Positions 1 through 64,000 of a stretch of 64,000 nt of DNA are shown here, in pieces. The notes below the pieces were generated by a model, which saw only the letters and a list, made by a program, of their open reading frames with translations, was not told the DNA's origin and did no database searches. Each line of letters starts with the position of its first letter. Within the stretch, counting starts at the first letter, position 1. A program made the position numbers and the translations under genes. This stretch comes from Yoonia sp. R2331 (lineage in GTDB: Bacteria; Pseudomonadota; Alphaproteobacteria; Rhodobacterales; Rhodobacteraceae): positions 1,426,001 through 1,490,000 of the forward strand of contig NZ_JBGCUN010000001.1 in the NCBI RefSeq assembly GCF_041103235.1, read 5' to 3'.

Positions 1-1040
1 AAAACGGGCAGGTCGCCAACATAGTCCTTTTTCAGCATCAGCAGGATATCGCGCAGTCCGTCAGGATAGATTTCCCAGCCCATCTGGGTCTTGTCCAGCG
101 TGCCTGTCACTGACGTGACGTGGGGCCATGGCGCGTCCGGATCGGCCTTTATGTTTGTGCGGGTGTAGTAATTGACGCCCAAAAAATCCATAGGCTGGCT
201 GATCTCTGCCATGTCGTCCTGCCAACCTTCGGGCATGTGGGGTTCAAAACCTTCGAGCGCCTCTGAAGGGTAGGTGCCTTGGGTGGCGGCCTGAATGAAC
301 CAGCGGTTGTAAATCGCTTCTTGCCGTTTGGTGGCGGCGAGGGTCTCTGCCGTTTCATCTGCGGCCTGCGGGTATTCAAAGTTCAGAACGATGCCGCAAT
401 TCTTCATGCCTTTAGCGCGCAGCCGGGTCATGCCGACGCCGTGTGCCTTCATCACGTGATGCATCGCACGGGATGCCGCGCGGATGTCACGCAAGCCCGG
501 TGCGTGGTGGCCCAGAAAATGCGACAGGTAAGCGACGCACCAGGGTTCATTCAGTGTTGCAATCGAGGCCATGCGATCACCGATCCGGTCGGTGATCACA
601 TCCACGTAGTCACCAAAACGATGCGCGATATCGGGGTTCGCCCACCCGCCGAGATCGGCAAGCGCTGCAGGCAGATCCCAGTGATAGAGTGTCTGGAAAG
701 GTTTCAGTCCCCGTTCCAGAATAGCGTCGGACAAGCGATCGTAGAAGTCCAATCCCTCGGGGTTCACGGTAACACCATCAGGCATCACGCGCGCCCAACT
801 GGTCGAAAAGCGGTAAGCATCCATGCCCGCATCGACCAGATGATCGAGGTCACTTTCGAAGCGGTGATAATGATCACAGGCCACGGCACCGTCTTCTGCC
901 CGCACCACGTTGTTGGGGCCTGCGGCAAAGGTGTCCCAATGGGTCAGGCCCGCGCCGCCAAAACTATGACCCTCGATCTGATACGCGGCCGTGGCGGCCC
1001 CAAAAATGAAATCCTTGGGAAAGTCGGAGCGTTTGAGCAT
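1..1040 (-). CDS. GH1 family beta-glucosidase (3' end cut off by window edge)
   Basis: Glycoside hydrolase family 1 enzyme that would release glucose from beta-glucosides in the cytoplasm. The minus-strand frame starts at ATG 1040-1038 (MLKRSDFPKDFIFGAATAAY, the usual GH1 opening) and stays open to base 1, giving about 346 codons of an expected 440 or so. The acid/base motif TLNEPW is present with its glutamate at residue 165; the nucleophile motif (TENG type) would lie beyond the window. It starts 9 bases after the LacI regulator's stop on the same strand, so the two are probably one operon, divergent from the alpha-glucoside transporter. No signal peptide is seen. Family assignment is firm; the substrate (cellobiose, aryl-glucosides or other) is inferred only. 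Confidence 0.93.
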   Translation of the reverse strand, partial: MLKRSDFPKDFIFGAATAAYQIEGHSFGGAGLTHWDTFAAGPNNVVRAEDGAVACDHYHRFESDLDHLVDAGMDAYRFSTSWARVMPDGVTVNPEGLDFYDRLSDAILERGLKPFQTLYHWDLPAALADLGGWANPDIAHRFGDYVDVITDRIGDRMASIATLNEPWCVAYLSHFLGHHAPGLRDIRAASRAMHHVMKAHGVGMTRLRAKGMKNCGIVLNFEYPQAADETAETLAATKRQEAIYNRWFIQAATQGTYPSEALEGFEPHMPEGWQDDMAEISQPMDFLGVNYYTRTNIKADPDAPWPHVTSVTGTLDKTQMGWEIYPDGLRDILLMLKKDYVGDLPV

Positions 1041-1049
1041 GATATGTCC

Positions 1050-2078
1050 TTAGCGTGGTGCAGGGCCGGTGGATTGTCCCACCGTCAGTTCAGCCTCGAG
1101 CAGCGTTTGCATCGGGTTTTTGTCGGGTTCGGCAATAATCTGCAAGAGCATGGCCGCCAGTTGACGTCCCGCATCCCGAACAGACGACCGGGTGGCGGTG
1201 AAAATCGGAACGTCGCCGCCATTGCGGAGATAAGACAGCCGGTCATCGTGAGTTATGATCGACACATCGCGCCCCATCTTCAGGCCCGATTCTTCGACCG
1301 CGCGTCGGACGCCTAATGCGATGATCATCGAGGATGTCAGGATTGCGGTGGGCGGGGCGTCTTGTGCCAGCATTTCGCGCGTTGTCAGATAGCCGAAGTC
1401 TTCTGTCATCTCGTCTGCATGCATCAGGGTAGGGTCAGCAGTGATGCCTCTGTCGGTCAGTGCGTCAACAAAGCCGCGCCGCCGCCGCATCGCGAAGTCC
1501 ATTTGTTCATTGCCATTCAAAAGCGCCATGCGCCGATGGCCGAGATCGTAAAGAAAGCCGGTGGCCCGATGAAAGGCCGAGCGATTGTTCACGTCGAGCC
1601 ATGAATAGGGCAGGGACACACCGCTGGCGCGGCCATGCACAACAAACGGCAGATCAAGATCTTTGAGCAACGGTATCCGGGGATCATCCATTTTCGGGGC
1701 GTGGACCACGACCCCATCGACCGCACGACGCGATTTGAGGTTTTGGTAGACCCGGTGTTCATCCTCATCATTGTTTAGGACTGACAGGATCATCTCGTAT
1801 CCCTGGCGGGCGTATTCTTCGCCCGCGCCGGCAATGAAGTCGGCAAAGATCGGGTTGACCATCTCGTGGCTTTTGGTCGTCGGTATCACGTGACCTATGG
1901 CCAGCGCCTTGCCAGTGGCCAGCCCCTTCGCGCGGGTACTGGGGGCGTAGTGAAATTGCTCTGCAGCCGCCATCACACGCTGCCGCGTGCTTTCCGAAAC
2001 CTCAGGGTAGCCGTTCAACGCGCGGCTTACGGTCGTTTGGCTCAGGCCCAGTTGCGATGATAGCTCTTTCAAGTTCAT
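1050..2078 (-). CDS. aglR: LacI family transcriptional regulator, AglR-like
   Basis: LacI/GalR-type repressor expected to control the adjacent alpha-glucoside genes. The N-terminal helix-turn-helix reads MNLKELSSQLGLSQTTVSRA, followed by a hinge and a periplasmic-binding-protein-like sensor domain (roughly residues 60-335). I chose ATG 2078-2076 because the domain starts exactly there; an ATG 12 codons upstream would add residues with no family counterpart. About 342 residues, normal for LacI. It is divergent from aglE and followed at 9 bases by a beta-glucosidase. LacI-type palindromes lie in its own leader and before aglE, which suggests autoregulation plus control of the transport operon. 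The name rests on gene order matching the rhizobial aglR-aglEFGAK cluster. Confidence 0.88.
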   Translation of the reverse strand: MNLKELSSQLGLSQTTVSRALNGYPEVSESTRQRVMAAAEQFHYAPSTRAKGLATGKALAIGHVIPTTKSHEMVNPIFADFIAGAGEEYARQGYEMILSVLNNDEDEHRVYQNLKSRRAVDGVVVHAPKMDDPRIPLLKDLDLPFVVHGRASGVSLPYSWLDVNNRSAFHRATGFLYDLGHRRMALLNGNEQMDFAMRRRRGFVDALTDRGITADPTLMHADEMTEDFGYLTTREMLAQDAPPTAILTSSMIIALGVRRAVEESGLKMGRDVSIITHDDRLSYLRNGGDVPIFTATRSSVRDAGRQLAAMLLQIIAEPDKNPMQTLLEAELTVGQSTGPAPR

Positions 2079-2094
2079 GGTGGGCAAAGTCACC

Positions 2095-2106
2095 CAAAGC
2101 GCTGTG
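2095..2106. promoter_or_regulatory. Candidate AglR operator 1 (imperfect palindrome)
   Basis: CAAAGCGCTGTG, one base away from the perfect palindrome at 2252-2263. It lies 17 bases upstream of the aglR start codon, so binding there could give autoregulation. The A/T-flanked central CG is typical of LacI-family operators. Confidence 0.5.
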
Positions 2107-2251
2107 AATCTCAAGTGCCAAAATCGATTTAGGTGTCATATTTTGCTGCAATGCGAGACTTTGGCTTGGTTTTTGAGTGCTGAATAGATCATAGCGCAAT
2201 CGCTTTATTCGGTTGACTTGTGCGATCAGATGCATGACGTTGGCATCACCT

Positions 2252-2263
2252 CAAAGCGCTTTG
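2252..2263. promoter_or_regulatory. Candidate AglR operator 2 (perfect palindrome)
   Basis: CAAAGCGCTTTG is a perfect 12-base palindrome with the central CG of LacI-family operators. It sits 64 bases before aglE, in the aglR-aglE divergent region. A weaker related sequence AGCG-CAAT-CGCT lies at 2193-2204. Confidence 0.6.
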
Positions 2264-2327
2264 GATTGATTCCATCGCGTGAAGGAACGTTACGTGGCGC
2301 GGCGAACGCGCGAATGGGAGGATACTT

Positions 2328-3686
2328 ATGAAAACGAAACTTTATGCAGGTGTTGCTGCGGCTGCTTTGCTGGCGGGTCCGGCAATGGCTGATGGCCATC
2401 TTGTATTCACACCCGGTGAGGGCGTGTTCAGCTGGGACAGCTATGAAGCCTACGCAGCCAATGCCCCCGACCTGAGCGGTCAGTCTGTCACCGTGTTTGG
2501 CCCTTGGCTGAGCCCGGAGGACGAAATCTTTTCCAGCGTTCTGGCATACTTCGAAGAAGCAACCGGCGCAGACGTGACCTACACGGGGTCCGACGGTTTT
2601 GAGCAGCAGATCGTGATTGACGCCGAAGCAGGCAGCCCGCCCAACATCGCTGTATTCCCGCAGCCGGGTCTGGCGTCTGACATGGCGTCGCAAGGCCTGC
2701 TGGCCCCATTGGGTGGCGACATGGCCGCATGGGTTGGCGACAACTATGCTGCTGGTCAGTCCTGGGTTGACCTGGGCACTTATGGCGACGCCGAAGGCAA
2801 TGATCAGTTCTATGGCTTCTTCTACAACGTCAACGTGAAGTCGCTGGTGTGGTACGTGCCTGAGAACTTCGAAGACGCGGGCTATGAGTTGCCTGAGTCG
2901 ATGGAAGACCTGATCGCGCTGAGCGAAGAGATGATCGCAAACGGTGACACACCGTGGTGTATCGGTCTGGGATCCGGTCCGGCCACGGGTTGGCCCGCAA
3001 CTGACTGGGTCGAAGACATCATGCTGCGCACACAGTCGCCAGAAGACTATGACGCCTGGGTCGCAAACGAGCTGAAGTTCAACGACCCCAAGGTTGTGAA
3101 CGCCATCGAAACCTTCGGCATGTTCGCGAAGAACGATGACATGGTGTCGGGTGGAGCTGCAGCAGTTGGGACAACCGACTTCCGCGACAGCCCCGCTGGT
3201 CTGTTCTCGTCGCCGCCTCAGTGCTTCATGCATAAGCAGGCGTCGTTCATTCCGGCCTTCATGCCAGAAGGTGTTGAAATCGGTGTTGATGCCGACTTCT
3301 TCTACTTCCCGGCCTTCGCGAGCGAAGACCTTGGCAACCCGGTTCTGGGTGGCGGCACGCTGATGGCTGTGACTAACGAGTCCGAAGCGACAATGGAGCT
3401 GATGGAATTCTTCCAGCTTCCGCTGGCCCACGAAGTCATGATGGCGCAGACCGGTTTCTTGACGCCGCACACCGGTGTGAACCTGGACGCCTATGCGGAC
3501 GCAACGCTGCGTGGTCAGGGTGAAATCCTGCAGAACGCAACAACATTCCGCTTTGACGGCTCCGACCTGATGCCGGGCGCTGTTGGCGCCGGCACATTCT
3601 GGACCGGTATGGTCGACTATGTCGGCGGTGCGTCGGCGCAGGATGTGGCAGATGCCATTCAGAACAGCTGGGATGGCCTGAAGTAA
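2328..3686 (+). CDS. aglE: ABC transporter alpha-glucoside-binding protein AglE
   Basis: Periplasmic solute-binding protein for alpha-glucosides (trehalose, sucrose, maltose type). Residues 1-21 are a Sec signal peptide ending AMA before DGH; the mature part is a family 1 extracellular binding protein, 452 residues in all. The start has a clear GGGAGG ribosome site at 2316-2321. It is first in a same-strand run with two permeases, a GH13 glucosidase and an ATPase, the order known from the Sinorhizobium aglEFGAK operon. The 88-base gap to the next gene may limit readthrough so that the binding protein is made in excess. Family assignment is firm; the exact sugar range is inferred from the cluster. 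Confidence 0.93.
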   Translation: MKTKLYAGVAAAALLAGPAMADGHLVFTPGEGVFSWDSYEAYAANAPDLSGQSVTVFGPWLSPEDEIFSSVLAYFEEATGADVTYTGSDGFEQQIVIDAEAGSPPNIAVFPQPGLASDMASQGLLAPLGGDMAAWVGDNYAAGQSWVDLGTYGDAEGNDQFYGFFYNVNVKSLVWYVPENFEDAGYELPESMEDLIALSEEMIANGDTPWCIGLGSGPATGWPATDWVEDIMLRTQSPEDYDAWVANELKFNDPKVVNAIETFGMFAKNDDMVSGGAAAVGTTDFRDSPAGLFSSPPQCFMHKQASFIPAFMPEGVEIGVDADFFYFPAFASEDLGNPVLGGGTLMAVTNESEATMELMEFFQLPLAHEVMMAQTGFLTPHTGVNLDAYADATLRGQGEILQNATTFRFDGSDLMPGAVGAGTFWTGMVDYVGGASAQDVADAIQNSWDGLK

Positions 3687-3780
3687 TTCAGCCAACTTCC
3701 GGACGGCGCAGGTTGATCTGCGCCGTCCAATCTGACCTCATAGAGGTCAACGCGACCAACAAATCTGGGGGGAGATGGAT

Positions 3781-4791
3781 ATGCATCCTGCATTGCTGGG
3801 ACTCGTGACCGTTGCCATTGGTGTCGGCGGGTGTATCGGATACTTTTACGGCGCAAACGTCTTTCTCGATAAGGTGTTGTTTCCGGCCAAGGGGCCGAAT
3901 GCCGGGCGCAATATCAACCGCGCCAACCAAATCCGGCCTTGGCTCTTCCTCTTTCCTGCGATTTTCGCGCTTGGGCTTTATCTTGCCTATCCGGTCTTCG
4001 CCACGCTGCGGCTCAGCTTTCTAGAGCGGCTGCCAGGCAACCAATATGCCTTTGTCGGCTTTGACAACTACACGCGCATGTTCGGAGAGCCAAAGTTCCG
4101 CGAGGCGATGCTGAACAACATTCTTTGGCTGATCGTGGTGCCTGCCGCCTCAACCGCGTTTGGGTTGCTGGTTGCACAGCTGACGGACCGTCTGCGCTGG
4201 GGCAGCATTGCCAAGTCGATCATCTTCATGCCGATGGCGATCAGCCTTGTGGGTGCATCGGTAATCTTCAAGCTGGTCTACGAGGCGCGCCCCGAAGACG
4301 TGGCCCAGATCGGTGTGCTGAACCACCTCTACCTCAATTATTTCGGCGGAACTGAGCCACAGCAATGGCTGACAATTCCGCTTTGGAACAACTTTTTCCT
4401 GATGGTGGTGCTGATCTGGATCCAGACCGGTTTTGCCATGGTGATCTTGTCGGCCGCGCTGCGCGGCATCCCCGAAGAAACGGTTGAAGCCGCCATTGTA
4501 GACGGAGCGAACCCGTTCCAGATTTTCTTCAAGATCAAGATTCCGCAGATCATGTCGACCATTGTTGTGGTCTGGACCACGATCACGATTGCCACGCTCA
4601 AGGTCTTTGACATCGTGTTCGCGATGACCAACGGCCAGTGGGAAACGCAGGTGCTGGCCAACTACATGTATGACAAGCTGTTCCGCGCCAATGACTGGGG
4701 CATGGGGTCGGCAGCAGCGATGATCATCATGCTGATGGTCACCCCGATCCTGTACTGGAACGTTCAGAACGCCCGCAAGGAGATGCGCTGA
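3781..4791 (+). CDS. aglF: ABC transporter permease AglF
   Basis: Inner-membrane permease subunit of the alpha-glucoside importer. It has an N-terminal membrane segment, a loop with KGPNAGRN, then six more segments and the EAA loop motif (EAAIVDGANPFQIFFKI), which docks on the ATPase. 336 residues. I prefer ATG 3781 over ATG 3775 because the GGAG at 3771-3774 is six bases from 3781 but touches 3775; using 3775 adds only Met-Asp. The stop TGA shares one base with the aglG start (TGATG), indicating translational coupling. Partner assignment follows from position between aglE and aglG. Confidence 0.9.
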   Translation: MHPALLGLVTVAIGVGGCIGYFYGANVFLDKVLFPAKGPNAGRNINRANQIRPWLFLFPAIFALGLYLAYPVFATLRLSFLERLPGNQYAFVGFDNYTRMFGEPKFREAMLNNILWLIVVPAASTAFGLLVAQLTDRLRWGSIAKSIIFMPMAISLVGASVIFKLVYEARPEDVAQIGVLNHLYLNYFGGTEPQQWLTIPLWNNFFLMVVLIWIQTGFAMVILSAALRGIPEETVEAAIVDGANPFQIFFKIKIPQIMSTIVVVWTTITIATLKVFDIVFAMTNGQWETQVLANYMYDKLFRANDWGMGSAAAMIIMLMVTPILYWNVQNARKEMR

Positions 4792-5951
4792 TGGAAAATA
4801 TGGCTGGCAATAAACCCGCTGTCGTCTGGGCATTGAACATTTCAGTGATCCTGCTGGTGTTCCTGTGGATCTTCCCGACGCTCGGCCTGTTTGTCTCGTC
4901 TTTCCGGACAGGTGATCAGATCACCTCTTCCGGTTGGTGGGCATCTCTGTTCCCCGCGGAGCAGACCCTGCAAATCCGGGCGCTTGATCCCGATGACGCG
5001 CGGGTCGATGCAGGCAATGGTGTCTTTGTGGTCGAGGGCAACGTGTTTGCCGAAGGCCTTGGCGATCCGCTGCCTATCGACAGCTGGGGCACGTCTTCGC
5101 GAGCGCTGGATGCCTATCAGGCCGGTGACACGGCTGATCTGGGTGACGGCGAGGTTCTGACGCTGAATGATGACGGGTCCTATGTCTGGCAAGGCAACGA
5201 TGAACAGATCAGCGGGCGCGCCCAGCGGATGTTTATCACGGCGACTGTTCCGCCGAATTTCACTTTGGACAATTACGGATTTGTGCTGTTCAACCCGGAA
5301 AATGCCGAGGGCATGGCAAAAGCGTTTTTCAATACGCTGACGGTGGTGATCCCGGCAACAATCATTCCGATCCTGATTGCGGCCTTTGCCGCCTATGCGC
5401 TGGCGTGGATGGATTTTCCGGGGCGCGCCTTGTTGATTGCGGCGGTCGTAGGCCTTTTGGTCGTGCCACTGCAATTGGCGCTGATCCCGCTGTTGTCGCT
5501 GCACAATGCTGTCGGCATTGGTAAGGGCTATTTGGGCGTTTGGCTGGCGCATACCGGTTTCGGGTTACCCTTGGCCATCTATTTGTTACGCAACTACATG
5601 GTCGGGCTGCCGCGGGATATTATCGAAAACGCCAAGGTCGACGGGGCGACAGATTTCCAGATCTTCACCAAGATTATCCTTCCGCTGTCGTTCCCGGCCT
5701 TGGCGTCCTTTGCAATCTTCCAGTTCCTGTGGACGTGGAACGACCTGCTGGTGGCGCTTGTGTTCCTGATCGACAGCTCTGGTCAGACCACGGTGATGAC
5801 AAAACAGCTGGTCGAGCTTTTGGGCACTCGCGGTGGTGACTGGGAAATCCTTGCCACATCGGCCTTCGTGTCTATCGCGGTTCCGCTGGCTGTCTTCTTC
5901 ACCATGCAACGATACCTTGTCCGCGGCCTGTTGGCCGGGTCGGTGAAATAG
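4791..5951 (+). CDS. aglG: ABC transporter permease AglG
   Basis: Second permease of the alpha-glucoside importer, MalG-like. Between membrane segment 1 (about residues 12-36) and segment 2 (about 175) lies a polar, probably periplasmic insert of some 130 residues, which explains the length of 386 residues compared with about 280 for typical MalG proteins; rhizobial AglG is similarly long. The EAA loop reads ENAKVDGATDFQIFTKIILP. Its start overlaps the aglF stop by one base and the next gene starts 9 bases after its stop. The function of the insert is unknown; docking of the binding protein is one possibility. Confidence 0.9.
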   Translation: MENMAGNKPAVVWALNISVILLVFLWIFPTLGLFVSSFRTGDQITSSGWWASLFPAEQTLQIRALDPDDARVDAGNGVFVVEGNVFAEGLGDPLPIDSWGTSSRALDAYQAGDTADLGDGEVLTLNDDGSYVWQGNDEQISGRAQRMFITATVPPNFTLDNYGFVLFNPENAEGMAKAFFNTLTVVIPATIIPILIAAFAAYALAWMDFPGRALLIAAVVGLLVVPLQLALIPLLSLHNAVGIGKGYLGVWLAHTGFGLPLAIYLLRNYMVGLPRDIIENAKVDGATDFQIFTKIILPLSFPALASFAIFQFLWTWNDLLVALVFLIDSSGQTTVMTKQLVELLGTRGGDWEILATSAFVSIAVPLAVFFTMQRYLVRGLLAGSVK

Positions 5952-5960
5952 GGAAAGACT

Positions 5961-7619
5961 ATGAACGTGCAATCCGGCACAGCTTTGACCATCGACAACA
6001 CAGCGAACCCCGACTGGTGGCGGGGCGCGGTGATCTACCAGATCTATCCGCGCAGCTTTCAGGACAGCAATGGCGACGGGATCGGTGATCTTGGCGGCAT
6101 TGTGCAGCGGTTGCCCTATATCGCCAGCCTTGGGGTCGATGCGATCTGGATCAGCCCGTTCTTCACTTCGCCGATGAAGGACTTTGGATACGATGTCAGC
6201 GACTATTGCGACGTCGATCCAATGTTCGGCAATCTGGCGGACTTTGATGCGGTGGTGGAAACTGCGCATGCCCTGGGTGTGCGGGTGATGATTGATCTGG
6301 TGCTTAGCCACACCTCGGACAAGCATCCTTGGTTTGCCGAAAGCCGTCAGGACAAGACCAATGCCAAGGCCGATTGGTACGTCTGGGCCGATCCCAAGCC
6401 AGATGGCAGCCCGCCCAACAACTGGCTGTCGATCTTTGGCGGACCGGCCTGGCAGTGGAATGGCGAGCGCCAGCAGTATTTCCTGCATAACTTTCTGGCC
6501 AGCCAGCCTGATCTGAATTTCCACTGTGATGCAGTACAGGACGCGCTGCTGAATGTGGCGCGGTTCTGGTTGAACCGGGGGGTTGATGGATTCCGGCTGG
6601 ATACGATCAACTTCTACGTCCACGATGCGCAATTGCGTGACAACCCGCCGCTGGCGCCAGAGCGCCGCAATGCGACCATTGCGCCGCAGGTGAATCCCTA
6701 CAACCATCAGGAACACCTCTACGACAAGAACCAGCCCGAGAACCTGAACTTTCTGCGCAAGCTGCGCGCGGTGTTGGAACCTTTCGGCGCGGCAGCCGTA
6801 GGTGAGGTGGGTGATGCCCAGCGCGGGCTTGAGATCATGGGCGAGTATACGGCTGGCGATGATCTGATGCACATGTGCTATGCATTTGAGTTTCTGGCCA
6901 ACGACGCCCCCAATGCCGCACAGATCGTTGAAGTGATGGACCGGGTTGACCGGGTTGCGGCAGACGGTTGGCCGTGCTGGGCCTATTCCAACCATGACAC
7001 CAAGCGGCATGCGACCCGCTGGGGGTTTGACCACGCAGGTTTGCGGCTGATGACTACGCTGATGATGTGCTGGCGCGGTTCGGCCTGTATCTACCAAGGG
7101 GAAGAGCTGGGACTGGCAGAGGCGGACGTGGCCTTTGAAGATCTGCAAGACCCCTACGGGATCGAGTTTTGGCCGAAATTCAAGGGCCGCGACGGTTGCC
7201 GCACGCCGATGGTCTGGGAACAAAGCAATCTGAACGGTGGATTCTCGCAAGCCGCCCGGACTTGGCTGCCGGTGTCGTCCGAGCATCTGCACCTGTCGGC
7301 GGCCGCACAAGAGGATGACCCAGGTGCGCTGCTGCATCACTACCGCAAGGCCATTGCTTTTCGCCGCGCCCATCCGGCGCTGCAGTCAGGCGATCAGAAC
7401 GGGATCAAGGCAAAGGGTGATGTGGTCTATTTCACCCGCAAGACCGACGCGCAGACCATATTCTGCGCATTCAACATCAGCGACAGCCCCAGCGACTTTG
7501 CGTTGCCACAGGGCGACTGGCATCCGGTGGGCGAGGAATTGGGCAGCGCCCATGTCTCGGCTGACGGGAAATTACACTTAGGACCGTGGCAGGTATGCCT
7601 TGCGGTCAAACGCGCCTAA
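5961..7619 (+). CDS. aglA: Alpha-glucosidase AglA (GH13)
   Basis: Cytoplasmic exo-acting alpha-glucosidase that hydrolyses imported alpha-glucosides. 552 residues with the GH13 (beta/alpha)8 barrel starting WWRGAVIYQIYPRSFQDSNG. The catalytic set is visible: nucleophile Asp214 in GFRLDTINF, acid/base Glu282 in VGEVGD, and the transition-state stabiliser pair His345-Asp346 in SNHDTKR. No signal peptide, which agrees with uptake before hydrolysis. It lies between the permeases and the ATPase, as in the aglEFGAK order. Trehalose, sucrose and maltose are candidate substrates from the family; sequence alone does not choose between them. Confidence 0.93.
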   Translation: MNVQSGTALTIDNTANPDWWRGAVIYQIYPRSFQDSNGDGIGDLGGIVQRLPYIASLGVDAIWISPFFTSPMKDFGYDVSDYCDVDPMFGNLADFDAVVETAHALGVRVMIDLVLSHTSDKHPWFAESRQDKTNAKADWYVWADPKPDGSPPNNWLSIFGGPAWQWNGERQQYFLHNFLASQPDLNFHCDAVQDALLNVARFWLNRGVDGFRLDTINFYVHDAQLRDNPPLAPERRNATIAPQVNPYNHQEHLYDKNQPENLNFLRKLRAVLEPFGAAAVGEVGDAQRGLEIMGEYTAGDDLMHMCYAFEFLANDAPNAAQIVEVMDRVDRVAADGWPCWAYSNHDTKRHATRWGFDHAGLRLMTTLMMCWRGSACIYQGEELGLAEADVAFEDLQDPYGIEFWPKFKGRDGCRTPMVWEQSNLNGGFSQAARTWLPVSSEHLHLSAAAQEDDPGALLHHYRKAIAFRRAHPALQSGDQNGIKAKGDVVYFTRKTDAQTIFCAFNISDSPSDFALPQGDWHPVGEELGSAHVSADGKLHLGPWQVCLAVKRA

Positions 7620-7645
7620 GCGCGACGCATTAACGGGAGGGACCG

Positions 7646-8737
7646 ATGGCCGATCTTAAACTGACAGATGTTGCCAAGACCTATGGCGGAACGGTTGATG
7701 TGCTAAAGAACATCAATCTGGATATCAAACAGGGCGAATTGATCGTCTTTGTCGGCCCTTCGGGTTGCGGCAAGTCCACGCTGTTGCGGATGATCGCGGG
7801 GCTGGAAAAGATCACCGGCGGTGAACTGCAAATCGACGGCACCGTCGTGAATGATGTGCCACCCGCACAGCGCGGCATTGCGATGGTGTTCCAGTCTTAC
7901 GCGCTTTATCCGCATATGACGGTGCGCGACAATATGTCGTTCGCGCTGAAACTGGCGAAAAAGTCGCAGGCTGAGATCGACGAGGCGGTGAACCGTGCGG
8001 CAACAATTCTGCAGTTGGACGAATACCTCGACCGCCTGCCCAAAGCGTTGTCCGGTGGTCAGCGCCAGCGTGTGGCGATTGGCCGTTCGATCGTCCGCGA
8101 TCCCAAGGTCTATCTGTTTGACGAACCGCTTTCGAACCTCGATGCGGCCTTGCGCGTCGCGACCCGGATTGAGATTGCGCAGCTTAAGGAATCGATGCCT
8201 GAAAGCACGATGATCTACGTGACCCACGACCAGGTCGAAGCGATGACACTTGCCAGCCGGATCGTTGTACTGGCCAACAAAGGCATCGCACAGGTCGGCA
8301 CACCACTCGAGCTTTATGAACGTCCCGAGAATGAGTTTGTGGCGCAATTCATCGGCTCACCCGCGATGAACCTGTTGGCGGGCGAAGTGGTCGGCACAGG
8401 CGCACAGACAACCGTCAAGCTGGATGGTGGCGGCACCGTTGCCTCTGCCGTGCCAACACAGGACGCAGACAAGGGGATGCGGGTCAACATTGGCATCCGG
8501 CCGGAAGATATGCTGGAAACCAGCGGCGACGACTACGCTTTTGAAGGCAAGGTCAACATCACCGAAGCTTTGGGTGAAGTGACGTTGCTGTACTTCGACA
8601 AGGTTGGCGAAAACGACGCAGTGATCGGTAAGTTACCGGGTATCCATGCTGATCTGCGTGGCAAATCAGTGCGGATGGCGGCGGCACCGGAGAAGGTTCA
8701 GATATTCCACAATGGGCAATCGCTATACTACCGGTAA
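7646..8737 (+). CDS. aglK: ABC transporter ATPase AglK
   Basis: ATP-hydrolysing subunit of the alpha-glucoside importer, MalK/UgpC type. Walker A is GPSGCGKST (residues 37-45), the signature LSGGQRQR is 135-142, and Walker B VYLFDEP is 155-161 with catalytic Glu160. The C-terminal third (about 240-363) is the TOBE/OB-fold regulatory domain of MalK-type ATPases. 363 residues, normal for the family. An AACGGGAGGG ribosome site precedes the start. As last gene of the operon it may also serve other sugar importers, which is common for this family but unproven here. Confidence 0.93.
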   Translation: MADLKLTDVAKTYGGTVDVLKNINLDIKQGELIVFVGPSGCGKSTLLRMIAGLEKITGGELQIDGTVVNDVPPAQRGIAMVFQSYALYPHMTVRDNMSFALKLAKKSQAEIDEAVNRAATILQLDEYLDRLPKALSGGQRQRVAIGRSIVRDPKVYLFDEPLSNLDAALRVATRIEIAQLKESMPESTMIYVTHDQVEAMTLASRIVVLANKGIAQVGTPLELYERPENEFVAQFIGSPAMNLLAGEVVGTGAQTTVKLDGGGTVASAVPTQDADKGMRVNIGIRPEDMLETSGDDYAFEGKVNITEALGEVTLLYFDKVGENDAVIGKLPGIHADLRGKSVRMAAAPEKVQIFHNGQSLYYR

Positions 8738-8962
8738 CGCTGAAAACTGTTTCGGGGGGCGAACCCTCTTTGAACAAAAAAGCGTCGGGCCTTTGTTGCA
8801 CGAGATGATGAAGTGCCCGTCGCTGGCAAACACCTGCCCTACCGCCACGGACCACCTTCGCAATCAGGGTGCAACTAATTTGTCGGTCTAGTTGGCGGTG
8901 CAGAGTCGCATGAACAGCCATTTGCCGCAGGGTTGGAATACAGCCAGTTTTGTCAATTCTGG

Positions 8963-9724
8963 CTAGTCACATGCGTCACCGGCCAGTTGCTGCAATACCG
9001 CGCCGGTGTCGTCGTCGGCGGGAAAGAACAATTCGATCCGCAAGTCCGAAAGGGTTTCATCTGCCGCGGTGCTGAACTGCGCGATTGTGCCGAACAGGCT
9101 CAGGCGCTGATCGCCCATGCGAAAAATCGTCGGGATCGTCGGGCCAGATATGGTGATCCCAGGGTCCGCGTCTTGGGCAAGCCTATCTGCCGCCGCATCC
9201 AATACTGCGATTCCACCAGCGGCAGCACTTTCAGCGCGCAATCGCACGGCGCTGTGATAGGCCACTTCCGGCCAGTTCTCGACCACTCGCGGCATCAACG
9301 GGCTGGTCGTCAACTCCAGCAGGCTGCCGCCTTCGGTCAGGTCGAAAGGGGCAAAGAGCAGCCGCGCGGGCGCATTCATCATTTGCACATTCCAGAGCTG
9401 ATCCAGCGCAAGCGCAGGGTAGGGGGCGTGCCGGTCCAGCATCCATCGCACAGCTTGGGTGACCGGTGCCATTTCCGCGGCATCCAGCGGAGTGGCGGCA
9501 TAGCGGGGCGCAAATCCTGCGGCCGTCAGCAAACGGTTCTGTGCATCAAGGGGCAGTTGCAGCACCTCGCCCAAGCGCTGAATCATACCAACGCTGGGCC
9601 GGGACCGACCGGTTTCCAGAAACGACAAGTGCCGGGCAGAGACGTCTGCCGCCATCGCGAGGTCAAGTTGGCTGTAGCGGCGGGTCTTGCGCCAATCGCG
9701 CAGAAGGGCGGAAAAAGTGTTCAT
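8963..9724 (-). CDS. XRE family regulator with MmyB-like ligand-binding domain
   Basis: DNA-binding protein with an N-terminal XRE helix-turn-helix (about residues 5-62; YSQLDLAMAADVSARHLSFL) and a C-terminal PAS-like domain of the MmyB/MLTR type that is thought to bind small ligands such as fatty acids. 253 residues, slightly shorter than many members. It is divergent from a small membrane protein gene, with a 107-base gap that contains the palindrome TTACC-TGCAA-GGTAA. These regulators often control the neighbouring divergent gene. The ligand and sign of regulation are unknown. Confidence 0.85.
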   Translation of the reverse strand: MNTFSALLRDWRKTRRYSQLDLAMAADVSARHLSFLETGRSRPSVGMIQRLGEVLQLPLDAQNRLLTAAGFAPRYAATPLDAAEMAPVTQAVRWMLDRHAPYPALALDQLWNVQMMNAPARLLFAPFDLTEGGSLLELTTSPLMPRVVENWPEVAYHSAVRLRAESAAAGGIAVLDAAADRLAQDADPGITISGPTIPTIFRMGDQRLSLFGTIAQFSTAADETLSDLRIELFFPADDDTGAVLQQLAGDACD

Positions 9725-9758
9725 CCGCGCAGAATAACAGCCCGACGCGGGATTGCAC

Positions 9759-9773
9759 TTACCTGCAAGGTAA
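9759..9773. promoter_or_regulatory. Operator-like palindrome between divergent genes
   Basis: TTACC-TGCAA-GGTAA, a perfect inverted repeat with 5-base arms and a 5-base spacer. It is centred 42 bases from the regulator's start and 66 bases from the start of the divergent membrane protein gene, where a shared operator would be expected. Confidence 0.55.
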
Positions 9774-9831
9774 TTGTTTTGATGATCCGGCCCATGTCAT
9801 GCCTGTCGCGATACATCACAGGAGAAAGAAG

Positions 9832-10260
9832 ATGACGGGACTTCAAATCGGAATGCGGCGCAATGGATTGATTGTGGCCGTGATAGGGGTGCTTTTCGGG
9901 TTGTCCGTACTGGCACCGTTGCATGCCGTGGCACACATATTCCTGCAACTGGCATATTGGCCGATGGCAAGTGTCCCGGCAGGGCAGGTGGTGCCGGTCG
10001 GGGTTCTGCTTGCAATCTCTGGTGGCTTGACGGTGGGTATCGGCATGTCGATTTGGGCCGTTGGCACCTATGTCGCAGGCGAGGCACCCGTGGCCGCCGC
10101 CAAAGTGGTCAAGATCACCGCCTGGAGCTGGTTTGCCGTCGACAGCACCTGTTCCATTTTGGCCGGTGCTCCGTTCAACGCAGTGCTGAACCTCTCATTC
10201 CTGGCGCTGATGCTGGCATCGGTGCGCAATGCCGGGTCAGCCGTGGCCAACCCGGCCTGA
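9832..10260 (+). CDS. Small four-helix membrane protein, function unknown
   Basis: 142-residue integral membrane protein with about four predicted hydrophobic segments (roughly residues 10-30, 50-72, 85-105 and 112-135). I chose ATG 9832 because AGGAGAAAGAAG lies just upstream; the open frame extends much further 5' but antisense to the regulator gene. No enzyme motif is visible. It is divergent from the MmyB-like regulator and its stop is only 4 bases from the end of the convergent methyltransferase gene. It is probably a target of the neighbouring regulator; I do not recognise a named family. Confidence 0.72.
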   Translation: MTGLQIGMRRNGLIVAVIGVLFGLSVLAPLHAVAHIFLQLAYWPMASVPAGQVVPVGVLLAISGGLTVGIGMSIWAVGTYVAGEAPVAAAKVVKITAWSWFAVDSTCSILAGAPFNAVLNLSFLALMLASVRNAGSAVANPA

Positions 10261-10264
10261 AGTC

Positions 10265-11332
10265 TTAGGCGCGGCGGCGGCGTCCGGTGCGGGCGCGGCC
10301 TTCGCCCTCTTTCACGGGCGCGCGATTGAACTTAATCCATTCGCCCCCCGACGGGTCATTGTCGGTCAGGAAGTTGGCGGCGCGAATGGCTTCCATTTCC
10401 TTACCGGCGCGCGGCTTGGTAGAGCCCATGCCGAACATCTGCACAAACGCCTCATCATCCATCCCTTCGGGCAAGATGATGCCAGCGGCTTCCACTTCGG
10501 CCTTTTTCTCGGCCAGTTTCTTGGGGCCGACGGGCAGGGCGACGGGGTTCATGATTGCAGACGTCATGCCCGCGGTCATGGCCATCGGCAGGAAAGCGTT
10601 ATTGATGCCGTGGCGGTTGGGCAGCCCGAACGAGATATTCGATGCGCCACAGGTCGTGTTCACGCCCAGCTCTTCGCGCAAGCGACGCACAAGCGTGAAG
10701 ACCTGCAGACCAGCAGTGCCCATCGCACCAATCGGCATGACCAGTGGGTCAACGACGATGTCATGGGCGGGGATGCCAAAGTCAGCCGCCCGTTCCACGA
10801 TCTTTTTGGCGACAGCAAAGCGCACGTCAGGGTCTTCAGAGATACCCGTGTCGTCGTTCGAAATCGCGACAACGGGCACATTGTACTTCTTGACCAGTGG
10901 CAGGACCAGTTCCAGCCGCTCTTCTTCGCCGGTGACAGAGTTTAGGAGCGGGCGGCCCTCGGCAGCTTCAAGTCCGTTTTCCAGCGCGCCAGGCACGGAA
11001 CTGTCAATGCAAAGCGGTGTGTCAACAATGGCCTGCACACGCTTAACCATTTCCATCATCAAGGGTGGCTCGACAAAGTTGTTGTCGGCATAGCGCGGGT
11101 CTTCGGCCATCTTGTTTGAAAATACAGCGCCAGAGTTGATGTCGAGCACCGTGGCACCCGCGGCAGTCTGTGCCAATGCATCCGCTTCAACCCGGCTGAA
11201 ATCGCCGCGCTCAAGCTCTTCGGCCAAGATTTTGCGGCCCGTGGGATTGATCCGCTCGCCAATCACGCAGAATGGCTGATCAAAGCCGATGATGGCGGTT
11301 TTTGTTTTGGATTCGACAATCGTGCGGGTCAT
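10265..11332 (-). CDS. Methyltetrahydrofolate:cobalamin methyltransferase (pterin-binding part of split methionine synthase)
   Basis: Pterin-binding methyltransferase of the MetH folate-domain/AcsE type, which moves the methyl group of 5-methyl-THF to a corrinoid protein. 355 residues from ATG 11332 (MTRTIVESK). The TIM-barrel motifs INPTGRK, DINSG, CIDSS and NDDTG are visible. The start shares ATGA with the stop of the metF-like gene (11329-11332), so the two are translationally coupled and likely supply and use the same methyl donor. Genetics in the roseobacter Phaeobacter showed methionine synthase split into three proteins of this kind; the corrinoid and homocysteine parts lie at 35502-36203 and 37432-38454. 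The C-terminus ends in an Arg-rich tail (GRARTGRRRRA). Confidence 0.87.
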   Translation of the reverse strand: MTRTIVESKTKTAIIGFDQPFCVIGERINPTGRKILAEELERGDFSRVEADALAQTAAGATVLDINSGAVFSNKMAEDPRYADNNFVEPPLMMEMVKRVQAIVDTPLCIDSSVPGALENGLEAAEGRPLLNSVTGEEERLELVLPLVKKYNVPVVAISNDDTGISEDPDVRFAVAKKIVERAADFGIPAHDIVVDPLVMPIGAMGTAGLQVFTLVRRLREELGVNTTCGASNISFGLPNRHGINNAFLPMAMTAGMTSAIMNPVALPVGPKKLAEKKAEVEAAGIILPEGMDDEAFVQMFGMGSTKPRAGKEMEAIRAANFLTDNDPSGGEWIKFNRAPVKEGEGRARTGRRRRA

Positions 11333-12273
11333 GCGGGTTCCTTGTTGGGGTTGGCAGGCGTGGTGTTTTCGCCGCCTTGGGCAATGGCCCACTTTGCATT
11401 GGTCTTGATGCCGCCCAGCGGGAAGAAGTGGACGTTGGTGATGTTGAAATCTGGGTTTACTGCCTTGTGTGCGGCCAACTCCGTGACGACTTCTGTCGGC
11501 TCATAGGGCAGCAGCAGCTTGGTGACGTCCATCGCGCGCTTTTGCAGCACCTTGAGTGAAGGACCGACGCCGCAGGCAATCGCGAATTTGATCAGTGTTT
11601 GTAACTTGGCAGGGCCCGCGATGCCGATGTGAATGGGCAGCATGATGCCGTTGGCCTTTAGCTCGTCGGCCCATTTGATGATCGGTTGCGCGTTGAAGGC
11701 AAATTGCGTGGCCAGTGCCATCTCGGCGTCAGACGTGTCGTTGAACGCCTGTTTCCAGCGCAACGCATCATTGACGTTGGTCAATGAGCCGTCAGGGTCG
11801 ATGTCCTTGTTGCCCTCGGGGTGGCCAGCGACGTGTAGGTTTGTGAACCCCGCCTCGCCAAAAAGCCCGGTTTCCAAAAGCTGCATAGAGCTGTGAAAAT
11901 CGCCATGCGGGTTTGTCACGCCCCCTGCCAGCAGCAGCGCCTGTTTGACGTCCGCCTCGCCCTGATAGCGGGCGATCCAGTCGGCCAGTGTCGCCTTGTC
12001 CTTAATGATGCGCGCAGGGAAATGCGGCATGACCGGGTAGCCGTCGGCGTTCAGGCGTTTTGCCGTCGCCACCATGTCATCAATCGGTGTGCCCTCGATA
12101 TGGGCGATATAGACACGCGTACCTTTCGGCAGAAGTGACTGGAAATCCACGATCTTTTCGGCAGTGCGAGGCATCACCTCGATCGAGTAGTCTTTCAGGA
12201 AATCAACGACCTGCGGGTTCACATCGACCGAAGGGGCGGCGTCTTTTTTCTTGAGGAACGGCATAAGTGACAC
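11329..12273 (-). CDS. metF: Methylenetetrahydrofolate reductase, MetF family
   Basis: Flavin-dependent reductase family that converts 5,10-methylene-THF to 5-methyl-THF, the methyl donor for methionine. About 314 residues, mostly one TIM-barrel domain (NITNVHFFPLGG near the C-terminus). I prefer the GTG start at 12273 (reading MSLMPFLKKK): AAGGAG stands six bases before it, and it avoids overlap with the upstream gene; ATG 12264 is the next choice. It sits between the small 'virulence factor' gene and the methyl-THF methyltransferase, overlapping the latter by ATGA. The family is divergent from enterobacterial MetF, so the electron donor is uncertain. Confidence 0.83.
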   Translation of the reverse strand: MSLMPFLKKKDAAPSVDVNPQVVDFLKDYSIEVMPRTAEKIVDFQSLLPKGTRVYIAHIEGTPIDDMVATAKRLNADGYPVMPHFPARIIKDKATLADWIARYQGEADVKQALLLAGGVTNPHGDFHSSMQLLETGLFGEAGFTNLHVAGHPEGNKDIDPDGSLTNVNDALRWKQAFNDTSDAEMALATQFAFNAQPIIKWADELKANGIMLPIHIGIAGPAKLQTLIKFAIACGVGPSLKVLQKRAMDVTKLLLPYEPTEVVTELAAHKAVNPDFNITNVHFFPLGGIKTNAKWAIAQGGENTTPANPNKEPA

Positions 12274-12310
12274 GACAGTCTCCTTCAGGCGCTGGGGGAA
12301 GGGCAGGGAT

Positions 12311-12607
12311 TCAGGCCCAGCCATTGTTGGCAATCAGTTGTTTGATCCGGTCCAGATCGTATTCAGCATCAATGCGAGCGACCTCGGCGGCAGCCACATC
12401 GGCGTCACCCCCGTCAACCGCATATGGGTCTGCCTTGCGGAACCCTTCAAGGTAAGCGTCGGATTCAGCGGCTCCCGACTTCATCGCGGCCCGGTCAATC
12501 GCCTGTTCAAACCGCTCTGGTAGGGGCAGTTTGGTGCCGCGCCGACCTTTGCCGACGATCACCTGCGCGGGCATATCGCGCCAGTAAACTATTGTGACAT
12601 CTGCCAT
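12311..12607 (-). CDS. Small 'virulence factor' domain protein, first gene of methyl-folate operon
   Basis: 98-residue soluble protein matching the small conserved family labelled 'virulence factor' in databases; the label is historical and tells nothing about role. The start has a strong GGAGG eight bases upstream (TCGGAGGATTCGATG on the minus strand). The protein begins with a short beta-rich stretch (ADVTIVYWRDMPAQVIVGKG) followed by helices. It is followed after 37 bases by the metF-like gene and then the methyl-THF methyltransferase, so I infer an accessory role in one-carbon or cobalamin chemistry. No catalytic motif is visible. Confidence 0.75.
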   Translation of the reverse strand: MADVTIVYWRDMPAQVIVGKGRRGTKLPLPERFEQAIDRAAMKSGAAESDAYLEGFRKADPYAVDGGDADVAAAEVARIDAEYDLDRIKQLIANNGWA

Positions 12608-12858
12608 CGAATCCTCCGACCCCTTGGTTTGCCCCGGTGTAACACCGCGCCCGGCGCCTAAATGCCGATTTTCGACATGCCAGAACCCTTGGGCGACGAT
12701 GTTGTTATGCCGCGTGCGGTGCGGGGCCGCCAGTGTCCCTTGGCACCATTCGTTTCATAGAGAAATTGAGCTTCATTCATCGCCCGCCGCTCTGGGCGCT
12801 TGCGCGGTGGCGGCCAAGCGCCTACGTTAAAGGTAACTCGAAAATGGAGGGCGTGAAG

Positions 12859-13971
12859 ATGGCGCCCAAGCGTCCCTTTGGTGCGGGCGCGTTCCCCAAA
12901 GCGGTCGATACCCCCGCGCCACAGCCTCCGGATCCGGCCACGCTTTATGCGGCGCTTGATCTGGGGACAAACAGTTGTCGAATGCTGATTGCCCAGCCGA
13001 AGGGCAGTCAGTTTCACGTGCTGGATTCATTCTCAAAATCAGTGCAGCTTGGTCAAGGGTTGGAAAGCACCGGCAAGTTGTCGCGTGCCTCGATGAACCG
13101 GACGATTTCGGCGATGCGGATTTGTCGCCAAAAGCTGGATCGCCATGGGGTCACCCGGATGCGGCTGGTCGCAACAGAGGCGTGTCGCAGGGCTAAGAAC
13201 GGCGATGCTTTTGTTGCGCAGGTCCGGCGCGAGACCGGCATGAAGCTGGAGATCATCAAGCCAGAGGAAGAGGCGCGGCTGGCAGTGATCTCTTGTGCGC
13301 CGCTGGTCAGCACCAAGACAGAGCAGTTGCTGGTGGTGGATATCGGCGGTGGATCAACAGAGCTAGTCTGGATTGATCTGGCCCATGTGCCTGCGCGCGA
13401 ACGGCCTCGTGCCATCATGCGGTTGCATGCCGGGTTCAGGTCTGATCCGGGTCCGTTTGCTGCGGCCAAGGTGGTCGACTGGATTTCGGTGCCGTTAGGC
13501 GTGGCAACGCTGCGCGATCAGTTTTCAGACGTCGAGGATGACGCAGCCCGCTTTGCGCTGATGTCGTGGTTCTTTGAGGAAAACCTGAGTGAATTTGCGC
13601 CGTCCACCGAACAGCAGGGGCGCGACGGGTTTCAGATTGTCGGCACCAGTGGCACAGTGACCACCGTTGCTGCCAGCCATCTGGGCCTAAAGCGTTATGA
13701 CCGAACCAAGGTGGATGGGTTGCGCATGACCTCCGACCAGATTGATACGGTGATCCGCAACTATCTGACGCTCGGTCCACAAGGACGGCGGAGCGATCCA
13801 CGGATTGGCAAGGATCGGCAAGCGCTGATCATGTCGGGGGCGGCCATTTTGCAGGCGCTGATGCGGCTTTGGCCCACGGATCGGCTGTCTGTCGCGGATC
13901 GCGGGCTGCGAGAGGGGTTGCTTTATGCACAAATGTCGGCAGATGGGGTGCTGGAAGACGCACCCTACTAA
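12859..13971 (+). CDS. Ppx/GppA family phosphatase
   Basis: Exopolyphosphatase/guanosine pentaphosphate phosphatase family protein of the actin-like ATPase fold. 370 residues from ATG 12859, chosen because GGAGG at 12846-12850 is eight bases upstream; ATG 12844 and further upstream starts lack such a site. Phosphate-binding motifs [13 protein letters not shown] and [13 protein letters not shown] are present. It lacks the C-terminal HD-like extension of long E. coli Ppx. The next gene is rlmE 68 bases on, a pairing common in alphaproteobacteria. Whether polyphosphate or pppGpp is the main substrate cannot be told from sequence. Confidence 0.88.
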
Positions 13972-14039
13972 CCAGATGCCCTTATGTGCGCATGGGTGGC
14001 CGGTGCCGCGTGTGCATATTTTTATTCAAAAGAAAGACC

Positions 14040-14750
14040 ATGAAAAAGTCAGGTAAGAACACTTCGGGACGCGGCCAGCGGGATTTGACGGTCAAGGTCA
14101 AATCCGCGCGCGGGCGCACGACATCCTCGACCCGGTGGTTGCAGCGGCAGTTGAACGACCCTTACGTCAAGCGCGCCAAGGCTGAAGGGTACCGTGGGCG
14201 CGCTGCGTTCAAGATTTTGGAGCTGGACGAGAAGTACCGGTTTCTGGTCCCCGGCGCGCGGGTAGTCGATCTGGGCTGTGCGCCCGGTGGCTGGTGTCAG
14301 GTCGCTGTCCGGCGGGTGAACGCGCTGGGAGAGCGACAGGGCAAGGCCGTGGGCCGGGTGCTGGGGGTCGACCTGCAAGAGGTTGAACCAATTGCAGGGG
14401 CGGAAGTGCATCAGTTGGACTTTATGGAAGACGACGCCGACAAGCAGGTGATGGCTTGGCTGGATGGTCCGGCGGATGTTGTGATGTCTGACATGGCGGC
14501 CAGTGCGTCAGGCCACAAACAGACAGACCATTTGCGGATCATCGCGCTGTGTGAGGCGGCGGCCTACTTCGCCTTTGATGTGCTGGAAGAGGGCGGTACC
14601 TTTGTCGCCAAGGTGCTCGCGGGCGGGGCCGAGGGCGAGTTGCAAAAGCTGCTCAAGACCCGTTTCACCTCTGTCGCCAATGTCAAACCTCCATCATCGC
14701 GGTCCGACAGTTCGGAAAAGTTTGTCGTGGCGCGTGGTTTCAAAGGCTAG
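14040..14750 (+). CDS. rlmE: 23S rRNA (uridine-2552-2'-O)-methyltransferase RlmE
   Basis: RrmJ/FtsJ-type enzyme that methylates the 2'-hydroxyl of U2552 in the 23S rRNA A-loop during late 50S assembly, using SAM. 236 residues. The SAM site is [15 protein letters not shown], and the K-D-K-E catalytic residues can be placed in [29 protein letters not shown] and [10 protein letters not shown]. The basic N-terminal 45 residues are longer than in E. coli RlmE and probably bind rRNA. The ribosome site is weak. Its TAG stop overlaps the convergent glpR stop within one CTAG (14747-14750). Confidence 0.93.
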
Positions 14751-15505
14751 GCCAGTTGCACCTTGGTGCCAGCATCCAGCAACGCTTGCGCCAACCTTTC
14801 TGATGGCAGGCGGTCGGTGACAAAATGATCGACCTCTAACAGTGATCCAATCCGAACTGGCGCCTTGCGCGCAAACTTGCCCGCATCGGCCACGACAATG
14901 GATTGACGCGCCGCCGTAAGGATTTGCTGGCTGACGCGCACCTCTTCCGGATCAAAGTCTAGTAGATGCCCGTCCGCAGCAATGGCAGAGGCGCCAATGA
15001 TCGCGAAATCCACCTGAAACCGCGCAATTGCCAAGGCCGCCAGGTCACCGACCAACCCGCCGTCTGCGCGGCGTAACCGGCCACCGGCCACGATCACCTC
15101 GCAACTGGGCGCGTCGGCCAGGATATTGGCCACGTTGAGGTTATTGGTGACCACCATCAGATTCTGGTGGTGTCGCAGCGCGCGAGCTACGGCTTCGGTC
15201 GTGGTGCCGATATTGAGGAATAGTGACGCATTGTCGGGGATCAGTGCGGCTGTCGCACGCGCGATACGCAGTTTTGCGGTTCGGTTCACGCCACGCCGGT
15301 CATCATAGCCGATGTTGCGCACGCCCGACGGCAAAACGGCCCCGCCGTGCACACGTTCCAGAAAACCAGCGGCGCAAAGACTGCGCAGATCGCGGCGCAG
15401 GGTTTGAACGGCGACGCCAAGCTGTTCGGCCAACGTTGTGGCCTGCACCTTGCCTTGGCGGCGCGCGGTTGAGAGAATTGCAGAGTGTCGCTCGGTTGAG
15501 TTCAT
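14747..15505 (-). CDS. glpR: DeoR family repressor, GlpR-like
   Basis: DeoR-type repressor with an N-terminal winged helix-turn-helix (about residues 6-57; [20 protein letters not shown]) and a C-terminal sugar-phosphate sensor domain (DeoRC, about 75-235). 252 residues, normal. It is divergent from glpD and close to glpK, so glycerol-3-phosphate is the likely inducer. A 32-base inverted repeat overlaps its own start codon, which suggests autorepression. The stop is shared tail-to-tail with rlmE in CTAG. Regulator identity comes from family plus context. Confidence 0.88.
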
Positions 15506-15535
15506 GTGTTCGCTTTAGGTCATAAGCGAATACAT
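15504..15535. promoter_or_regulatory. GlpR operator candidate: long inverted repeat over glpR start
   Basis: Arms ATGTGTTCGCTT (15504-15515) and AAGCGAATACAT (15524-15535) pair over 12 positions with one mismatch across an 8-base spacer. TTCG...CGAA half-sites are typical of GlpR/DeoR operators. The left arm includes the last two bases of the glpR start codon (15503-15505), so binding would block glpR transcription or its early elongation. Confidence 0.6.
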
Positions 15536-15572
15536 AGAAAGCTATTGCGCCGCTTAATCGCAAGAAATTGAT

Positions 15573-15594
15573 GTTCGTTGTGAGTAAAGCGAAC
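15573..15594. promoter_or_regulatory. Second GlpR operator candidate upstream of glpD
   Basis: GTTCG (15573-15577) and CGAAC (15590-15594) form an inverted repeat with a 12-base spacer; the right half AAAGCGAA (15586-15593) repeats the half-site of the first operator. It lies about 70 bases before glpD, well placed to repress it. Confidence 0.5.
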
Positions 15595-15664
15595 CGGTTG
15601 GCGATATACCCTTGCGGGCATGGTGCCCGATGCTACAGCACAGGCACAGCAACGAGGTTCGTAA

Positions 15665-17227
15665 ATGTCTACAGATTTTGACCTGTTTGTCATCGGCGGC
15701 GGCATCAATGGTGTCGGCGTGGCGCGTGATGCGCAAGGGCGGGGCCTGCGTGTCGCGCTTGCCGAAATGAATGACCTGGCCTCGGCGACCTCTTCTACCT
15801 CGACCAAGCTGTTCCACGGCGGGTTGCGCTATCTGGAGTTCTTTGAGTTCGGGCTTGTTCGCAAGGCGCTGATCGAGCGGGAAGTGCTGTTGTCGGCGAT
15901 GCCGCATATCTCATGGCCGATGCGTTTTGTCTTGCCGTACCACAAGGACATGCGGTTCGAAAATGAAACGCCAACCTCGCGGCTCTTGTCGCTGGTGATG
16001 CCTTGGATGAAAGGCCGCAGACCGGCCTGGCTGATCCGATTGGGGTTATTCATGTACGACAATCTTGGGGGGCGCAAAATTCTACCCGGCACGCGCACGG
16101 TCGACCTGACAAAAGACCCGCTTGGCCAGCCGCTGAAGCAGAAATTTGCGCAGGCCTACGAGTATTCTGACTGCTGGATCGAGGATTCGCGACTTGTTGT
16201 GCTTAACGCCCGCGATGCAGAGTTGCGCGGCGCGAAGATTATGGTGCGGACCAAGGTGACCGCGGCGCGGCGCGGCGCAGATCATTGGGTTGTGACGGTT
16301 GAGGGGCCTGACGGTGTGCAAAGCTTCACTGCGCGCGCCTTAGTCAACGCGGGCGGCCCGTGGGTTGAGAACATCGTGCGCAACACGGTGCGGTTGAACA
16401 CTTCTGAAGGGATCAGGCTGGTGCGCGGCAGCCATATCGTCACCAAGAAACTCTATGACCACGACAAGTGCTACTTTTTCCAAGGCGAAGATGGCCGGAT
16501 CATCTTTGCGATCCCTTACGAGACTGATTTTACCCTGATCGGCACCACAGATGCAGAACATGATGATCTGCACCGAACGCCAATCGCAACAGAGGCAGAG
16601 CAGGACTATCTGTGCGCCTTTGCCAGCCAGTATTTTGAAAAACCCGTGTCGCGTGATGATGTTGTCTGGACCTATTCCGGTGTCCGCCCGCTTTATGACG
16701 ACGGGGCCAAATCAGCGACGGCAGCGACGCGCGATTATGTGCTGTCGCTGGATGACACCGGCGCACCCTTGCTGAGTATTTTTGGTGGCAAGATCACGAC
16801 ATACCGCAAGCTGGCCGAAAACGTCATGGCCAAGCTGGCCCCACTCGTCGGCGGGACGGGCCCGTGGACGGCAGGTGTGGCCTTGCCCGGCGGCGATTTT
16901 CCCGTGGGCGATGTCGACAAGGAAATTGCCGCACTGCGCAGCGACTTTGCCTTTCTGGACGACCGATGGGCAAAGCGCTTGATCCGCGCCTATGGCACCG
17001 ATGCCCGTGTGATGCTGGGCGACTCGGAAACGGCAGCCGATCTGGGCCGCGACTTTGGTGCGACGCTGACCGAGGCTGAAGTGCGCTGGCTCATGACCCA
17101 TGAATATGCACGTGCTGCGGCGGATGTGGTTTGGCGGCGCAGCAAACTTGGCCTGCGGATGACGCAAAAACAGATCGCTGCTCTTGATCAATTCATGTCC
17201 AAGACTGCCCCCATGGCAGTCGCGTGA
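15665..17227 (+). CDS. glpD: Aerobic glycerol-3-phosphate dehydrogenase
   Basis: Membrane-associated FAD enzyme that oxidises sn-glycerol-3-phosphate to dihydroxyacetone phosphate and passes electrons to quinone. 520 residues. The FAD-binding motif VIGGGINGVGVARDA lies at residues 9-23, and FHGGLRYLE and the C-terminal DAO_C domain (about 390-510) match the family. It is divergent from glpR with two operator-like repeats in between, and is followed by a GYF/DUF805 membrane protein and glpK on the same strand. Glycerol uptake genes are not in the window. Confidence 0.95.
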   Translation: MSTDFDLFVIGGGINGVGVARDAQGRGLRVALAEMNDLASATSSTSTKLFHGGLRYLEFFEFGLVRKALIEREVLLSAMPHISWPMRFVLPYHKDMRFENETPTSRLLSLVMPWMKGRRPAWLIRLGLFMYDNLGGRKILPGTRTVDLTKDPLGQPLKQKFAQAYEYSDCWIEDSRLVVLNARDAELRGAKIMVRTKVTAARRGADHWVVTVEGPDGVQSFTARALVNAGGPWVENIVRNTVRLNTSEGIRLVRGSHIVTKKLYDHDKCYFFQGEDGRIIFAIPYETDFTLIGTTDAEHDDLHRTPIATEAEQDYLCAFASQYFEKPVSRDDVVWTYSGVRPLYDDGAKSATAATRDYVLSLDDTGAPLLSIFGGKITTYRKLAENVMAKLAPLVGGTGPWTAGVALPGGDFPVGDVDKEIAALRSDFAFLDDRWAKRLIRAYGTDARVMLGDSETAADLGRDFGATLTEAEVRWLMTHEYARAAADVVWRRSKLGLRMTQKQIAALDQFMSKTAPMAVA

Positions 17228-17314
17228 CAGATCAAACAGAGTTCTTCGCGGGGTGTTGCCCCCAGTGGGCGGCTTTGACAGCATGCCGGCAATGACAACC
17301 GCAGGACGGCAGCA

Positions 17315-18019
17315 ATGACGACAGAGCAATGGCACTATGTTGACGGCGGCGATAGTCGCGGACCTTTTTCGATGTCGCAAATCGAAGGGCTGATCCGAAG
17401 CGGTACAATCGCTGGCCACACGCTGGTATGGAACGAAAACCTGCCGGTTTGGGAACCCGCAGCGCGCCACTTTGACTTTCAAGACGGGCCACCGCCGATC
17501 GGCGCAGCCGCGTCAGGCGGGGTCGTCGGGCATGATGGTCTTTATGTTGGTGCACCCGCGCGCGGCTTTGCCGAGGCGCTGAAGGTGTGTTTCAGTAAAT
17601 ACGCGACCTTCTCGGGCCGCGCGAGCCGGTCAGAGTACTGGTATTTCGTCCTTTGGCAGTTTCTGATCGGATTTGTCACCGGTTTCGTTGACGGGTTCAT
17701 TCTTGGCGCGACTGGCGATTTTTCACCGCTCAATTCAATTGCGTCACTGGTCCTTTTGCTGCCGACGCTCGCCGTATCCTGGCGCAGGTTGCACGACGTA
17801 AATCGCAGCGGCTGGTGGATTGGTGGGTTCTATATTGTGCTTTTTGCTACAGTCGCGCTTGGGTTTTCCATGTATGCGGATGTGCCACTCGACGCTGAAC
17901 CGGCTGGGTCATTCCTGGCCCTTGCAGGCCTCTTTGGGATTGGCTTTCTCGTCTATACCATTGTCATTCTGGTGTTTTTCTGCACGCGTGGCACACCCGG
18001 ACCAAACCGTTTCGGATAA
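17315..18019 (+). CDS. GYF_2 and DUF805 domain membrane protein
   Basis: 234-residue protein combining an N-terminal GYF_2-type domain (about residues 5-52; [22 protein letters not shown]), which in other proteins binds proline-rich peptides, with a C-terminal DUF805 membrane domain of about four segments (from residue 95; [14 protein letters not shown] and [13 protein letters not shown] are DUF805 hallmarks). It stands between glpD (87 bases) and glpK (14 bases) on the same strand and is probably co-transcribed with glpK. No enzymatic motif is visible; an unrelated passenger or a membrane partner of glycerol metabolism are both possible. Confidence 0.82.
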
Positions 18020-18033
18020 AGGAACCCGACCTC

Positions 18034-19524
18034 ATGACCCATATCCTTGCCATTGATCAGGGAACGACCTCGAGCCGCGGCATCATTTTTGACGGTGCGA
18101 TGAAGATAAAAGCGACTGCTCAGCAGGAATTTGACCAACACTTCCCGCAGTCGGGGTGGGTCGAACATGTGGTCGAGGATTTGTGGACTTCAACCCTGGC
18201 CACGTCCCAAGGGGCCATCGCAATGGCGGGCCTGACGGCAGCTGACATCAGTGCCATCGGCATCACCAACCAGCGCGAAACCACCATCGTCTGGGATCGC
18301 AACACCGGCAAAGCCATCCACAATGCGATTGTTTGGCAGGACAGGCGCACAGCCGAGATGTGCGAGGCGCTCAAGGCTGACGGATTCGAGGCTGAGATAA
18401 CGCATCGCACGGGGTTGCTGCTTGATCCCTATTTTTCGGGCACAAAGCTCAAGTGGCTGCTTGAAAACGTGGACGGCGCAAAGGCTGCGGCAGAGGCAGG
18501 GGATCTTCTGTTCGGGACTGTCGATTGCTATCTCATTTGGCGGCTCACCAACGGTGCGCGACATGTCACCGACGCGACCAACGCCGCGCGCACGATGCTT
18601 TATAACATTCGTGATGGCGTCTGGGACGAAACGATTTGTGCCAAATACGGGATTCCGATGAAGATGTTGCCAGAAGTGCTTGATTGCGCGTCGGATTTCG
18701 GGATGACGGCCAAAGAATATTTCGGTGAGGAGTTGCCAATTCTGGGCGTTGCCGGCGATCAGCAGGCCGCAACAATCGGGCAGGCGTGTTTTGCACCGGG
18801 CATGTTGAAATCGACCTATGGCACGGGTTGTTTTGCACTGTTGAACACGGGCGAAACTCTGGTCGAAAGCCAAAAGCGTCTGCTGGGCACAATCGCCTAT
18901 CAATTCGACGGCAAGCCCACTTATGCGCTAGAAGGCTCGATTTTCATTGCAGGGGCCGTGGTGCAATGGCTGCGCGATGGCTTGGGGATCATCGCGAAAG
19001 CGGCGGACACGCATCCCCTCGCGGAAAAGGCTGATCCTGCGCAAGAGCTGTATCTGGTGCCCGCATTTACCGGTCTGGGCGCGCCCTATTGGGACGCCAA
19101 CGCGCGCGGCGCTATCTACGGTCTGACCCGCAATTCCGGACCGGAAGAGTTTGCCCGCGCGGCGCTGGAAAGCGTCGGGTTTCAGACACGTGATCTGCTA
19201 GAGGCGATGAAAAGCGACTGGCAAGATGCTGATAATGCGCAGGTTTTACGTGTCGACGGCGGGATGAGTGCCAGTGATTGGGCGATGCAGTTCCTGTCTG
19301 ACATTTTAGGCTCGCCCGTTGATCGCCCGACCGTGTTGGAAACGACAGCTCTGGGGGCGGCGTGGCTGGCAGGGATGCGCGCAGGGATCTATCCCGATCA
19401 GGCAGGTTTTGCGCAAGAATGGGCGCTTGACCAACGGTTTAAGGCCCAGATGGATGATGCGACCCGCGACCGGCGCTATGCCGGGTGGAAGGATGCAATC
19501 AGTCGGACGTTATCTGTGCGTTAG
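18034..19524 (+). CDS. glpK: Glycerol kinase
   Basis: Phosphorylates glycerol to sn-glycerol-3-phosphate with ATP; FGGY family. 496 residues, the usual length. The N-terminal motif [17 protein letters not shown] and the glycerol-binding regions [12 protein letters not shown] and GDQQAA are present. AAAGGA lies a few bases before ATG 18034. It works with glpD, 800 bases upstream, to feed glycerol into lower glycolysis, probably under GlpR. The TAG stop overlaps the convergent sulfotransferase stop by four bases (TTAG, 19521-19524). Confidence 0.96.
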
Positions 19525-20126
19525 TGCTGCGCGGCTTCCCAGGCTTCAAATTCCGCAGCGCGTTTTCTATGAAGTTTATCAAGAGTTTTGGGGCTTAAAT
19601 TCACCTGAAAATCAGGGGAAACGTTGAGCTTTTTGGGCGCGGGAAAGTCCCCGAATCGATCCTTCAGGAATGCCATCAAACTGTCCTGAGCCTCGTAGCG
19701 AAAAAGGTGGTCGACACTTTGGTTCCCATCCGTGTCGCGCAGAAACTTCGCCTGAGATCCGACATTGGCAAAAGGTGCCGGCTTTCCCTTGCAGTATTCC
19801 TGGACAAAGGCGTCAAACGACACCTCGCGCGTCGAATTGGGATGCCCGATCAGTGCATCGCGACACCGGTATCGAAACCAGGAACTGAGCCAGTCCACGG
19901 GGTTGCGGATCAGGGTCATGACCTCAAGGTCATGAATGTTGGCGGTCTTTAACAGTGGCAGGATGAATCGCTGATACCGATAGCACGGTGCATGCTTAAG
20001 ATCGGCAGGCTCGCGGATCACCATCGAAGCCCGCGGCGCCAAGGCACCTTCCAGTGCTGTGGTGCCGGTTTTTGGCATCGCTAGAAAGACCAATTTTTCT
20101 TTCCTGAAAACAAGCACTTCACGCAT
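19521..20126 (-). CDS. Sulfotransferase family protein
   Basis: 201-residue protein with the PAPS-dependent sulfotransferase fold: the 5'-phosphosulfate loop is seen as [13 protein letters not shown] (about residues 17-29) and the 3'-phosphate region as [16 protein letters not shown] (about 90-105). It is short for the family, which suggests a minimal cytosolic enzyme. The acceptor (sugar, lipid or protein) is unknown. It is divergent from recA, and the intergenic region holds paired LexA-like sites, so it may share SOS control. Its stop overlaps that of glpK. Confidence 0.82.
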
Positions 20127-20217
20127 CCTTTGTCTCTTCTTCTGCCGCCACTCTACGTCATCAATCCTTTTTTAACCACCTTTTCGCTAGGCTCATTGAT
20201 GTCGATTTTAGTTGAAA

Positions 20218-20263
20218 TGTTCTTCTTTTGGTCTCATAGAGAAATGAGAACACAAGAAGAACA
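20218..20263. promoter_or_regulatory. Long inverted repeat with paired LexA-like sites before recA
   Basis: Left arm TGTTCTTCTTTTGGTCTCAT (20218-20237) and right arm ATGAGAACACAAGAAGAACA (20244-20263) pair at 18 of 20 positions around a 6-base loop AGAGAA. The right arm contains an exact alphaproteobacterial SOS box; the left arm has a near copy, GTTC-N7-GGTC, on the other strand. Confidence 0.75.
20248..20262. promoter_or_regulatory. SOS box (LexA-binding site) of recA
   Basis: GAAC-ACAAGAA-GAAC, which on the other strand is GTTC-N7-GTTC, the direct-repeat LexA site of alphaproteobacteria. It ends 52 bases before the recA start codon. Confidence 0.85.
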
Positions 20264-20314
20264 CCGAGCATGATTGCCGCCCTGACAGGGGCGTGACATA
20301 AGGACAGGACCAGA

Positions 20315-21394
20315 ATGGCAACGGCAGAACTCCTCAAAATGACTGACAAGAAAACCGCTGATAAGCAAAAGGCGCTGGATTCCGCGCTGGCCCAGATCGA
20401 ACGGCAGTTCGGCAAGGGGTCGATCATGACCCTAGGCGGTGAAAACAAGATGCCCGACATCGAAGCGACAAGCACCGGATCACTGGGGCTTGATATCGCG
20501 CTTGGAATTGGCGGCCTGCCCAAGGGGCGGATTATCGAAATTTACGGGCCGGAATCGTCGGGTAAGACGACGTTGACCCTGCACGCCATCGCGGAAGAGC
20601 AGAAAAAGGGCGGCGTTTGCGCCTTTGTCGATGCTGAACATGCGCTGGACCCGACTTATGCAAAAAAGTTGGGTGTGAACCTTGATGAGTTGCTGATTTC
20701 GCAGCCCGACACTGGTGAACAAGCGCTTGAGATTGTGGATACGCTGGTGCGGTCTGGCGCCGTCAACATGGTCATCGTCGATTCGGTTGCGGCCCTAACA
20801 CCAAAGTCAGAGCTTGAGGGCGACATGGGCGACAGCAGTGTCGGTGTGCATGCCCGCCTGATGAGCCAGGCAATGCGCAAGCTGACCGGTTCCATCAACC
20901 GGTCTGGCTGCATGGTGATCTTCATCAACCAGATCAGGATGAAGATTGGCGTGATGTTTGGCAGCCCCGAAACTACGACCGGTGGTAACGCGCTGAAATT
21001 CTACGCCTCTGTCCGTCTGGACATCCGCCGTATTGGCGCGATCAAGGACCGGGACGAGGTTGTCGGCAACGCGACCCGTGTGAAAGTTGTCAAAAACAAG
21101 GTCGCACCGCCGTTCAAACAGGTGGAATTCGACATCATGTATGGCGAAGGCATCTCTAAGAATGGCGAGCTTTTGGACCTGGGCGTCAAAGCCGGTGTGG
21201 TCGAAAAGTCCGGCGCGTGGTTCAGCTATGGTGATGAGCGGATCGGGCAGGGGCGTGAAAACTCCAAACTGTTCCTGCGGGAAAACCCGTCAGTGGCGCT
21301 TGAGATCGAGGACAAGATCAGGGCTGCCCATGGTCTGGATTTTGATTTGATGGATGACGATCCGACTGAAGACGACGATCTGGTCGAAAGCTGA
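20315..21394 (+). CDS. recA: Recombinase RecA
   Basis: DNA strand-exchange ATPase for recombination repair and coprotease for LexA. 359 residues. Walker A GPESSGKT is at 78-85, [12 protein letters not shown] is the Walker B region, and loop 2 with [12 protein letters not shown] is intact. The acidic C-terminus ([13 protein letters not shown]) is normal. The start at 20315 follows AAGGACAGGA. An SOS box lies upstream, so induction by DNA damage is expected. A strong intrinsic terminator follows 68 bases after the stop. Identity is certain. Confidence 0.98.
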
Positions 21395-21461
21395 TCAAGT
21401 TGGTGCGGGGCGACACCTGAAACGCCTGGCCCGCGCCGAATGCGCGGGGACAATATCCGGG

Positions 21462-21493
21462 AAAAGGGTGCGGCAAAGCCTGCACCCTTTTTT
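21462..21493 (+). terminator. Rho-independent terminator of recA
   Basis: Stem AAAGGGTGC / GCACCCTTT (21463-21471 with 21482-21490), 10-base loop, then a run of T to 21493. A second GC-rich hairpin, CCCGCGC-CGAAT-GCGCGGG, precedes it at about 21430-21448. Confidence 0.85.
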
Positions 21494-21565
21494 CGTGCCC
21501 GGTGGACAGTAACGGGGCGGGGGGCTATCTGGAACGAACCGCAGTTTTTATGCCCTGGAATACCC

Positions 21566-24217
21566 ATGACAAGCCTTGCTGACATTCGATCCACCTTTCT
21601 GGATTATTTCAAACGCCAAGGGCACGAGGTTGTCGCCTCCAGTCCGCTGGTGCCGCGCAACGATCCCACGTTGATGTTCACAAACTCTGGGATGGTGCAA
21701 TTCAAGAACCGGTTCACGGGCGTTGAAGCGGGGGCCTATGATCGGGCCACAACAGCACAGAAATGCGTCCGGGCCGGAGGTAAGCACAACGATCTCGACA
21801 ACGTCGGTTATACCGCGCGGCACCACACGTTTTTCGAGATGTTGGGGAATTTCTCTTTTGGTGATTACTTCAAATCAGAAGCGATCCCCTTCGCCTGGGA
21901 GTTGGTGACAAAGGAATTAGGTGTTGATGCATCGCGGCTTTTGACCACCGTTTATCACACCGATGACGAAGCGTTCGAAATCTGGAAAAAGATGGGCGTG
22001 CCGGAAGACCGGATCATCCGCATCGCGACCTCTGACAATTTCTGGCAGATGGGGCCGACCGGTCCCTGCGGACCCTGTACCGAGATTTTCTACGATCACG
22101 GTGATCATATCTGGGGCGGCCCGCCGGGATCGCCGGAAGAAGATGGCGACCGCTTTATCGAGATTTGGAACGTGGTCTTCATGCAAAATGAGCAATTCGA
22201 AGACGGCTCGATGAAGGCGCTCGACATGCAGTCGATTGACACCGGCATGGGGCTCGAGCGGATTGCAGCCCTGTTGCAGGGCAGCCATGACAACTATGAT
22301 ACGGACCTTTTCAAAGCGCTGATTGAGGCGTCTGGTCATGTGACCAGCACCGATCCATTTGGGGATGGCAATGTACATCACCGGGTGATTGCCGACCACT
22401 TGCGATCAACCTCTTTCTTGATTGCCGAAGGTGTGCTGCCCTCCAACGAGGGCCGCGGTTATGTGCTGCGCCGGATCATGCGCCGCGCGATGCGCCATGC
22501 ACATCTGCTGGGCGCCAAAGACCCGGTGATGCACAAGCTGGTGCCCGCGCTGGTGCAACAGATGGGGGCCGCCTATCCAGAGTTGGGTCAGGGTCAGCGG
22601 TTGATTGAAGAGACATTGTTGAACGAAGAGGTCCGTTTTAAGCAGACCCTTGATCGCGGTTTAAAGCTTTTGGACGATGCTTTGGTTGATGTACCCGAGG
22701 GCGCAGACCTGCCGGGCGAGACGGCGTTCAAACTCTACGACACTTACGGCTTTCCGCTTGATCTGACGCAGGATGCGTTGCGCGAAAAAGGTCGTGGGGT
22801 GGATACGCCCGGCTTTGACGCGGCGATGGAGGAACAGAAGGCTAAAGCGCGCGCGGCATGGTCCGGTGCAGGCGGCGAAGCGGATGCTGCGGTCTGGTTC
22901 GAAGTGGCCGACGACAAGGGCGTCACCGATTTCCTGGGCTACGAGACGACCACGGCAGAAGGTCAAATCGTGGCCTTGCTGGTGGACGGCGCATTGGCGG
23001 ACACGGCCAAGGGCGAAGTGCAAATCGCGTTGAACCAGTCACCGTTCTATGCCGAAAGCGGCGGTCAGGTGGGTGACGCAGGCGAGATCGTGACCGAAAC
23101 GGGCCGGGCCACTGTGACCGACACCCGCAAAGTGGCCGGGGTCTTCGTGCATGTCGCGCAGGTGACTGAAGGTGAGATCAAGATGGGGCAAGGCGCAGAA
23201 CTGCGCGTTGATCCGACGCGCCGTGGCGACATTCAGGCGAACCACTCGGCCACGCACCTGTTGAACGAGGCACTGCGGAGCACGCTTGGTGATCACGTGG
23301 TGCAGCGCGGATCGCTGAACGCGCCGGACCGCCTGCGGTTTGACTTCAGCCATCAAACAGCGCTGCACGCGGATGAGATTGAGAAGGTCGAACGCGAAGT
23401 AAACGCGCTGATCCGCCAAAACGGCGCGGTGGAAACCCGGATCATGGCACCTGATGACGCCCGCGCGCTGGGGGCCCAGGCGCTTTTTGGTGAGAAATAT
23501 GGCGACGAGGTGCGCGTTGTTTCAATGGGTGTGGCCGAAGGATCGGGCAAAGGGACGGACGGCCAGACCTATTCGGTCGAATTGTGCGGCGGCACGCATG
23601 TAAAGCGCTTGGGTGAGATTGGTGCCTTTGTCGCGCTGGGTGACAGCGCGTCCAGCGCGGGCGTGCGCCGGTTCGAGGCGCTGACCGGGCAGGCGGCCCT
23701 TGATTATCTGCGGACGCAGGATCGGCAGTTGGCCGATGTGGCAGCCGCGCTCAAAACCCCCACTTCAGAGGTTGCCGACCGGGTTAGATCATTGATGGAT
23801 GAACGTAAGGCGCTGACCAACGAAGTCGCACAATTGCGTCGTGATCTGGCAATGGGCGGCGCTGGCGACGCGGGGCCCACCCAAGAGGACGTGAATGGCA
23901 TGTGCTTTATGGGCCAGGTCATGCAAGGCGTCACCGGTAAGGACCTGCCGGCGTTGGTTGATCAATTCAAGGAAAAGATTGGCAGCGGCGTGGTCCTGTT
24001 GATTGCCGATGCGGGCGGCAAAGCGGCCGTTGCAGCAGGTGTGACTACTGACTTGACGAACAAGGTGTCGGCGGTCGATGTCCTGCGCGCAGCAGTACCG
24101 CTGTTGGGCGGCAAAGGTGGTGGCGGGCGGCCCGATATGGCGCAGGGCGGTGGTGCGTCAGCGGACAAGGCCGATGAAGCGATTGCTGCCGCAAAGACCT
24201 ATCTGGAGGGGATCTGA
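21566..24217 (+). CDS. alaS: Alanine--tRNA ligase
   Basis: Charges tRNA-Ala and edits mischarged Ser/Gly. 883 residues from ATG 21566 ([15 protein letters not shown], the family start); the frame is open further upstream but that part overlaps the recA terminator. The editing-domain zinc ligands are present: H560 and H564 in NHSATHLL, and C674 with H678 in CGGTH. The C-terminal C-Ala domain ends near KTYLEGI. The TGA stop shares a base with the next start (24217), so the DUF1330 gene is translationally coupled. Identity is certain. Confidence 0.97.
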
Positions 24218-24507
24218 TGCCGACAGCACTGTGGATTGCACATGTGAAAGTCACCGACGCAGAGGCCTATGGCCGTTATGCCGAGCTTGCCACCGGGGCC
24301 ATTGCAGCCCATGGCGGGCAATTCCTTGCCCGTGGCGGGGCTTATGAGCAGCTTGAGGGGCCGGATCGTCCTCGCAATGTGGTCGCACGGTTCCCGTCGT
24401 TGCAGGCCGCCCATGATTGCTATTATTCGGATGCGTACCAAGAGGCGCTCAGCCACGCCAAAGGGGCAGCCGAACGCGAGTTGAGCATCATTGAAGAGGC
24501 CGAATGA
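24217..24507 (+). CDS. DUF1330 family protein
   Basis: 96-residue protein of the DUF1330 family, a small ferredoxin-like (dimeric alpha-beta barrel) fold related to Dabb/ABM proteins. Visible family features are ALWIAHVKVTDAEAYGRY at the N-terminus and RNVVARFPSLQAAHDCYYS. It starts on the last base of the alaS stop and overlaps the next gene by ATGA, so alaS, this gene and the MOSC gene form one unit. Its biochemical role is not known; the family occurs widely as a small accessory protein. Confidence 0.85.
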   Translation: MPTALWIAHVKVTDAEAYGRYAELATGAIAAHGGQFLARGGAYEQLEGPDRPRNVVARFPSLQAAHDCYYSDAYQEALSHAKGAAERELSIIEEAE

Positions 24508-24983
24508 AGGGCCAACTGGCCGAAATGATGGGGCGTCACGCACAAGACGGACGCCTTGACTGGATCGGCCTGCGGCCAGAACGGCGCGGCGCCGTCCTGA
24601 CACCGGATCACGCGGAAATCACGGCTGATGGACTGGCGGGCGATCATGCCAGCGCGGACAAACGCGCAGTGACGTTGATTCAGGCCGAACATATACCGGT
24701 GATCGCCACGTTGGCAGGTCTCGGGGGCGTTGAGCCAACAGACCTGCGCCGGAACCTGATGATCTCGGGCATCAACCTTTATGCTTTGCGCAAGGCAAAC
24801 CTGCGGATCGGCGATGCCATCTTGCATGTAACGGGGCCTTGCCCGCCGTGTTCGCGGATGGAAGAGGTGCTTGGGCCCGGCGGCTACAACGCAATGCGCG
24901 GGCACGGCGGTTGGTATGCATCTGTCGTCACACCGGGGCACATCAAGTTGGGCGCCCCGGTTACCGTCATCGCAGCAGGTTAG
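24504..24983 (+). CDS. MOSC domain protein
   Basis: 159-residue stand-alone MOSC domain (molybdenum cofactor sulfurase C-terminal type). These proteins handle sulfur or act as molybdenum-dependent N-hydroxylated compound reductase modules. The conserved cysteine region is seen in TGPCPPCSRMEEVLGPGGYNAMRGHGGW (start of motif near residue 112). It overlaps the DUF1330 gene by ATGA, and its TAG stop overlaps the convergent bipA stop by four bases (TTAG, 24980-24983). The substrate is unknown. Confidence 0.85.
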   Translation: MKGQLAEMMGRHAQDGRLDWIGLRPERRGAVLTPDHAEITADGLAGDHASADKRAVTLIQAEHIPVIATLAGLGGVEPTDLRRNLMISGINLYALRKANLRIGDAILHVTGPCPPCSRMEEVLGPGGYNAMRGHGGWYASVVTPGHIKLGAPVTVIAAG

Positions 24984-26800
24984 CTGGCAGCGCGTGCCTG
25001 ACGCTTGCGCTCATGCGGATCAAGGTAACGCTTGCGCAGGCGGATCGCATTGGGCGTCACTTCGACCAATTCATCATCGTCGATATAGGCAATCGCCTGT
25101 TCCAGTGACATGGTGACCGGTGGCGTCAGACGCACAGCTTCGTCCGTGCCGGATGCGCGGACGTTGGTCAGCTTTTTGCCCTTCAGCGGATTTACTTCCA
25201 GATCGTTGTCGCGGCTGTGCTCGCCAATAATCATGCCGGTATAAACCGCTTCTTGCGCGCCGATGAACATCTTGCCGCGCTCTTCAAGGTTCCACAGCGC
25301 AAATGCGACAGAAGCACCATTTTCCATCGAAATCAGAACGCCTTGGCGACGGCCCTGAATAGAACCCTTATAGGCCGTCCAGCCGTGGAAAATGCGGTTC
25401 AATACGCCAGAACCGCGCGTGTCGGTCAGGAACTCGCCGTGATAGCCGATCAACCCGCGCGAGGGGACATGGGCAATGATCCGTGTTTTGCCTGCGCCAG
25501 CGGGCTTCATCTCGGTCAGCTCGCCCTTGCGGGGGCCGGTCAGTTTTTCCACGACAACGCCGGTGTATTCGTCGTCCACGTCGATCGTGACTTCCTCGAC
25601 CGGTTCCATGCGCTGGCCGTTCTCCTCACGGAAAATCACCTGTGGGCGCGAGATCGACAGCTCAAACCCTTCACGGCGCATGTTTTCAATCAGGACACCC
25701 ATCTGCAATTCACCGCGGCCGGACACCTCAAAAGCGTCACCGCCCGGTGTGTCGGCGATTTTGATCGCGACATTGACCTCGGCCTCTTTCATCAACCGGT
25801 CGCGGATAACGCGGGACTGCACTTTCTTGCCGTCCTTGCCTGCCAGCGGGCTGTCGTTGATGCCAAAGGTCACGGTGATTGTCGGCGGGTCAATCGGTTG
25901 GGCGGGCAGGGGAATGTCGATCGCGGGGTCACACAGCGTGTCAGCCACGGTCGCCTTGGCCATACCGGCGACGGTCACGATGTCGCCTGCCTCGGCCAGT
26001 TCAATCGGCTGCTGACCCAAGCCCCGGAACGCGAGGATTTTCGAGACGCGAAATTGTTCGATCTTGTCGCCGGTGCGGCTGAGCGCCTTGATCGTGTCAC
26101 CTGCTTTCAAAGTCCCAGACTCCACTCGTCCGGTTAGAATGCGACCAATGAACGGGTCCGCCGACAGGGTCGTTGCAAGCATCTGGAACGGTTCGTCCTT
26201 GCGTGCGATCTGCTTGGGCGTCGGCACGTGATCGACGATCAGATCAAAAAGCGCGTCGAGGTTTTCGCGCGGTCCGTCCAGTTCCGCATCACACCAGCCC
26301 GACCGGCCAGAGGCGTACATCACAGGGAAGTCGAGCTGCTCGTCAGAGGCTTCCAAAGCGGCGAACAGGTCAAAGACATTATCGACGGCCTGATCCGGCT
26401 CTCCATCGGGTTTGTCGACCTTGTTGACCACCACAATAGGCCGCAGCCCCAGCGCCAGCGCCTTAGAGGTCACGAATTTGGTCTGTGGCATTGGTCCCTC
26501 GGCGGCGTCCACCAGCAGTACGACGCCATCGACCATCGACAGAATCCGCTCAACCTCGCCACCGAAATCGGCGTGGCCAGGGGTGTCGACGATGTTGATG
26601 CGCTTGCCCTTCCACTCAACTGACGTGCACTTGGCCAGAATTGTGATCCCGCGCTCACGCTCGATATCGTTGCTGTCCATCGCGCGTTCGGTGATGGCTT
26701 CATTCTCACGGTAGACGCCGGATTGCTTCAAAAGCTCATCCACCAGCGTGGTCTTGCCGTGGTCAACGTGTGCGATAATCGCGATATTGCGAATGTCCAT
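24980..26800 (-). CDS. typA: Ribosome-associated GTPase TypA/BipA
   Basis: Translational GTPase of the EF-G family that binds the 70S/50S ribosome and aids 50S assembly under stress or cold. 606 residues from ATG 26800 ([18 protein letters not shown]); an upstream ATG at 26851 adds 17 residues unlike the family. G1 is AHVDHGKTT (10-18), G3 [11 protein letters not shown]4 NKVDKPD. The domain III-V region and the BipA-specific C-terminal domain ending [12 protein letters not shown] are complete. The stop overlaps the MOSC gene stop. Identity is certain. Confidence 0.96.
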
Positions 26801-26869
26801 TGGTCTGCCCTTTTGCGGAGTTGCCGCGCGGATAACGCGGGGCGCGCGCAAAGGCCAGCCCTGATTTCC

Positions 26870-27199
26870 CTAGTGCCGCGTCGTCGCTGAAAAGAGGTGG
26901 ATCACCAGTATGCCTGCAAGGATCAGTGCGATGCCCAGAATTGCTGGGCCATCAAGTTTCTGACCAAAGACGGCGTAGCCGATCAGTGCGATCAGTACGA
27001 TGCCCAATCCCGACCAGATGGCATACATGATCCCTACCGGCAGCGTGCGCAATGTCAGCGACAGCAGATAGAATGCCAGTGCATATGACACCACCACCAC
27101 GATTGAGGGCAGTGGTTTGGTGAACTGCTGGCTGGCTTGTAGTGCCGTGGTGCCGATTGTTTCGGCGGCGACTGCGACGAATAGATACAGGTAAGTCAT
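26870..27199 (-). CDS. Small multidrug resistance (SMR) family efflux protein
   Basis: 109-residue four-helix membrane protein of the EmrE/SugE type, working as an antiparallel dimer that exchanges cations or guanidinium-like substrates for protons. The conserved membrane glutamate in helix 1 is Glu13 in VAVAAETIGTTAL, and the WSGLG motif of helix 3 follows at about residue 63. The start at ATG 27199 is the family start; the frame is open further upstream without family match. Transcribed toward bipA from which it is 70 bases away. EmrE-like rather than SugE-like from the TIGTTAL motif, with modest certainty. Confidence 0.88.
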   Translation of the reverse strand: MTYLYLFVAVAAETIGTTALQASQQFTKPLPSIVVVVSYALAFYLLSLTLRTLPVGIMYAIWSGLGIVLIALIGYAVFGQKLDGPAILGIALILAGILVIHLFSATTRH

Positions 27200-27337
27200 G
27201 GGCAATGTCCGTTTGTGACGTGGGGTCTGGTCAGGCTTTCCTGACTTCGCATCGGATACGAGACGATGCCAGTCTGCGGCAATCATTGATAGATCCAAAT
27301 CGAAGAGACCTTTGACCCTTCATAGAAAGGACACGTC

Positions 27338-27931
27338 ATGTTCTGGCGCCATCGTATCTGCTTTCCTCTTCCAATGCCGCGCAGGGCCCTCAGCCACCGT
27401 TTGGCCGATTTGCTGATCAGCCCCGCGGTCCAGACGATCAATTTTCGGCTAGGCCACGTGCATGTCTTTCCCAGCCACTTTCGTGCGGTGTCCGATGCGT
27501 TGCGCGACGGGCGGGTGGCGGTCAATTTTGAACCCGCCCGGCTGACCGCCGAGGGCAGTGATGCGGAATATGATTCAGGGGCGAACGCCTTTGCCTTTGC
27601 ATCGGATGGTGTGCTCGACACTGCCCTTGGGCGCGCCACGGCCATCCACGAGGCAAGCCATGCAGGCGCGGATTTCCTCAAGAAAGGCACGGCGATCCGG
27701 CAAGAAGAAGGCGCGGCCTTTATTTGCGAGGCGTGGTATCTGCTGAACACCGGTGTTGATCCGGCCTCCAGCGATGTGCCCGCCAACACCATCGCCGCCG
27801 CACGCGCCATGCGCGACAGGTGCTTGCCGTCGGTTCCGGTCAACGCCTCCGCCAATGAGATCAACACTGTGCGGCGGGATATGGCGAACCGCGGGTACGA
27901 AAATGCGTTTTACGGAAACGACGGGTTTTAG
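27338..27931 (+). CDS. Uncharacterised HExxH-containing protein
   Basis: 197-residue soluble protein without a clear signal peptide or membrane segment. It holds TAIHEASHAGAD, a HExxH motif at 104-108 as in zinc metallopeptidases, followed by EEGAAFICEAWY with Glu124 and Glu131 (23 residues after His108), which could supply the third metal ligand as in gluzincins. The start follows GAAAGGACACGTC. It lies alone between the divergent SMR gene and the convergent icd. I do not recognise a named family; peptidase activity is inferred only from the motif. Confidence 0.68.
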   Translation: MFWRHRICFPLPMPRRALSHRLADLLISPAVQTINFRLGHVHVFPSHFRAVSDALRDGRVAVNFEPARLTAEGSDAEYDSGANAFAFASDGVLDTALGRATAIHEASHAGADFLKKGTAIRQEEGAAFICEAWYLLNTGVDPASSDVPANTIAAARAMRDRCLPSVPVNASANEINTVRRDMANRGYENAFYGNDGF

Positions 27932-27947
27932 GGCCCACGAGTCAAAT

Positions 27948-27971
27948 GGGCCGCCCCGGCAGGGACGGCCC
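27948..27971. terminator. Hairpin between convergent HExxH gene and icd
   Basis: Stem GGGCCG-C-CCC / GGG-A-CGGCCC with loop GGCA and one internal mismatch. It lies 17 bases after the plus-strand stop and 32 bases after the icd stop, so it could terminate both. There is no long T run, so the intrinsic strength is uncertain. Confidence 0.6.
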
Positions 27972-28002
27972 AAGTATTCATCACTTTGATCTATGCGCGA
28001 TC

Positions 28003-29211
28003 TTACATCGCGGCGTTCAGATTTTCGTCAATCTTCTCAAGGAAGCCTTCGGTGGTCAGCCACTTCTGATCGGGACCGACCAGCAGGGCCAGATCCTTGG
28101 TCATGTGGCCGCTTTCGACAGTATCGACAATTACCTTTTCCAGCGTGTTGGCGAAGCTTGCCAGCTGCGCGTTGTCGTCCAGCTTGGCGCGATGCTTCAG
28201 ACCACCGGTCCAGGCAAAGATCGACGCGATCGAGTTGGTGGACGTCGCATTGCCTTTCTGGTGCTGGCGGTAATGTCGGGTCACGGTACCATGGGCGGCT
28301 TCGGCCTCAACAATCTTGCCATCGGGGGTCATCAGTTGGCTGGTCATCAGACCAAGCGAGCCAAAGCCCTGTGCGACAGTATCCGACTGCACATCACCGT
28401 CGTAGTTCTTACAGGCCCAGACAAAACCACCCGACCATTTCATCGCTGCGGCCACCATGTCGTCAATCAGACGGTGTTCATAGCTGATACCTTTGGCTTC
28501 GAACTTGTCCTTGAACTCTTCCTGATAGATTCGTTCAAAGATCAGCATGAACTGACCGTCATATTGCTTGAGGATCGTGTTCTTGGTCGACAGATAAACC
28601 GGCCAGCCAAGGTTCAAACCGTAGTTGAGCGAGGCGCGGGCGAAATCCTCGATCGACTTATCAAGGTTATACATGCCCATGTAGACGCCGGATGATGGTG
28701 CGTCGAAGACTTCTTCTTCCATCACGGTGCCGTCTTCGCCGACAAATTTCATAGACAGTTTGCCCGGTCCGGGGAATTTCATGTCGGTGGCGCGGTACTG
28801 GTCGCCATAGGCATGACGGCCGATGACGATTGGTTGCGTCCAGCCCGGCACAAGGCGCGGCACGTTCTGGCAGATAATCGGGGCACGGAAGACCACACCA
28901 CCAAGGATATTGCGGATTGTGCCATTGGGGCTGCGCCACATCTTCTTGAGGCCGAATTCCTCAACCCGGGCTTCATCGGGTGTGATGGTCGCACATTTTA
29001 CGCCAACGCCGATTTCCTTGATCTTCTCGGCGGCATCAATGGTGATCTGGTCGTTTGTCTCGTCGCGCGCTTCGATCCCCAGATCGTAATACAGCAGGTC
29101 CACGTCGAGATAAGGAAGGATCAGCTTTTTCTTGATGAAGTCCCAGATGATCCGGGTCATTTCGTCACCGTCGAGTTCGACGATGGGGTTCTCTACCTTG
29201 ATTTTCGACAT
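28003..29211 (-). CDS. icd: NADP-dependent isocitrate dehydrogenase
   Basis: TCA-cycle enzyme that decarboxylates isocitrate to 2-oxoglutarate with NADP. 402 residues, starting [20 protein letters not shown], which is the dimeric eukaryote-like class (type II) usual in alphaproteobacteria rather than the E. coli class. The motif [15 protein letters not shown] near the C-terminus and [18 protein letters not shown] (metal and NADP region) are present. An inverted repeat lies 66-83 bases upstream of the start. Identity is certain. Confidence 0.96.
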
Positions 29212-29276
29212 GATGTCCCTCTGCGGCTGGAATGGTTTGGCCGTGCCATAGCGGATAAAGCGGGCGGGGAAAAGAT

Positions 29277-29294
29277 GGTATACAGTTGTATGCC
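29277..29294. promoter_or_regulatory. Inverted repeat upstream of icd
   Basis: GGTATACA-GT-TGTATGCC, 8-base arms with one mismatch, 66-83 bases before the icd start. It resembles operators of GntR-type regulators (ATAC...GTAT). No regulator gene lies next to it. Confidence 0.4.
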
Positions 29295-29332
29295 GAAAAA
29301 TCTTGGGATCGGCCTAATCGGGGCAGATCGGT

Positions 29333-30151
29333 TTAGATGCGCGCGCGGCGACGGCGCCCCATTAGGGCCAGTGCTGCTATCACACTGCCAAGCATTCCCA
29401 TGGCGGGTGGCACCGGCACGGGTGCGGGTGTGGGTGGCGTGGTCGGTGTTGTACCTGACCCGCTGGATGAACTGCCCGCAGCCGTCCCGCCCCCGGCCCG
29501 GCAGGTTCTTCCGGTCGGATCAGATTCGATCACCCAAAAGGACGTGCCATCTGGAATCGCGGTACAGGTATTGGACCCTGTATCTGACGCTGGTCCAATA
29601 GGCGGGTTGGCAATGATGATCGCGGGAGTCCGCACGATGGGCGTCCAAGTTCGGCCAGGACGGCGGAAAGGGGGTGCATTATAGCCAAAGGGCGGTGCCA
29701 GATTGGTGATGAGATCGTCCGTCACGATAGGTGGCGTCAGCAGCGGTGTCCAAAACACCTCTGGGGTCATTGGCCAAGGCGGCGCGCTGTACTGCTGACG
29801 ACCAAAAGGTACGGTTTCCTTGCGGCACACCTCTGCATAGCGGGCATAATAGTCGTCCCACTCCTTTTGGAACCGGGGCAGGACCATCTCTGTCCCGGTC
29901 AGGTTGGATAATTCGGATTGGGTCAAGGCGCGAGCGCAAGGTTCTGGCAGGCACGTTCTGGGCATCCGAACCTTGCCTGCAAGGGTGAAAGCAAGCGCTG
30001 GATTGTCGTATTCCGCATCCAGATATTTCGCATCGATGCAAGAATAGCCAAGGTCATCAACAGTGGTGATATCATCAATAGACAAGGGGTTTGCCTGCGC
30101 GGTCTGCGCGGCAGTCAGGAATCCTAAACAAAGAAGGCCCTTGCGAAACAT
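29333..30151 (-). CDS. Secreted protein with VPxPA/PEP-CTERM-like C-terminal sorting tail
   Basis: 272-residue protein with a signal peptide (residues 1-20, cleavage after AQA), a central region rich in Cys, Pro and Trp without a recognised domain, a low-complexity Gly/Ser/Thr/Pro linker (about 215-245), and an end that reads PVPVPPAMG, a hydrophobic segment and RRRRARI. This tripartite end resembles the VPLPA-CTERM/PEP-CTERM signals used by exosortases, which are frequent in this group. No exosortase gene is in the window. The role is unknown; surface or extracellular location is inferred. It is 121 bases from icd on the same strand. Confidence 0.72.
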   Translation of the reverse strand: MFRKGLLCLGFLTAAQTAQANPLSIDDITTVDDLGYSCIDAKYLDAEYDNPALAFTLAGKVRMPRTCLPEPCARALTQSELSNLTGTEMVLPRFQKEWDDYYARYAEVCRKETVPFGRQQYSAPPWPMTPEVFWTPLLTPPIVTDDLITNLAPPFGYNAPPFRRPGRTWTPIVRTPAIIIANPPIGPASDTGSNTCTAIPDGTSFWVIESDPTGRTCRAGGGTAAGSSSSGSGTTPTTPPTPAPVPVPPAMGMLGSVIAALALMGRRRRARI

Positions 30152-30227
30152 GCCATTTTGTCGCCCGCAGAGACGTCAAAAATGGGACCGAATAATGTTA
30201 ATTTTGTCTTAATGGCCTTAATTTCAT

Positions 30228-30249
30228 GGGAAAAATCGCCAGTTTTCCC
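30228..30249 (-). terminator. Hairpin downstream of the CAU tRNA
   Basis: GGGAAAA-ATCGCCAG-TTTTCCC, perfect 7-base stem, 15 bases beyond the 3' end of the minus-strand tRNA. It could end tRNA transcription or mark its processing; the A/T part of the stem supplies a short T run on the minus strand. Confidence 0.45.
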
Positions 30250-30263
30250 CTCAGAATCGAAGA

Positions 30264-30340
30264 TGGTAGGCCCGGCAGGACTTGAACCCGCAACCAAAGC
30301 GTTATGAGCGCTCTGCTCTAACCAATTGAGCTACAGGCCC
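30264..30340 (-). tRNA. tRNA with CAU anticodon (annotated Met; possibly Ile2)
   Basis: 77 bases including an encoded CCA. On the minus strand: acceptor GGGCCTG with CGGGCCT, D-arm GCTC...GAGC, anticodon stem GAGCG/CGCTT around loop CTCATAA (anticodon CAT), T-arm GCGGG-TTCAAGT-CCTGC. All four stems pair, with G-T at acceptor position 1-72. It is not the initiator: the anticodon stem lacks the three G-C pairs. The TTGGT variable region and T-arm look more like bacterial tRNA-Ile2, whose C34 is changed to lysidine, than elongator Met; tools will call it Met(CAT). Confidence 0.93.
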
Positions 30341-30388
30341 CCGATCTGGCCCTTGCTATCAGAACGGGGTCTGCTTTCAAGTGGTGTT

Positions 30389-30411
30389 GCGAGCGACCAA
30401 GGATCGCTCGC
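30389..30411. terminator. Hairpin after MxKDx lipoprotein gene
   Basis: GCGAGCGA-CCAAGGA-TCGCTCGC, perfect 8-base stem with 7-base loop, 15 bases after the lipoprotein stop on the minus strand and before the tRNA. No T run follows, so it may be a transcript-stabilising or weak terminating hairpin. Confidence 0.45.
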
Positions 30412-30425
30412 ACATTGTCAAAGTG

Positions 30426-30617
30426 TCAGCCGTCCGACATCATCGCGTCGCCGTCTTTCATCATCGCAGCACCATCGGACATCATGGCATCGCCGTCCTT
30501 CATCATGGCTGCGTCGCCATCTTTCATCATGGCGTCATCTTTCATCATGCCGCCGTGTTCTTCGCAGGCGGCAAGACCGGCAATCACGCAGGCGGTCAAA
30601 ATCAGTTTCCGTGTCAT
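30426..30617 (-). CDS. Pentapeptide MxKDx-repeat lipoprotein
   Basis: 63-residue predicted lipoprotein: signal peptide with lipobox LAAC (Cys18), then almost wholly made of AMMKDGD and AMMSDG repeats (residues 24-63). It fits the small family called pentapeptide MxKDx repeat proteins, of unknown function. The start at 30617 has GGAGGGATAG just upstream. The repeats are rich in Met and Asp, which could bind metal ions (copper or similar) in the periplasm; that is inference. It stands alone, 86 bases upstream of the tRNA and divergent from purM. Confidence 0.8.
   Translation of the reverse strand: MTRKLILTACVIAGLAACEEHGGMMKDDAMMKDGDAAMMKDGDAMMSDGAAMMKDGDAMMSDG
30429..30548 (-). repeat. Tandem repeats encoding M-M-K/S-D-G units
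   Basis: Degenerate repeats of 15-24 bases built on the minus-strand unit ATGATGAAAGA(C/T)GGCGA, at least six copies in frame within the lipoprotein gene. Unit changes in multiples of three would alter protein length without a frameshift. Confidence 0.75.
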
Positions 30618-30777
30618 TCTATCCCTCCTATTGGATCATGGCAGAAGGGACCGGACTGCGACATTCTGTCAATCACGACGCCCTGACAAAGCGGTGAGGC
30701 AATGTTGCAGGCGACAGGCTCTGGTCAGTGGGGGCTGCTTGCGGTAAGGCGACGCTCAAAGCTGGCAAGGGGGCGAT

Positions 30778-31821
30778 ATGACCATCAAGAACGGGCTGAC
30801 CTACGCAGAGGCGGGCGTCGATATTGACGCAGGCAACACGCTTGTAGAGCGGATCAAACCGGCGGCCAAGCGGACGGCGCGACCGGGTGTCATGGCGGGA
30901 TTGGGCGGCTTTGGCGCGCTTTTTGACCTCAAGGGCGCAGGCTACGAAGACCCGGTGCTGGTTGCGGCAACCGATGGCGTTGGGACCAAGTTGCGCATCG
31001 CAATTGATACCGGCAACGTCGACACGATCGGCATTGATCTGGTCGCCATGTGCGTCAACGACCTGGTGTGCCAGGGCGCTGAGCCGCTGTTTTTCCTGGA
31101 TTATTTCGCGACCGGCAAACTGAATATCGACGACGCCACGCGCATCATCAACGGCATTGCGGCCGGCTGCGAAGCCTCGGGTTGCGCGCTGATCGGTGGC
31201 GAGACGGCAGAGATGCCCGGCATGTATCATGACGGCGACTTTGACCTTGCCGGTTTCGCTGTGGGTGCGATGGAACGCGGCGCTGATTTGCCGCGCGATG
31301 TTGTGGAAGGTGACGTCTTGTTGGGGCTCGCCTCGGACGGCGTACACTCTAACGGCTATTCGCTGGTCCGTCGGATCGTGGATCTGTCGGGCCTTGGTTG
31401 GGGAGACGATGCGCCATTCACTGAGGGTACGTTGGGCGCGGCCCTTCTGGCACCGACGCGCCTGTACGTCAAACAGGCGCTGGCTGCAGTGCGCGCGGGC
31501 GGAGTGCATGGTTTGGCGCATATTACGGGCGGTGGTCTGACCGAGAACCTGCCGCGTGTCCTGCCGGATGGTCTTGGTGCTGACGTCGATCTTTCCAGTT
31601 GGACCTTGCCGCCTGTGTTCCGCTGGCTCGCCGATCAAGGCGGTATGGCCGAGGCTGAGATGCTCAAGACGTTTAATGCCGGTATTGGCATGGTGCTGGT
31701 CGTGGCCCCGGACCGGGCCGCTGCCCTGACCGACCTGCTGCAAACCGCGGGCGAAACAGTACACACCTTGGGCCATGTGACGACCGGTGCCGGCGTGCGC
31801 TATGCGGGTCGGCTCGCATGA
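30778..31821 (+). CDS. purM: Phosphoribosylformylglycinamidine cyclo-ligase
   Basis: AIR synthetase, step five of purine synthesis: closes FGAM to AIR with ATP. 347 residues; [16 protein letters not shown] is the family start and [21 protein letters not shown] the ATP/phosphate region. AAGGGGG stands just before the start. It overlaps purN by ATGA (31818-31821), giving the common purM-purN operon. Identity is certain. Confidence 0.97.
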
Positions 31822-32411
31822 CCAAAAGGGTCGCGATCCTGATTTCGGGTGGCGGGTCGAACATGGTGGCGCTGGTACAATCCATGATGGGTGACCACCC
31901 CGCGCGGCCTGTACTTGTGCTGTCGAACAAGGCAGACGCGGGCGGGCTGCAAAAGGCCGCTGATCTGGGTATCCCCACAAGCGCGATCAGCCACAAGGAT
32001 TTCCCCGATCGTGATGCCTTTGACGCAGCGTTGAGTGCGCGGCTGAAAGAAGCGGCACCCGACATCATCTGCCTTGCGGGTTTCATGCGCATCTTCACAC
32101 CAGGGTTCACTACGCATTGGCAAGGCAAGATACTCAACATCCACCCCTCACTTCTGCCAAAGCATAAAGGGCTGAACACCCATGCCAGGGCGCTGGATGC
32201 CGGGGATGTGGATCATGGTTGCACCGTGCATGAGGTGACGGCAGACCTCGATGACGGCCCGATCCTTGGACAGGCGCGGTTGACTGTCGCGCCCGATGAC
32301 ACCCCTGACACGCTGGCCCAACGCGTCTTGCCGTTGGAACATGCACTTTATCCTGCGGTCCTGCGTCGCTTTGCAAATGGAGACCGCACCCCTGTCATGC
32401 CTGACGCTTAG
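31818..32411 (+). CDS. purN: Phosphoribosylglycinamide formyltransferase (10-formyl-THF dependent)
   Basis: GAR transformylase, step three of purine synthesis. 197 residues. Catalytic features: [20 protein letters not shown] with the conserved Asn-His, and [19 protein letters not shown] with the catalytic Asp. It starts inside the purM stop (ATGA), so translation is coupled. Downstream, rnd follows after 79 bases on the same strand. Confidence 0.96.
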
Positions 32412-32490
32412 GGCAGCCTTCCCAACTTCTCTGCAATCGCCTATGAATTGTCAGGCGCGCGTGACGCGCCACAAAGAATGACAGGCCACG

Positions 32491-33648
32491 ATGCAGACCA
32501 TTACCACGACCGATGCCCTTGCCGCCTTTTGCGCCGAGGCGGCCAAACGCCCCTATGTCACTGTCGATACAGAGTTTTTACGGGAACGCACCTATTATTC
32601 GAAACTGTGTTTGGTGCAGCTTGCCTATCAGGATGACGCAGGCGCCGATGCCGTTCTGGTTGATCCGCTAGCTGATGAGCTGTCGCTCGAACCACTTTAC
32701 GATCTTTTTCGCGATGCGGGCGTGGTCAAGGTTTTCCACGCGGCTCGCCAGGATCTTGAGATTTTCTTTGTCGACGCCGGGCTGATCCCGGCACCTTTGT
32801 TTGACACACAAGTGGCCGCGATGGTCTGTGGCTTTGGTGATCAGGTGGGCTATGAAACTCTGGTCCGTAAGATCGCGCAGGCTGGCTTGGACAAGTCCAG
32901 CCGTTTCACCGACTGGTCCCGCCGCCCGCTGACGGACGCGCAAAAGACCTATGCGCTGGCCGACGTCACGCATCTGCGCGATATTTATGAATACCTGTCT
33001 GAGCGGCTTGAAAAATCGGGCCGCAAGAAATGGGTCACCGAAGAAATGGCCGTGCTGAACGCGCCAGAGACATATGCCGCTGATCCTGCGACCGCTTGGG
33101 AGCGGGTCAAGACGCGCACCAGTTCTGGCAAGTTTCTGGCGATCGTGCGGGAACTGGCGCGGTTTCGCGAAACCTACGCGCAAGAACGCAATATACCACG
33201 CAACCGGGTGTTCAAGGACGATGCATTGGTTGAGCTTGCCTCGACCAAGCCGCAGAACGAGAAAGACCTGAGCCGGTCGCGCCTTTTGCTGCGCGAGGCG
33301 CGGCGCGGGGACATCGCCGCCGGTATACTGGCGGCAATTCAAACCGGTATGGCTGTGCCAAATGATCAGTTGCCGAAGGCCGACAACAGCCGCGAAAAGC
33401 TGCAAGTGAACCCCGCAATTGCCGATATGCTGCGCGTACTGCTTAAGGCCAAGGCCGATCAGGAAGGGGTCGCGCAAAAGCTGATTGCAAACGCTCAGGA
33501 TCTTGATCAACTGGCTGCTGGCAAGCGTGACATCCCTGCACTCAAGGGCTGGCGGGCAGAGGTATTTGGCAAAGACGCACTCCGCCTATGCGACGGCGAA
33601 GTCGCTTTGGCCGTGAAGGGCTCAAAAGTGATTTGTGTCGATCGCTAG
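32491..33648 (+). CDS. rnd: Ribonuclease D
   Basis: 3'-5' exoribonuclease of the DEDD family that trims tRNA and other stable RNA ends. 385 residues. The first motif is VDTEF with Asp26 and Glu28; motif II is in FHAARQDLEIFF, and motif III with YALADVTHLRDIY. An HRDC domain follows from about residue 205. Length and order match bacterial RNase D. Its TAG stop overlaps the convergent lipoprotein gene in one CTAG (33645-33648). Confidence 0.94.
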   Translation: MQTITTTDALAAFCAEAAKRPYVTVDTEFLRERTYYSKLCLVQLAYQDDAGADAVLVDPLADELSLEPLYDLFRDAGVVKVFHAARQDLEIFFVDAGLIPAPLFDTQVAAMVCGFGDQVGYETLVRKIAQAGLDKSSRFTDWSRRPLTDAQKTYALADVTHLRDIYEYLSERLEKSGRKKWVTEEMAVLNAPETYAADPATAWERVKTRTSSGKFLAIVRELARFRETYAQERNIPRNRVFKDDALVELASTKPQNEKDLSRSRLLLREARRGDIAAGILAAIQTGMAVPNDQLPKADNSREKLQVNPAIADMLRVLLKAKADQEGVAQKLIANAQDLDQLAAGKRDIPALKGWRAEVFGKDALRLCDGEVALAVKGSKVICVDR

Positions 33649-34133
33649 CGGCTGCTGATCCGCGCATTTCGCGCAGCCTGCACCCGAATACTGCGCACAC
33701 CGGCCAGCATCGTCGCATCCAGCACCCGCGCGACCGTTACCCGACGCGTATTGGTCTCACCTTGCGGCTGAAAGCCCTGCGGCTGCTCGACCCGAAAGGC
33801 AAGGGTCAATGTGCCGCCCTCGAATGCCACGGGAACAAGCTGCGCGTTAAAGCTGCCTTGCGTCGCGGCGACACCCGTTGCCCGCACAATCGCACCGCCC
33901 GCATTGCGTGAGATTTCCAGTGTTTCAACGGAGTCGATCAACACACGGCCATCAACCTCGCGTCTCACCATCTCTGCGGTGACAAGCGGGCGCAGATTGC
34001 CAGCGGCGTCCACATTGGCAACAGCGGTTGAGCTGCCGAACCAGTTCAACGGGTTCAAACGGGATTCTGCCACGCGGGCGCATCCGGTGGCCGTCACTAC
34101 GGCGATCAAAGCAAGGGGCAGGGCAGGGCGCAT
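33645..34133 (-). CDS. Conserved lipoprotein, function unknown
   Basis: 162-residue predicted lipoprotein: signal peptide with lipobox ATGC (Cys18), then ARVAESRLNPLNWFGSS, a motif I associate with a conserved roseobacter envelope protein. The rest is probably beta-rich (DGRVLIDSVETLEISRN, GGTLTLAFRVEQP) with an Arg-rich end. No catalytic residues are seen. It lies tail-to-tail with rnd, sharing CTAG, and head-to-head with sufE. Outer- or inner-membrane placement cannot be told. Confidence 0.75.
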   Translation of the reverse strand: MRPALPLALIAVVTATGCARVAESRLNPLNWFGSSTAVANVDAAGNLRPLVTAEMVRREVDGRVLIDSVETLEISRNAGGAIVRATGVAATQGSFNAQLVPVAFEGGTLTLAFRVEQPQGFQPQGETNTRRVTVARVLDATMLAGVRSIRVQAARNARISSR

Positions 34134-34253
34134 GGGTCACCTTTTTCTCGTCTGGTCAAATAGCTAGCGGGTTTAGAGACGCTTGAAAAGCACCGGGCTG
34201 GACGTTTGATGCAATGCGTCCTAGATCGGTCACAAGCTGCAGGAGTTTAGGTC

Positions 34254-34661
34254 ATGGCCACCGCCGCCTTTGAAGAGATCGTCGACGACTTTGAGTTTCT
34301 CGATGACTGGGAAGACCGCTATCGCCATGTGATAGACTTGGGCAAGGCAATGGACCCATTAGACGATGCCTTCAAAGTTCCGGCCACCAAGGTTGACGGC
34401 TGCGCAAGTCAAGTGTGGCTTGTGCCCAAGACCGACAATGCAACGTTCCGGTTCCAAGGTGACAGTGATGCCATGATCGTGCGCGGCTTGATTGCCGTCT
34501 TGCGCGCGCTTTACAACGATGTGCCACTGGCAGAGGTCGCCGCAATAGATGCGTCCGCAGAATTGGCCCGCCTTGGGTTGAACGATCATCTGTCAGCACA
34601 ACGCTCAAACGGTTTGCGAGCGATGGTCGAACGGATCCGCGAAACCGCGGCAAAAGCCTAA
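34254..34661 (+). CDS. sufE: SufE family Fe-S assembly sulfur acceptor
   Basis: Takes persulfide sulfur from the SufS cysteine desulfurase and passes it to the SufBCD scaffold. 135 residues; the sulfur-accepting Cys50 lies in KVDGCASQVW. The other suf genes are not in the window, which is common for sufE in this group. The TAA stop overlaps the convergent DUF1638 stop by four bases (CTAA, 34658-34661). Confidence 0.93.
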   Translation: MATAAFEEIVDDFEFLDDWEDRYRHVIDLGKAMDPLDDAFKVPATKVDGCASQVWLVPKTDNATFRFQGDSDAMIVRGLIAVLRALYNDVPLAEVAAIDASAELARLGLNDHLSAQRSNGLRAMVERIRETAAKA

Positions 34662-35284
34662 AGCACGCGCAGCGCTTCGGCCAAATCCCCATATCCGGTG
34701 AACCGCCGTTCGAATGTTAGCCCCATGCGGTCAGCAATCTCTTCTGCTTTTGCGGTCAACTCGGGGTTCTCGGTCTGCGCCTGGTAAACAAGGCGTTCAT
34801 AATTGCCGAAATACATGTCCCGCAGGTCGGGATGCCGATCAAGCCCAAGCGGCCGCCAGACAAAGGCGTCAAACTGGCGCACAAGAAAGTCGGTCAGATA
34901 AAAGGCCGTCATCTCATCTCGCGCTTCAAAGGCGGCGTTGCCTTCAAAAAAGCTGTAACAGTGCGGACCGGCGATCATGCTGACCCCAAGTTCGGCGCAG
35001 GCCGCTTGCAACTGCCCGCCGGTGCCACAGTCGGCATAGACGACAAAAATCTGGTCATAGTCATCGCGGTGTGCCGCAACAGCCGCACGGATACCGGGCA
35101 CGATCTTTTCGGGGTGGTTGTGATAGATTGCAGGCAGACATTGCAGGTCCAGATGGGTCCAGCCATTCATGCTGCGCAGGGCAAGGATTTCATGGGCCAG
35201 CGCCCCACAGGCCAGCAAAAGGATCGGCTTGTCGCCCTTGGGTTCCAACCCGGTGGCTGTCAGGCGCGCATCAAGGTCGGTCAT
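34658..35284 (-). CDS. DUF1638 protein linked to corrinoid methyl transfer
   Basis: 208-residue protein of the DUF1638 family. Cysteines sit in conserved-looking spots: Cys26 (LLACGALAHE), Cys86 (VVYADCGTGGQL) and Cys109 (AGPHCYSFFEG), which could bind a metal or cofactor. The start overlaps the stop of a 52-residue membrane protein by ATGA, which in turn follows the corrinoid protein gene on the same strand. DUF1638 genes also occur beside corrinoid methyltransferases in methanogens and other bacteria, so a role in corrinoid methyl transfer or its reactivation is plausible but unproven. Confidence 0.82.
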   Translation of the reverse strand: MTDLDARLTATGLEPKGDKPILLLACGALAHEILALRSMNGWTHLDLQCLPAIYHNHPEKIVPGIRAAVAAHRDDYDQIFVVYADCGTGGQLQAACAELGVSMIAGPHCYSFFEGNAAFEARDEMTAFYLTDFLVRQFDAFVWRPLGLDRHPDLRDMYFGNYERLVYQAQTENPELTAKAEEIADRMGLTFERRFTGYGDLAEALRVL

Positions 35285-35439
35285 GACCGGCGCGACCAGA
35301 ACCGGACAACAACCGATCCCACCATCGCGCCAATCAAGATATAGACGGGTGGTACACCCAAAGCAGTCAGCGCCCAGATCGTCAGCCCTGCGGCCAGAAT
35401 GACGCCAAATATGATCGCAAAAAAGCGGTTTTGGGACAT
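35281..35439 (-). CDS. Small two-helix membrane protein (52 residues)
   Basis: Short gene starting MSQNRFFAIIFGVILAAG and ending VVRFWSRRS. It has two hydrophobic segments, about residues 6-27 and 30-46, with positive residues at the end. A near-perfect AAGGAGGGACC ribosome site precedes the start, and its TGA stop overlaps the DUF1638 start (ATGA, 35281-35284), which argues strongly that it is translated. It lies 62 bases after the corrinoid protein gene on the same strand. It is too short for simple length cut-offs and easily missed. Function unknown. Confidence 0.78.
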   Translation of the reverse strand: MSQNRFFAIIFGVILAAGLTIWALTALGVPPVYILIGAMVGSVVVRFWSRRS

Positions 35440-35501
35440 GGTCCCTCCTTTCGCGATCAAGATAGGGACCCGGGCGGGATCAAACCAGCCCGGATCGGCA
35501 C

Positions 35502-36203
35502 TCAGGCGGTTGCACCCTGATTGTGTTTGCGTGCGACAAAGGTTTTGGCGGTTTCAACCGCCACCGCAGCATCGCGGCAATAAGCGTCAGCGCCAATGGC
35601 CTTGCCAAACTCTTCATTCAGCGGTGCGCCACCGACCAGCACGATATAGTCGTCGCGCAAACCCTTCTCGACCATCGTGTCGATCACGACTTTCATATAG
35701 GGCATGGTCGTTGTCAGCAGGGCAGACATGCCAAGGATATCAGGCCCTTCGGTCTCCAACGCTTCAAGATAGCTTTCAACGGCGTTGTTGATCCCCAGGT
35801 CGACGACCTCAAAACCGGCACCTTCCATCATCATTGATACAAGGTTCTTGCCAATGTCGTGGATGTCGCCTTTGACCGTCCCGATCACCATCTTGCCGAC
35901 ACGCGGTGCGCCGGTTTCCGCCAAAAGCGGCTTGAGAATGGCCATGCCGCCCTTCATGGCATTCGCCGCCAGCAACACCTCTGGCACGAACAAGATGCCG
36001 TCGCGGAAATCTTGCCCGACGATTGTCATGCCGCCCACCAGCGCCTCGGTCAGAATTCGGTAGGGTTCCCACTTGCGTTCCAGCAAGATATTCACGCCTT
36101 CCTCAATTTCCTCTTTCATGCCGTCGTAGAGGTCGTCGAACATCTGCGCGACGAGGTCTTCGTCATTCAGTTCCGACAGGATGATTTCGTCTTCGTCCGA
36201 CAT
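35502..36203 (-). CDS. Corrinoid (B12-binding) protein of split methionine synthase
   Basis: 233-residue cobalamin carrier equal to the B12-binding module of MetH: a helical cap domain (about residues 20-100) followed by a Rossmann-like domain with the base-off ligand motif DIHDIG (Asp113, His115, Gly118), then LVGGAPLNEEFGKAIGADAY. It would accept methyl from the protein at 10265-11332 and give it to homocysteine via the protein at 37432-38454. Phaeobacter genetics supports such a three-part enzyme. It heads an operon with the 52-residue membrane protein and DUF1638, and is divergent from a radical SAM gene. Confidence 0.9.
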   Translation of the reverse strand: MSDEDEIILSELNDEDLVAQMFDDLYDGMKEEIEEGVNILLERKWEPYRILTEALVGGMTIVGQDFRDGILFVPEVLLAANAMKGGMAILKPLLAETGAPRVGKMVIGTVKGDIHDIGKNLVSMMMEGAGFEVVDLGINNAVESYLEALETEGPDILGMSALLTTTMPYMKVVIDTMVEKGLRDDYIVLVGGAPLNEEFGKAIGADAYCRDAAVAVETAKTFVARKHNQGATA

Positions 36204-36349
36204 GTTTGTCCTCCAAGGCGCAAGGCGCTGATCCTACTTGGCAATTTAATGCTATTTTGTCGCAGAGGTCACGCGACAAATTACGACATTCGTGCAGCTT
36301 GCACCGACCTGTGCTTGCAAATGTTCATGTTGTGTTCTATCCGTGGTGG

Positions 36350-37435
36350 ATGTCAGAGTTTCCTTTGCGCCCACGCTACCGCACGCCGGGCAGGGCCGCG
36401 CAATCAAATCCCGACAATCGGTTTGACCGGCTCCATAGCGAGGCTGTGGATGACGGCTGGTTGCCTCAGGATGACGACATTCCTGTCGCTCGCACCGACG
36501 TGAGCTTGGAACAGGCGCGCAAGGTGATCAGCCGGAATACCTCGCCCGATTTGTCGTTTGACCGCTCGATAAACCCCTATCGGGGCTGCGAGCATGGGTG
36601 CATCTACTGCTTTGCACGTCCCAGTCATGCCTATCTCGGTCTATCGCCGGGCCTTGACTTTGAAACGCGGTTGATTGCGCGGCCCAATGCTGCTGCACAA
36701 CTGGAAAAGGAACTCCGGGCGCGCAGCTATGAACCGCGTACCATCGCGATTGGGACCAACACGGACCCTTATCAACCGATTGAAAAGAAGCATGAGATCA
36801 TGCGGGAGGTGATGCAAGTCTTGTCGGCTTTCAACCATCCCACGGCCATTGTCACCAAAGGCACATTGATCGAGCGCGATATTGATATTCTGGCCCCGAT
36901 GGCCGTGCGCGGTCTATTGCGGGTCGGGATCTCGGTGACAACCCTTAACCCGGCAACATCCCGCGCAATGGAACCCCGTGTGCCGCTGCCCGCGGCCCGC
37001 CTGCGCACGATCCGGCGGCTGTCAGAGGCGGGGATCCCTGTGCGCCTGATGGTCTCTCCGGTCGTGCCGGCACTGACCGATCACGAGCTTGAGGCGATCT
37101 TGGTCGCAGGGAAAGAGGCGGGGGCCGTGGCCGCGTCATCCATCGTGCTGCGCTTACCGTACGAGGTGTCGACGCTGTTTCGCGAATGGGTGGCGTTGGC
37201 TTATCCGGACCGCGCCGCGCGGATCATGGCCCGGGTACGCGAGTTGCATGGTGGCAAGGATTACGACCCGGCTTTTGGCACTCGCATGATCGGGCAGGGG
37301 GAATGGGCGGCCTTGATGCGCAAGCGTTTCAAGATCTGCTGTACCAAACTGGGGCTGGATCAATCCTTGCCTGATCTGCGGACCGATCTCTTTGCACCGC
37401 CGCCACAAGCGGGGGATCAGCTGGCGCTGTTTTAG
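36350..37435 (+). CDS. PA0069 family radical SAM protein
   Basis: Radical SAM enzyme of the SplB-related PA0069/Rv2578c family. 361 residues from ATG 36350 (MSEFPLRPRYRTPGR); an earlier ATG at 36206 would add 48 residues with no family likeness, and the chosen start has only a weak ribosome site. The 4Fe-4S ligands are Cys80, Cys84 and Cys87 in GCEHGCIYC. The substrate is unknown. It sits between the corrinoid and homocysteine methyltransferase genes of the split methionine synthase, an order I recall from Phaeobacter as well, and its stop overlaps the methyltransferase stop (TTAG, 37432-37435). Confidence 0.88.
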   Translation: MSEFPLRPRYRTPGRAAQSNPDNRFDRLHSEAVDDGWLPQDDDIPVARTDVSLEQARKVISRNTSPDLSFDRSINPYRGCEHGCIYCFARPSHAYLGLSPGLDFETRLIARPNAAAQLEKELRARSYEPRTIAIGTNTDPYQPIEKKHEIMREVMQVLSAFNHPTAIVTKGTLIERDIDILAPMAVRGLLRVGISVTTLNPATSRAMEPRVPLPAARLRTIRRLSEAGIPVRLMVSPVVPALTDHELEAILVAGKEAGAVAASSIVLRLPYEVSTLFREWVALAYPDRAARIMARVRELHGGKDYDPAFGTRMIGQGEWAALMRKRFKICCTKLGLDQSLPDLRTDLFAPPPQAGDQLALF

Positions 37436-38454
37436 CCGCGCCGCCGTCCGCGCCGCGCGGCCCGCTTTGGCCCGGCCCCATCTGTACCGTCCGATTCAGA
37501 GCTGAAATCGCCGAGAGCCGCGACAATCGCGTCCAGCGCTGGACGATCACCCTTGGGGCGCGTTTCAAGTGCCTCACGCATGTACCGCAGATGCTCTGGT
37601 GTTGTGCCGCAGCATCCGCCAATGATCGTTGCACCGCAATCCCGCGCAAGCTGCGCGTAATCCGCCATTAGTTCAGGTGTGCCATCATAATGGATATGGC
37701 CGTCGTGATACTTTGGTATGCCTGCGTTGCCTTTCGAAATCAGCGGCTGGCGTGCACCGGCATCTGCCATGCCCAAGACTGTGCGCAACAGGTCCGATGC
37801 GCCGGTACCACAATTAGCACCAAAGCCCAGCGGCGCATAATCCAGCTTGTCCACTTGACGTACCATATCTTTGGAGGTGACCCCCATCATGGTGCGGCCA
37901 GCTGTGTCAAAACTCATCGTGCCACACCACGGCATACCTGCCTTTTCAAAGGCTTCGGCAGCGGCGGCGTATTCTTCAAATGCGGAAATCGTCTCGACCC
38001 ATAACACATCCGCGCCACCGGCCTTCAGCCCTTCGGCCTGCTCGTGGAACATCTCGACCGCAATCTCGTGGGTCAGGCTACCCATGGGGGCCATGATCTC
38101 TCCGGTTGGACCTACAGAGCCTGCAACCACAACTGTTCGGCCCGATGCATCGGCAACTTCGCGGCCGATCTCAGCAGCGACCTTGTTCAGCTCCAGCACC
38201 CGATCGGCGGCATCATGTAGTTTGAGGCGAGAGGCATTGGCACCAAACGAGTTGGTCAGAAACAGATCGCTGCCCGCATCAACCGCGCCTTTGTAAAGCG
38301 CGGTGATCTTGGCGGGTTCCTCAATGTTCCACATCTCTGGCGCGTCACCCGATGACAGCCCCATGTTGAACAGGTTGGTGCCGGTTGCGCCGTCGGCCAA
38401 GAGCCATTCTCGGTCTTGCAGAAGGCGGCTTAGCGCGTTGTCACTTGCGGGCAT
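37432..38454 (-). CDS. bmtB: Homocysteine S-methyltransferase subunit of split methionine synthase
   Basis: Zinc-dependent homocysteine methyltransferase domain, often annotated betaine-homocysteine methyltransferase. 340 residues from ATG 38454 (MPASDNALSRLLQDREWLLA). Zinc ligands are Cys215 in GANCGTG and Cys281-Cys282 in GGCCGTT. It equals the first module of MetH and lacks the folate, B12 and activation domains, which lie in other genes here. The Arg-rich tail resembles that of the pterin-binding partner. Its 5' end overlaps the upstream MprF-like gene by 25 bases. Methyl donor could be the corrinoid protein (favoured from context) or betaine. Confidence 0.88.
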   Translation of the reverse strand: MPASDNALSRLLQDREWLLADGATGTNLFNMGLSSGDAPEMWNIEEPAKITALYKGAVDAGSDLFLTNSFGANASRLKLHDAADRVLELNKVAAEIGREVADASGRTVVVAGSVGPTGEIMAPMGSLTHEIAVEMFHEQAEGLKAGGADVLWVETISAFEEYAAAAEAFEKAGMPWCGTMSFDTAGRTMMGVTSKDMVRQVDKLDYAPLGFGANCGTGASDLLRTVLGMADAGARQPLISKGNAGIPKYHDGHIHYDGTPELMADYAQLARDCGATIIGGCCGTTPEHLRYMREALETRPKGDRPALDAIVAALGDFSSESDGTDGAGPKRAARRGRRRG

Positions 38455-40256
38455 GGGGGTTCTCGATTCCTTGATGTCGCGCGTGTGTGGCGCGTCAAGC
38501 GCACCGTTGCAACGCCAAAGGACGCAACAAGATGATGAAGCTTGTTCATCAAACGCGGCACCGGACGCTGAATGCCCCAGAATAGCGCAGCAGCACTCAG
38601 CACAAAGCCGATGCGCCCGGGGGCCATGAAATAGCGCGGTCGCCAGATCGGATCGAAAAGGGACTTGAAGTGTCGCAGCCCGGTCCGGTTCACACCCCAG
38701 CGCGCCAATGGCCCCGTTTGGGCAGGCACCGCGCCCAATCCGCATCGCATTGCACCCGCAGCCTTGGCAGCGTCAAGGCCCGCCACAATGGCGCTCTGAA
38801 CTGCACCATCCGGCAGGCCCGCGCGATAGCGGATCAAATCCAATGCCCAGTCCGTGTCGGCGACTTGAAAGGTCACAAAACCGGCGATTTCTCCGTCATG
38901 ACGGATCAAGAACACTCGTTGCTGCGCCAGTTCACCAGGGCAGTACCGTCCGACTGTTAACCCAAGCTCACCGCCATGGGTGCGCGCCCAGGCCATCGCG
39001 ACAACGCGCAAGTCCCGGATTGGCAAGTCGTCTTTGGCGGCCTCAATGCTGATCCCACGCGCTGCGGCGCGGCGCAGCGCCTGACGGAGCCGCTTTTTGC
39101 GTGGGCCATCCAACGACCAGTCATGCAACGCGACCTGCGCGTCGTCCGCGATCCGCGCAACAACCCAACCCGCGCGCCGCGCGCGTCGGGCTGAACGTCC
39201 CGACGCTTTGTAGATGGGAACGAGCGGAAGTTGCGGACCTGACCCCAAAGGGTCGCCCAACAGCACAGGTACCCCCAAAGGACGCACGATATGCCCCCAA
39301 CCCTTTCCGACACGCTCTACAGCGCCGGATTGCCGCGCGAGGCCCCAGTCAGCGGGGCCTGCCAGGGGGATCGGCGTGCTGGGTCGGACAGGTCGCATCA
39401 GGTAAATCGCGCCAACTGCAAAAGGGATCAGGTAATAAACGACCCGGAATGCCAGTAAGCCCGCCAAAAGCTCTGGCGCGGGCAACGCTGGCAAGAGCGC
39501 CAGCAAGACAACCTCAAAAGGGCCTACACCGCCAGGCGAATTTCCCAACAATCCAGCGCCCAAGGCCAGCACATAAGCGGCGATAACGGTCAGCAATGGC
39601 AAATCGGTGTCAGCAGGCAGAAGCAACCATAGCGCCACTCCCGCGCAGCTAAGGTCAAGTGCGACCCAACCCAGCAGCGCTGGCAAGGCGGTACGAAACC
39701 GCAGCGGCAGGCGAATCCACAGTGCTGTGCAGAAGAATGCGCCGGCGCACCCGACCACCAAGGCACAAAACGCTACAGCGCCGGGGATCAGGCCAAGCCA
39801 AACGGCAGCCATGCCGCCGCAAATGGCCCAGCCGGTCAGGAATGAAAGGCCTACAGCCCCGCTCAGCTTGGCGATCTGAAATGGCGACAAGTCTGGTAAA
39901 CCACGCCAGCGGGAAATGCCTGCGGTCACTGCAGTCAGGCCCAGTGACTGGCTTACCGCGATTGCGGCCATGCCCACACGCCGCGCGCGCTGTTCTGAAA
40001 CGCTGGTGTCCATGATCCGGTGCCAAATCGCGTCATATCGGCCCAGAGCTGCAAAACTTACGCCGGTCACAACCATGGCCGTCAGCCATTGCCACGGCGC
40101 AAGCGCTGCGAAGCTGCGTTGGAGTTGCGTGACGTCCAGTGTTTCAAGCGTGTCCCAGGCTGCGGGCAAACACAGCGCAACGACGATCAGCGATAGGAGC
40201 ACAGATGCAGGCCCAACCGGGCGCCTGCGGGGCGAACCAAAACCTGAAAACTGCAT
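38430..40256 (-). CDS. MprF-like membrane protein with DUF2156 acyltransferase-type domain
   Basis: 608-residue protein with about eight N-terminal membrane segments (to residue 320) like the lysylphosphatidylglycerol flippase region, and a C-terminal soluble GNAT-like DUF2156 domain (about 330-560) as in MprF synthases that add amino acids to phosphatidylglycerol. Motifs DLSPFQIAKLSGA and NSPGGVGPFEVVLLALLP belong to the membrane part. It is shorter than MprF (about 840 residues), with fewer membrane segments. The last 25 bases overlap the start of the homocysteine methyltransferase gene. The transferred group (lysine, alanine or other) cannot be predicted. Confidence 0.82.
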   Translation of the reverse strand: MQFSGFGSPRRRPVGPASVLLSLIVVALCLPAAWDTLETLDVTQLQRSFAALAPWQWLTAMVVTGVSFAALGRYDAIWHRIMDTSVSEQRARRVGMAAIAVSQSLGLTAVTAGISRWRGLPDLSPFQIAKLSGAVGLSFLTGWAICGGMAAVWLGLIPGAVAFCALVVGCAGAFFCTALWIRLPLRFRTALPALLGWVALDLSCAGVALWLLLPADTDLPLLTVIAAYVLALGAGLLGNSPGGVGPFEVVLLALLPALPAPELLAGLLAFRVVYYLIPFAVGAIYLMRPVRPSTPIPLAGPADWGLARQSGAVERVGKGWGHIVRPLGVPVLLGDPLGSGPQLPLVPIYKASGRSARRARRAGWVVARIADDAQVALHDWSLDGPRKKRLRQALRRAAARGISIEAAKDDLPIRDLRVVAMAWARTHGGELGLTVGRYCPGELAQQRVFLIRHDGEIAGFVTFQVADTDWALDLIRYRAGLPDGAVQSAIVAGLDAAKAAGAMRCGLGAVPAQTGPLARWGVNRTGLRHFKSLFDPIWRPRYFMAPGRIGFVLSAAALFWGIQRPVPRLMNKLHHLVASFGVATVRLTRHTRATSRNREPPCPQVTTR

Positions 40257-40322
40257 AACATCCCTTCACGCTGATCCTCTCAGGGCTAGGGTGCGGGTCT
40301 GAACCAAGTCTTAAGAAGCAAA

Positions 40323-40353
40323 GGGCCAGCACGCGGATAACCGCGGCTGGCCC
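40323..40353 (-). terminator. Terminator of the zeta inhibitor gene
   Basis: Stem GGGCCAGC...GCTGGCCC continued by CGCGG/CCGCG around loop ATAA, with one unpaired A. On the minus strand it is followed by TTTGCTTCTT. It lies 31 bases after the stop at 40385. Confidence 0.75.
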
Positions 40354-40384
40354 GTCTCAATGTGTGGAATTTAGTGAAAAATGA

Positions 40385-40699
40385 TCAGACTTCGTCGATC
40401 AACTGCGCCTTGGCTTCTGCCATCAGCTCTTTCATCTTGGCACGGATCGTCGCTTCATCTGCCTTGTCGCCCAGATCGCCACTCACCTTGCGATAGACGT
40501 CTTCATCGCCGGCCTCTTCAAAGTCAGCCTTGATCACCTCTTTGGCGTATTCTGCGGCATCATCGTCGGATTTACCCATCAAATCAGCGGCCCACAGACC
40601 CAAAAGCTTGTTGCGGCGCGCTTCAGCCTTGAATTGCATCTCTGCATCATGGGCGAACTTGTTCTCAAATGCGTTCTCGCGATCTTTCATGCTGCTCAT
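40385..40699 (-). CDS. F1-ATPase zeta inhibitor subunit (DUF1476)
   Basis: 104-residue helical protein of the DUF1476 family. In Paracoccus denitrificans this protein (zeta subunit) inhibits ATP hydrolysis by F1-ATPase by entering the catalytic interface with its N-terminus. The N-terminal sequence [21 protein letters not shown] matches the inhibitory region. I chose ATG 40699 because AAGGGA lies just upstream; ATG 40717 and 40690 are possible. It stands alone, divergent from purC, with a clear terminator behind it. Confidence 0.9.
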
Positions 40700-40833
40700 C
40701 GGGGCTTCCCTTTTCAAGAATTACGCTGTTGTACCTGATATGCCCCCGCAACCGCTTGCCCGCAAGAGGGGCTTGGCGTAAGAGGCTGGCAAATGGCGGC
40801 CCAGCCTGGGCGGCCCCAGACGCGAGGCACCAC

Positions 40834-41598
40834 ATGGCACGCCGCAAACTGATCTACGAAGGCAAAGCGAAAATCCTCTACGAAGGTCCCGAGCCGGGCA
40901 CGTTCGTGCAATATTTCAAGGACGATGCGACAGCCTATAACGCCGAAAAGAAAGCCGTGATCGAGGGCAAGGGCGTGTTGAACAACCGTTTGTCCGAATT
41001 CTTCATGAATGGTCTCGCCTCGATTGGGATTCCAACCCACTTCATCAAACGTCTAAACATGCGAGAGCAGTTGATCCGCCAGGTTGAGATTATTCCGCTC
41101 GAAGTGATCGTGCGCAATGTCGCTGCAGGCTCCATGGCGAAACGGATGGGCATGGAAGAGGGCGCGCCGCTGCCACGTCCCATCGTGGAATTTTCCTACA
41201 AAGACGACGCCTTGGGTGATCCTTTGGTGCCAGAGGAGTATATTATCGCCTTTGGATGGGCGAGCCAGCAAGACCTGGACGATATCGTCAGCATCGCCTT
41301 GCGGGTGAACGACTTTATGTCGGGCGTGATGCACGGCGTTGGCATCAAGCTGATCGATTTCAAAATTGAAGTGGGTCGGGTCTGGGATAACGACTTTCAG
41401 CGGTTGATCGTTGCCGATGAGATCAGCCCCGACAGCTGCCGTCTTTGGGACATCGAAACTGGCCAGAAACTGGACAAGGACGTGTTCCGCAAAGACCTCG
41501 GCTCGCTCTCGGATGCCTATACTGAGGTCGCGCGCCGCTTGGGCGTTCTGCCCAGCAATGTAACCCACGCGCCAACAAAGCCTACGCTGATTAATTAG
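40834..41598 (+). CDS. purC: Phosphoribosylaminoimidazole-succinocarboxamide synthase
   Basis: SAICAR synthetase: joins CAIR and aspartate with ATP. 254 residues from ATG 40834 ([18 protein letters not shown], the family start). The signature [19 protein letters not shown] and the second signature [10 protein letters not shown] are present. It is followed by purS (13 bases) and purQ, the usual purCSQ cluster of alphaproteobacteria; purL is not in the window. Confidence 0.97.
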
Positions 41599-41611
41599 GG
41601 ATATCAGACAG

Positions 41612-41842
41612 ATGAAAGCCAAAGTTCACGTCATGCTCAAGAATGGCGTCCTTGACCCACAGGGCGAAGCGATCCGTCACGCCTTGGGAAGCCTGGGTTT
41701 TGACGGTGTCAATGGTGTGCGTCAGGGCAAAGTAGTTGAACTGGATTTGGCAGACGGTACCGATGAGGCGACGATCAACGCAATGTGCGACAAACTGCTC
41801 GCCAATACGGTGATCGAAAGCTACCGGGTGGAACTGCTGTGA
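41612..41842 (+). CDS. purS: FGAM synthase subunit PurS
   Basis: 76-residue small subunit that bridges PurL and PurQ in the three-part FGAM synthase and helps ammonia channelling. [20 protein letters not shown] and the C-terminal [12 protein letters not shown] are family features. Its TGA stop overlaps the GTG start of purQ (GTGA), so translation is coupled. Confidence 0.96.
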
Positions 41843-42504
41843 AGGCGGCCGTCATCGTCTTTCCCGGCTCAAACTGCGACCGGGACATGGCCGTGGCACT
41901 AAAGGCTGCAGGCGCGGATGTCACGATGGTTTGGCACAAGGACAGTGACCTGCCGAATGTGGATCTGGTCGCTGTGCCCGGTGGGTTTTCATTTGGTGAT
42001 TACTTGCGCTGCGGCGCGATTGCGGCACAAAGTCCGATCTGTAAAGCCTTGATTTCCCACGTAGAACGCGGCGGATATGCGCTTGGCGTCTGCAATGGCT
42101 TCCAAGTCCTGACTGAAACCGGATTGCTCCCCGGTGCATTGATGCGCAACGCGGCCCTGAAATTCGTATGCAAGACCTCACCGCTGACGGTCGAAACATC
42201 GCAAAGCGCCTTCACCGAAGGCTACAACGCTGGCGACACCGTACATTTCCCGATTGCCCATCACGATGGCAACTACACTGCGGATGCCGAAACGCTTGCG
42301 ACGCTGGCCGGCGAGGATCGCATCGCCTTTCGTTACGGCGACAATCCCAACGGGTCCGCGCAAGACATCGCAGGCATCTTGTCGGTAAACCGACGTGTAC
42401 TTGGCATGATGCCGCACCCAGAACGGGCGGTTGACGCAGGTCACGGTGGCACCGACGGACAGGCGCTTTTCCGCGGATTGGTCGGCCAATTCGTGCAAGC
42501 CTGA
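41839..42504 (+). CDS. purQ: FGAM synthase glutaminase subunit PurQ
   Basis: Class I glutamine amidotransferase that supplies ammonia to PurL. 221 residues from a GTG start at 41839 ([17 protein letters not shown]), chosen because it overlaps the purS stop and matches the family; the frame is open 18 codons further upstream inside purS. Nucleophile Cys85 is in LGVCNGFQ, and the His-Glu pair is in MMPHPERA. Confidence 0.95.
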
Positions 42505-42550
42505 TCAGCGCTTGCTTGCCGGGTCGCTTGGCGCCGCGTAGTTTGACGGC

Positions 42551-44305
42551 ATGACTGGGGAAACGTCTTCTAAAACAGGGTGGCGGCGTGGCGGCTGGCG
42601 CTTGCGCGTCGGTGTCTTGATACTTGTCGCTTTTGGCGTGCTTGTGATCTCGGTCACCAACCAGCTTTTGACCGAACGTTTCACTGAAAACACCCGCAAT
42701 CGCGCAGAGCTGAGGCTGACGCTCTACGTCGCCAATTTGATGAGCGAGCTGCAGCGTAATTCCATTGTGCCGCAACTGCTGGCGCGTGACCCCGAATTGA
42801 TCCGTGCGCTGGATAGTTCTGACTATTCGCTTTCGACCGCGCGTCTGTTGTCTTTTGTCGATGAAATTGGCGCGGCCTCGCTGGTGCTGTTTGACAAGGA
42901 TGGGCGCGTGGTGGCGGCCACCGACCGCAACAGGTTGGGCGAAACCCACCGCTCGCAACCCTATTTTCTGGACGCTTTGCGTAGCAATGACACGGTGTTC
43001 ACCAACAACAATCTCGAAGACGGTGGTTTTGTTTCGATCTATTCGCGCAAGATGAGCAACCGGTCAGAAACCTTGGGCGTCATCGCGGTCGAGGTGGATT
43101 TGCGCAAGCTGGAACGGGGCTGGGCCGGGGTGACAGATGCGGTTTTTGTGACGGACAGCGAAGGCACGATCATTCTGGCAACAGAACCGCGTTGGCGCGG
43201 CTTGCAAGAGGCTGCGGCTCTCGAACGCGCATCAGCTCCGTCAGCCATTGAACGGGCGCTTCGTGCGACCACAGACTGGGCGGCGTTGCCCGCTGACGCT
43301 TATCTGGCGGGCGAGGCGGTGTTTCGCCGGGAAGCGCGCGTGCCGTTCCAAGGCTGGCGTATGGTCAGCTATACCGCTTATTCGTCGGTCCGCGAGCGGG
43401 TCAATTCGGTTCTCGCGATCGAGGTGATGGGATTCGCAATTCTCTTGGCGGGCCTGTTTTGGGCGGCCTCGCGAAAAACGGCCTCGCGACTGGTGTTTTT
43501 TCAACGTGAATCGGCAGAGTTGCGCGCATTGAACGTGGCCTTACAGCGGGAAGTCGCCGAACGTCAGAAGGCCGAAAAGAACCTCCAGGTTGCCGAACAG
43601 ACCGTTGCCCAGACCTCAAAACTTGCAGCATTGGGTGAGATGTCAGCGGCGGTCAGTCACGAGTTGAACCAACCGCTGGCAGCGATGAAGACTTACCTTG
43701 CCGGAGCGCGCTTGTTGCTGCAACGCCGCCGCCCGGACGAGGCGCTGTCGTCGTTCCAGCGGATCGACGATTTGATCGAACGGATGGGCGCGATCACGCG
43801 TCAGCTTAAATCCTATGCGCGCAAAGGTGCAGATGCCTTCGAACCCGTTGATACAAGGGCTGCTGTCAGTGCCGCGCTTGCCATGATGGAACCGCAACTC
43901 AAGACCCGGCACGTCGATATCAGCCGCACGTTGCCATCTGATGCGCCGATGATTTTCGGTGATCGGCTGCGTCTCGAACAGGTGATCATTAACCTCTTGC
44001 GCAATGCCCTTGATGCCACCAAATCAGTCAAGGACCCGCGGATCGATGTGATCCTTGCGGCGGGGGATGAAATGACGTTGACGGTGCGGGACAATGGCAG
44101 GGGGATCGAAGACCTCGATAACCTGTTCGAGCCATTTTACACCACCAAACAGCCGGGCGATGGTGTGGGCCTTGGGCTTGCCATCTCGTCCGGCATTGTG
44201 AACGATTTGGGCGGCCGACTGACCGCGCGCAATGGCGCAAACGGTGGGGCGGTGTTTGAGGTCAGGTTGCCGATCTTCCGCGAAGATGTCGCGGCGGCAG
44301 AATAA
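42551..44305 (+). CDS. dctB: DctB-type sensor histidine kinase
   Basis: Membrane histidine kinase for C4-dicarboxylates. 584 residues: one membrane segment at about 21-40, a periplasmic double PAS/Cache-type sensor region (about 45-290), a second membrane segment (about 292-312), a coiled-coil, the H-box SHELNQPLAAMKTY with phospho-accepting His370, and an ATPase domain with DNGRGIEDLD and GVGLGLAI. The SHELNQPLAA H-box and layout are typical of DctB. It lies 12 bases before the response regulator. The dct transporter genes are not in the window, so succinate/fumarate sensing is inferred from family. Confidence 0.9.
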   Translation: MTGETSSKTGWRRGGWRLRVGVLILVAFGVLVISVTNQLLTERFTENTRNRAELRLTLYVANLMSELQRNSIVPQLLARDPELIRALDSSDYSLSTARLLSFVDEIGAASLVLFDKDGRVVAATDRNRLGETHRSQPYFLDALRSNDTVFTNNNLEDGGFVSIYSRKMSNRSETLGVIAVEVDLRKLERGWAGVTDAVFVTDSEGTIILATEPRWRGLQEAAALERASAPSAIERALRATTDWAALPADAYLAGEAVFRREARVPFQGWRMVSYTAYSSVRERVNSVLAIEVMGFAILLAGLFWAASRKTASRLVFFQRESAELRALNVALQREVAERQKAEKNLQVAEQTVAQTSKLAALGEMSAAVSHELNQPLAAMKTYLAGARLLLQRRRPDEALSSFQRIDDLIERMGAITRQLKSYARKGADAFEPVDTRAAVSAALAMMEPQLKTRHVDISRTLPSDAPMIFGDRLRLEQVIINLLRNALDATKSVKDPRIDVILAAGDEMTLTVRDNGRGIEDLDNLFEPFYTTKQPGDGVGLGLAISSGIVNDLGGRLTARNGANGGAVFEVRLPIFREDVAAAE

Positions 44306-44317
44306 AGGAGCGAACAC

Positions 44318-45652
44318 ATGAGCAAGGCCATGAAGATCGCCATCGTCGATGACGAAAAGGATATGCGCCAGTCGATCAGCCAATGGCTGGCCCTGTCTGG
44401 TTTTGACACTGAAACCTATGCCAGCGCCGAAGATGCGCTGCGTGGTGTGGGCAATGATTTCCCCGGCATTATCGTCTCGGACATCAAGATGCCTGGCATG
44501 GATGGGATGCAATTTCTTAAAAAGATCAAGGGCGTGGACAGCGCGCTTCCTGTGATCATGATCACCGGGCACGGTGATGTGCCCATGGCAGTCGAGGCAA
44601 TGCGTATTGGCGCATTCGATTTTCTTGAAAAGCCGTTCAACCCCGACCGGATGACGGAACTTGCCAAGCGCGCCACATCTGCGCGCCGCTTGACGCTCGA
44701 TAACCGTGCCTTGCGGAAAGAGCTGTCAGACGGCACCGCGCTGATGAAAAAGCTGATTGGACAATCGCCACCAATGGAGCGGCTCAAGGAAGACATCCTT
44801 GATCTGGGCCAGGCCGATGGGCATGTGTTGATTGAAGGCGAAACAGGTACCGGCAAGACGCTTGTTGCCCATGCCCTGCATGCCGTTGGCGCCCGTGCGT
44901 CCAAGAAATTCACATTGATCTCGTGCTCGGCTTACGAGGAAGAGGCGCTGTCGCGCCGCTTGTTCGGTCCCGCACAAGAGGACGAGCCGATACCCGCAAT
45001 GGAAGAAGCGCGCGGCGGAACATTGGTGCTGGAAGATATCGAGGCACTCAGCCATGCGTTACAGGCCCGCCTGCTGACCGCGATCAACGAACAGGGCAAT
45101 CCGGCAGAGACCCGGATCGTGGCAATCTGCAACCTGCAGGAACAGGATAAAACCTGCGAAAGCGTGCTGCGTCCTGACCTGTTCTACCGACTAGCTGCGC
45201 TCAAAATTGTGGTGCCACCCTTGCGTCAACGGGGCGAGGACATCCTGTCGTTGTTTACCCGCTTGTCGGAACAGTTCGCCGATGAATATGGCTGCGACGC
45301 GCCAGAGGTCAGCGCGCAAGAGGCGGCACAATTGTTGCAGGCCCCTTGGCCCGGCAATGTCCGTCAATTGATCAACGTGGCCGAACGGGCCGTGCTGCAA
45401 AACCGGCGCGGAACCGGTTCGATCGCTTCGCTTCTGATGGCCGACACCGAAGACACGCGCCCTGCGATGACCACCGAAGGCAAACCGCTCAAGGAATTTG
45501 TCGAGGCGTTCGAACGGATGTTGATCGACAACACCATGCGCCGCCATAAGGGCAGCATCGTCGCGGTTATGGAGGAATTGTGCCTGCCGCGCCGGACATT
45601 GAATGAAAAGATGGCCAAATACGGCCTGACCCGGTCCGACTATTTGAACTGA
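44318..45652 (+). CDS. dctD: DctD-like response regulator lacking GAFTGA
   Basis: Response regulator of the NtrC layout: receiver domain with phospho-acceptor Asp55 (IIVSDIKMPG), AAA+ domain with Walker A GETGTGKT (174-181), and a C-terminal Fis-type HTH (RRHKGSIVAVMEELCLPRRTLNEKM). 444 residues. In the AAA+ domain the sigma-54 contact loop GAFTGA is absent: after RRLFG comes PAQEDEPIPAMEEARGG. Walker B reads TLVLEDIE rather than TLFLDEIG, so the acidic pair is swapped. It probably does not work with sigma-54, as known for Rhodobacter capsulatus NtrC. It is paired with the DctB kinase 12 bases upstream. Confidence 0.88.
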   Translation: MSKAMKIAIVDDEKDMRQSISQWLALSGFDTETYASAEDALRGVGNDFPGIIVSDIKMPGMDGMQFLKKIKGVDSALPVIMITGHGDVPMAVEAMRIGAFDFLEKPFNPDRMTELAKRATSARRLTLDNRALRKELSDGTALMKKLIGQSPPMERLKEDILDLGQADGHVLIEGETGTGKTLVAHALHAVGARASKKFTLISCSAYEEEALSRRLFGPAQEDEPIPAMEEARGGTLVLEDIEALSHALQARLLTAINEQGNPAETRIVAICNLQEQDKTCESVLRPDLFYRLAALKIVVPPLRQRGEDILSLFTRLSEQFADEYGCDAPEVSAQEAAQLLQAPWPGNVRQLINVAERAVLQNRRGTGSIASLLMADTEDTRPAMTTEGKPLKEFVEAFERMLIDNTMRRHKGSIVAVMEELCLPRRTLNEKMAKYGLTRSDYLN

Positions 45653-45655
45653 TTG

Positions 45656-46327
45656 ATGCGAAGACTCCTGCGTTTTTTCACTTTGCTTGTGCTGGTGGCC
45701 CTGTTGGGCTGTGGCATCTATGGCTGGATCGGCTATCGCGACGGTTTGCGCGCCAGTGTGGAACTGGCGCCGCAGGCCGACGCGCTGATTGCAGCCGGGC
45801 AGGGTGGCGGGGCGCTTGGTCCCGGCAGGCAGGCCATGCTGCTGGCGGTTGAGGATCCGGCGTTTTTCACCCACGTCGGGTTTGATCTGACCACACCGGG
45901 CGGCGGGATCACAACCATCACCCAGTCGCTGGCCAAGAGGCAGGGGTTTGACGAATTCATCCCGGGATATCGCAAGCTGCGGCAGACAACTTATGCCATT
46001 GGGCTCGAACGCGGATTGACCAAACCGCAGATCCTGGCGCTGTTTCTGGACAGCGTCTCAATGGGCCGTGGTCCTGACGGCGATTGGATTACCGGGCTCT
46101 TTCCCGCCAGCCTTGCACATTTTGACGCGACACCAGATGCAATTCCCGAAGATGACTTTATTGCTCTTGTCGCCGTGATGATTGCCCCCCGCGATCTTGC
46201 ATTGGGAGAGGCGGATGCAGTCCTTCAAACGCGCATTGCACGGATCAAGCGCCTGCTGGAAGGTGCTTGTGAACCCTTGGGTAACAGCGACGTCTGGCTG
46301 GAAGGTTGTGCTGGGGCTGAAAGCTGA
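45656..46327 (+). CDS. Small GT51-like transglycosylase-domain protein
   Basis: 223-residue protein with one N-terminal membrane anchor (about residues 7-26) and a domain like the GT51 peptidoglycan glycosyltransferases: catalytic-type Glu66 in LLAVEDPAFFTHVGFD and ITTITQSLAK (85-94), which corresponds to the GGSTITQQL motif of true enzymes. It is shorter than MtgA-type enzymes (about 240 residues or more), and a second conserved Glu is not obvious. ATG 45656 was chosen over TTG 45653. It starts three bases after the dctD stop and is probably co-transcribed. Catalytic activity is uncertain. Confidence 0.78.
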   Translation: MRRLLRFFTLLVLVALLGCGIYGWIGYRDGLRASVELAPQADALIAAGQGGGALGPGRQAMLLAVEDPAFFTHVGFDLTTPGGGITTITQSLAKRQGFDEFIPGYRKLRQTTYAIGLERGLTKPQILALFLDSVSMGRGPDGDWITGLFPASLAHFDATPDAIPEDDFIALVAVMIAPRDLALGEADAVLQTRIARIKRLLEGACEPLGNSDVWLEGCAGAES

Positions 46328-46739
46328 TGCGGACCTGTTTTTGGTCAGACAATTCCCGGATTGATGCGATCACACCTTGTTTTATGACAGCGCTGTGACT
46401 TATGTAGGAATTACGGATGCCCGTGCGACGTTGCACGGTGACATTCGGTGAGATTCTCTGCCACATGGCCGGACACCCGACATTGGCAGCTGATTTGGCC
46501 CCATAGGGCCAGAAGAACGCTCTGGTCGCACGTGTTTTTGTGCAGGACCGGGCCATGAATGGGCCGCACTACACGCGGTCGGAGAAGAAACGCGATGCAA
46601 AGCGCGCAACATACAGGCAGCACGCACCACGCCCCAAGGGGCCGGGTCGCTGCCCGCGCCGTGATCGCCCAAATCAGACATGCCAGACGGACCGCCGCAC
46701 CCCCAGGGTGCAGGCCGCTTGCGCGTGCGAATGGATACA
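46328..46739 (+). promoter_or_regulatory. Long structured leader of rne, no gene seen
   Basis: 412 bases without a convincing gene, probably the promoter and long 5' UTR of rne. Several short perfect hairpins or palindromes occur: ACAGCGCTGT (46387-46396), CCGTGC-GACGTT-GCACGG (46421-46438) and TGGCCC-CATA-GGGCCA (46496-46511). In E. coli the rne leader binds RNase E itself for feedback control; a similar role here is inferred only. Confidence 0.55.
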
Positions 46740-49376
46740 ATGCCAAAGAAAATGCTAATCGATGCAACACACGCGGAAGAAACCCGCGTTGTTGTGGTAG
46801 ACGGGAACAAAGTCGAGGAATTTGACTTCGAAAGCCAGTTCAAGCGTCAGCTTGCTGGAAACATCTATCTGGCCAAAGTCACGCGGGTTGAACCCTCGTT
46901 GCAGGCGGCTTTTGTGGACTACGGTGGCAACCGCCACGGGTTCCTTGCGTTCTCGGAAATTCACCCCGACTACTATCAGATCCCGGTCGCTGACCGCGAG
47001 GCGCTGATCGCCGAGGAAAAGGCCTATGCCGAAAGCCTCAAGGCCGAAGACGAGGATGAAAAGCCCAAACCCAAGCGTCGTCGCCGCAGCCGGTCCAAGG
47101 CCGCAGAGGCCAAAAGCGATGATGCAATCGCGACGCAAGAGGTCGAGACCGAAGAGGATGTGACCTCTGGCGATATCGAGGGGATGGAAACCATCGACCT
47201 CGACATCAGCGAAGAAGGTTCCAGCCCGATGGAATTGGTGGGCGAAACGCCCGTTGAAACCCCGGCCGCCGGCGAGGAAGACACCGACGACGGCGATGAT
47301 GCGGACGACGATGACACGGCGCCCGATGCGACTGCCAAGGACGAAACCATCGAAAGTGTCGCCAAGGAAGACGACACTGACGAGGTGCGCCCTGTCCGTA
47401 AGCCGCGCCCCAAGCGCTACAAAATTCAAGAAGTCATCAAGGTTCGCCAGATTCTGCTGGTGCAGGTCGTCAAGGAAGAGCGCGGCAATAAGGGTGCCGC
47501 CTTGACCACCTATCTGTCGCTGGCCGGTCGCTACTGCGTGCTGATGCCCAATACCGCACGTGGTGGTGGCATCTCACGCAAGATCACGAATGCCGCGGAC
47601 CGTAAGAAACTCAAAGAAATTGCCGGTGGCATGTCTGTGCCCGAAGGGGCAGGGCTGATCATCCGCACTGCTGGGTCCCAGCGCACGAAATCGGAAATCA
47701 AGCGCGACTATGAATACCTGCAACGGATGTGGGAACAAATCCGCGAGTTGACGCTGAAATCCACAGCGCCCGCGCGGATCTACGAAGAGGGCAACCTGAT
47801 CAAACGTTCGATCCGTGATCTCTATTCCAAAGAGATCGACGAGGTGATCGTGGCTGGCGACGTGGGCTACCGCGAGGCCAAGGACTTCATGAAAATGATC
47901 ATGCCGTCCCATGCAAAGAACGTGAAACACTACGCCGAACAACTTCCGCTTTATGCCCGCTATCAGGTCGAAGGCTACCTGGCCGGCATGTTCAATCCGA
48001 CTGTGCAACTGCCCTCTGGCGGTTACATCGTCATCGGCGTGACCGAAGCGCTAGTGGCCATCGACGTGAACTCTGGCCGGGCCACCAAGGAAGGCTCGAT
48101 TGAACAGACAGCACTGAAAACCAACCTTGAAGCCGCGGACGAAGTGGCGCGCCAGTTACGTCTGCGCGACCTCGCCGGTCTGATCGTGATCGATTACATC
48201 GACATGGATGAGCGCCGGAACAATACGGCGGTTGAAAAGCGGTTCAAAGACAAGCTCAAAACGGACCGCGCTCGCATTCAGGTGGGTCGCATCTCGGGCT
48301 TTGGCCTGATGGAGATGTCGCGTCAGCGCCTGCGTCCTGGCATGTTGGAAGCCACGACACAGATGTGCAGCCACTGCCACGGCACGGGTCTCTTGCGCTC
48401 TGACGACAACGTCGCGCTGAACATCCTGCGCCAACTCGAAGAAGAGGGCGTGCGGGGCCGGTCCAAAGAGGTGCTGATCAAAGCGCCTGTGTCGATTGCC
48501 AATTTCCTGATGAACGGCAAACGCGAACATATCGCCGAGATCGAGGCGCGTTATGGTATGTCCGTGCGCATCGAATGTGATCCGACGATGGTGTCGCCAG
48601 ACTTTGCTATTGAAAAGTTCAAGACTGCAACGCGTGTTGTCCCCGATGCCACGCCAGTGGTGACATCGGTGGTTGTCATGGACGACGACGATGATGTCGT
48701 TGCCGAAACCCCGGACGAAGATGAAGTGCCCAGCGCACAGGGTGAAGGTGACGGCGAAGACCGGCCGAAAAAGCGCCGGCGTCGTCGTCGGCGGCGGCGC
48801 GGTGGCGGCAGTGACGCGCAGGGCGAAAACCAACAATCTGATGCACAATCGGCCGACGCCACGCAGGCCGAGGTTGCTGAGGCTGACGCAGAGACTGCGA
48901 CAGACAGCAGCACAAACGTAGAGGCCAGCGCAGAGTCGGCCCCTGAAGAAAAACCCAAGCGCAAGCGGGTTCGTCGCAAGAAGGCGGATGAGCCTGCAGC
49001 AGAAGAAACAGCCGCCGTCGCGCCAGACGCGCCGGTTGTTGAAGAACCGGCTGCTGAGGAAAAGCCAAAGCCAAAGCGCACGCGTCGCAAAAAGGCGGAA
49101 CCTGTGGCCGACGAGGCCGCAGCATCCGAAGATGCGGCACCGGTAGCAGAGGAACCCGCAGCCGAGGAAAAGCCAAAGCCCAAGCGCAAACCGCGGGCCC
49201 GCAAAAAGGCAGAGCCTGTGGCGGCCGAAGCAGAAGCCGCGCCCGAAACCAAGGCGATGGAAGTTGTGGCTGACACTCCGGCTCCGGCTCCAGCTCCTGC
49301 GCCAGAGGAAGAAGCGCCAAGCGCTGAAGAGCCTGCCAAGCCCAAACGCAAGGGCTGGTGGTCACTGGGCCGCTAG
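46740..49376 (+). CDS. rne: Ribonuclease E
   Basis: Endoribonuclease that starts mRNA decay and matures rRNA/tRNA; core of the degradosome. 878 residues from ATG 46740 (MPKKMLIDATHAEETRVVVV, the alphaproteobacterial start). The S1 domain is split by an acidic insert (about residues 100-225), as in relatives. The catalytic region has AIDVNSGRATKEGS and the zinc-link is CSHCHGTG. The C-terminal third is a low-complexity scaffold alternating acidic Ala/Glu-rich and basic KPKRK stretches, including imperfect repeats of about 30 residues, ending in KRKGWWSLGR. A strong terminator follows. Identity is certain; ATG 46731 is an alternative start. Confidence 0.96.
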   Translation: MPKKMLIDATHAEETRVVVVDGNKVEEFDFESQFKRQLAGNIYLAKVTRVEPSLQAAFVDYGGNRHGFLAFSEIHPDYYQIPVADREALIAEEKAYAESLKAEDEDEKPKPKRRRRSRSKAAEAKSDDAIATQEVETEEDVTSGDIEGMETIDLDISEEGSSPMELVGETPVETPAAGEEDTDDGDDADDDDTAPDATAKDETIESVAKEDDTDEVRPVRKPRPKRYKIQEVIKVRQILLVQVVKEERGNKGAALTTYLSLAGRYCVLMPNTARGGGISRKITNAADRKKLKEIAGGMSVPEGAGLIIRTAGSQRTKSEIKRDYEYLQRMWEQIRELTLKSTAPARIYEEGNLIKRSIRDLYSKEIDEVIVAGDVGYREAKDFMKMIMPSHAKNVKHYAEQLPLYARYQVEGYLAGMFNPTVQLPSGGYIVIGVTEALVAIDVNSGRATKEGSIEQTALKTNLEAADEVARQLRLRDLAGLIVIDYIDMDERRNNTAVEKRFKDKLKTDRARIQVGRISGFGLMEMSRQRLRPGMLEATTQMCSHCHGTGLLRSDDNVALNILRQLEEEGVRGRSKEVLIKAPVSIANFLMNGKREHIAEIEARYGMSVRIECDPTMVSPDFAIEKFKTATRVVPDATPVVTSVVVMDDDDDVVAETPDEDEVPSAQGEGDGEDRPKKRRRRRRRRRGGGSDAQGENQQSDAQSADATQAEVAEADAETATDSSTNVEASAESAPEEKPKRKRVRRKKADEPAAEETAAVAPDAPVVEEPAAEEKPKPKRTRRKKAEPVADEAAASEDAAPVAEEPAAEEKPKPKRKPRARKKAEPVAAEAEAAPETKAMEVVADTPAPAPAPAPEEEAPSAEEPAKPKRKGWWSLGR

Positions 49377-49384
49377 AAAAATCT

Positions 49385-49414
49385 GGGCCGCGCGGTGATC
49401 GCGCGGCCCTTTTT
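49385..49414. terminator. Bidirectional terminator between rne and tusA
   Basis: Perfect 10-base stem GGGCCGCGCG / CGCGCGGCCC with loop GTGAT (49385-49409), followed by five T (49410-49414) on the plus strand and, on the minus strand, by AGATTTTT. It can end both rne and the convergent tusA-like gene. Confidence 0.9.
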
Positions 49415-49415
49415 C

Positions 49416-49646
49416 CTAGCCACCCTTGCGGATCAAATAAACTTGCGCATCTGCATCATCGCGTTGATCGATTAGCGCATGACCGGCCTCGGTGCAGAAA
49501 TGCGGCACATCCACAACCGCCGCAGGATCATCGGCACGCATGCGCAGCACTTGCCCGGCGCGAAGCGGTTCCAGCCTCTTGCGAGCCTTCAGAACGGGCA
49601 GGGGGCACAGCAGCCCGGTGGCATCAAGATCAGCGTCAAAGTCCAT
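49416..49646 (-). CDS. TusA family sulfurtransferase
   Basis: 76-residue protein of the TusA/SirA/YedF fold that carries persulfide sulfur on a single cysteine, Cys14 in the motif TGLLCPLPVLKARK. TusA serves tRNA thiolation and molybdenum cofactor sulfur trafficking in other bacteria. The stop lies against the bidirectional terminator shared with rne. It is divergent from ccdA. Which sulfur pathway it feeds is unknown. Confidence 0.9.
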   Translation of the reverse strand: MDFDADLDATGLLCPLPVLKARKRLEPLRAGQVLRMRADDPAAVVDVPHFCTEAGHALIDQRDDADAQVYLIRKGG

Positions 49647-49735
49647 AACGCTCCGATTAGGCCTGATGTTTCAGCTTGTAAACAACTGCGTGACGCATGG
49701 GTGACGCAGGGCAACGGACAGGATAGGTCAGTTCT

Positions 49736-50491
49736 ATGTTGGAAGCCGCCCAGATTCTCGACGCGACCCTGCTGCCTGCGATGCTCATCGCGCTTTTTGC
49801 AGGTCTGTTGTCGTTCCTGTCACCTTGTGTACTGCCCATCGTGCCGCCTTATCTGGCGTTTATGGGCGGTGTGTCTGTCTCCGAGATGGAACAAACCGGC
49901 GCAAATCGCCGCCGTGTCTTGCTGGCTGCTGCCTTTTTTGTGCTTGGACTTTCCACCGTCTTCCTGCTGCTTGGCTTTGCCTTTTCAGCAATGGGCCGGA
50001 TGTTTCTATCGTTTCAGGATTGGTTCGTCGTTATCGCCGGCGTTATCGTGATGATCTTTGGCGCGCATTTCGTCGGCGTCTTCCGCATCCCATTTCTTGA
50101 CAGAGAGGCGCGGATGGACGCAGGCGACCGGGGCGGCTCTGCCCTTGGGGCCTATGTCCTCGGGCTTGCGTTTGCCTTTGGCTGGACACCCTGTCTCGGT
50201 CCGATCCTTGGCGCAATCCTTGGTCTTGCGGCGTCAGAGGCAGACGTCTGGCGCGGCACCACTTTGCTGGCGGTCTATGCGCTAGGGCTAGGCATCCCGT
50301 TCCTACTGGTCGCCGCCTTCTTTCCGCGCCTCAAAGGGACGATGGCGTGGATGAAACGCCATATGGACCGGATCGAACGCACCTCCGGCCTGCTGTTGTG
50401 GACCGTGGGCCTGATGATGTTGACCGGTCAGTTCACTGCCTTCAGCTGGTGGCTGCTGGAAAGGTTCCCGGCGCTCGCCGCATTGGGATAA
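49736..50491 (+). CDS. ccdA: Cytochrome c biogenesis protein CcdA
   Basis: Inner-membrane protein of about six segments that carries electrons from cytoplasmic thioredoxin to periplasmic thiol reductants needed for cytochrome c heme attachment. 251 residues. The two conserved cysteines are in LSPCVLPIVPPYLAF (helix 1) and GWTPCLGPILGAIL (helix 4). Length and motifs match CcdA rather than the fused DsbD. It stands alone between tusA and the membrane hydrolase. Confidence 0.93.
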   Translation: MLEAAQILDATLLPAMLIALFAGLLSFLSPCVLPIVPPYLAFMGGVSVSEMEQTGANRRRVLLAAAFFVLGLSTVFLLLGFAFSAMGRMFLSFQDWFVVIAGVIVMIFGAHFVGVFRIPFLDREARMDAGDRGGSALGAYVLGLAFAFGWTPCLGPILGAILGLAASEADVWRGTTLLAVYALGLGIPFLLVAAFFPRLKGTMAWMKRHMDRIERTSGLLLWTVGLMMLTGQFTAFSWWLLERFPALAALG

Positions 50492-50551
50492 AGGCTTATT
50501 TTCGTCCCAATCCTGCGCTAGGCTGCGGCAAAACCGCAATCAGGCACGAGC

Positions 50552-51862
50552 ATGTCAGACGAAATGCCCCCCAAACCGGTGCGTCGCCGCAGGGTGTTCT
50601 ACATCCCCGGCTACGACCCGATTCATCCGCGCCGGTACCGCGAGCTTTATCGCACCGAAAGTGCAAAGCAGGCCCAGATCGCGGGCTATGAGATCGGCAT
50701 CGCACCGCGTCCCGGGGTCGAAACCTATGGGTGGAAAGTCGCCTCAAAAATTGACGGTGGGGCGACCCTGGCAGAGGTTGATGTGCTGGTGTGGTCCGAC
50801 ATCGTTCGCGACAGCATGTCCAACTCGATCCCGGCCACCTATCTGCAATTGGTCCGTACCGCGTGGACCTACATTGCCAGCGGCACCCTCCGGCGCTTGA
50901 TGTGGATGCGCAAAGGTCCGGTGATCGCGGCGCTCTATCCCGTTGGCATGTTGCTGCTGCAACTGGCGTTGGCGGTCTTCGTTGCGTGGATTCCGGCAAA
51001 GATCATCGAGATGCTGACTCCGCTCATTGCCCTGCCATTTGTGCAATTGGCGGGTCTTGTTGGTCTTGGGCCTGACGGCATCCTGAATGTGGCGTGGGTC
51101 GTTGGGCTGGTTTTGGGCTTTGTGTCGTGGTTCGTCTGGATCTTCGGGGTCGTCTGGCTGCTGCGCTGGTTCAAGTCCAAGGATAACAAGCTTTACGCAT
51201 ACTACCTGATGCACGACTACGCCTATTCGGCCCGCTACAATGGCGTGAATCCCAAACCGTTGGAGCAGCGCATGGCCGTCTTTGGCGACCAAATCGCCGC
51301 CGCACTTGACGACAATCTGGACGAGGTTCTGGTGGTCGGTCACTCTTCCGGCGCACATCTGGCGGTGTCGATCATCGCTGATCTTCTGCGTGCCGGGCGC
51401 GTTCCGACCGATGGCCCAACGCTTTCGTTTCTGTCTCTGGGGCAGGTGGTCCCGATGGTCAGCTTCCTGCCGAACGCCTACCGCTTGCGCAACGACCTTG
51501 CCTTTATGGCGGTGCAGGAACAGGTGGCATGGGTCGATGTGACAGCCCCAGGCGACGGCTGTTCTTTTGCGCTTTGTGACCCCGTGGCCGTGACCGGTGT
51601 CGCGCCACCGGGACAGCATTGGCCGCTGATCCTCTCTGCGGCCTTTACACAAACATTATCCCCCGAGACTTGGAAAGAACTGCGTTGGCGGTTCTTCCGG
51701 CTACATTTTCAGTATCTCTGCGCCTTCGATCGCCCTAAGGACTACGACTATTTCAAAATCACCGCAGGTCCTTTGACACTCGCAGACCGCTATCGCGAGC
51801 GGCATTCGTCAAAGTCCCGGATCGACGTGCCAGCGTCAAAATACACGTCCTTGCACCCATGA
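50552..51862 (+). CDS. Membrane-anchored alpha/beta-hydrolase-like protein
   Basis: 436-residue protein with an N-terminal soluble part starting RRRVFYIPGYDPIHPRRYRELYR (alpha/beta-hydrolase-like first strand), two or three membrane segments at about residues 130-210, and a C-terminal part holding the nucleophile elbow GHSSG (residues 263-267, Ser265) in EVLVVGHSSGAHLAV. The membrane segments seem to be inserted into the hydrolase fold. It overlaps the P450 gene by ATGA, so the two are made together and may act on the same lipid-like substrate. I do not recognise a characterised family; activity is inferred from the motif. Confidence 0.75.
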   Translation: MSDEMPPKPVRRRRVFYIPGYDPIHPRRYRELYRTESAKQAQIAGYEIGIAPRPGVETYGWKVASKIDGGATLAEVDVLVWSDIVRDSMSNSIPATYLQLVRTAWTYIASGTLRRLMWMRKGPVIAALYPVGMLLLQLALAVFVAWIPAKIIEMLTPLIALPFVQLAGLVGLGPDGILNVAWVVGLVLGFVSWFVWIFGVVWLLRWFKSKDNKLYAYYLMHDYAYSARYNGVNPKPLEQRMAVFGDQIAAALDDNLDEVLVVGHSSGAHLAVSIIADLLRAGRVPTDGPTLSFLSLGQVVPMVSFLPNAYRLRNDLAFMAVQEQVAWVDVTAPGDGCSFALCDPVAVTGVAPPGQHWPLILSAAFTQTLSPETWKELRWRFFRLHFQYLCAFDRPKDYDYFKITAGPLTLADRYRERHSSKSRIDVPASKYTSLHP

Positions 51863-53220
51863 CGCAGCTGCCGCCCAAACCAGCGGCGCGCCCTGACAAG
51901 GTCTCGCTCTGGCGGTATCTGCGGCTCTTTCGCGCCGATATCCTGTCGGCCCAGCCTGCGCGCCTATATCGCGCGTGGATGGCCGAATTTCGCACACCGT
52001 TCTTTCGCAGCTACATGATCAACGATCCCGCGCTGATAAAGCGGGTGCTGCAGGTACGCCCTGACGATTTTCCGAAATCGGACCGGATCGGCGCGGGCCT
52101 GCGGCCCTTGCTGGGCAATTCAGTTTTTCTGACCAATGGTGCGGTCTGGAAGCGGCAGCGCCGTATCATCGACCCGGCGTTTGAAGGTGGGCGCCTGCGC
52201 GACACCTTTCCCGCGATCTACGCCGCAGGGCAGGCGGCCACAGTGCGCATGGCCCCGATGGCGGACATGACCCCCTTCGATATCGAACCCGAGACGAGCC
52301 ATGCCGCTGCCGACGTGATCTTTCGCACGCTGTTCTCGATCCCGATCGAAGACCGGATTGCAACGCAGGTCTTTGATGCGTTCAAGGCTTATCAGCGCAG
52401 CCAACCGATCCTGAACCTTGCAGCCTTTGTGTCGGGACCGCGTTGGATGCCGCGGTTCTTTCGGTCCGAAACCAAAGCGACGGCAAAGACAATCCGCCGG
52501 TTGATCACCAAACTCACCAGTAACCGACTGGAAGAAATCAATCGCGGTCATGGCCCTGATGATCTGGCAACCAAGATCATGACGACCCGCGACCCGGTCA
52601 CTGGCCAGACTTTCAGCGTCGACGAAATGGTCGATCAGGTCGCAATTTTCTTTCTGGCCGGGCACGAAACCTCTGCCGCAGCCTTGTCCTGGGCGCTCTA
52701 TCTGCTCGCAACCCATCCTGAATGGCAGGACAAGGTCGCCGCAGAGGCGGAGCTGCTGACCGACGACTTTTCCAGTGTGTCCAAGTTGCGCGTCACACGT
52801 GACGTCTTTCGCGAGGCTTTGCGGCTTTATCCGCCGGTGCCGATGATGGTGCGTCAATCAACCCGTCAAGAGACATTTCGTGACCGGCCCGTCAAACCCG
52901 GCGCACAGGTTGTGATCTCACCGTGGCATCTGCACCGCCAAAACCGGATGTGGGACAATCCTGATGGCTTTGATCCGGCGCGCTGGGGCACAGAGAATGG
53001 CAAAACCTGTCAGCGTGACGCCTACATTCCGTTCTCAACCGGTCCGCGGGTGTGCACCGGTGCGGGCTTTGCAATGATCGAAGGGGTGGTCCTTCTGGCA
53101 CATTTGATCCGCGCTTATCGGTTTGAGGCTGTACCAGATCACACCCCACGCCCCGTGGCCCATCTGACGGTCCGCACAGCAGACGGTATGTGGTTGCGAT
53201 TCGCCCCGCGCGAGGTTTGA
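51859..53220 (+). CDS. Cytochrome P450
   Basis: 453-residue heme monooxygenase, soluble bacterial form. The I-helix oxygen-activation motif is AGHET (267-271), the K-helix ExxR is in FREALRLYPPVP, and the heme-binding loop FSTGPRVCTG holds axial Cys399. The LYPPVPMM stretch and length resemble the CYP4/CYP102-like fatty-acid hydroxylases more than camphor-type P450s. No redox partner gene is nearby. The start lies within the stop of the upstream membrane hydrolase (ATGA), suggesting a joint pathway. The substrate is unknown. Confidence 0.92.
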   Translation: MTQLPPKPAARPDKVSLWRYLRLFRADILSAQPARLYRAWMAEFRTPFFRSYMINDPALIKRVLQVRPDDFPKSDRIGAGLRPLLGNSVFLTNGAVWKRQRRIIDPAFEGGRLRDTFPAIYAAGQAATVRMAPMADMTPFDIEPETSHAAADVIFRTLFSIPIEDRIATQVFDAFKAYQRSQPILNLAAFVSGPRWMPRFFRSETKATAKTIRRLITKLTSNRLEEINRGHGPDDLATKIMTTRDPVTGQTFSVDEMVDQVAIFFLAGHETSAAALSWALYLLATHPEWQDKVAAEAELLTDDFSSVSKLRVTRDVFREALRLYPPVPMMVRQSTRQETFRDRPVKPGAQVVISPWHLHRQNRMWDNPDGFDPARWGTENGKTCQRDAYIPFSTGPRVCTGAGFAMIEGVVLLAHLIRAYRFEAVPDHTPRPVAHLTVRTADGMWLRFAPREV

Positions 53221-53392
53221 TCGGTTCCAATCCCGAAACGATCCCTCATTCCGCTCGATATTGCTGTTTGATCTCGAAACAGGGGGCGCAACCATCGGAA
53301 ACGAGGCCGCCTTATTGAAATGTATATGACTCAATGAGTTAGCGCCACGCCGCATTAGTTTTGTCGGAAATACGGCAAGTTTTAGGCGGCCG

Positions 53393-53423
53393 CATGCCGA
53401 AATATGTTAATCATTTCGGCGTG
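53393..53423. promoter_or_regulatory. Hairpin upstream of small unknown gene
   Basis: CATGCCGAAAT (53393-53403) and ATTTCGGCGTG (53413-53423) pair over 11 positions with one T-G wobble around loop ATGTTAATC. It lies 28 bases before the start at 53452, so it could be an operator or leader hairpin. Confidence 0.5.
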
Positions 53424-53451
53424 GGGGCATCAGCAATGTGGGAAACCGCTG

Positions 53452-53709
53452 ATGTCGATTTATGGAACGACCTTTTCAACTGTCGCGGGTGCGCTGGGGC
53501 GGACGATGCGCAATTTTGGCGCTGCCTCGCGGCCCGACGACGCCTTTGATCGGTACGATCCCGTCCCGCTAAAGCGCGAAGAACTCAGCCAATTGTTCGA
53601 GTTGCCGACAGGCATGCCGCTGTCCACCAACGAAGAGTTTCAGGAATCAGAGCGTCAGGAACTTGAGTCCATGCTGCTGATCCGCTCGGCGCTTTATGCG
53701 TCCGACTGA
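53452..53709 (+). CDS. Small conserved hypothetical protein
   Basis: 85-residue protein starting MSIYGTTFSTVAGALGRTMR, with a hydrophobic-amphipathic N-terminus and an acidic C-terminal half (NEEFQESERQELESMLLIRS). GGGAAACCGC precedes the chosen start; an in-frame start at 53404 would lie in a hairpin loop and add 16 residues. Its last 16 bases overlap the convergent ribbon-helix-helix gene. I do not recognise the family; the length and coding look suggest it is real but the evidence is modest. Confidence 0.6.
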   Translation: MSIYGTTFSTVAGALGRTMRNFGAASRPDDAFDRYDPVPLKREELSQLFELPTGMPLSTNEEFQESERQELESMLLIRSALYASD

Positions 53710-53921
53710 TCCTGCAACGTTTTTAAAACCGTAACACGAATGGCCGAGGCGAGGCCGACGTCACCGCGGGCCTCATCAATTTCAGCAGCAAAACCGTTGA
53801 TCGTCTTGCCTTGATCGGCGGCAAGATCCCGAAACGCTTGCCAGAACGCATCTTCCAGTGACACGCTTGTGCGGTGACCGCGCAACGTTAGCGACCGTTT
53901 GACGGGCCGCCCGCTATTCAT
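53694..53921 (-). CDS. Ribbon-helix-helix domain protein
   Basis: 75-residue protein with a ribbon-helix-helix-like fold: the strand RSLTLRGHRTSVSLEDAFW followed by helices with KTINGFAAEID. It resembles the small RHH family often found next to fumC in roseobacters. It could bind DNA as a dimer. Its start overlaps the end of the DUF4169 gene by eight bases, making fumC-DUF4169-RHH one operon. Targets are unknown. Confidence 0.82.
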   Translation of the reverse strand: MNSGRPVKRSLTLRGHRTSVSLEDAFWQAFRDLAADQGKTINGFAAEIDEARGDVGLASAIRVTVLKTLQDQSDA

Positions 53922-54093
53922 CCTCGAACTTCAATTGGTCCAACCGCCGTGCGGCTTGATCTGCCTTTGCGGCGTCCAGAACCCGCTCGGCTTTGGTCCG
54001 GCCGAACTTTACTGCATTCTCGTCCGCGCGGGTTTTATCCGCCGCGCGGTCGCGCGCCTTGCGCACCTTATTGAGATTGATCGGTGTGGTCAT
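53914..54093 (-). CDS. DUF4169 family small protein (59 residues)
   Basis: Short gene on the minus strand reading [20 protein letters not shown] and ending LDQLKFEDE. It is very rich in Lys, Arg, Asp and Ala and probably forms one long helix. It matches the small DUF4169 family. Its start overlaps the fumC stop (ATGA, 54090-54093) and its stop overlaps the start of the ribbon-helix-helix gene, which supports it being translated although it is too short for common length cut-offs. Function unknown. Confidence 0.8.
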
Positions 54094-55481
54094 TTCGGGC
54101 CGATCATATCCTCGGGCCGCACAACCGCTTCGAAGGTTTCCTCGTCAACAAAGCCCAGCTTGATGGCTTCTTCCTTCAGGGTTGTGCCGTTTTTGTGCGC
54201 GGTCTTTGCAACCGTGGTGGCATTGTCATAGCCAATCGTCGGGGCCAATGCTGTGACCAGCATCAGGCTTTCGCGCATCAGCTTTTCGATCCGCACAGTA
54301 TCCGCCTTGATCCCAACCACACAGTTGTCGGTAAACGCGACAGATGCATCGCCCAAAAGTTGCATGGATTGCAGCACGTTATAAGCCATCATCGGCTTCA
54401 TCACGTTCAACTCAAAATGGCCCTGACTGCCGGCAAAGCCTACGGCTGCATCATTGCCCATCACATGGGCACAGACTTGGGTGATCGCCTCAACTTGCGT
54501 CGGGTTCACCTTGCCGGGCATAATTGACGACCCGGGCTCATTCTCAGGCAACATCAATTCGCCCAATCCGCAGCGCGGACCAGAGCCAAGGAACCTGATG
54601 TCACAGGCAATCTTGTAGATTGATGCAGCGACCGTCTTCAAAGCACCTGACATTTCAACCAGCGCATCATGGCTTGCCAGCGCTTCGAATTTGTTCGGGG
54701 CCGTGACGAAGGGCAGGGCGGTGATCTCGGCCATATGGGCGGCCACCGTTTCGCCCCAGCCTTTGGGTGTGTTCAGCCCGGTGCCGACGGCGGTGCCACC
54801 TTGCGCCAGTTCATAGATCGCGGGCAGGGCGGCCTTGATCCGGCGCAGACCCATTGCAACCTGATGGACATAGCCCGAAAACTCTTGCCCCAGGGTCAGC
54901 GGCGTTGCGTCCATCGTATGGGTACGCCCGATCTTGATGATGTCTTCAAATTCTTCCTGCTTGGCAGCAAGGGCCGCGTGCAGCTTTTCCAAACCCGGGA
55001 TCAGCACATCATGCGCAGTGCGCGCCACGGCAATGTGCATTGCGGTCGGAAAGGTATCGTTCGAGGATTGGCCCATGTTGCAGTGATCGTTGGGATGCAC
55101 AGGGTCTTTGGACCCGATCGTACCGCCCAGAATTTCAATCGCGCGGTTCGATATCACTTCGTTGGCATTCATGTTGGACTGTGTGCCTGACCCGGTTTGC
55201 CAGACCACCAGCGGGAAATGATCGTCCAGATCACCTGCCACGACTTCTGACGCGGCCTTGATCATGGCGTCCGCGCGTTCCGCATCCAGCTTGCCGCGCT
55301 CCTTGTTGGCCATCGCACAGGCCTGCTTGATCACGCCCAGTGCCCGCACGATTGCGACGGGCTGTTTTTCCCAACCGATGGGAAAGTTCATCAGGCTGCG
55401 CTGCGTCTGCGCGCCCCAATAGCGATCACTGGGGACCTCAAGCGGGCCAAAGCTGTCGGTTTCGGTGCGGGTCTCGGTCAT
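54090..55481 (-). CDS. fumC: Class II fumarate hydratase
   Basis: Iron-independent fumarase that converts fumarate and malate in the TCA cycle. 463 residues. The substrate-site motifs [30 protein letters not shown] and the signature [13 protein letters not shown] with catalytic Ser are intact. It is first of an operon with DUF4169 and ribbon-helix-helix genes. Distinguished from aspartase and adenylosuccinate lyase by the SGTQSNMN region. Identity is certain. Confidence 0.96.
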
Positions 55482-55603
55482 GTCTCATGGCCCTCGTTGC
55501 TGTCGGTTTCGGCAGGGATATCCCGCCACCCGGTTGAAGGCAATTCATGACAAACCCCAAGCGCAATGTTTACGTTAGCACATTTGAACGGAGGAGAATT
55601 TCT

Positions 55604-56395
55604 ATGACCGCCCGGATTAACAAACCCGTTGACCCGCTTTGGCTACAGCAATCCGAAGCCGAGGCTTTGCGAACCCAGCGCCGCCGTATCTCGATTGTCG
55701 GCCTGATCGGTATCACATTGCCCGCGCTGACCGTTTTGGTCGATGAAACCTTCAATGATGCCTGCTTTCGCGACAGCCTCAGCCATTATTACTATGCGCG
55801 ACTGTCCGGCGATCTCTTTGTGATGGCGCTGGCCTTCGCCGGTGCGATGCTCATGGCTTACCGGGGCGAGACGGCGCGGATCAACCGGTTGGCAACAATC
55901 GCCGGGTGGGCAGCACTTTGCGTCGCGTTCTTTCCAACCATATTTCCCGGGTGTGAGCAGGGGGCCTTTAACGCACGCGCCTTCAGCACCGTCACCACTA
56001 ACTTGCCTGAAATCTCCGGCACTGCGCCTGAATTTCAGTCCTTTCCCTTCGTCGACTATATCCACTACGCGGCTGCCAGCCTGTTGTTCGGCATGATGAT
56101 CTACTTCTGTTGGTGCGTTTTTCCGTTGGTCAGCGCCTCGGACGTGAACCCAGCGACCGGAAAAGTGAAGACGATCAAGATGTTGCGCAACGGCATTTAC
56201 CGGCTTTGCGCGATTGTCATTGCGTTGGCGTCGATGGGACTGCTGCTTTATTTCCTTGCCGGACTGGTTGTCGAGGTCACGTTCTGGAACATGCTGAACT
56301 TGACGTTCTGGTGCGAGGCCGTGGGCCTGATGGCGTTTGGCGCCGCGTGGCTGGTCAAGGGACGGCTTTTCAATCGCAGTTTCATGGGCGCTTAG
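55604..56395 (+). CDS. Multi-span membrane protein, function unknown
   Basis: 263-residue protein with about six hydrophobic segments (near residues 28-45, 70-88, 95-115, 150-175, 195-220 and 225-248). ATG 55604 was chosen because GGAGGAGAA lies eight bases upstream; the frame continues 19 codons further 5' without such a site. Conserved-looking polar residues include DSLSHYYYARLSGDLF, just before the second segment. I do not recognise a named family. It stands alone between divergent fumC and convergent doeA. Confidence 0.75.
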   Translation: MTARINKPVDPLWLQQSEAEALRTQRRRISIVGLIGITLPALTVLVDETFNDACFRDSLSHYYYARLSGDLFVMALAFAGAMLMAYRGETARINRLATIAGWAALCVAFFPTIFPGCEQGAFNARAFSTVTTNLPEISGTAPEFQSFPFVDYIHYAAASLLFGMMIYFCWCVFPLVSASDVNPATGKVKTIKMLRNGIYRLCAIVIALASMGLLLYFLAGLVVEVTFWNMLNLTFWCEAVGLMAFGAAWLVKGRLFNRSFMGA

Positions 56396-56441
56396 TGCGT
56401 TACTGGGCGGTGCAGTGCGCCGCCTAGGTTGCGCTTGATGC

Positions 56442-56461
56442 CGTTTTGCGGGGGCAAAACG
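56442..56461. terminator. Hairpin between convergent genes 55604-56395 and doeA
   Basis: CGTTTTGC-GGGG-GCAAAACG, a perfect 8-base stem with a 4-base loop, 46 bases after the membrane protein stop. No T run follows directly on either strand, so it may be a stabilising hairpin or weak terminator. Confidence 0.5.
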
Positions 56462-56599
56462 CCCAATCGGTGTTTATTGACCGTATTTCAAGGGGGTACA
56501 TCCTTCTCAATCTTACATAATACCGATTATGCGCACTAAGGGCAAAACTCAACTAAGCCCCTAACCGACACAAATCTAATGTTTACAACGGCCATTGGA

Positions 56600-57778
56600 C
56601 TACGCTGACTTCACGACCAACCCGCCCGGCGTTTGGCAAAGCTTCTCGCATCCCTGGTCGGTAATCAGCAGCGGCTCCGTGATTTCGATGCCGCCGTCGC
56701 TCAGCCACAACGCCGGCATAAAGTGCAGCGCCATTCCGGCGCGCAGTTCCGTTGTGTCACCAGCGCGCAAGGAAATCGTGCGTTCGCCCCAGTCTGGCGG
56801 ATATGACAGCCCGATGGCATATCCGCAGCGGCTGTCTTTCTCAAAGCCGTGTTGCGCCAAGGTGCCGTTGAACACCTCTGCAAGCGCCTCGCAGGTCAAT
56901 CCGGGCGCCGCATTGGCCAGCACGGCCTCGGTCGCGTTTGATATGGCAGCCTCGGCTTCGCGATAGCGTTTTGGAACTTCTCCAAAGAACAGCGTGCGGC
57001 TTTGCGGGCATTGATAACGCCTGTAAGCCCCTGCAATCTCGAAGAAAGTTGCCTCTCCAGCCCGTAGCGGACTGTCATCCCATGTCAGGTGCGGTGCCGT
57101 TGCGTCCGCGCCTGACGGTGCCATTGGCACAATTGCCGGATAGTCGCCCCAATGCCCATCCACACCGCGAATTGCCGTCCGGTAGATCTCTGCAATCAGG
57201 TCATTCTTGCGCATACCGACTTCTGCGATGTCGCGAATTTGGGCGTGCATGGCGGTCACAATGGCACCGGCGCGCCGCATATAAGTGATCTCTTGCGGTG
57301 ACTTAACCAATCGCTGCCAATTGACCAATCCGGTGGCGTCTAAAATCTTTGTGTGATGCTTTAATAGTGCAATGTAAGCCACTGCACTAAAATAATAATT
57401 ATCCAGTTCAGCGCCAATTCGCAATGCACCCCAGCCGCAGTCTGCGATCACCTCTGACAGATCCGCCATCGGGTGTTTGTCGGGGTTCTGGACAAAGGTG
57501 TCATCGTAGCCGTGGATGAAATCGTCCTCCATCCAGACTGTGCGTTGCGCGCCAGCGGCATCCATTGCACGGCCCCACCAGCGCGGTGGGCCATCAGGAC
57601 CCACGATCACCCCTTGATGCACATAAAACGACCAACCGTCGTAACCGGTGATCCAGGCCATATTGGATGGATCAGTGACCAACAGAACTTCGATCCCGGC
57701 TTCGGACATAGCCGCGCGGACGCGCATAACCCGCGCATCGTATTCCTTTTGGTCAAAGGCCGGTTTTGGATGCGGCAT
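56600..57778 (-). CDS. doeA: Ectoine hydrolase DoeA (M24 family)
   Basis: 392-residue protein of the M24 aminopeptidase P/creatinase fold that matches DoeA/EutD, which opens the ectoine ring to N-acetyl-diaminobutyrate. Family features: DPSNMAWITGYDGWSFYVHQ, ATGLVNWQRLVKSPQEI, GDYPAIVPMAPSGADATAPH and IGLSYPPDWGERT. The aspartate metal ligands typical of M24 peptidases are not conserved in FFEIAGAYRRYQCPQSRT, as expected for this subfamily. No doeB, doeC, eutBC or ectoine transporter is nearby, which is unusual for an ectoine catabolism gene. Creatinase-like activity on another osmolyte is a fallback. Confidence 0.85.
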   Translation of the reverse strand: MPHPKPAFDQKEYDARVMRVRAAMSEAGIEVLLVTDPSNMAWITGYDGWSFYVHQGVIVGPDGPPRWWGRAMDAAGAQRTVWMEDDFIHGYDDTFVQNPDKHPMADLSEVIADCGWGALRIGAELDNYYFSAVAYIALLKHHTKILDATGLVNWQRLVKSPQEITYMRRAGAIVTAMHAQIRDIAEVGMRKNDLIAEIYRTAIRGVDGHWGDYPAIVPMAPSGADATAPHLTWDDSPLRAGEATFFEIAGAYRRYQCPQSRTLFFGEVPKRYREAEAAISNATEAVLANAAPGLTCEALAEVFNGTLAQHGFEKDSRCGYAIGLSYPPDWGERTISLRAGDTTELRAGMALHFMPALWLSDGGIEITEPLLITDQGCEKLCQTPGGLVVKSA

Positions 57779-57832
57779 GGCAGGACCCCCTGCCCGACTA
57801 TGGCACCGGTTTTTGCACCGTCCTAGCCGAAA

Positions 57833-58525
57833 CTATCCCAGCGCATAGCCCGCGCCACGCACCGTGCGCACGGGGTCTTCGCCGCCGCCTTGGGTTAACA
57901 CTTTGCGCAACCGGCCGACATGCACATCAACGGTCCGCGTATCCACATAGATGTCGCGCCCCCAGACCCGGTCCAGCAACTGATCCCGCGACCAGACGCG
58001 GCCAGGTTTTTCCATGAACGTACTCAGCAGACGAAACTCTGTTGGTCCAAGCTTCAGCTTTTCATCCGCGCGGGTCACGATATGGGTCTCTGCATCAAGC
58101 ACGATATCATCGTAAGTCAGCACCTGCCCCACGGTCGCGGGCCGCACACGGCGCAACTGCGACCGGACACGCGCCATCAGTTCGGACATCGAATAGGGCT
58201 TTGCGACATAGTCGTCAGCACCGGTTTCCAGACCGCGCACCTTGTCCACCTCTTCGGATTTGGCCGACAGCATGATGATCGCAGTTGACCGTGTCGCCGG
58301 GTCCATCTTGACCCGCCTGCACACTTCGATCCCGGATACTGACGGCAGCATCCAATCCAGCACCATCACATCTGGCGGGTCTTCGGACAGCAGCAACAGC
58401 CCCTCTTCCCCGTCTTCGGCCTGGCTTACGCGAAATCCTTCGGCTTCCAGATTGTAGGCTAGCACTTCGCGTTGCGCAGGCTCGTCTTCCACAATCAAAA
58501 CATGTGGTTGCTGGGCTGCTGACAT
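57833..58525 (-). CDS. phoB: Phosphate regulon response regulator PhoB
   Basis: OmpR/PhoB-type response regulator. 230 residues: receiver domain with acidic Glu13-Asp14, phospho-acceptor Asp57 (VLDWMLPSVSG) and Lys in YVAKPYS, then a C-terminal winged helix (about 130-228; LGPTEFRLLSTFMEKPGRVWSRDQLL). It follows phoU by four bases and is the last gene of the pst operon read here. It would activate Pho genes under phosphate limitation; the partner PhoR is not in the window. Confidence 0.95.
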   Translation of the reverse strand: MSAAQQPHVLIVEDEPAQREVLAYNLEAEGFRVSQAEDGEEGLLLLSEDPPDVMVLDWMLPSVSGIEVCRRVKMDPATRSTAIIMLSAKSEEVDKVRGLETGADDYVAKPYSMSELMARVRSQLRRVRPATVGQVLTYDDIVLDAETHIVTRADEKLKLGPTEFRLLSTFMEKPGRVWSRDQLLDRVWGRDIYVDTRTVDVHVGRLRKVLTQGGGEDPVRTVRGAGYALG

Positions 58526-58529
58526 GGTC

Positions 58530-59237
58530 TTAGCCCGCCTCGCTCACAAAGGATGTCTTGTCGCTTTTGGGGCGCGCGTCCTCGGGCATCTCGCCGGTCA
58601 CAAGATAGATGATCTGCTCGGCCATATTGGTGGTCAGATCGCCCATGCGTTCCACGTTTTTGGCCATGAAGTGCAAATGCATGCAAGGCGTGATGTTGCG
58701 CGGGTCTTCCATCATGAACGTCAAGAATTCGCGGAACAGCGCATTATACATCTGATCGACTTCCTGATCGCGCTGGCGCACGTCTTCGGCGAGGTCTGCA
58801 TCGCCACGGATATAGGCATCCAGCGTGTCTTTCAGCATCGCCTGCACCTCGCGGGCCATCCGGCGCAAGGCGGAATCCGATCCATTGACCGGGCTCATCT
58901 CGACCAGTGTCCCGGTGCGCTTGGCGATATTCTTGGCGTAATCTCCGATCCGCTCTAGTGAAGCGGCAAGCCGCAACACCGTCAGGATGGACCGCAGGTC
59001 CTTAGACACCGGAGCACGCAGCGCGATGGTGCGCGCCGCCTCTTCGTTGATCTGGATTTCAAGAGCGTCAATCGCTTTGTCACCCTGCCGCACCTGTTCG
59101 GCCAACTCGACATCGCGGTCCATCAGCGACTTGGCGGCATTCAGGATGGCGTCTTCGACCAACCCGCCCATGCGCATGACCAGCGTGGTGATACCTTCTA
59201 GATCGCGGTCATACGCGCTTGAGATATGTTCGTTCAT
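58530..59237 (-). CDS. phoU: Phosphate transport regulator PhoU
   Basis: 235-residue all-helical protein with two PhoU three-helix bundles. It links PstSCAB activity to PhoR and keeps the Pho regulon off in high phosphate. Metal-binding-type motifs are seen in RDLRSILTVLRLAASLERIGDYAKNI (first bundle) and AKNVERMGDLTTNMAEQI (second). It sits between pstB (14 bases) and phoB (4 bases), the standard order. Confidence 0.95.
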   Translation of the reverse strand: MNEHISSAYDRDLEGITTLVMRMGGLVEDAILNAAKSLMDRDVELAEQVRQGDKAIDALEIQINEEAARTIALRAPVSKDLRSILTVLRLAASLERIGDYAKNIAKRTGTLVEMSPVNGSDSALRRMAREVQAMLKDTLDAYIRGDADLAEDVRQRDQEVDQMYNALFREFLTFMMEDPRNITPCMHLHFMAKNVERMGDLTTNMAEQIIYLVTGEMPEDARPKSDKTSFVSEAG

Positions 59238-59251
59238 CTGCCTGCTCTCCT

Positions 59252-60052
59252 CTACCCGATCCGGCCCGAGATGTAGCTCTCGGTGCGCGGGTCTTCGGGG
59301 TTGGTGAAAATCTTGTCGGTGTCATCATATTCCACCAGATTACCCAGGTGGAAAAACGCAGTGCGTTGGCTGACGCGTGCGGCTTGCTGCATTGAGTGGG
59401 TGACAATCACCACCGAATAATTCTGACGCAACTCGTCAATCAGCTCTTCCACTTGTGCTGTGGCGATCGGGTCAAGCGCCGAACACGGCTCGTCCATCAG
59501 CAACACTTCGGGCTCTGTCGCCACGGCGCGCGCGATGCACAGGCGCTGCTGTTGACCGCCCGAAAGGCCGGTGCCGGGCGCGTGCAGCCTGTCCTTGACC
59601 TCGTCCCAGATGGCCCCGCGCCGCAGTGCCTTTTCCACGATCTCGTCAAGCTCGGCCTTGTTGCGGGCCAGCCCGTGGATCTTGGGGCCATAGGCCACGT
59701 TGTCATAGATCGACTTGGGAAACGGGTTCGGCTTCTGGAACACCATGCCCACCTTGGCGCGCAGTTGCACCGGATCGACCCGCGGGTCATAGATGTCTTC
59801 GCCGTCGATGCGGATGTCGCCCTCAACCCGGCAGATGTCAATCGTGTCGTTCATTCGGTTGATGCACCGTAGGAACGTCGATTTACCACAACCCGATGGC
59901 CCAATGAACGCCGTCACGGTCTTGTCCTGAATATCGACGTTCACGTCCTTGATGGCGTGGTTGTCGCCGTAATAGACCTGCACACCATTTGCGCGGATCT
60001 TGATGTCTTGTTGGGTGCTCATGGCGCGGTCCATTTGAATCATGTCTTCCAT
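59252..60052 (-). CDS. pstB: Phosphate import ATPase PstB
   Basis: ATPase subunit of the high-affinity phosphate ABC importer. 266 residues; Walker [10 protein letters not shown], signature [14 protein letters not shown], Walker [14 protein letters not shown] and switch His in [10 protein letters not shown]. The GGAG nine bases upstream supports ATG 60052. It lies 12 bases after pstA in the pstSCAB-phoU-phoB operon. Confidence 0.96.
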
Positions 60053-60064
60053 TGTCGGCAGCTC

Positions 60065-61408
60065 CTACCAGCGGCGCTCGAACCTGCGGCGCAGGATGAT
60101 CGCAATCAGGTTCATGGTCAAAAGAAACACCAGCAGCACGATGATACCGCCCCATGCTCTTTCATAGAATGCGGGGTCGGCCCGTTTCGCCCATTCGTAA
60201 ATCTGGGCGGGCATGGCCGAGTTCGGGTCCAGAAAGCCAGACGTCACGCCGTCGGGATAGTTTGTGGCGATATAGCCCACCATGCCAATCAACAGCAGTG
60301 GTGCGGTTTCGCCCAAGGCCTGCGCAAGGCCGATGATCGTGCCCGTCAGGATACCAGGCATCGCCAGCGGCAACACATGGTGAAACACCGTTTGCATCTT
60401 GCTCGCCCCGACCCCCAAAGCCGCATCTCTGATCGACGGTGGCACCGCTTTCAAAGAGGCACGGGTCGAAATCACAATCGTCGGCAGCGTCATCAGGGTC
60501 AGCGTCAGACCACCCACAATCGGGGCCGACTGCGGCAAATGTGCGAACTGAATGAAGACCGCAAGACCAAGAATACCAAAGACAATCGACGGCACAGCGG
60601 CCAAATTGCTGATGTTCACCTCAATCAGGTCAGTAAACCTGTTTTGCGGCGCAAACTCCTCAAGATAGATCGAAGCCGCGACACCAATCGGCAAGGCCAG
60701 CGCCAGCACCACCAGCATCATGAAAAACGACCCCAACATCGACACACCGATTCCGGCCTGCTCTGGCCTGCTCTCAGAGGCATCAGCGCCAGTGATAAAG
60801 TCCCAGTTGAACACCCGTTCGACCGACCCTCGTTCAACCAGTACATCAACAAGATCAAGGTGGGCGGCACTCAGGTTCTTGTCACGTGCAAGATCCTCGC
60901 GGGTCACGCGGCCTTTCATATAGCCATCCACACGGGACGAGGTCAGCAACCGAAATTCGACCGTTTCACCAATCTGATCAGGGTTGGCGATCACATAGTC
61001 TCGCACGATCGCGGCAGCAGAGGCGGATAGGATCTTGTCCAATTCCTTGGCGGCAACCTCGGTTTCGATGTCGGCGGTTGCTGCCACCAGCGCGTCGTTG
61101 ACCAGCGGCTTGTAGCCAAAGGTCGACACTTTGCGGATGTCGGCCAGGTCACGGTTGCCGTTCTTGTCCAGCTTCTCCTCCAGCAACGTGATCTCTACGT
61201 TGGCGAAAGTCTGGGTAAAGGCAGGCGTCCCGTTGGTCACGATGGCCCACAGCAGCGACACCAGAAAGAACAGGCTGATACCAATCGCGGTTACACCGTA
61301 GGCCTTGAACCGGGTCTCTGCGGCGTTGCGCTTTTTGGTGCGGGAATCGACTTCCAGCAGCGACTTGCCCTTGGCCCGAACTGGGCTGCCTTGGGTTGCG
61401 TCGGTCAT
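60065..61408 (-). CDS. pstA: Phosphate ABC transporter permease PstA
   Basis: Permease subunit of the phosphate importer. 447 residues, longer than E. coli PstA (about 296) because of an N-terminal extension with one membrane segment (about 37-57) and a soluble region (60-195) of the DUF3333 type common in alphaproteobacteria. The transport core has six segments and the EAA-like loop PSIRDAALGVGASKMQTVFHHV. Its start overlaps the pstC stop by ATGA (61405-61408). Confidence 0.95.
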   Translation of the reverse strand: MTDATQGSPVRAKGKSLLEVDSRTKKRNAAETRFKAYGVTAIGISLFFLVSLLWAIVTNGTPAFTQTFANVEITLLEEKLDKNGNRDLADIRKVSTFGYKPLVNDALVAATADIETEVAAKELDKILSASAAAIVRDYVIANPDQIGETVEFRLLTSSRVDGYMKGRVTREDLARDKNLSAAHLDLVDVLVERGSVERVFNWDFITGADASESRPEQAGIGVSMLGSFFMMLVVLALALPIGVAASIYLEEFAPQNRFTDLIEVNISNLAAVPSIVFGILGLAVFIQFAHLPQSAPIVGGLTLTLMTLPTIVISTRASLKAVPPSIRDAALGVGASKMQTVFHHVLPLAMPGILTGTIIGLAQALGETAPLLLIGMVGYIATNYPDGVTSGFLDPNSAMPAQIYEWAKRADPAFYERAWGGIIVLLVFLLTMNLIAIILRRRFERRW

Positions 61409-62886
61409 TCGTATTGCTCCCGGTATTTACGGACAATGAAAAGGGCAAAGACATTCAACGCCAGCGTGATGACGAAAAGGGTGATCCCCAAGGCAAAGGC
61501 AACAAGCGCCTCGGGCGAGGCAAAGTCACTATCGCCGGTCAGCTGGCTGACGATCTTGGCGGTCACAGTGGTCATTGCATCAAAAGGGTTCATCGACAGC
61601 CGGGCCGCGGCCCCTGCCCCCAGCACCACGATCATCGTCTCACCGATAGCGCGGGATGCCGCCAACAAGATCGCGCCAACAATGCCGGGCAAGGCTGCAG
61701 GCAGGATCACCTGGCGCACGGTTTCCGAATGGGTGGCCCCAAGGCCAAGCGACCCATCGCGCATGGACTGTGGCACCGCGTTGATAATGTCATCCGACAA
61801 GGAAGAGACGAACGGGATCAGCATGATCCCCATCACCAGCCCTGCCGTCATCACCGCTGTCCCACCTTGCATCCAATCAACACCCAAGGCCCCGTCGCGG
61901 CCAAAGACACTGACCAGCATCGGTCCAACCGTCAGCAAGGCAAACAGACCGTAGACAATCGTGGGAATCCCGGCGAGCAGTTCCAGCATCGGTTTGGCGA
62001 CGGACCGGACCGGCTTGCTGGCATATTCACTCAGGTAAATCGCGGCGAAAAGCCCGATGGGCACTGCCACCAAAAGCGCGATGAATGAGATATATAACGT
62101 GCCCCACAGCAAAGGTAGGATGCCCAGCTCTGACCCGCCGCCACGGCCCGAAAAGCTTGGGTTCCAACTCAGCGAGAAAAAGAACTCGGACGCCGGGTAA
62201 AGGCGGAAAAACTCGAAAGTATTGAAGATCAGCGATAGCACGATGCCCAGCGTCGTCAGGATCGCGATCGAGGCGGCTGCGATAAGCACCATCAGGATGC
62301 CGCGTTCGACCACATTGCGGGCGCGGAACGTCGGCGTCGTCATCAGATAGGCAATGATAAGTCCGGCCAATGAGGTCCCGAACACCACGATGGTCTTGAT
62401 CAGGTTCCCCGTCCCCGCCATCTCGCGGTATCGTTGGGCGGCCCCGAATGTGTCAGCGGTCACGTCAGATCCCAGCGCCACGCCGACCTCTGCCAGACGC
62501 GCGCGCAGGTCCGTGAAATCGGCACCCAGACCACTTACGTCTTCTGCGCGCATGGCACCTTGGGCGACAGCAACATCCAGACCTTCGGCAACCCGGCGGA
62601 CATCCGACATGATCAGGCTGAGTGTGCCGCCCTCGTCGATGGCGCTTTGCGGGATCATGCCCGACACGCTGCTATTGATGATCAAAGGCTGCACGATCAA
62701 CCAGACAAATAGCACCAGCATGGCGGGCACAACCGCATTTAGCCCAACATTTGCACCATAATAGAGCGGTAAGGAATGCAGCTTGCGGCGATCACCGCCA
62801 GCGACCTGCATCGCACGGGCCCGGCCCAGAACGTAGCCGACCACGCCCAGCGACAGCACGATCAACACGAGTATCAGATTTGACAT
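61405..62886 (-). CDS. pstC: Phosphate ABC transporter permease PstC
   Basis: Permease partner of PstA. 493 residues, extended at the N-terminus (PstC N-terminal domain type) with extra membrane segments at about 5-22, 45-70 and 160-185 and a periplasmic loop. The core loop MRDGSLGLGATHSETVRQVILP matches the EAA motif. It is separated from pstS by 125 bases that contain a strong hairpin, and overlaps pstA by ATGA. Confidence 0.95.
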   Translation of the reverse strand: MSNLILVLIVLSLGVVGYVLGRARAMQVAGGDRRKLHSLPLYYGANVGLNAVVPAMLVLFVWLIVQPLIINSSVSGMIPQSAIDEGGTLSLIMSDVRRVAEGLDVAVAQGAMRAEDVSGLGADFTDLRARLAEVGVALGSDVTADTFGAAQRYREMAGTGNLIKTIVVFGTSLAGLIIAYLMTTPTFRARNVVERGILMVLIAAASIAILTTLGIVLSLIFNTFEFFRLYPASEFFFSLSWNPSFSGRGGGSELGILPLLWGTLYISFIALLVAVPIGLFAAIYLSEYASKPVRSVAKPMLELLAGIPTIVYGLFALLTVGPMLVSVFGRDGALGVDWMQGGTAVMTAGLVMGIMLIPFVSSLSDDIINAVPQSMRDGSLGLGATHSETVRQVILPAALPGIVGAILLAASRAIGETMIVVLGAGAAARLSMNPFDAMTTVTAKIVSQLTGDSDFASPEALVAFALGITLFVITLALNVFALFIVRKYREQYE

Positions 62887-62966
62887 GGGGTCCCCACCAG
62901 TCCGTTTCGGTGCCCTTATAGGGCGTCAGAAGGCAAATGTACGTGGATCAATGCACATTACGCCGG

Positions 62967-62995
62967 GGTGACCCGGGCGCGTGTCCCGGATCACC
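62967..62995 (-). terminator. Hairpin in the pstS-pstC gap (attenuator-like)
   Basis: On the plus strand, GGTGACCCGGG (62967-62977), loop CGCGTGT, CCCGGATCACC (62985-62995). In the minus-strand RNA the 11-base stem has a single G-U pair. It starts 17 bases after the pstS stop. No T run follows, so it may protect the pstS mRNA end and lower pstC expression rather than fully stop transcription. Confidence 0.65.
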
Positions 62996-63011
62996 AATTT
63001 TTCGCAGCGGC

Positions 63012-64000
63012 TTAATTGCTCAGCGTTGTTTCTTCCATGACCGTCGTTTGCACGTCGATCAATGCGGGGTCAGACACCAAACCATAGGCAGACAGCGGAC
63101 CGTCGGGGCCAGCAACTTCGTCAGAGACGAAGAACTCTGCGTATTCCTTCAAGCCCGGGATCACACCAATGTGCGCGGCCTTGATGTAGAAATAAAGTGG
63201 GCGCGAAACAGGATAATCGCCAGTCGAAATGGTCTCGGTTGTGGGTTCAACACCGGACATGGTCGCGACCTTCAGCTTGTCGGTGTTGTTCTCATAAAAC
63301 GCCAGACCGAACACGCCGATGCCGTTTGCGTTGGCGTCAATACGGGCCAGCGTTTCGGTGTAGTCGCCGTCGATGTCGACCGCACGGCCGTCGCCACGCA
63401 CAGCCAGGCATGCGTCTTCGGCGTCGTCCTCAGACATGCCAGCTTCGATCATGGCTTCAAATGCGCCGGTGGCTTCACAGCCCGCAGCCACAACCTTTTC
63501 CTCGAACACTTCACGTGTGCCGTGCTTGGTGCCGGGGATGAAGGCCAGGATTTCTTCGCTCGGCAGATCGGCGTTGAAGTCGCTCCACAGGGTATGTGGG
63601 TTGTCGACCAGCTCACCGTCGACCAGCACCTTGGGGGCCAGCGCGTTGAAGATGTCGGCAGGCTCAAACGCGGTGTAGTCCGGGCCGTTCAGCTGGCTGG
63701 CAAAAACGATCCCGTCATAACCGATGCGCACTTCGATGATGTCGGTCACACCGTTCTCGGCACAGGCAGCGACTTCTTTTTCGCGAATTGCGCGAGATGC
63801 GTTTGCGATGTCGATTGTGTTTTCGCCCACACCTTCACAAAACCGCTTCAGCCCGGCAGATGAACCGCCTGATTCAACAACAGGTGTTGGGAATTCAAAG
63901 TTTTCGCCAAAGGCCTCCGCGACGATTGATGCATAGGGCAGAACTGTGGAAGAACCGGCAACTTGCACGTTGTCACGTGCGGCAGCGGTGGTTGCGGTAA
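63012..64000 (-). CDS. pstS: Phosphate-binding protein PstS (N-terminus beyond window)
   Basis: Periplasmic phosphate-binding protein. The minus-strand frame is open to the window edge, giving about 329 codons; the visible start reads ATTAAARDNVQVAGSSTVLPYA, that is the end of a signal peptide followed by the mature N-terminus, so only the first part of the signal is missing. The phosphate loop motifs AGSSTVLPYA and VESGGSSAGLKRFCEG are present, matching the large alphaproteobacterial/marine PstS class. It is the first visible gene of pstSCAB-phoU-phoB. Confidence 0.93.
   Translation of the reverse strand, partial: TATTAAARDNVQVAGSSTVLPYASIVAEAFGENFEFPTPVVESGGSSAGLKRFCEGVGENTIDIANASRAIREKEVAACAENGVTDIIEVRIGYDGIVFASQLNGPDYTAFEPADIFNALAPKVLVDGELVDNPHTLWSDFNADLPSEEILAFIPGTKHGTREVFEEKVVAAGCEATGAFEAMIEAGMSEDDAEDACLAVRGDGRAVDIDGDYTETLARIDANANGIGVFGLAFYENNTDKLKVATMSGVEPTTETISTGDYPVSRPLYFYIKAAHIGVIPGLKEYAEFFVSDEVAGPDGPLSAYGLVSDPALIDVQTTVMEETTLSN

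Follow-up and report, generated by a model that had tools for sequence, protein, structure and literature searches.

The window analysed here is a stretch of 64,000 nucleotides from the genome of Yoonia sp. R2331, in which a Pfam search finds the homocysteine, pterin and B12-binding modules of methionine synthase in three separate genes, all on the reverse strand. These are the corrinoid protein MtgC (35502..36203; B12 cap PF02607 and B12-binding domain PF02310), the homocysteine S-methyltransferase MtgE (37432..38454, 340 aa; PF02574 with 209.4 bits, PRK07534 with 590.8 bits) and the pterin-binding methyltransferase MtgD (10265..11332, 355 aa; PF00809 with 86.1 bits). The reactivation domain of MetH (PF02965) has no match in the whole genome and, since this genome is rated 100 percent complete, we conclude that there is no complete metH elsewhere; the initial annotation had read the locus as a methionine synthase split in the Phaeobacter manner, and this reading stands. 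Five matches to PF06253 above the cut-off indicate MttB-type methyltransferases in the genome. An Rfam scan of the window returned one tRNA only, and no cobalamin or SAM riboswitch.

This arrangement is already published as the split B12-dependent methionine synthase / glycine betaine demethylase of alphaproteobacteria. Price 2018 (PMC5764234) reports this split of methionine synthase for Phaeobacter and names a RamA-like activase and a DUF1638 protein as likely B12-reactivation genes, and a PNAS 2025 paper (PMC12478193) reports that the corrinoid and pterin parts are also used in glycine betaine demethylation. According to the two papers, both methionine synthesis and growth on betaine require MtgC and MtgD in relatives, the RamA-like protein and DUF1638 are required for methionine synthesis, and the mutants of P. 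inhibens and R. pomeroyi require methionine.

Several neighbours belong to the setting of these genes. Between MtgC and MtgE, on the forward strand, lies a radical SAM protein of the PA0069 family (36350..37435; NF033668, 491.6 bits), a neighbour outside the enzyme; we rejected it as a reactivator, as its P. inhibens homologue is described as unimportant in minimal media in PMC5764234. MtgD is adjoined on the same strand by a MetF-like protein of uncertain start (11329..12333; a weak TIGR00676 match, E 2.6e-4), and a gene annotated as methylenetetrahydrofolate reductase also adjoins MtgD in S. meliloti, Azoarcus and two Paracoccus records. The PF13769 protein ('virulence factor'; 12311..12607, reverse strand, 90.9 bits) is perhaps a gene of C1/corrinoid clusters. 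A RamA-like protein of Terrarubrum is annotated 'virulence factor', and its N-terminal sequence resembles, by eye, that of the PF13769 protein in the window.

The initial annotation stated that the MetH reactivation domain has no counterpart here and recommended a search for a RamA-like (DUF4445) gene elsewhere in the genome. The search corrects the statement: a RamA-like protein of 679 residues is encoded on contig C2 (PF14574, 289.6 bits at G000:C2:179464-180276). The PF14574 match gives it the C-terminal ASKHA domain, and a ferredoxin-like Cys pattern is visible by eye in the N-terminal part of the translation.

Next to MtgC, on the same strand, the 208 aa DUF1638 protein is encoded at 34658..35284 (PF07796, 111.9 bits against a cut-off of 27). 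The interval 35281-38454 given in the initial annotation excludes this gene. In an alignment of 25 alphaproteobacterial sequences (A1), C26, C86, C109, H55 and H108 are invariant, and Cys26, His55, Cys86 and Cys109 are kept in all seven distant stand-alone members aligned. In a survey of 240 genomes of the class, 42 of the 43 with DUF1638 also carry the PF14574 activase domain (Fisher 4e-34); among 198 genomes of the family, both are missing together in six (Fisher 2e-5), one of which (G124, 83 percent complete) keeps MtgC and has only a fragment of PF02965. In 79 of 80 named loci an MtgC homologue lies within roughly 6 kb of DUF1638, so that DUF1638 is for the most part not independent of corrinoid proteins; independent occurrence in related genomes was what the initial annotation had said would speak against its proposal. 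In the class, the MtgC gene is upstream of DUF1638 in 27 of 29 loci.

The trio of DUF1638, activase and corrinoid protein also occurs with URO-D or MtrH partners, and one such operon is haloarchaeal. We therefore rejected a specific link of DUF1638 to methionine synthase; from its gene neighbourhoods, it looks like an accessory of corrinoid proteins that is not specific to methionine. A role in reactivation is probable. It was first proposed from mutant fitness data (PMC5764234) and restated in PMC12478193; of the reactivation helpers suggested by the initial annotation, DUF1638 is the probable one and had already been proposed.

The conserved set of Cys and His residues in DUF1638 suggests a metal. 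The AlphaFold2 model has a mean pLDDT of 94.2, and among the families listed in a structural look with VIA-align, nitrogenase-like and DPOR cluster-binding domains took the top row and several of those below it, perhaps through a related fold; the rows span model residues 15-105, a region that contains Cys26, Cys49 and Cys86. A search of the DUF1638 profile against PDB sequences gave no match below E 0.4. On the other hand, DUF1638 could be a chaperone for cobalamin loading or corrinoid repair, or a sensor, rather than a reactivation protein that carries a metal or transfers electrons. Ligand sensing would fit the distant DUF1638 domain that forms the N-terminal part of histidine kinases in other Pseudomonadota, as well as a URO-D operon (L320) in which DUF1638 neighbours a PAS/GAF sensor protein, and Price 2018 (PMC5764234) makes no specific proposal for this protein. 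However, the close co-occurrence with the activase and the metal suggested by the Cys/His set argue the other way, and we consider this alternative a serious but less probable one.

The proteins of the split system carry charged ends. MtgE ends in KRAARRGRRRG (37435..37467, reverse strand); 75 of 77 homologues with a complete C-terminus have at least four R/K among the last ten residues (74 of 77 by R alone; 76 of the 77 ends are distinct, the loci of one genome fetched twice being included). MtgD ends in GRARTGRRRRA (10268..10300, reverse strand), and by a looser measure, at least four R in a ten-residue stretch of the last 25, all 16 MtgD C-termini examined have such a tail. Among PF14574 proteins, an arginine-rich tail is found in 27 of the 29 long-type proteins of alphaproteobacteria and betaproteobacteria and in none of 10 others (Fisher 1e-7; one incomplete end, L169, left out). 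The latter comprise four archaeal, clostridial or gammaproteobacterial activases and six short-type RACo paralogues, one of them from a genome whose long-type copy has the tail (L345, L351). The homocysteine, pterin and activase proteins are unlike in fold, and all have arginine-rich tails. The MttB proteins have arginine/glycine-rich N-termini.

MtgC, for its part, begins with an acidic extension, its first 23 residues (36135..36203, reverse strand) being the proposed docking site. Such an extension is present in 254 of 255 MtgC N-termini (181 of the 254 distinct, again with the genome fetched twice), with a median of 24 residues, 10 acidic and 0 basic; the match to the MtgC model NF047996 begins at residue 15. 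It is missing from the two corrinoid proteins of URO-D operons that were examined.

As a new lead, we propose from these sequence patterns that the arginine-rich tails and the acidic extension of MtgC may provide electrostatic docking in place of the covalent tethers of MetH. The accessible open-access literature gave no paper that links arginine-rich segments with a corrinoid protein and a methyltransferase, and matches joining corrinoid and arginine-rich were judged unrelated.

Potentially, the tails are unrelated to MtgC and bind nucleic acids or membranes, or arise as by-products where gene ends are GC-rich. Tails rich in Arg and Gly are able to bind RNA, and the R/K measure is also reached by 10 of 200 ORFs of the same genome (R alone by 3 of 200, one being MtgD; the looser measure by 10 of 200), the background being an unannotated, greedy longest-ORF list of ORFs of at least 150 aa in 264 kb, which missed the MtgE gene itself. 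Tails are nevertheless far more frequent than this background in three enzymes that differ in fold and have one common partner; those of MtgE persist where the GC content of the locus is 38 or 42 percent, and all six Arg codons are used to encode them; and none of the six short-type RACo paralogues has one, including the one whose genome also encodes a tailed long-type copy. In a single case, a 52 percent identical MtgE homologue from a genome without separate MtgC (G046) is tail-less. We thus regard an origin unrelated to MtgC as the weaker explanation, though one with real weight.

Between MtgC and DUF1638 lies an ORF for a two-helix membrane protein of 52 aa (35281..35439, reverse strand). 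Its TGA overlaps the ATG of DUF1638 (ATGA, 35281-35284), as noted before, and AAGGAGGG sits ahead of its start. The full 52 residues match no Pfam family at its cut-off. Since dN/dS is low (0.07-0.11 in three same-genus pairs, 0.32 in a fourth) and homologues occupy the same place in many relatives, the ORF is, judging by this conservation, a real gene. With a family model we found a homologue upstream of DUF1638 in 100 of 243 loci, up to 31 of the 100 having supplied seeds; among 26141 ORFs of 30-400 aa no other one matched at E 0.01, the window's own copy aside. The protein occurs in at least 85 of the 198 family genomes, only the best candidates being scored in many of them, and in 1 of 29 class loci.

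The gene is intact in five genomes (99-100 percent complete) with a full MetH and without MtgC, DUF1638 and PF14574 (G124, being 83 percent complete and keeping MtgC, was left out), and therefore its product is probably a bystander, long resident beside these genes. On a tree built from the adjoining radical SAM protein, with matches covering fewer than 300 residues dropped, four changes are needed, and branches with good support force at least two of them; in the closest pair, the 52-residue gene has lost the genes on both of its sides, and its dN/dS is 0.083. The suggestion of the initial annotation that the small protein helps in reactivation or in loading B12, which it might do together with DUF1638 as a membrane anchor, is very improbable and largely refuted: its conserved position, often overlapping the DUF1638 start, the specificity of its model and purifying selection would fit, but it survives the loss of the whole corrinoid system and is sparse in class loci.

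R. pomeroyi SPO2161 as the small protein is likewise unsupported, the locus (L237) having a 1310-base gap at that place without a listed small membrane ORF; in five further loci from Ruegeria the gap measures 1265-1279 bases, again with no such ORF among those listed. YbjQ-like ORFs follow longer homologues of the protein in 8 of the 20 loci listed (one confirmed as PF01906); in the window no YbjQ-type gene lies directly downstream, the small ORF overlapping DUF1638 directly, and we were not able to find anything joining corrinoid with YbjQ in the open-access literature.

Taken together, we favour, with a probability of roughly 0.6, the known split system with RamA and DUF1638 as accessory, tail docking on MtgC, and the small protein outside the machine. 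The RamA-like ATPase encoded elsewhere in the genome would reduce cob(II)alamin on MtgC, with DUF1638 as its accessory. The latter, a compact protein of the alpha/beta type in which a set of Cys and His residues is conserved, most likely binds a metal or an Fe-S cluster and would act on the corrinoid protein irrespective of the methyl donor. Because the modules lack covalent linkage, MtgE, MtgD and the activase may dock through their arginine-rich C-terminal tails on the acidic extension of MtgC, and the MttB proteins could do so through their N-termini. The 52-residue protein would stand apart as an old neighbour.

A more far-reaching version combines an electrostatically tethered multi-enzyme, in which the tails of MtgE, MtgD and the activase and the MttB N-termini dock in turn on MtgC as a non-covalent replacement for the MetH linkers, with a DUF1638 metal/Fe-S protein that has a nitrogenase-like core and works with RamA on corrinoid proteins generally, from alphaproteobacteria to haloarchaea; this combination we consider rather unlikely. 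Matching charged tails would be a simple, testable answer to how one small corrinoid protein passes among three or more separate enzymes, in bacteria that reportedly play an important part in marine glycine betaine turnover. The survey narrows the role of DUF1638, which accompanies RamA and corrinoid proteins rather than methionine itself, and it speaks against counting the small membrane protein among the parts of the machine.

Compared with known systems, the three-part enzyme of Phaeobacter inhibens, as excerpted from PMC5764234, has the same domain split, a separate RamA-like protein and no PF02965; its DUF1638 gene adjoins the one for the corrinoid protein, and the locus tags of its radical SAM and homocysteine genes are neighbours, as the two genes are here. 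Those excerpts do not describe a 52-residue gene, charged tails or an acidic extension, all of which are present here. MtgC, MtgD, MtgE, MTTB, RamA and DUF1638 of the Ruegeria pomeroyi DSS-3 MtgBCDE system all have counterparts here, and we found no mention of arginine, tail or acidic in that paper (PMC12478193). With methanogen RamA and RACo (PF14574) the activase shares the C-terminal ASKHA domain and, by eye, the N-terminal ferredoxin-like Cys pattern, while the archaeal, clostridial, gammaproteobacterial and short-type proteins lack the Arg tail of the long-type alpha- and betaproteobacterial ones. Sinorhizobium meliloti pSymB and Azoarcus sp. KH32C have the same protein set in one contiguous cluster (mtgC-DUF1638-metVF-mtgD-activase), whereas the genes are scattered in this genome; on that strand the annotation shows no small membrane gene separating MtgC from DUF1638, and both clusters share the Arg tail on the activase and the acidic N-terminus of MtgC.

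The gene layout around the corrinoid protein is as the initial annotation had claimed. The corrinoid protein MtgC (35502-36203), a small two-helix membrane protein of 52 residues (35281-35439) and the DUF1638 gene (34658-35284), which shares an ATGA overlap with the small membrane gene, are on the minus strand. Beside them lie a divergent radical SAM gene on the plus strand (36350-37435) and the homocysteine methyltransferase MtgE on the minus strand (37432-38454), while the pterin methyltransferase MtgD (10265-11332, minus strand) lies 24 kb from the others. A domain search of the genome of Yoonia sp. R2331 gave no matches to the MetH reactivation domain PF02965; the genome has five MttB-type proteins and, on another contig, a single RamA-like protein with PF14574 (the activase).

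Two further proteins are encoded beside MtgD. A MetF-like protein (11329-12333) matches no Pfam family at 0.001 and TIGR00676 only weakly, and is a candidate divergent methylenetetrahydrofolate reductase. Adjoining the MtgD and MetF genes is a PF13769 "virulence factor" protein (12311-12607); its likeness to the N-terminus of a RamA-like protein of Terrarubrum flagellatum (L368:7695-9977) suggests that it may be a C1 or corrinoid protein under a misleading family name.

The part of our finding that deserves specialist attention is a set of charged tails. Reading the C-termini in the Yoonia genome, we see that MtgE (KRAARRGRRRG), MtgD (GRARTGRRRRA) and the activase (GGRRRRRRG) each terminate in an arginine cluster that follows a flexible linker. 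Among 77 MtgE homologues with a complete end, 75 carry at least four R/K among their ten final residues (74 when R alone is counted), and the tails are retained in a locus at 38 percent GC. The exceptions are L341, where the cluster is subterminal, and L260, a homologue of 52 percent identity from G046, a genome without separate MtgC. The activase tail (R/K or R) was found in 27 of 29 proteins: 19/20 fetched, 3/4 further long-type and 5/5 named plasmid records, the last including S. meliloti and a betaproteobacterium. By comparison, it was found in 0/6 short-type and 0/4 archaeal, clostridial or gammaproteobacterial proteins (Fisher 1e-7). For MtgD, the tail is present in 8/10 by the strict measure and in 16/16 by a looser one (at least four R in any ten-residue stretch of the C-terminal 25 residues). 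As background, of 200 ORFs of the same genome 10 reach the R/K threshold over their ten final residues, 3 (MtgD itself included) do so when only R is counted, and 10 pass the looser measure.

MtgC in turn carries an N-terminal extension in 254 of 255 loci, with a median of 24 residues, 10 of them acidic and none basic. The simplest reading, which we infer from the sequences, is that the tails would dock the separate modules (MtgE, MtgD and the activase) onto this acidic extension. Alternatively, the tails may serve RNA, the membrane or other partners instead of MtgC. The extension is absent from two corrinoid proteins of URO-D operons and weaker in Paracoccus methylovorus; a haloarchaeal corrinoid protein has an acidic N-terminus, yet its activase has no tail. 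The MttB proteins of the Yoonia genome have Arg/Gly-rich N-termini, but since 20/200 ORFs have them by the same count and the MttB Pfam profile starts within that segment, they are a weak part of the proposed docking pattern. A search of open-access literature found no paper that combines a corrinoid protein, the term arginine-rich and a methyltransferase. In the passages covered, neither arginine nor tail appears in the main text of PMC12478193 or of PMC12366255, and PMC5764234 mentions none of arginine-rich, polyarginine and tail.

DUF1638 is found in 183 and PF14574 in 187 of the 198 Rhodobacteraceae genomes; PF02965 occurs in 31, 30 of them above cut-off. DUF1638 and PF14574 are jointly absent from six (G023, G046, G088, G094, G124 and G150; Fisher 2e-5). 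In the survey of 240 Alphaproteobacteria, PF14574 is present in 42 of 43 genomes with DUF1638, and 13 have PF14574 without it, including fragments and the short paralogous type. A corrinoid gene shares the locus with DUF1638 in 79 of 80 named loci, the exception (L250) having only 602 bases available upstream, and lies upstream of DUF1638 in 27 of 29 class loci. On the other hand, no DUF1638 was found in G033, G090 and G172, which keep MtgC and PF14574; this argues against a strict need for it. In three small Rhodobacteraceae genomes (L279, L280, L282) MtgC follows sufE directly, and there was no DUF1638 match. A record titled Enemella evansiae, an actinobacterium (L188), contains a roseobacter-like locus (DUF1638 73 percent and MtgC 89 percent identical) and is probably a mislabelled or contaminated assembly.

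DUF1638 also occurs beyond methionine synthesis. In two loci from other Pseudomonadota (L320, L321) the order is activase, corrinoid protein, URO-D-type methyltransferase and a distant stand-alone DUF1638, and in L320 a PAS/GAF sensor protein comes next. A haloarchaeal plasmid row (L366:5164-9870) holds genes annotated as corrinoid protein, ASKHA protein (activase), DUF1638 and MtrH. Five long histidine kinase-like ORFs of non-alpha Pseudomonadota (L313-L317, 584-846 aa) have a DUF1638-like domain at the N-terminus, confirmed by Pfam in L314, the one scanned; here it is possibly a sensor domain. The seven distant stand-alone members aligned all share Cys26, His55, Cys86 and Cys109 with the window protein; Cys49 is not conserved. 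The AlphaFold2 model has high confidence (mean pLDDT 94.2, pTM 0.88). Its top structural row is a nitrogenase-like chain, and nitrogenase or DPOR-like chains fill 11 of the 50 rows, covering approximately residues 15-105. Since no row exceeds Z 7.1 and racemases, an esterase, succinyl-CoA synthetases and sugar-binding proteins score equally well, a role involving a metal or an Fe-S cluster should be read as a lead and not as a finding.

The family of the small membrane protein evolves fast, and its members have about 49-73 residues (pattern MPxxxF...V.xAAGxTxW...R, alignment A3). One is found in 85 of the 198 Rhodobacteraceae genomes, and at the same position in 100 of 243 DUF1638 loci; the seeds of the family model came from up to 31 of these 100. 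In eight loci (L022, L023, L051, L078, L097, L116, L127, L140) a YbjQ-like ORF, confirmed as PF01906 in L097, lies between a 72-73 residue form and DUF1638; L262 has a remnant of it. Decisive for function are G023, G046, G088, G094 and G150 (99-100 percent complete). In these five, PF02965 lies within open frames 910-1297 residues long, the best MtgC match (32-37 percent identity) falls inside the same frames, and neither DUF1638 nor PF14574 was found; nevertheless the small gene is intact beside the radical SAM gene. In G088, compared with Salipiger bermudensis, the MtgC and DUF1638 stretches are lost on both sides of the small gene, whose dN/dS is 0.083, although some divergence may predate the loss. 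On the tree of the radical SAM protein, parsimony requires four changes, and branches with good support force at least two. The small protein is therefore most likely a neighbour of the locus, and the suggestion that it aids reactivation or B12 loading is very probably wrong.

The same split system has been described in Phaeobacter inhibens by Price et al. 2018 (PMC5764234). In the available parts of that paper, mutant fitness points to a likely part in reactivation for DUF1638 (PGA1_c13340) and for the RamA-like protein, DUF1638 receives no specific proposal, and the radical SAM gene is unimportant in minimal media. The proposal that DUF1638 helps reactivation is thus reasonable, but it was already in print. 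In Ruegeria pomeroyi, according to the portion available of a PNAS 2025 paper (PMC12478193), MtgC and MtgD also act in glycine betaine demethylation. In the light of both papers, DUF1638 is less unknown than the initial annotation held, and the locus in the window is not new in kind; it adds one more member to a system already published.
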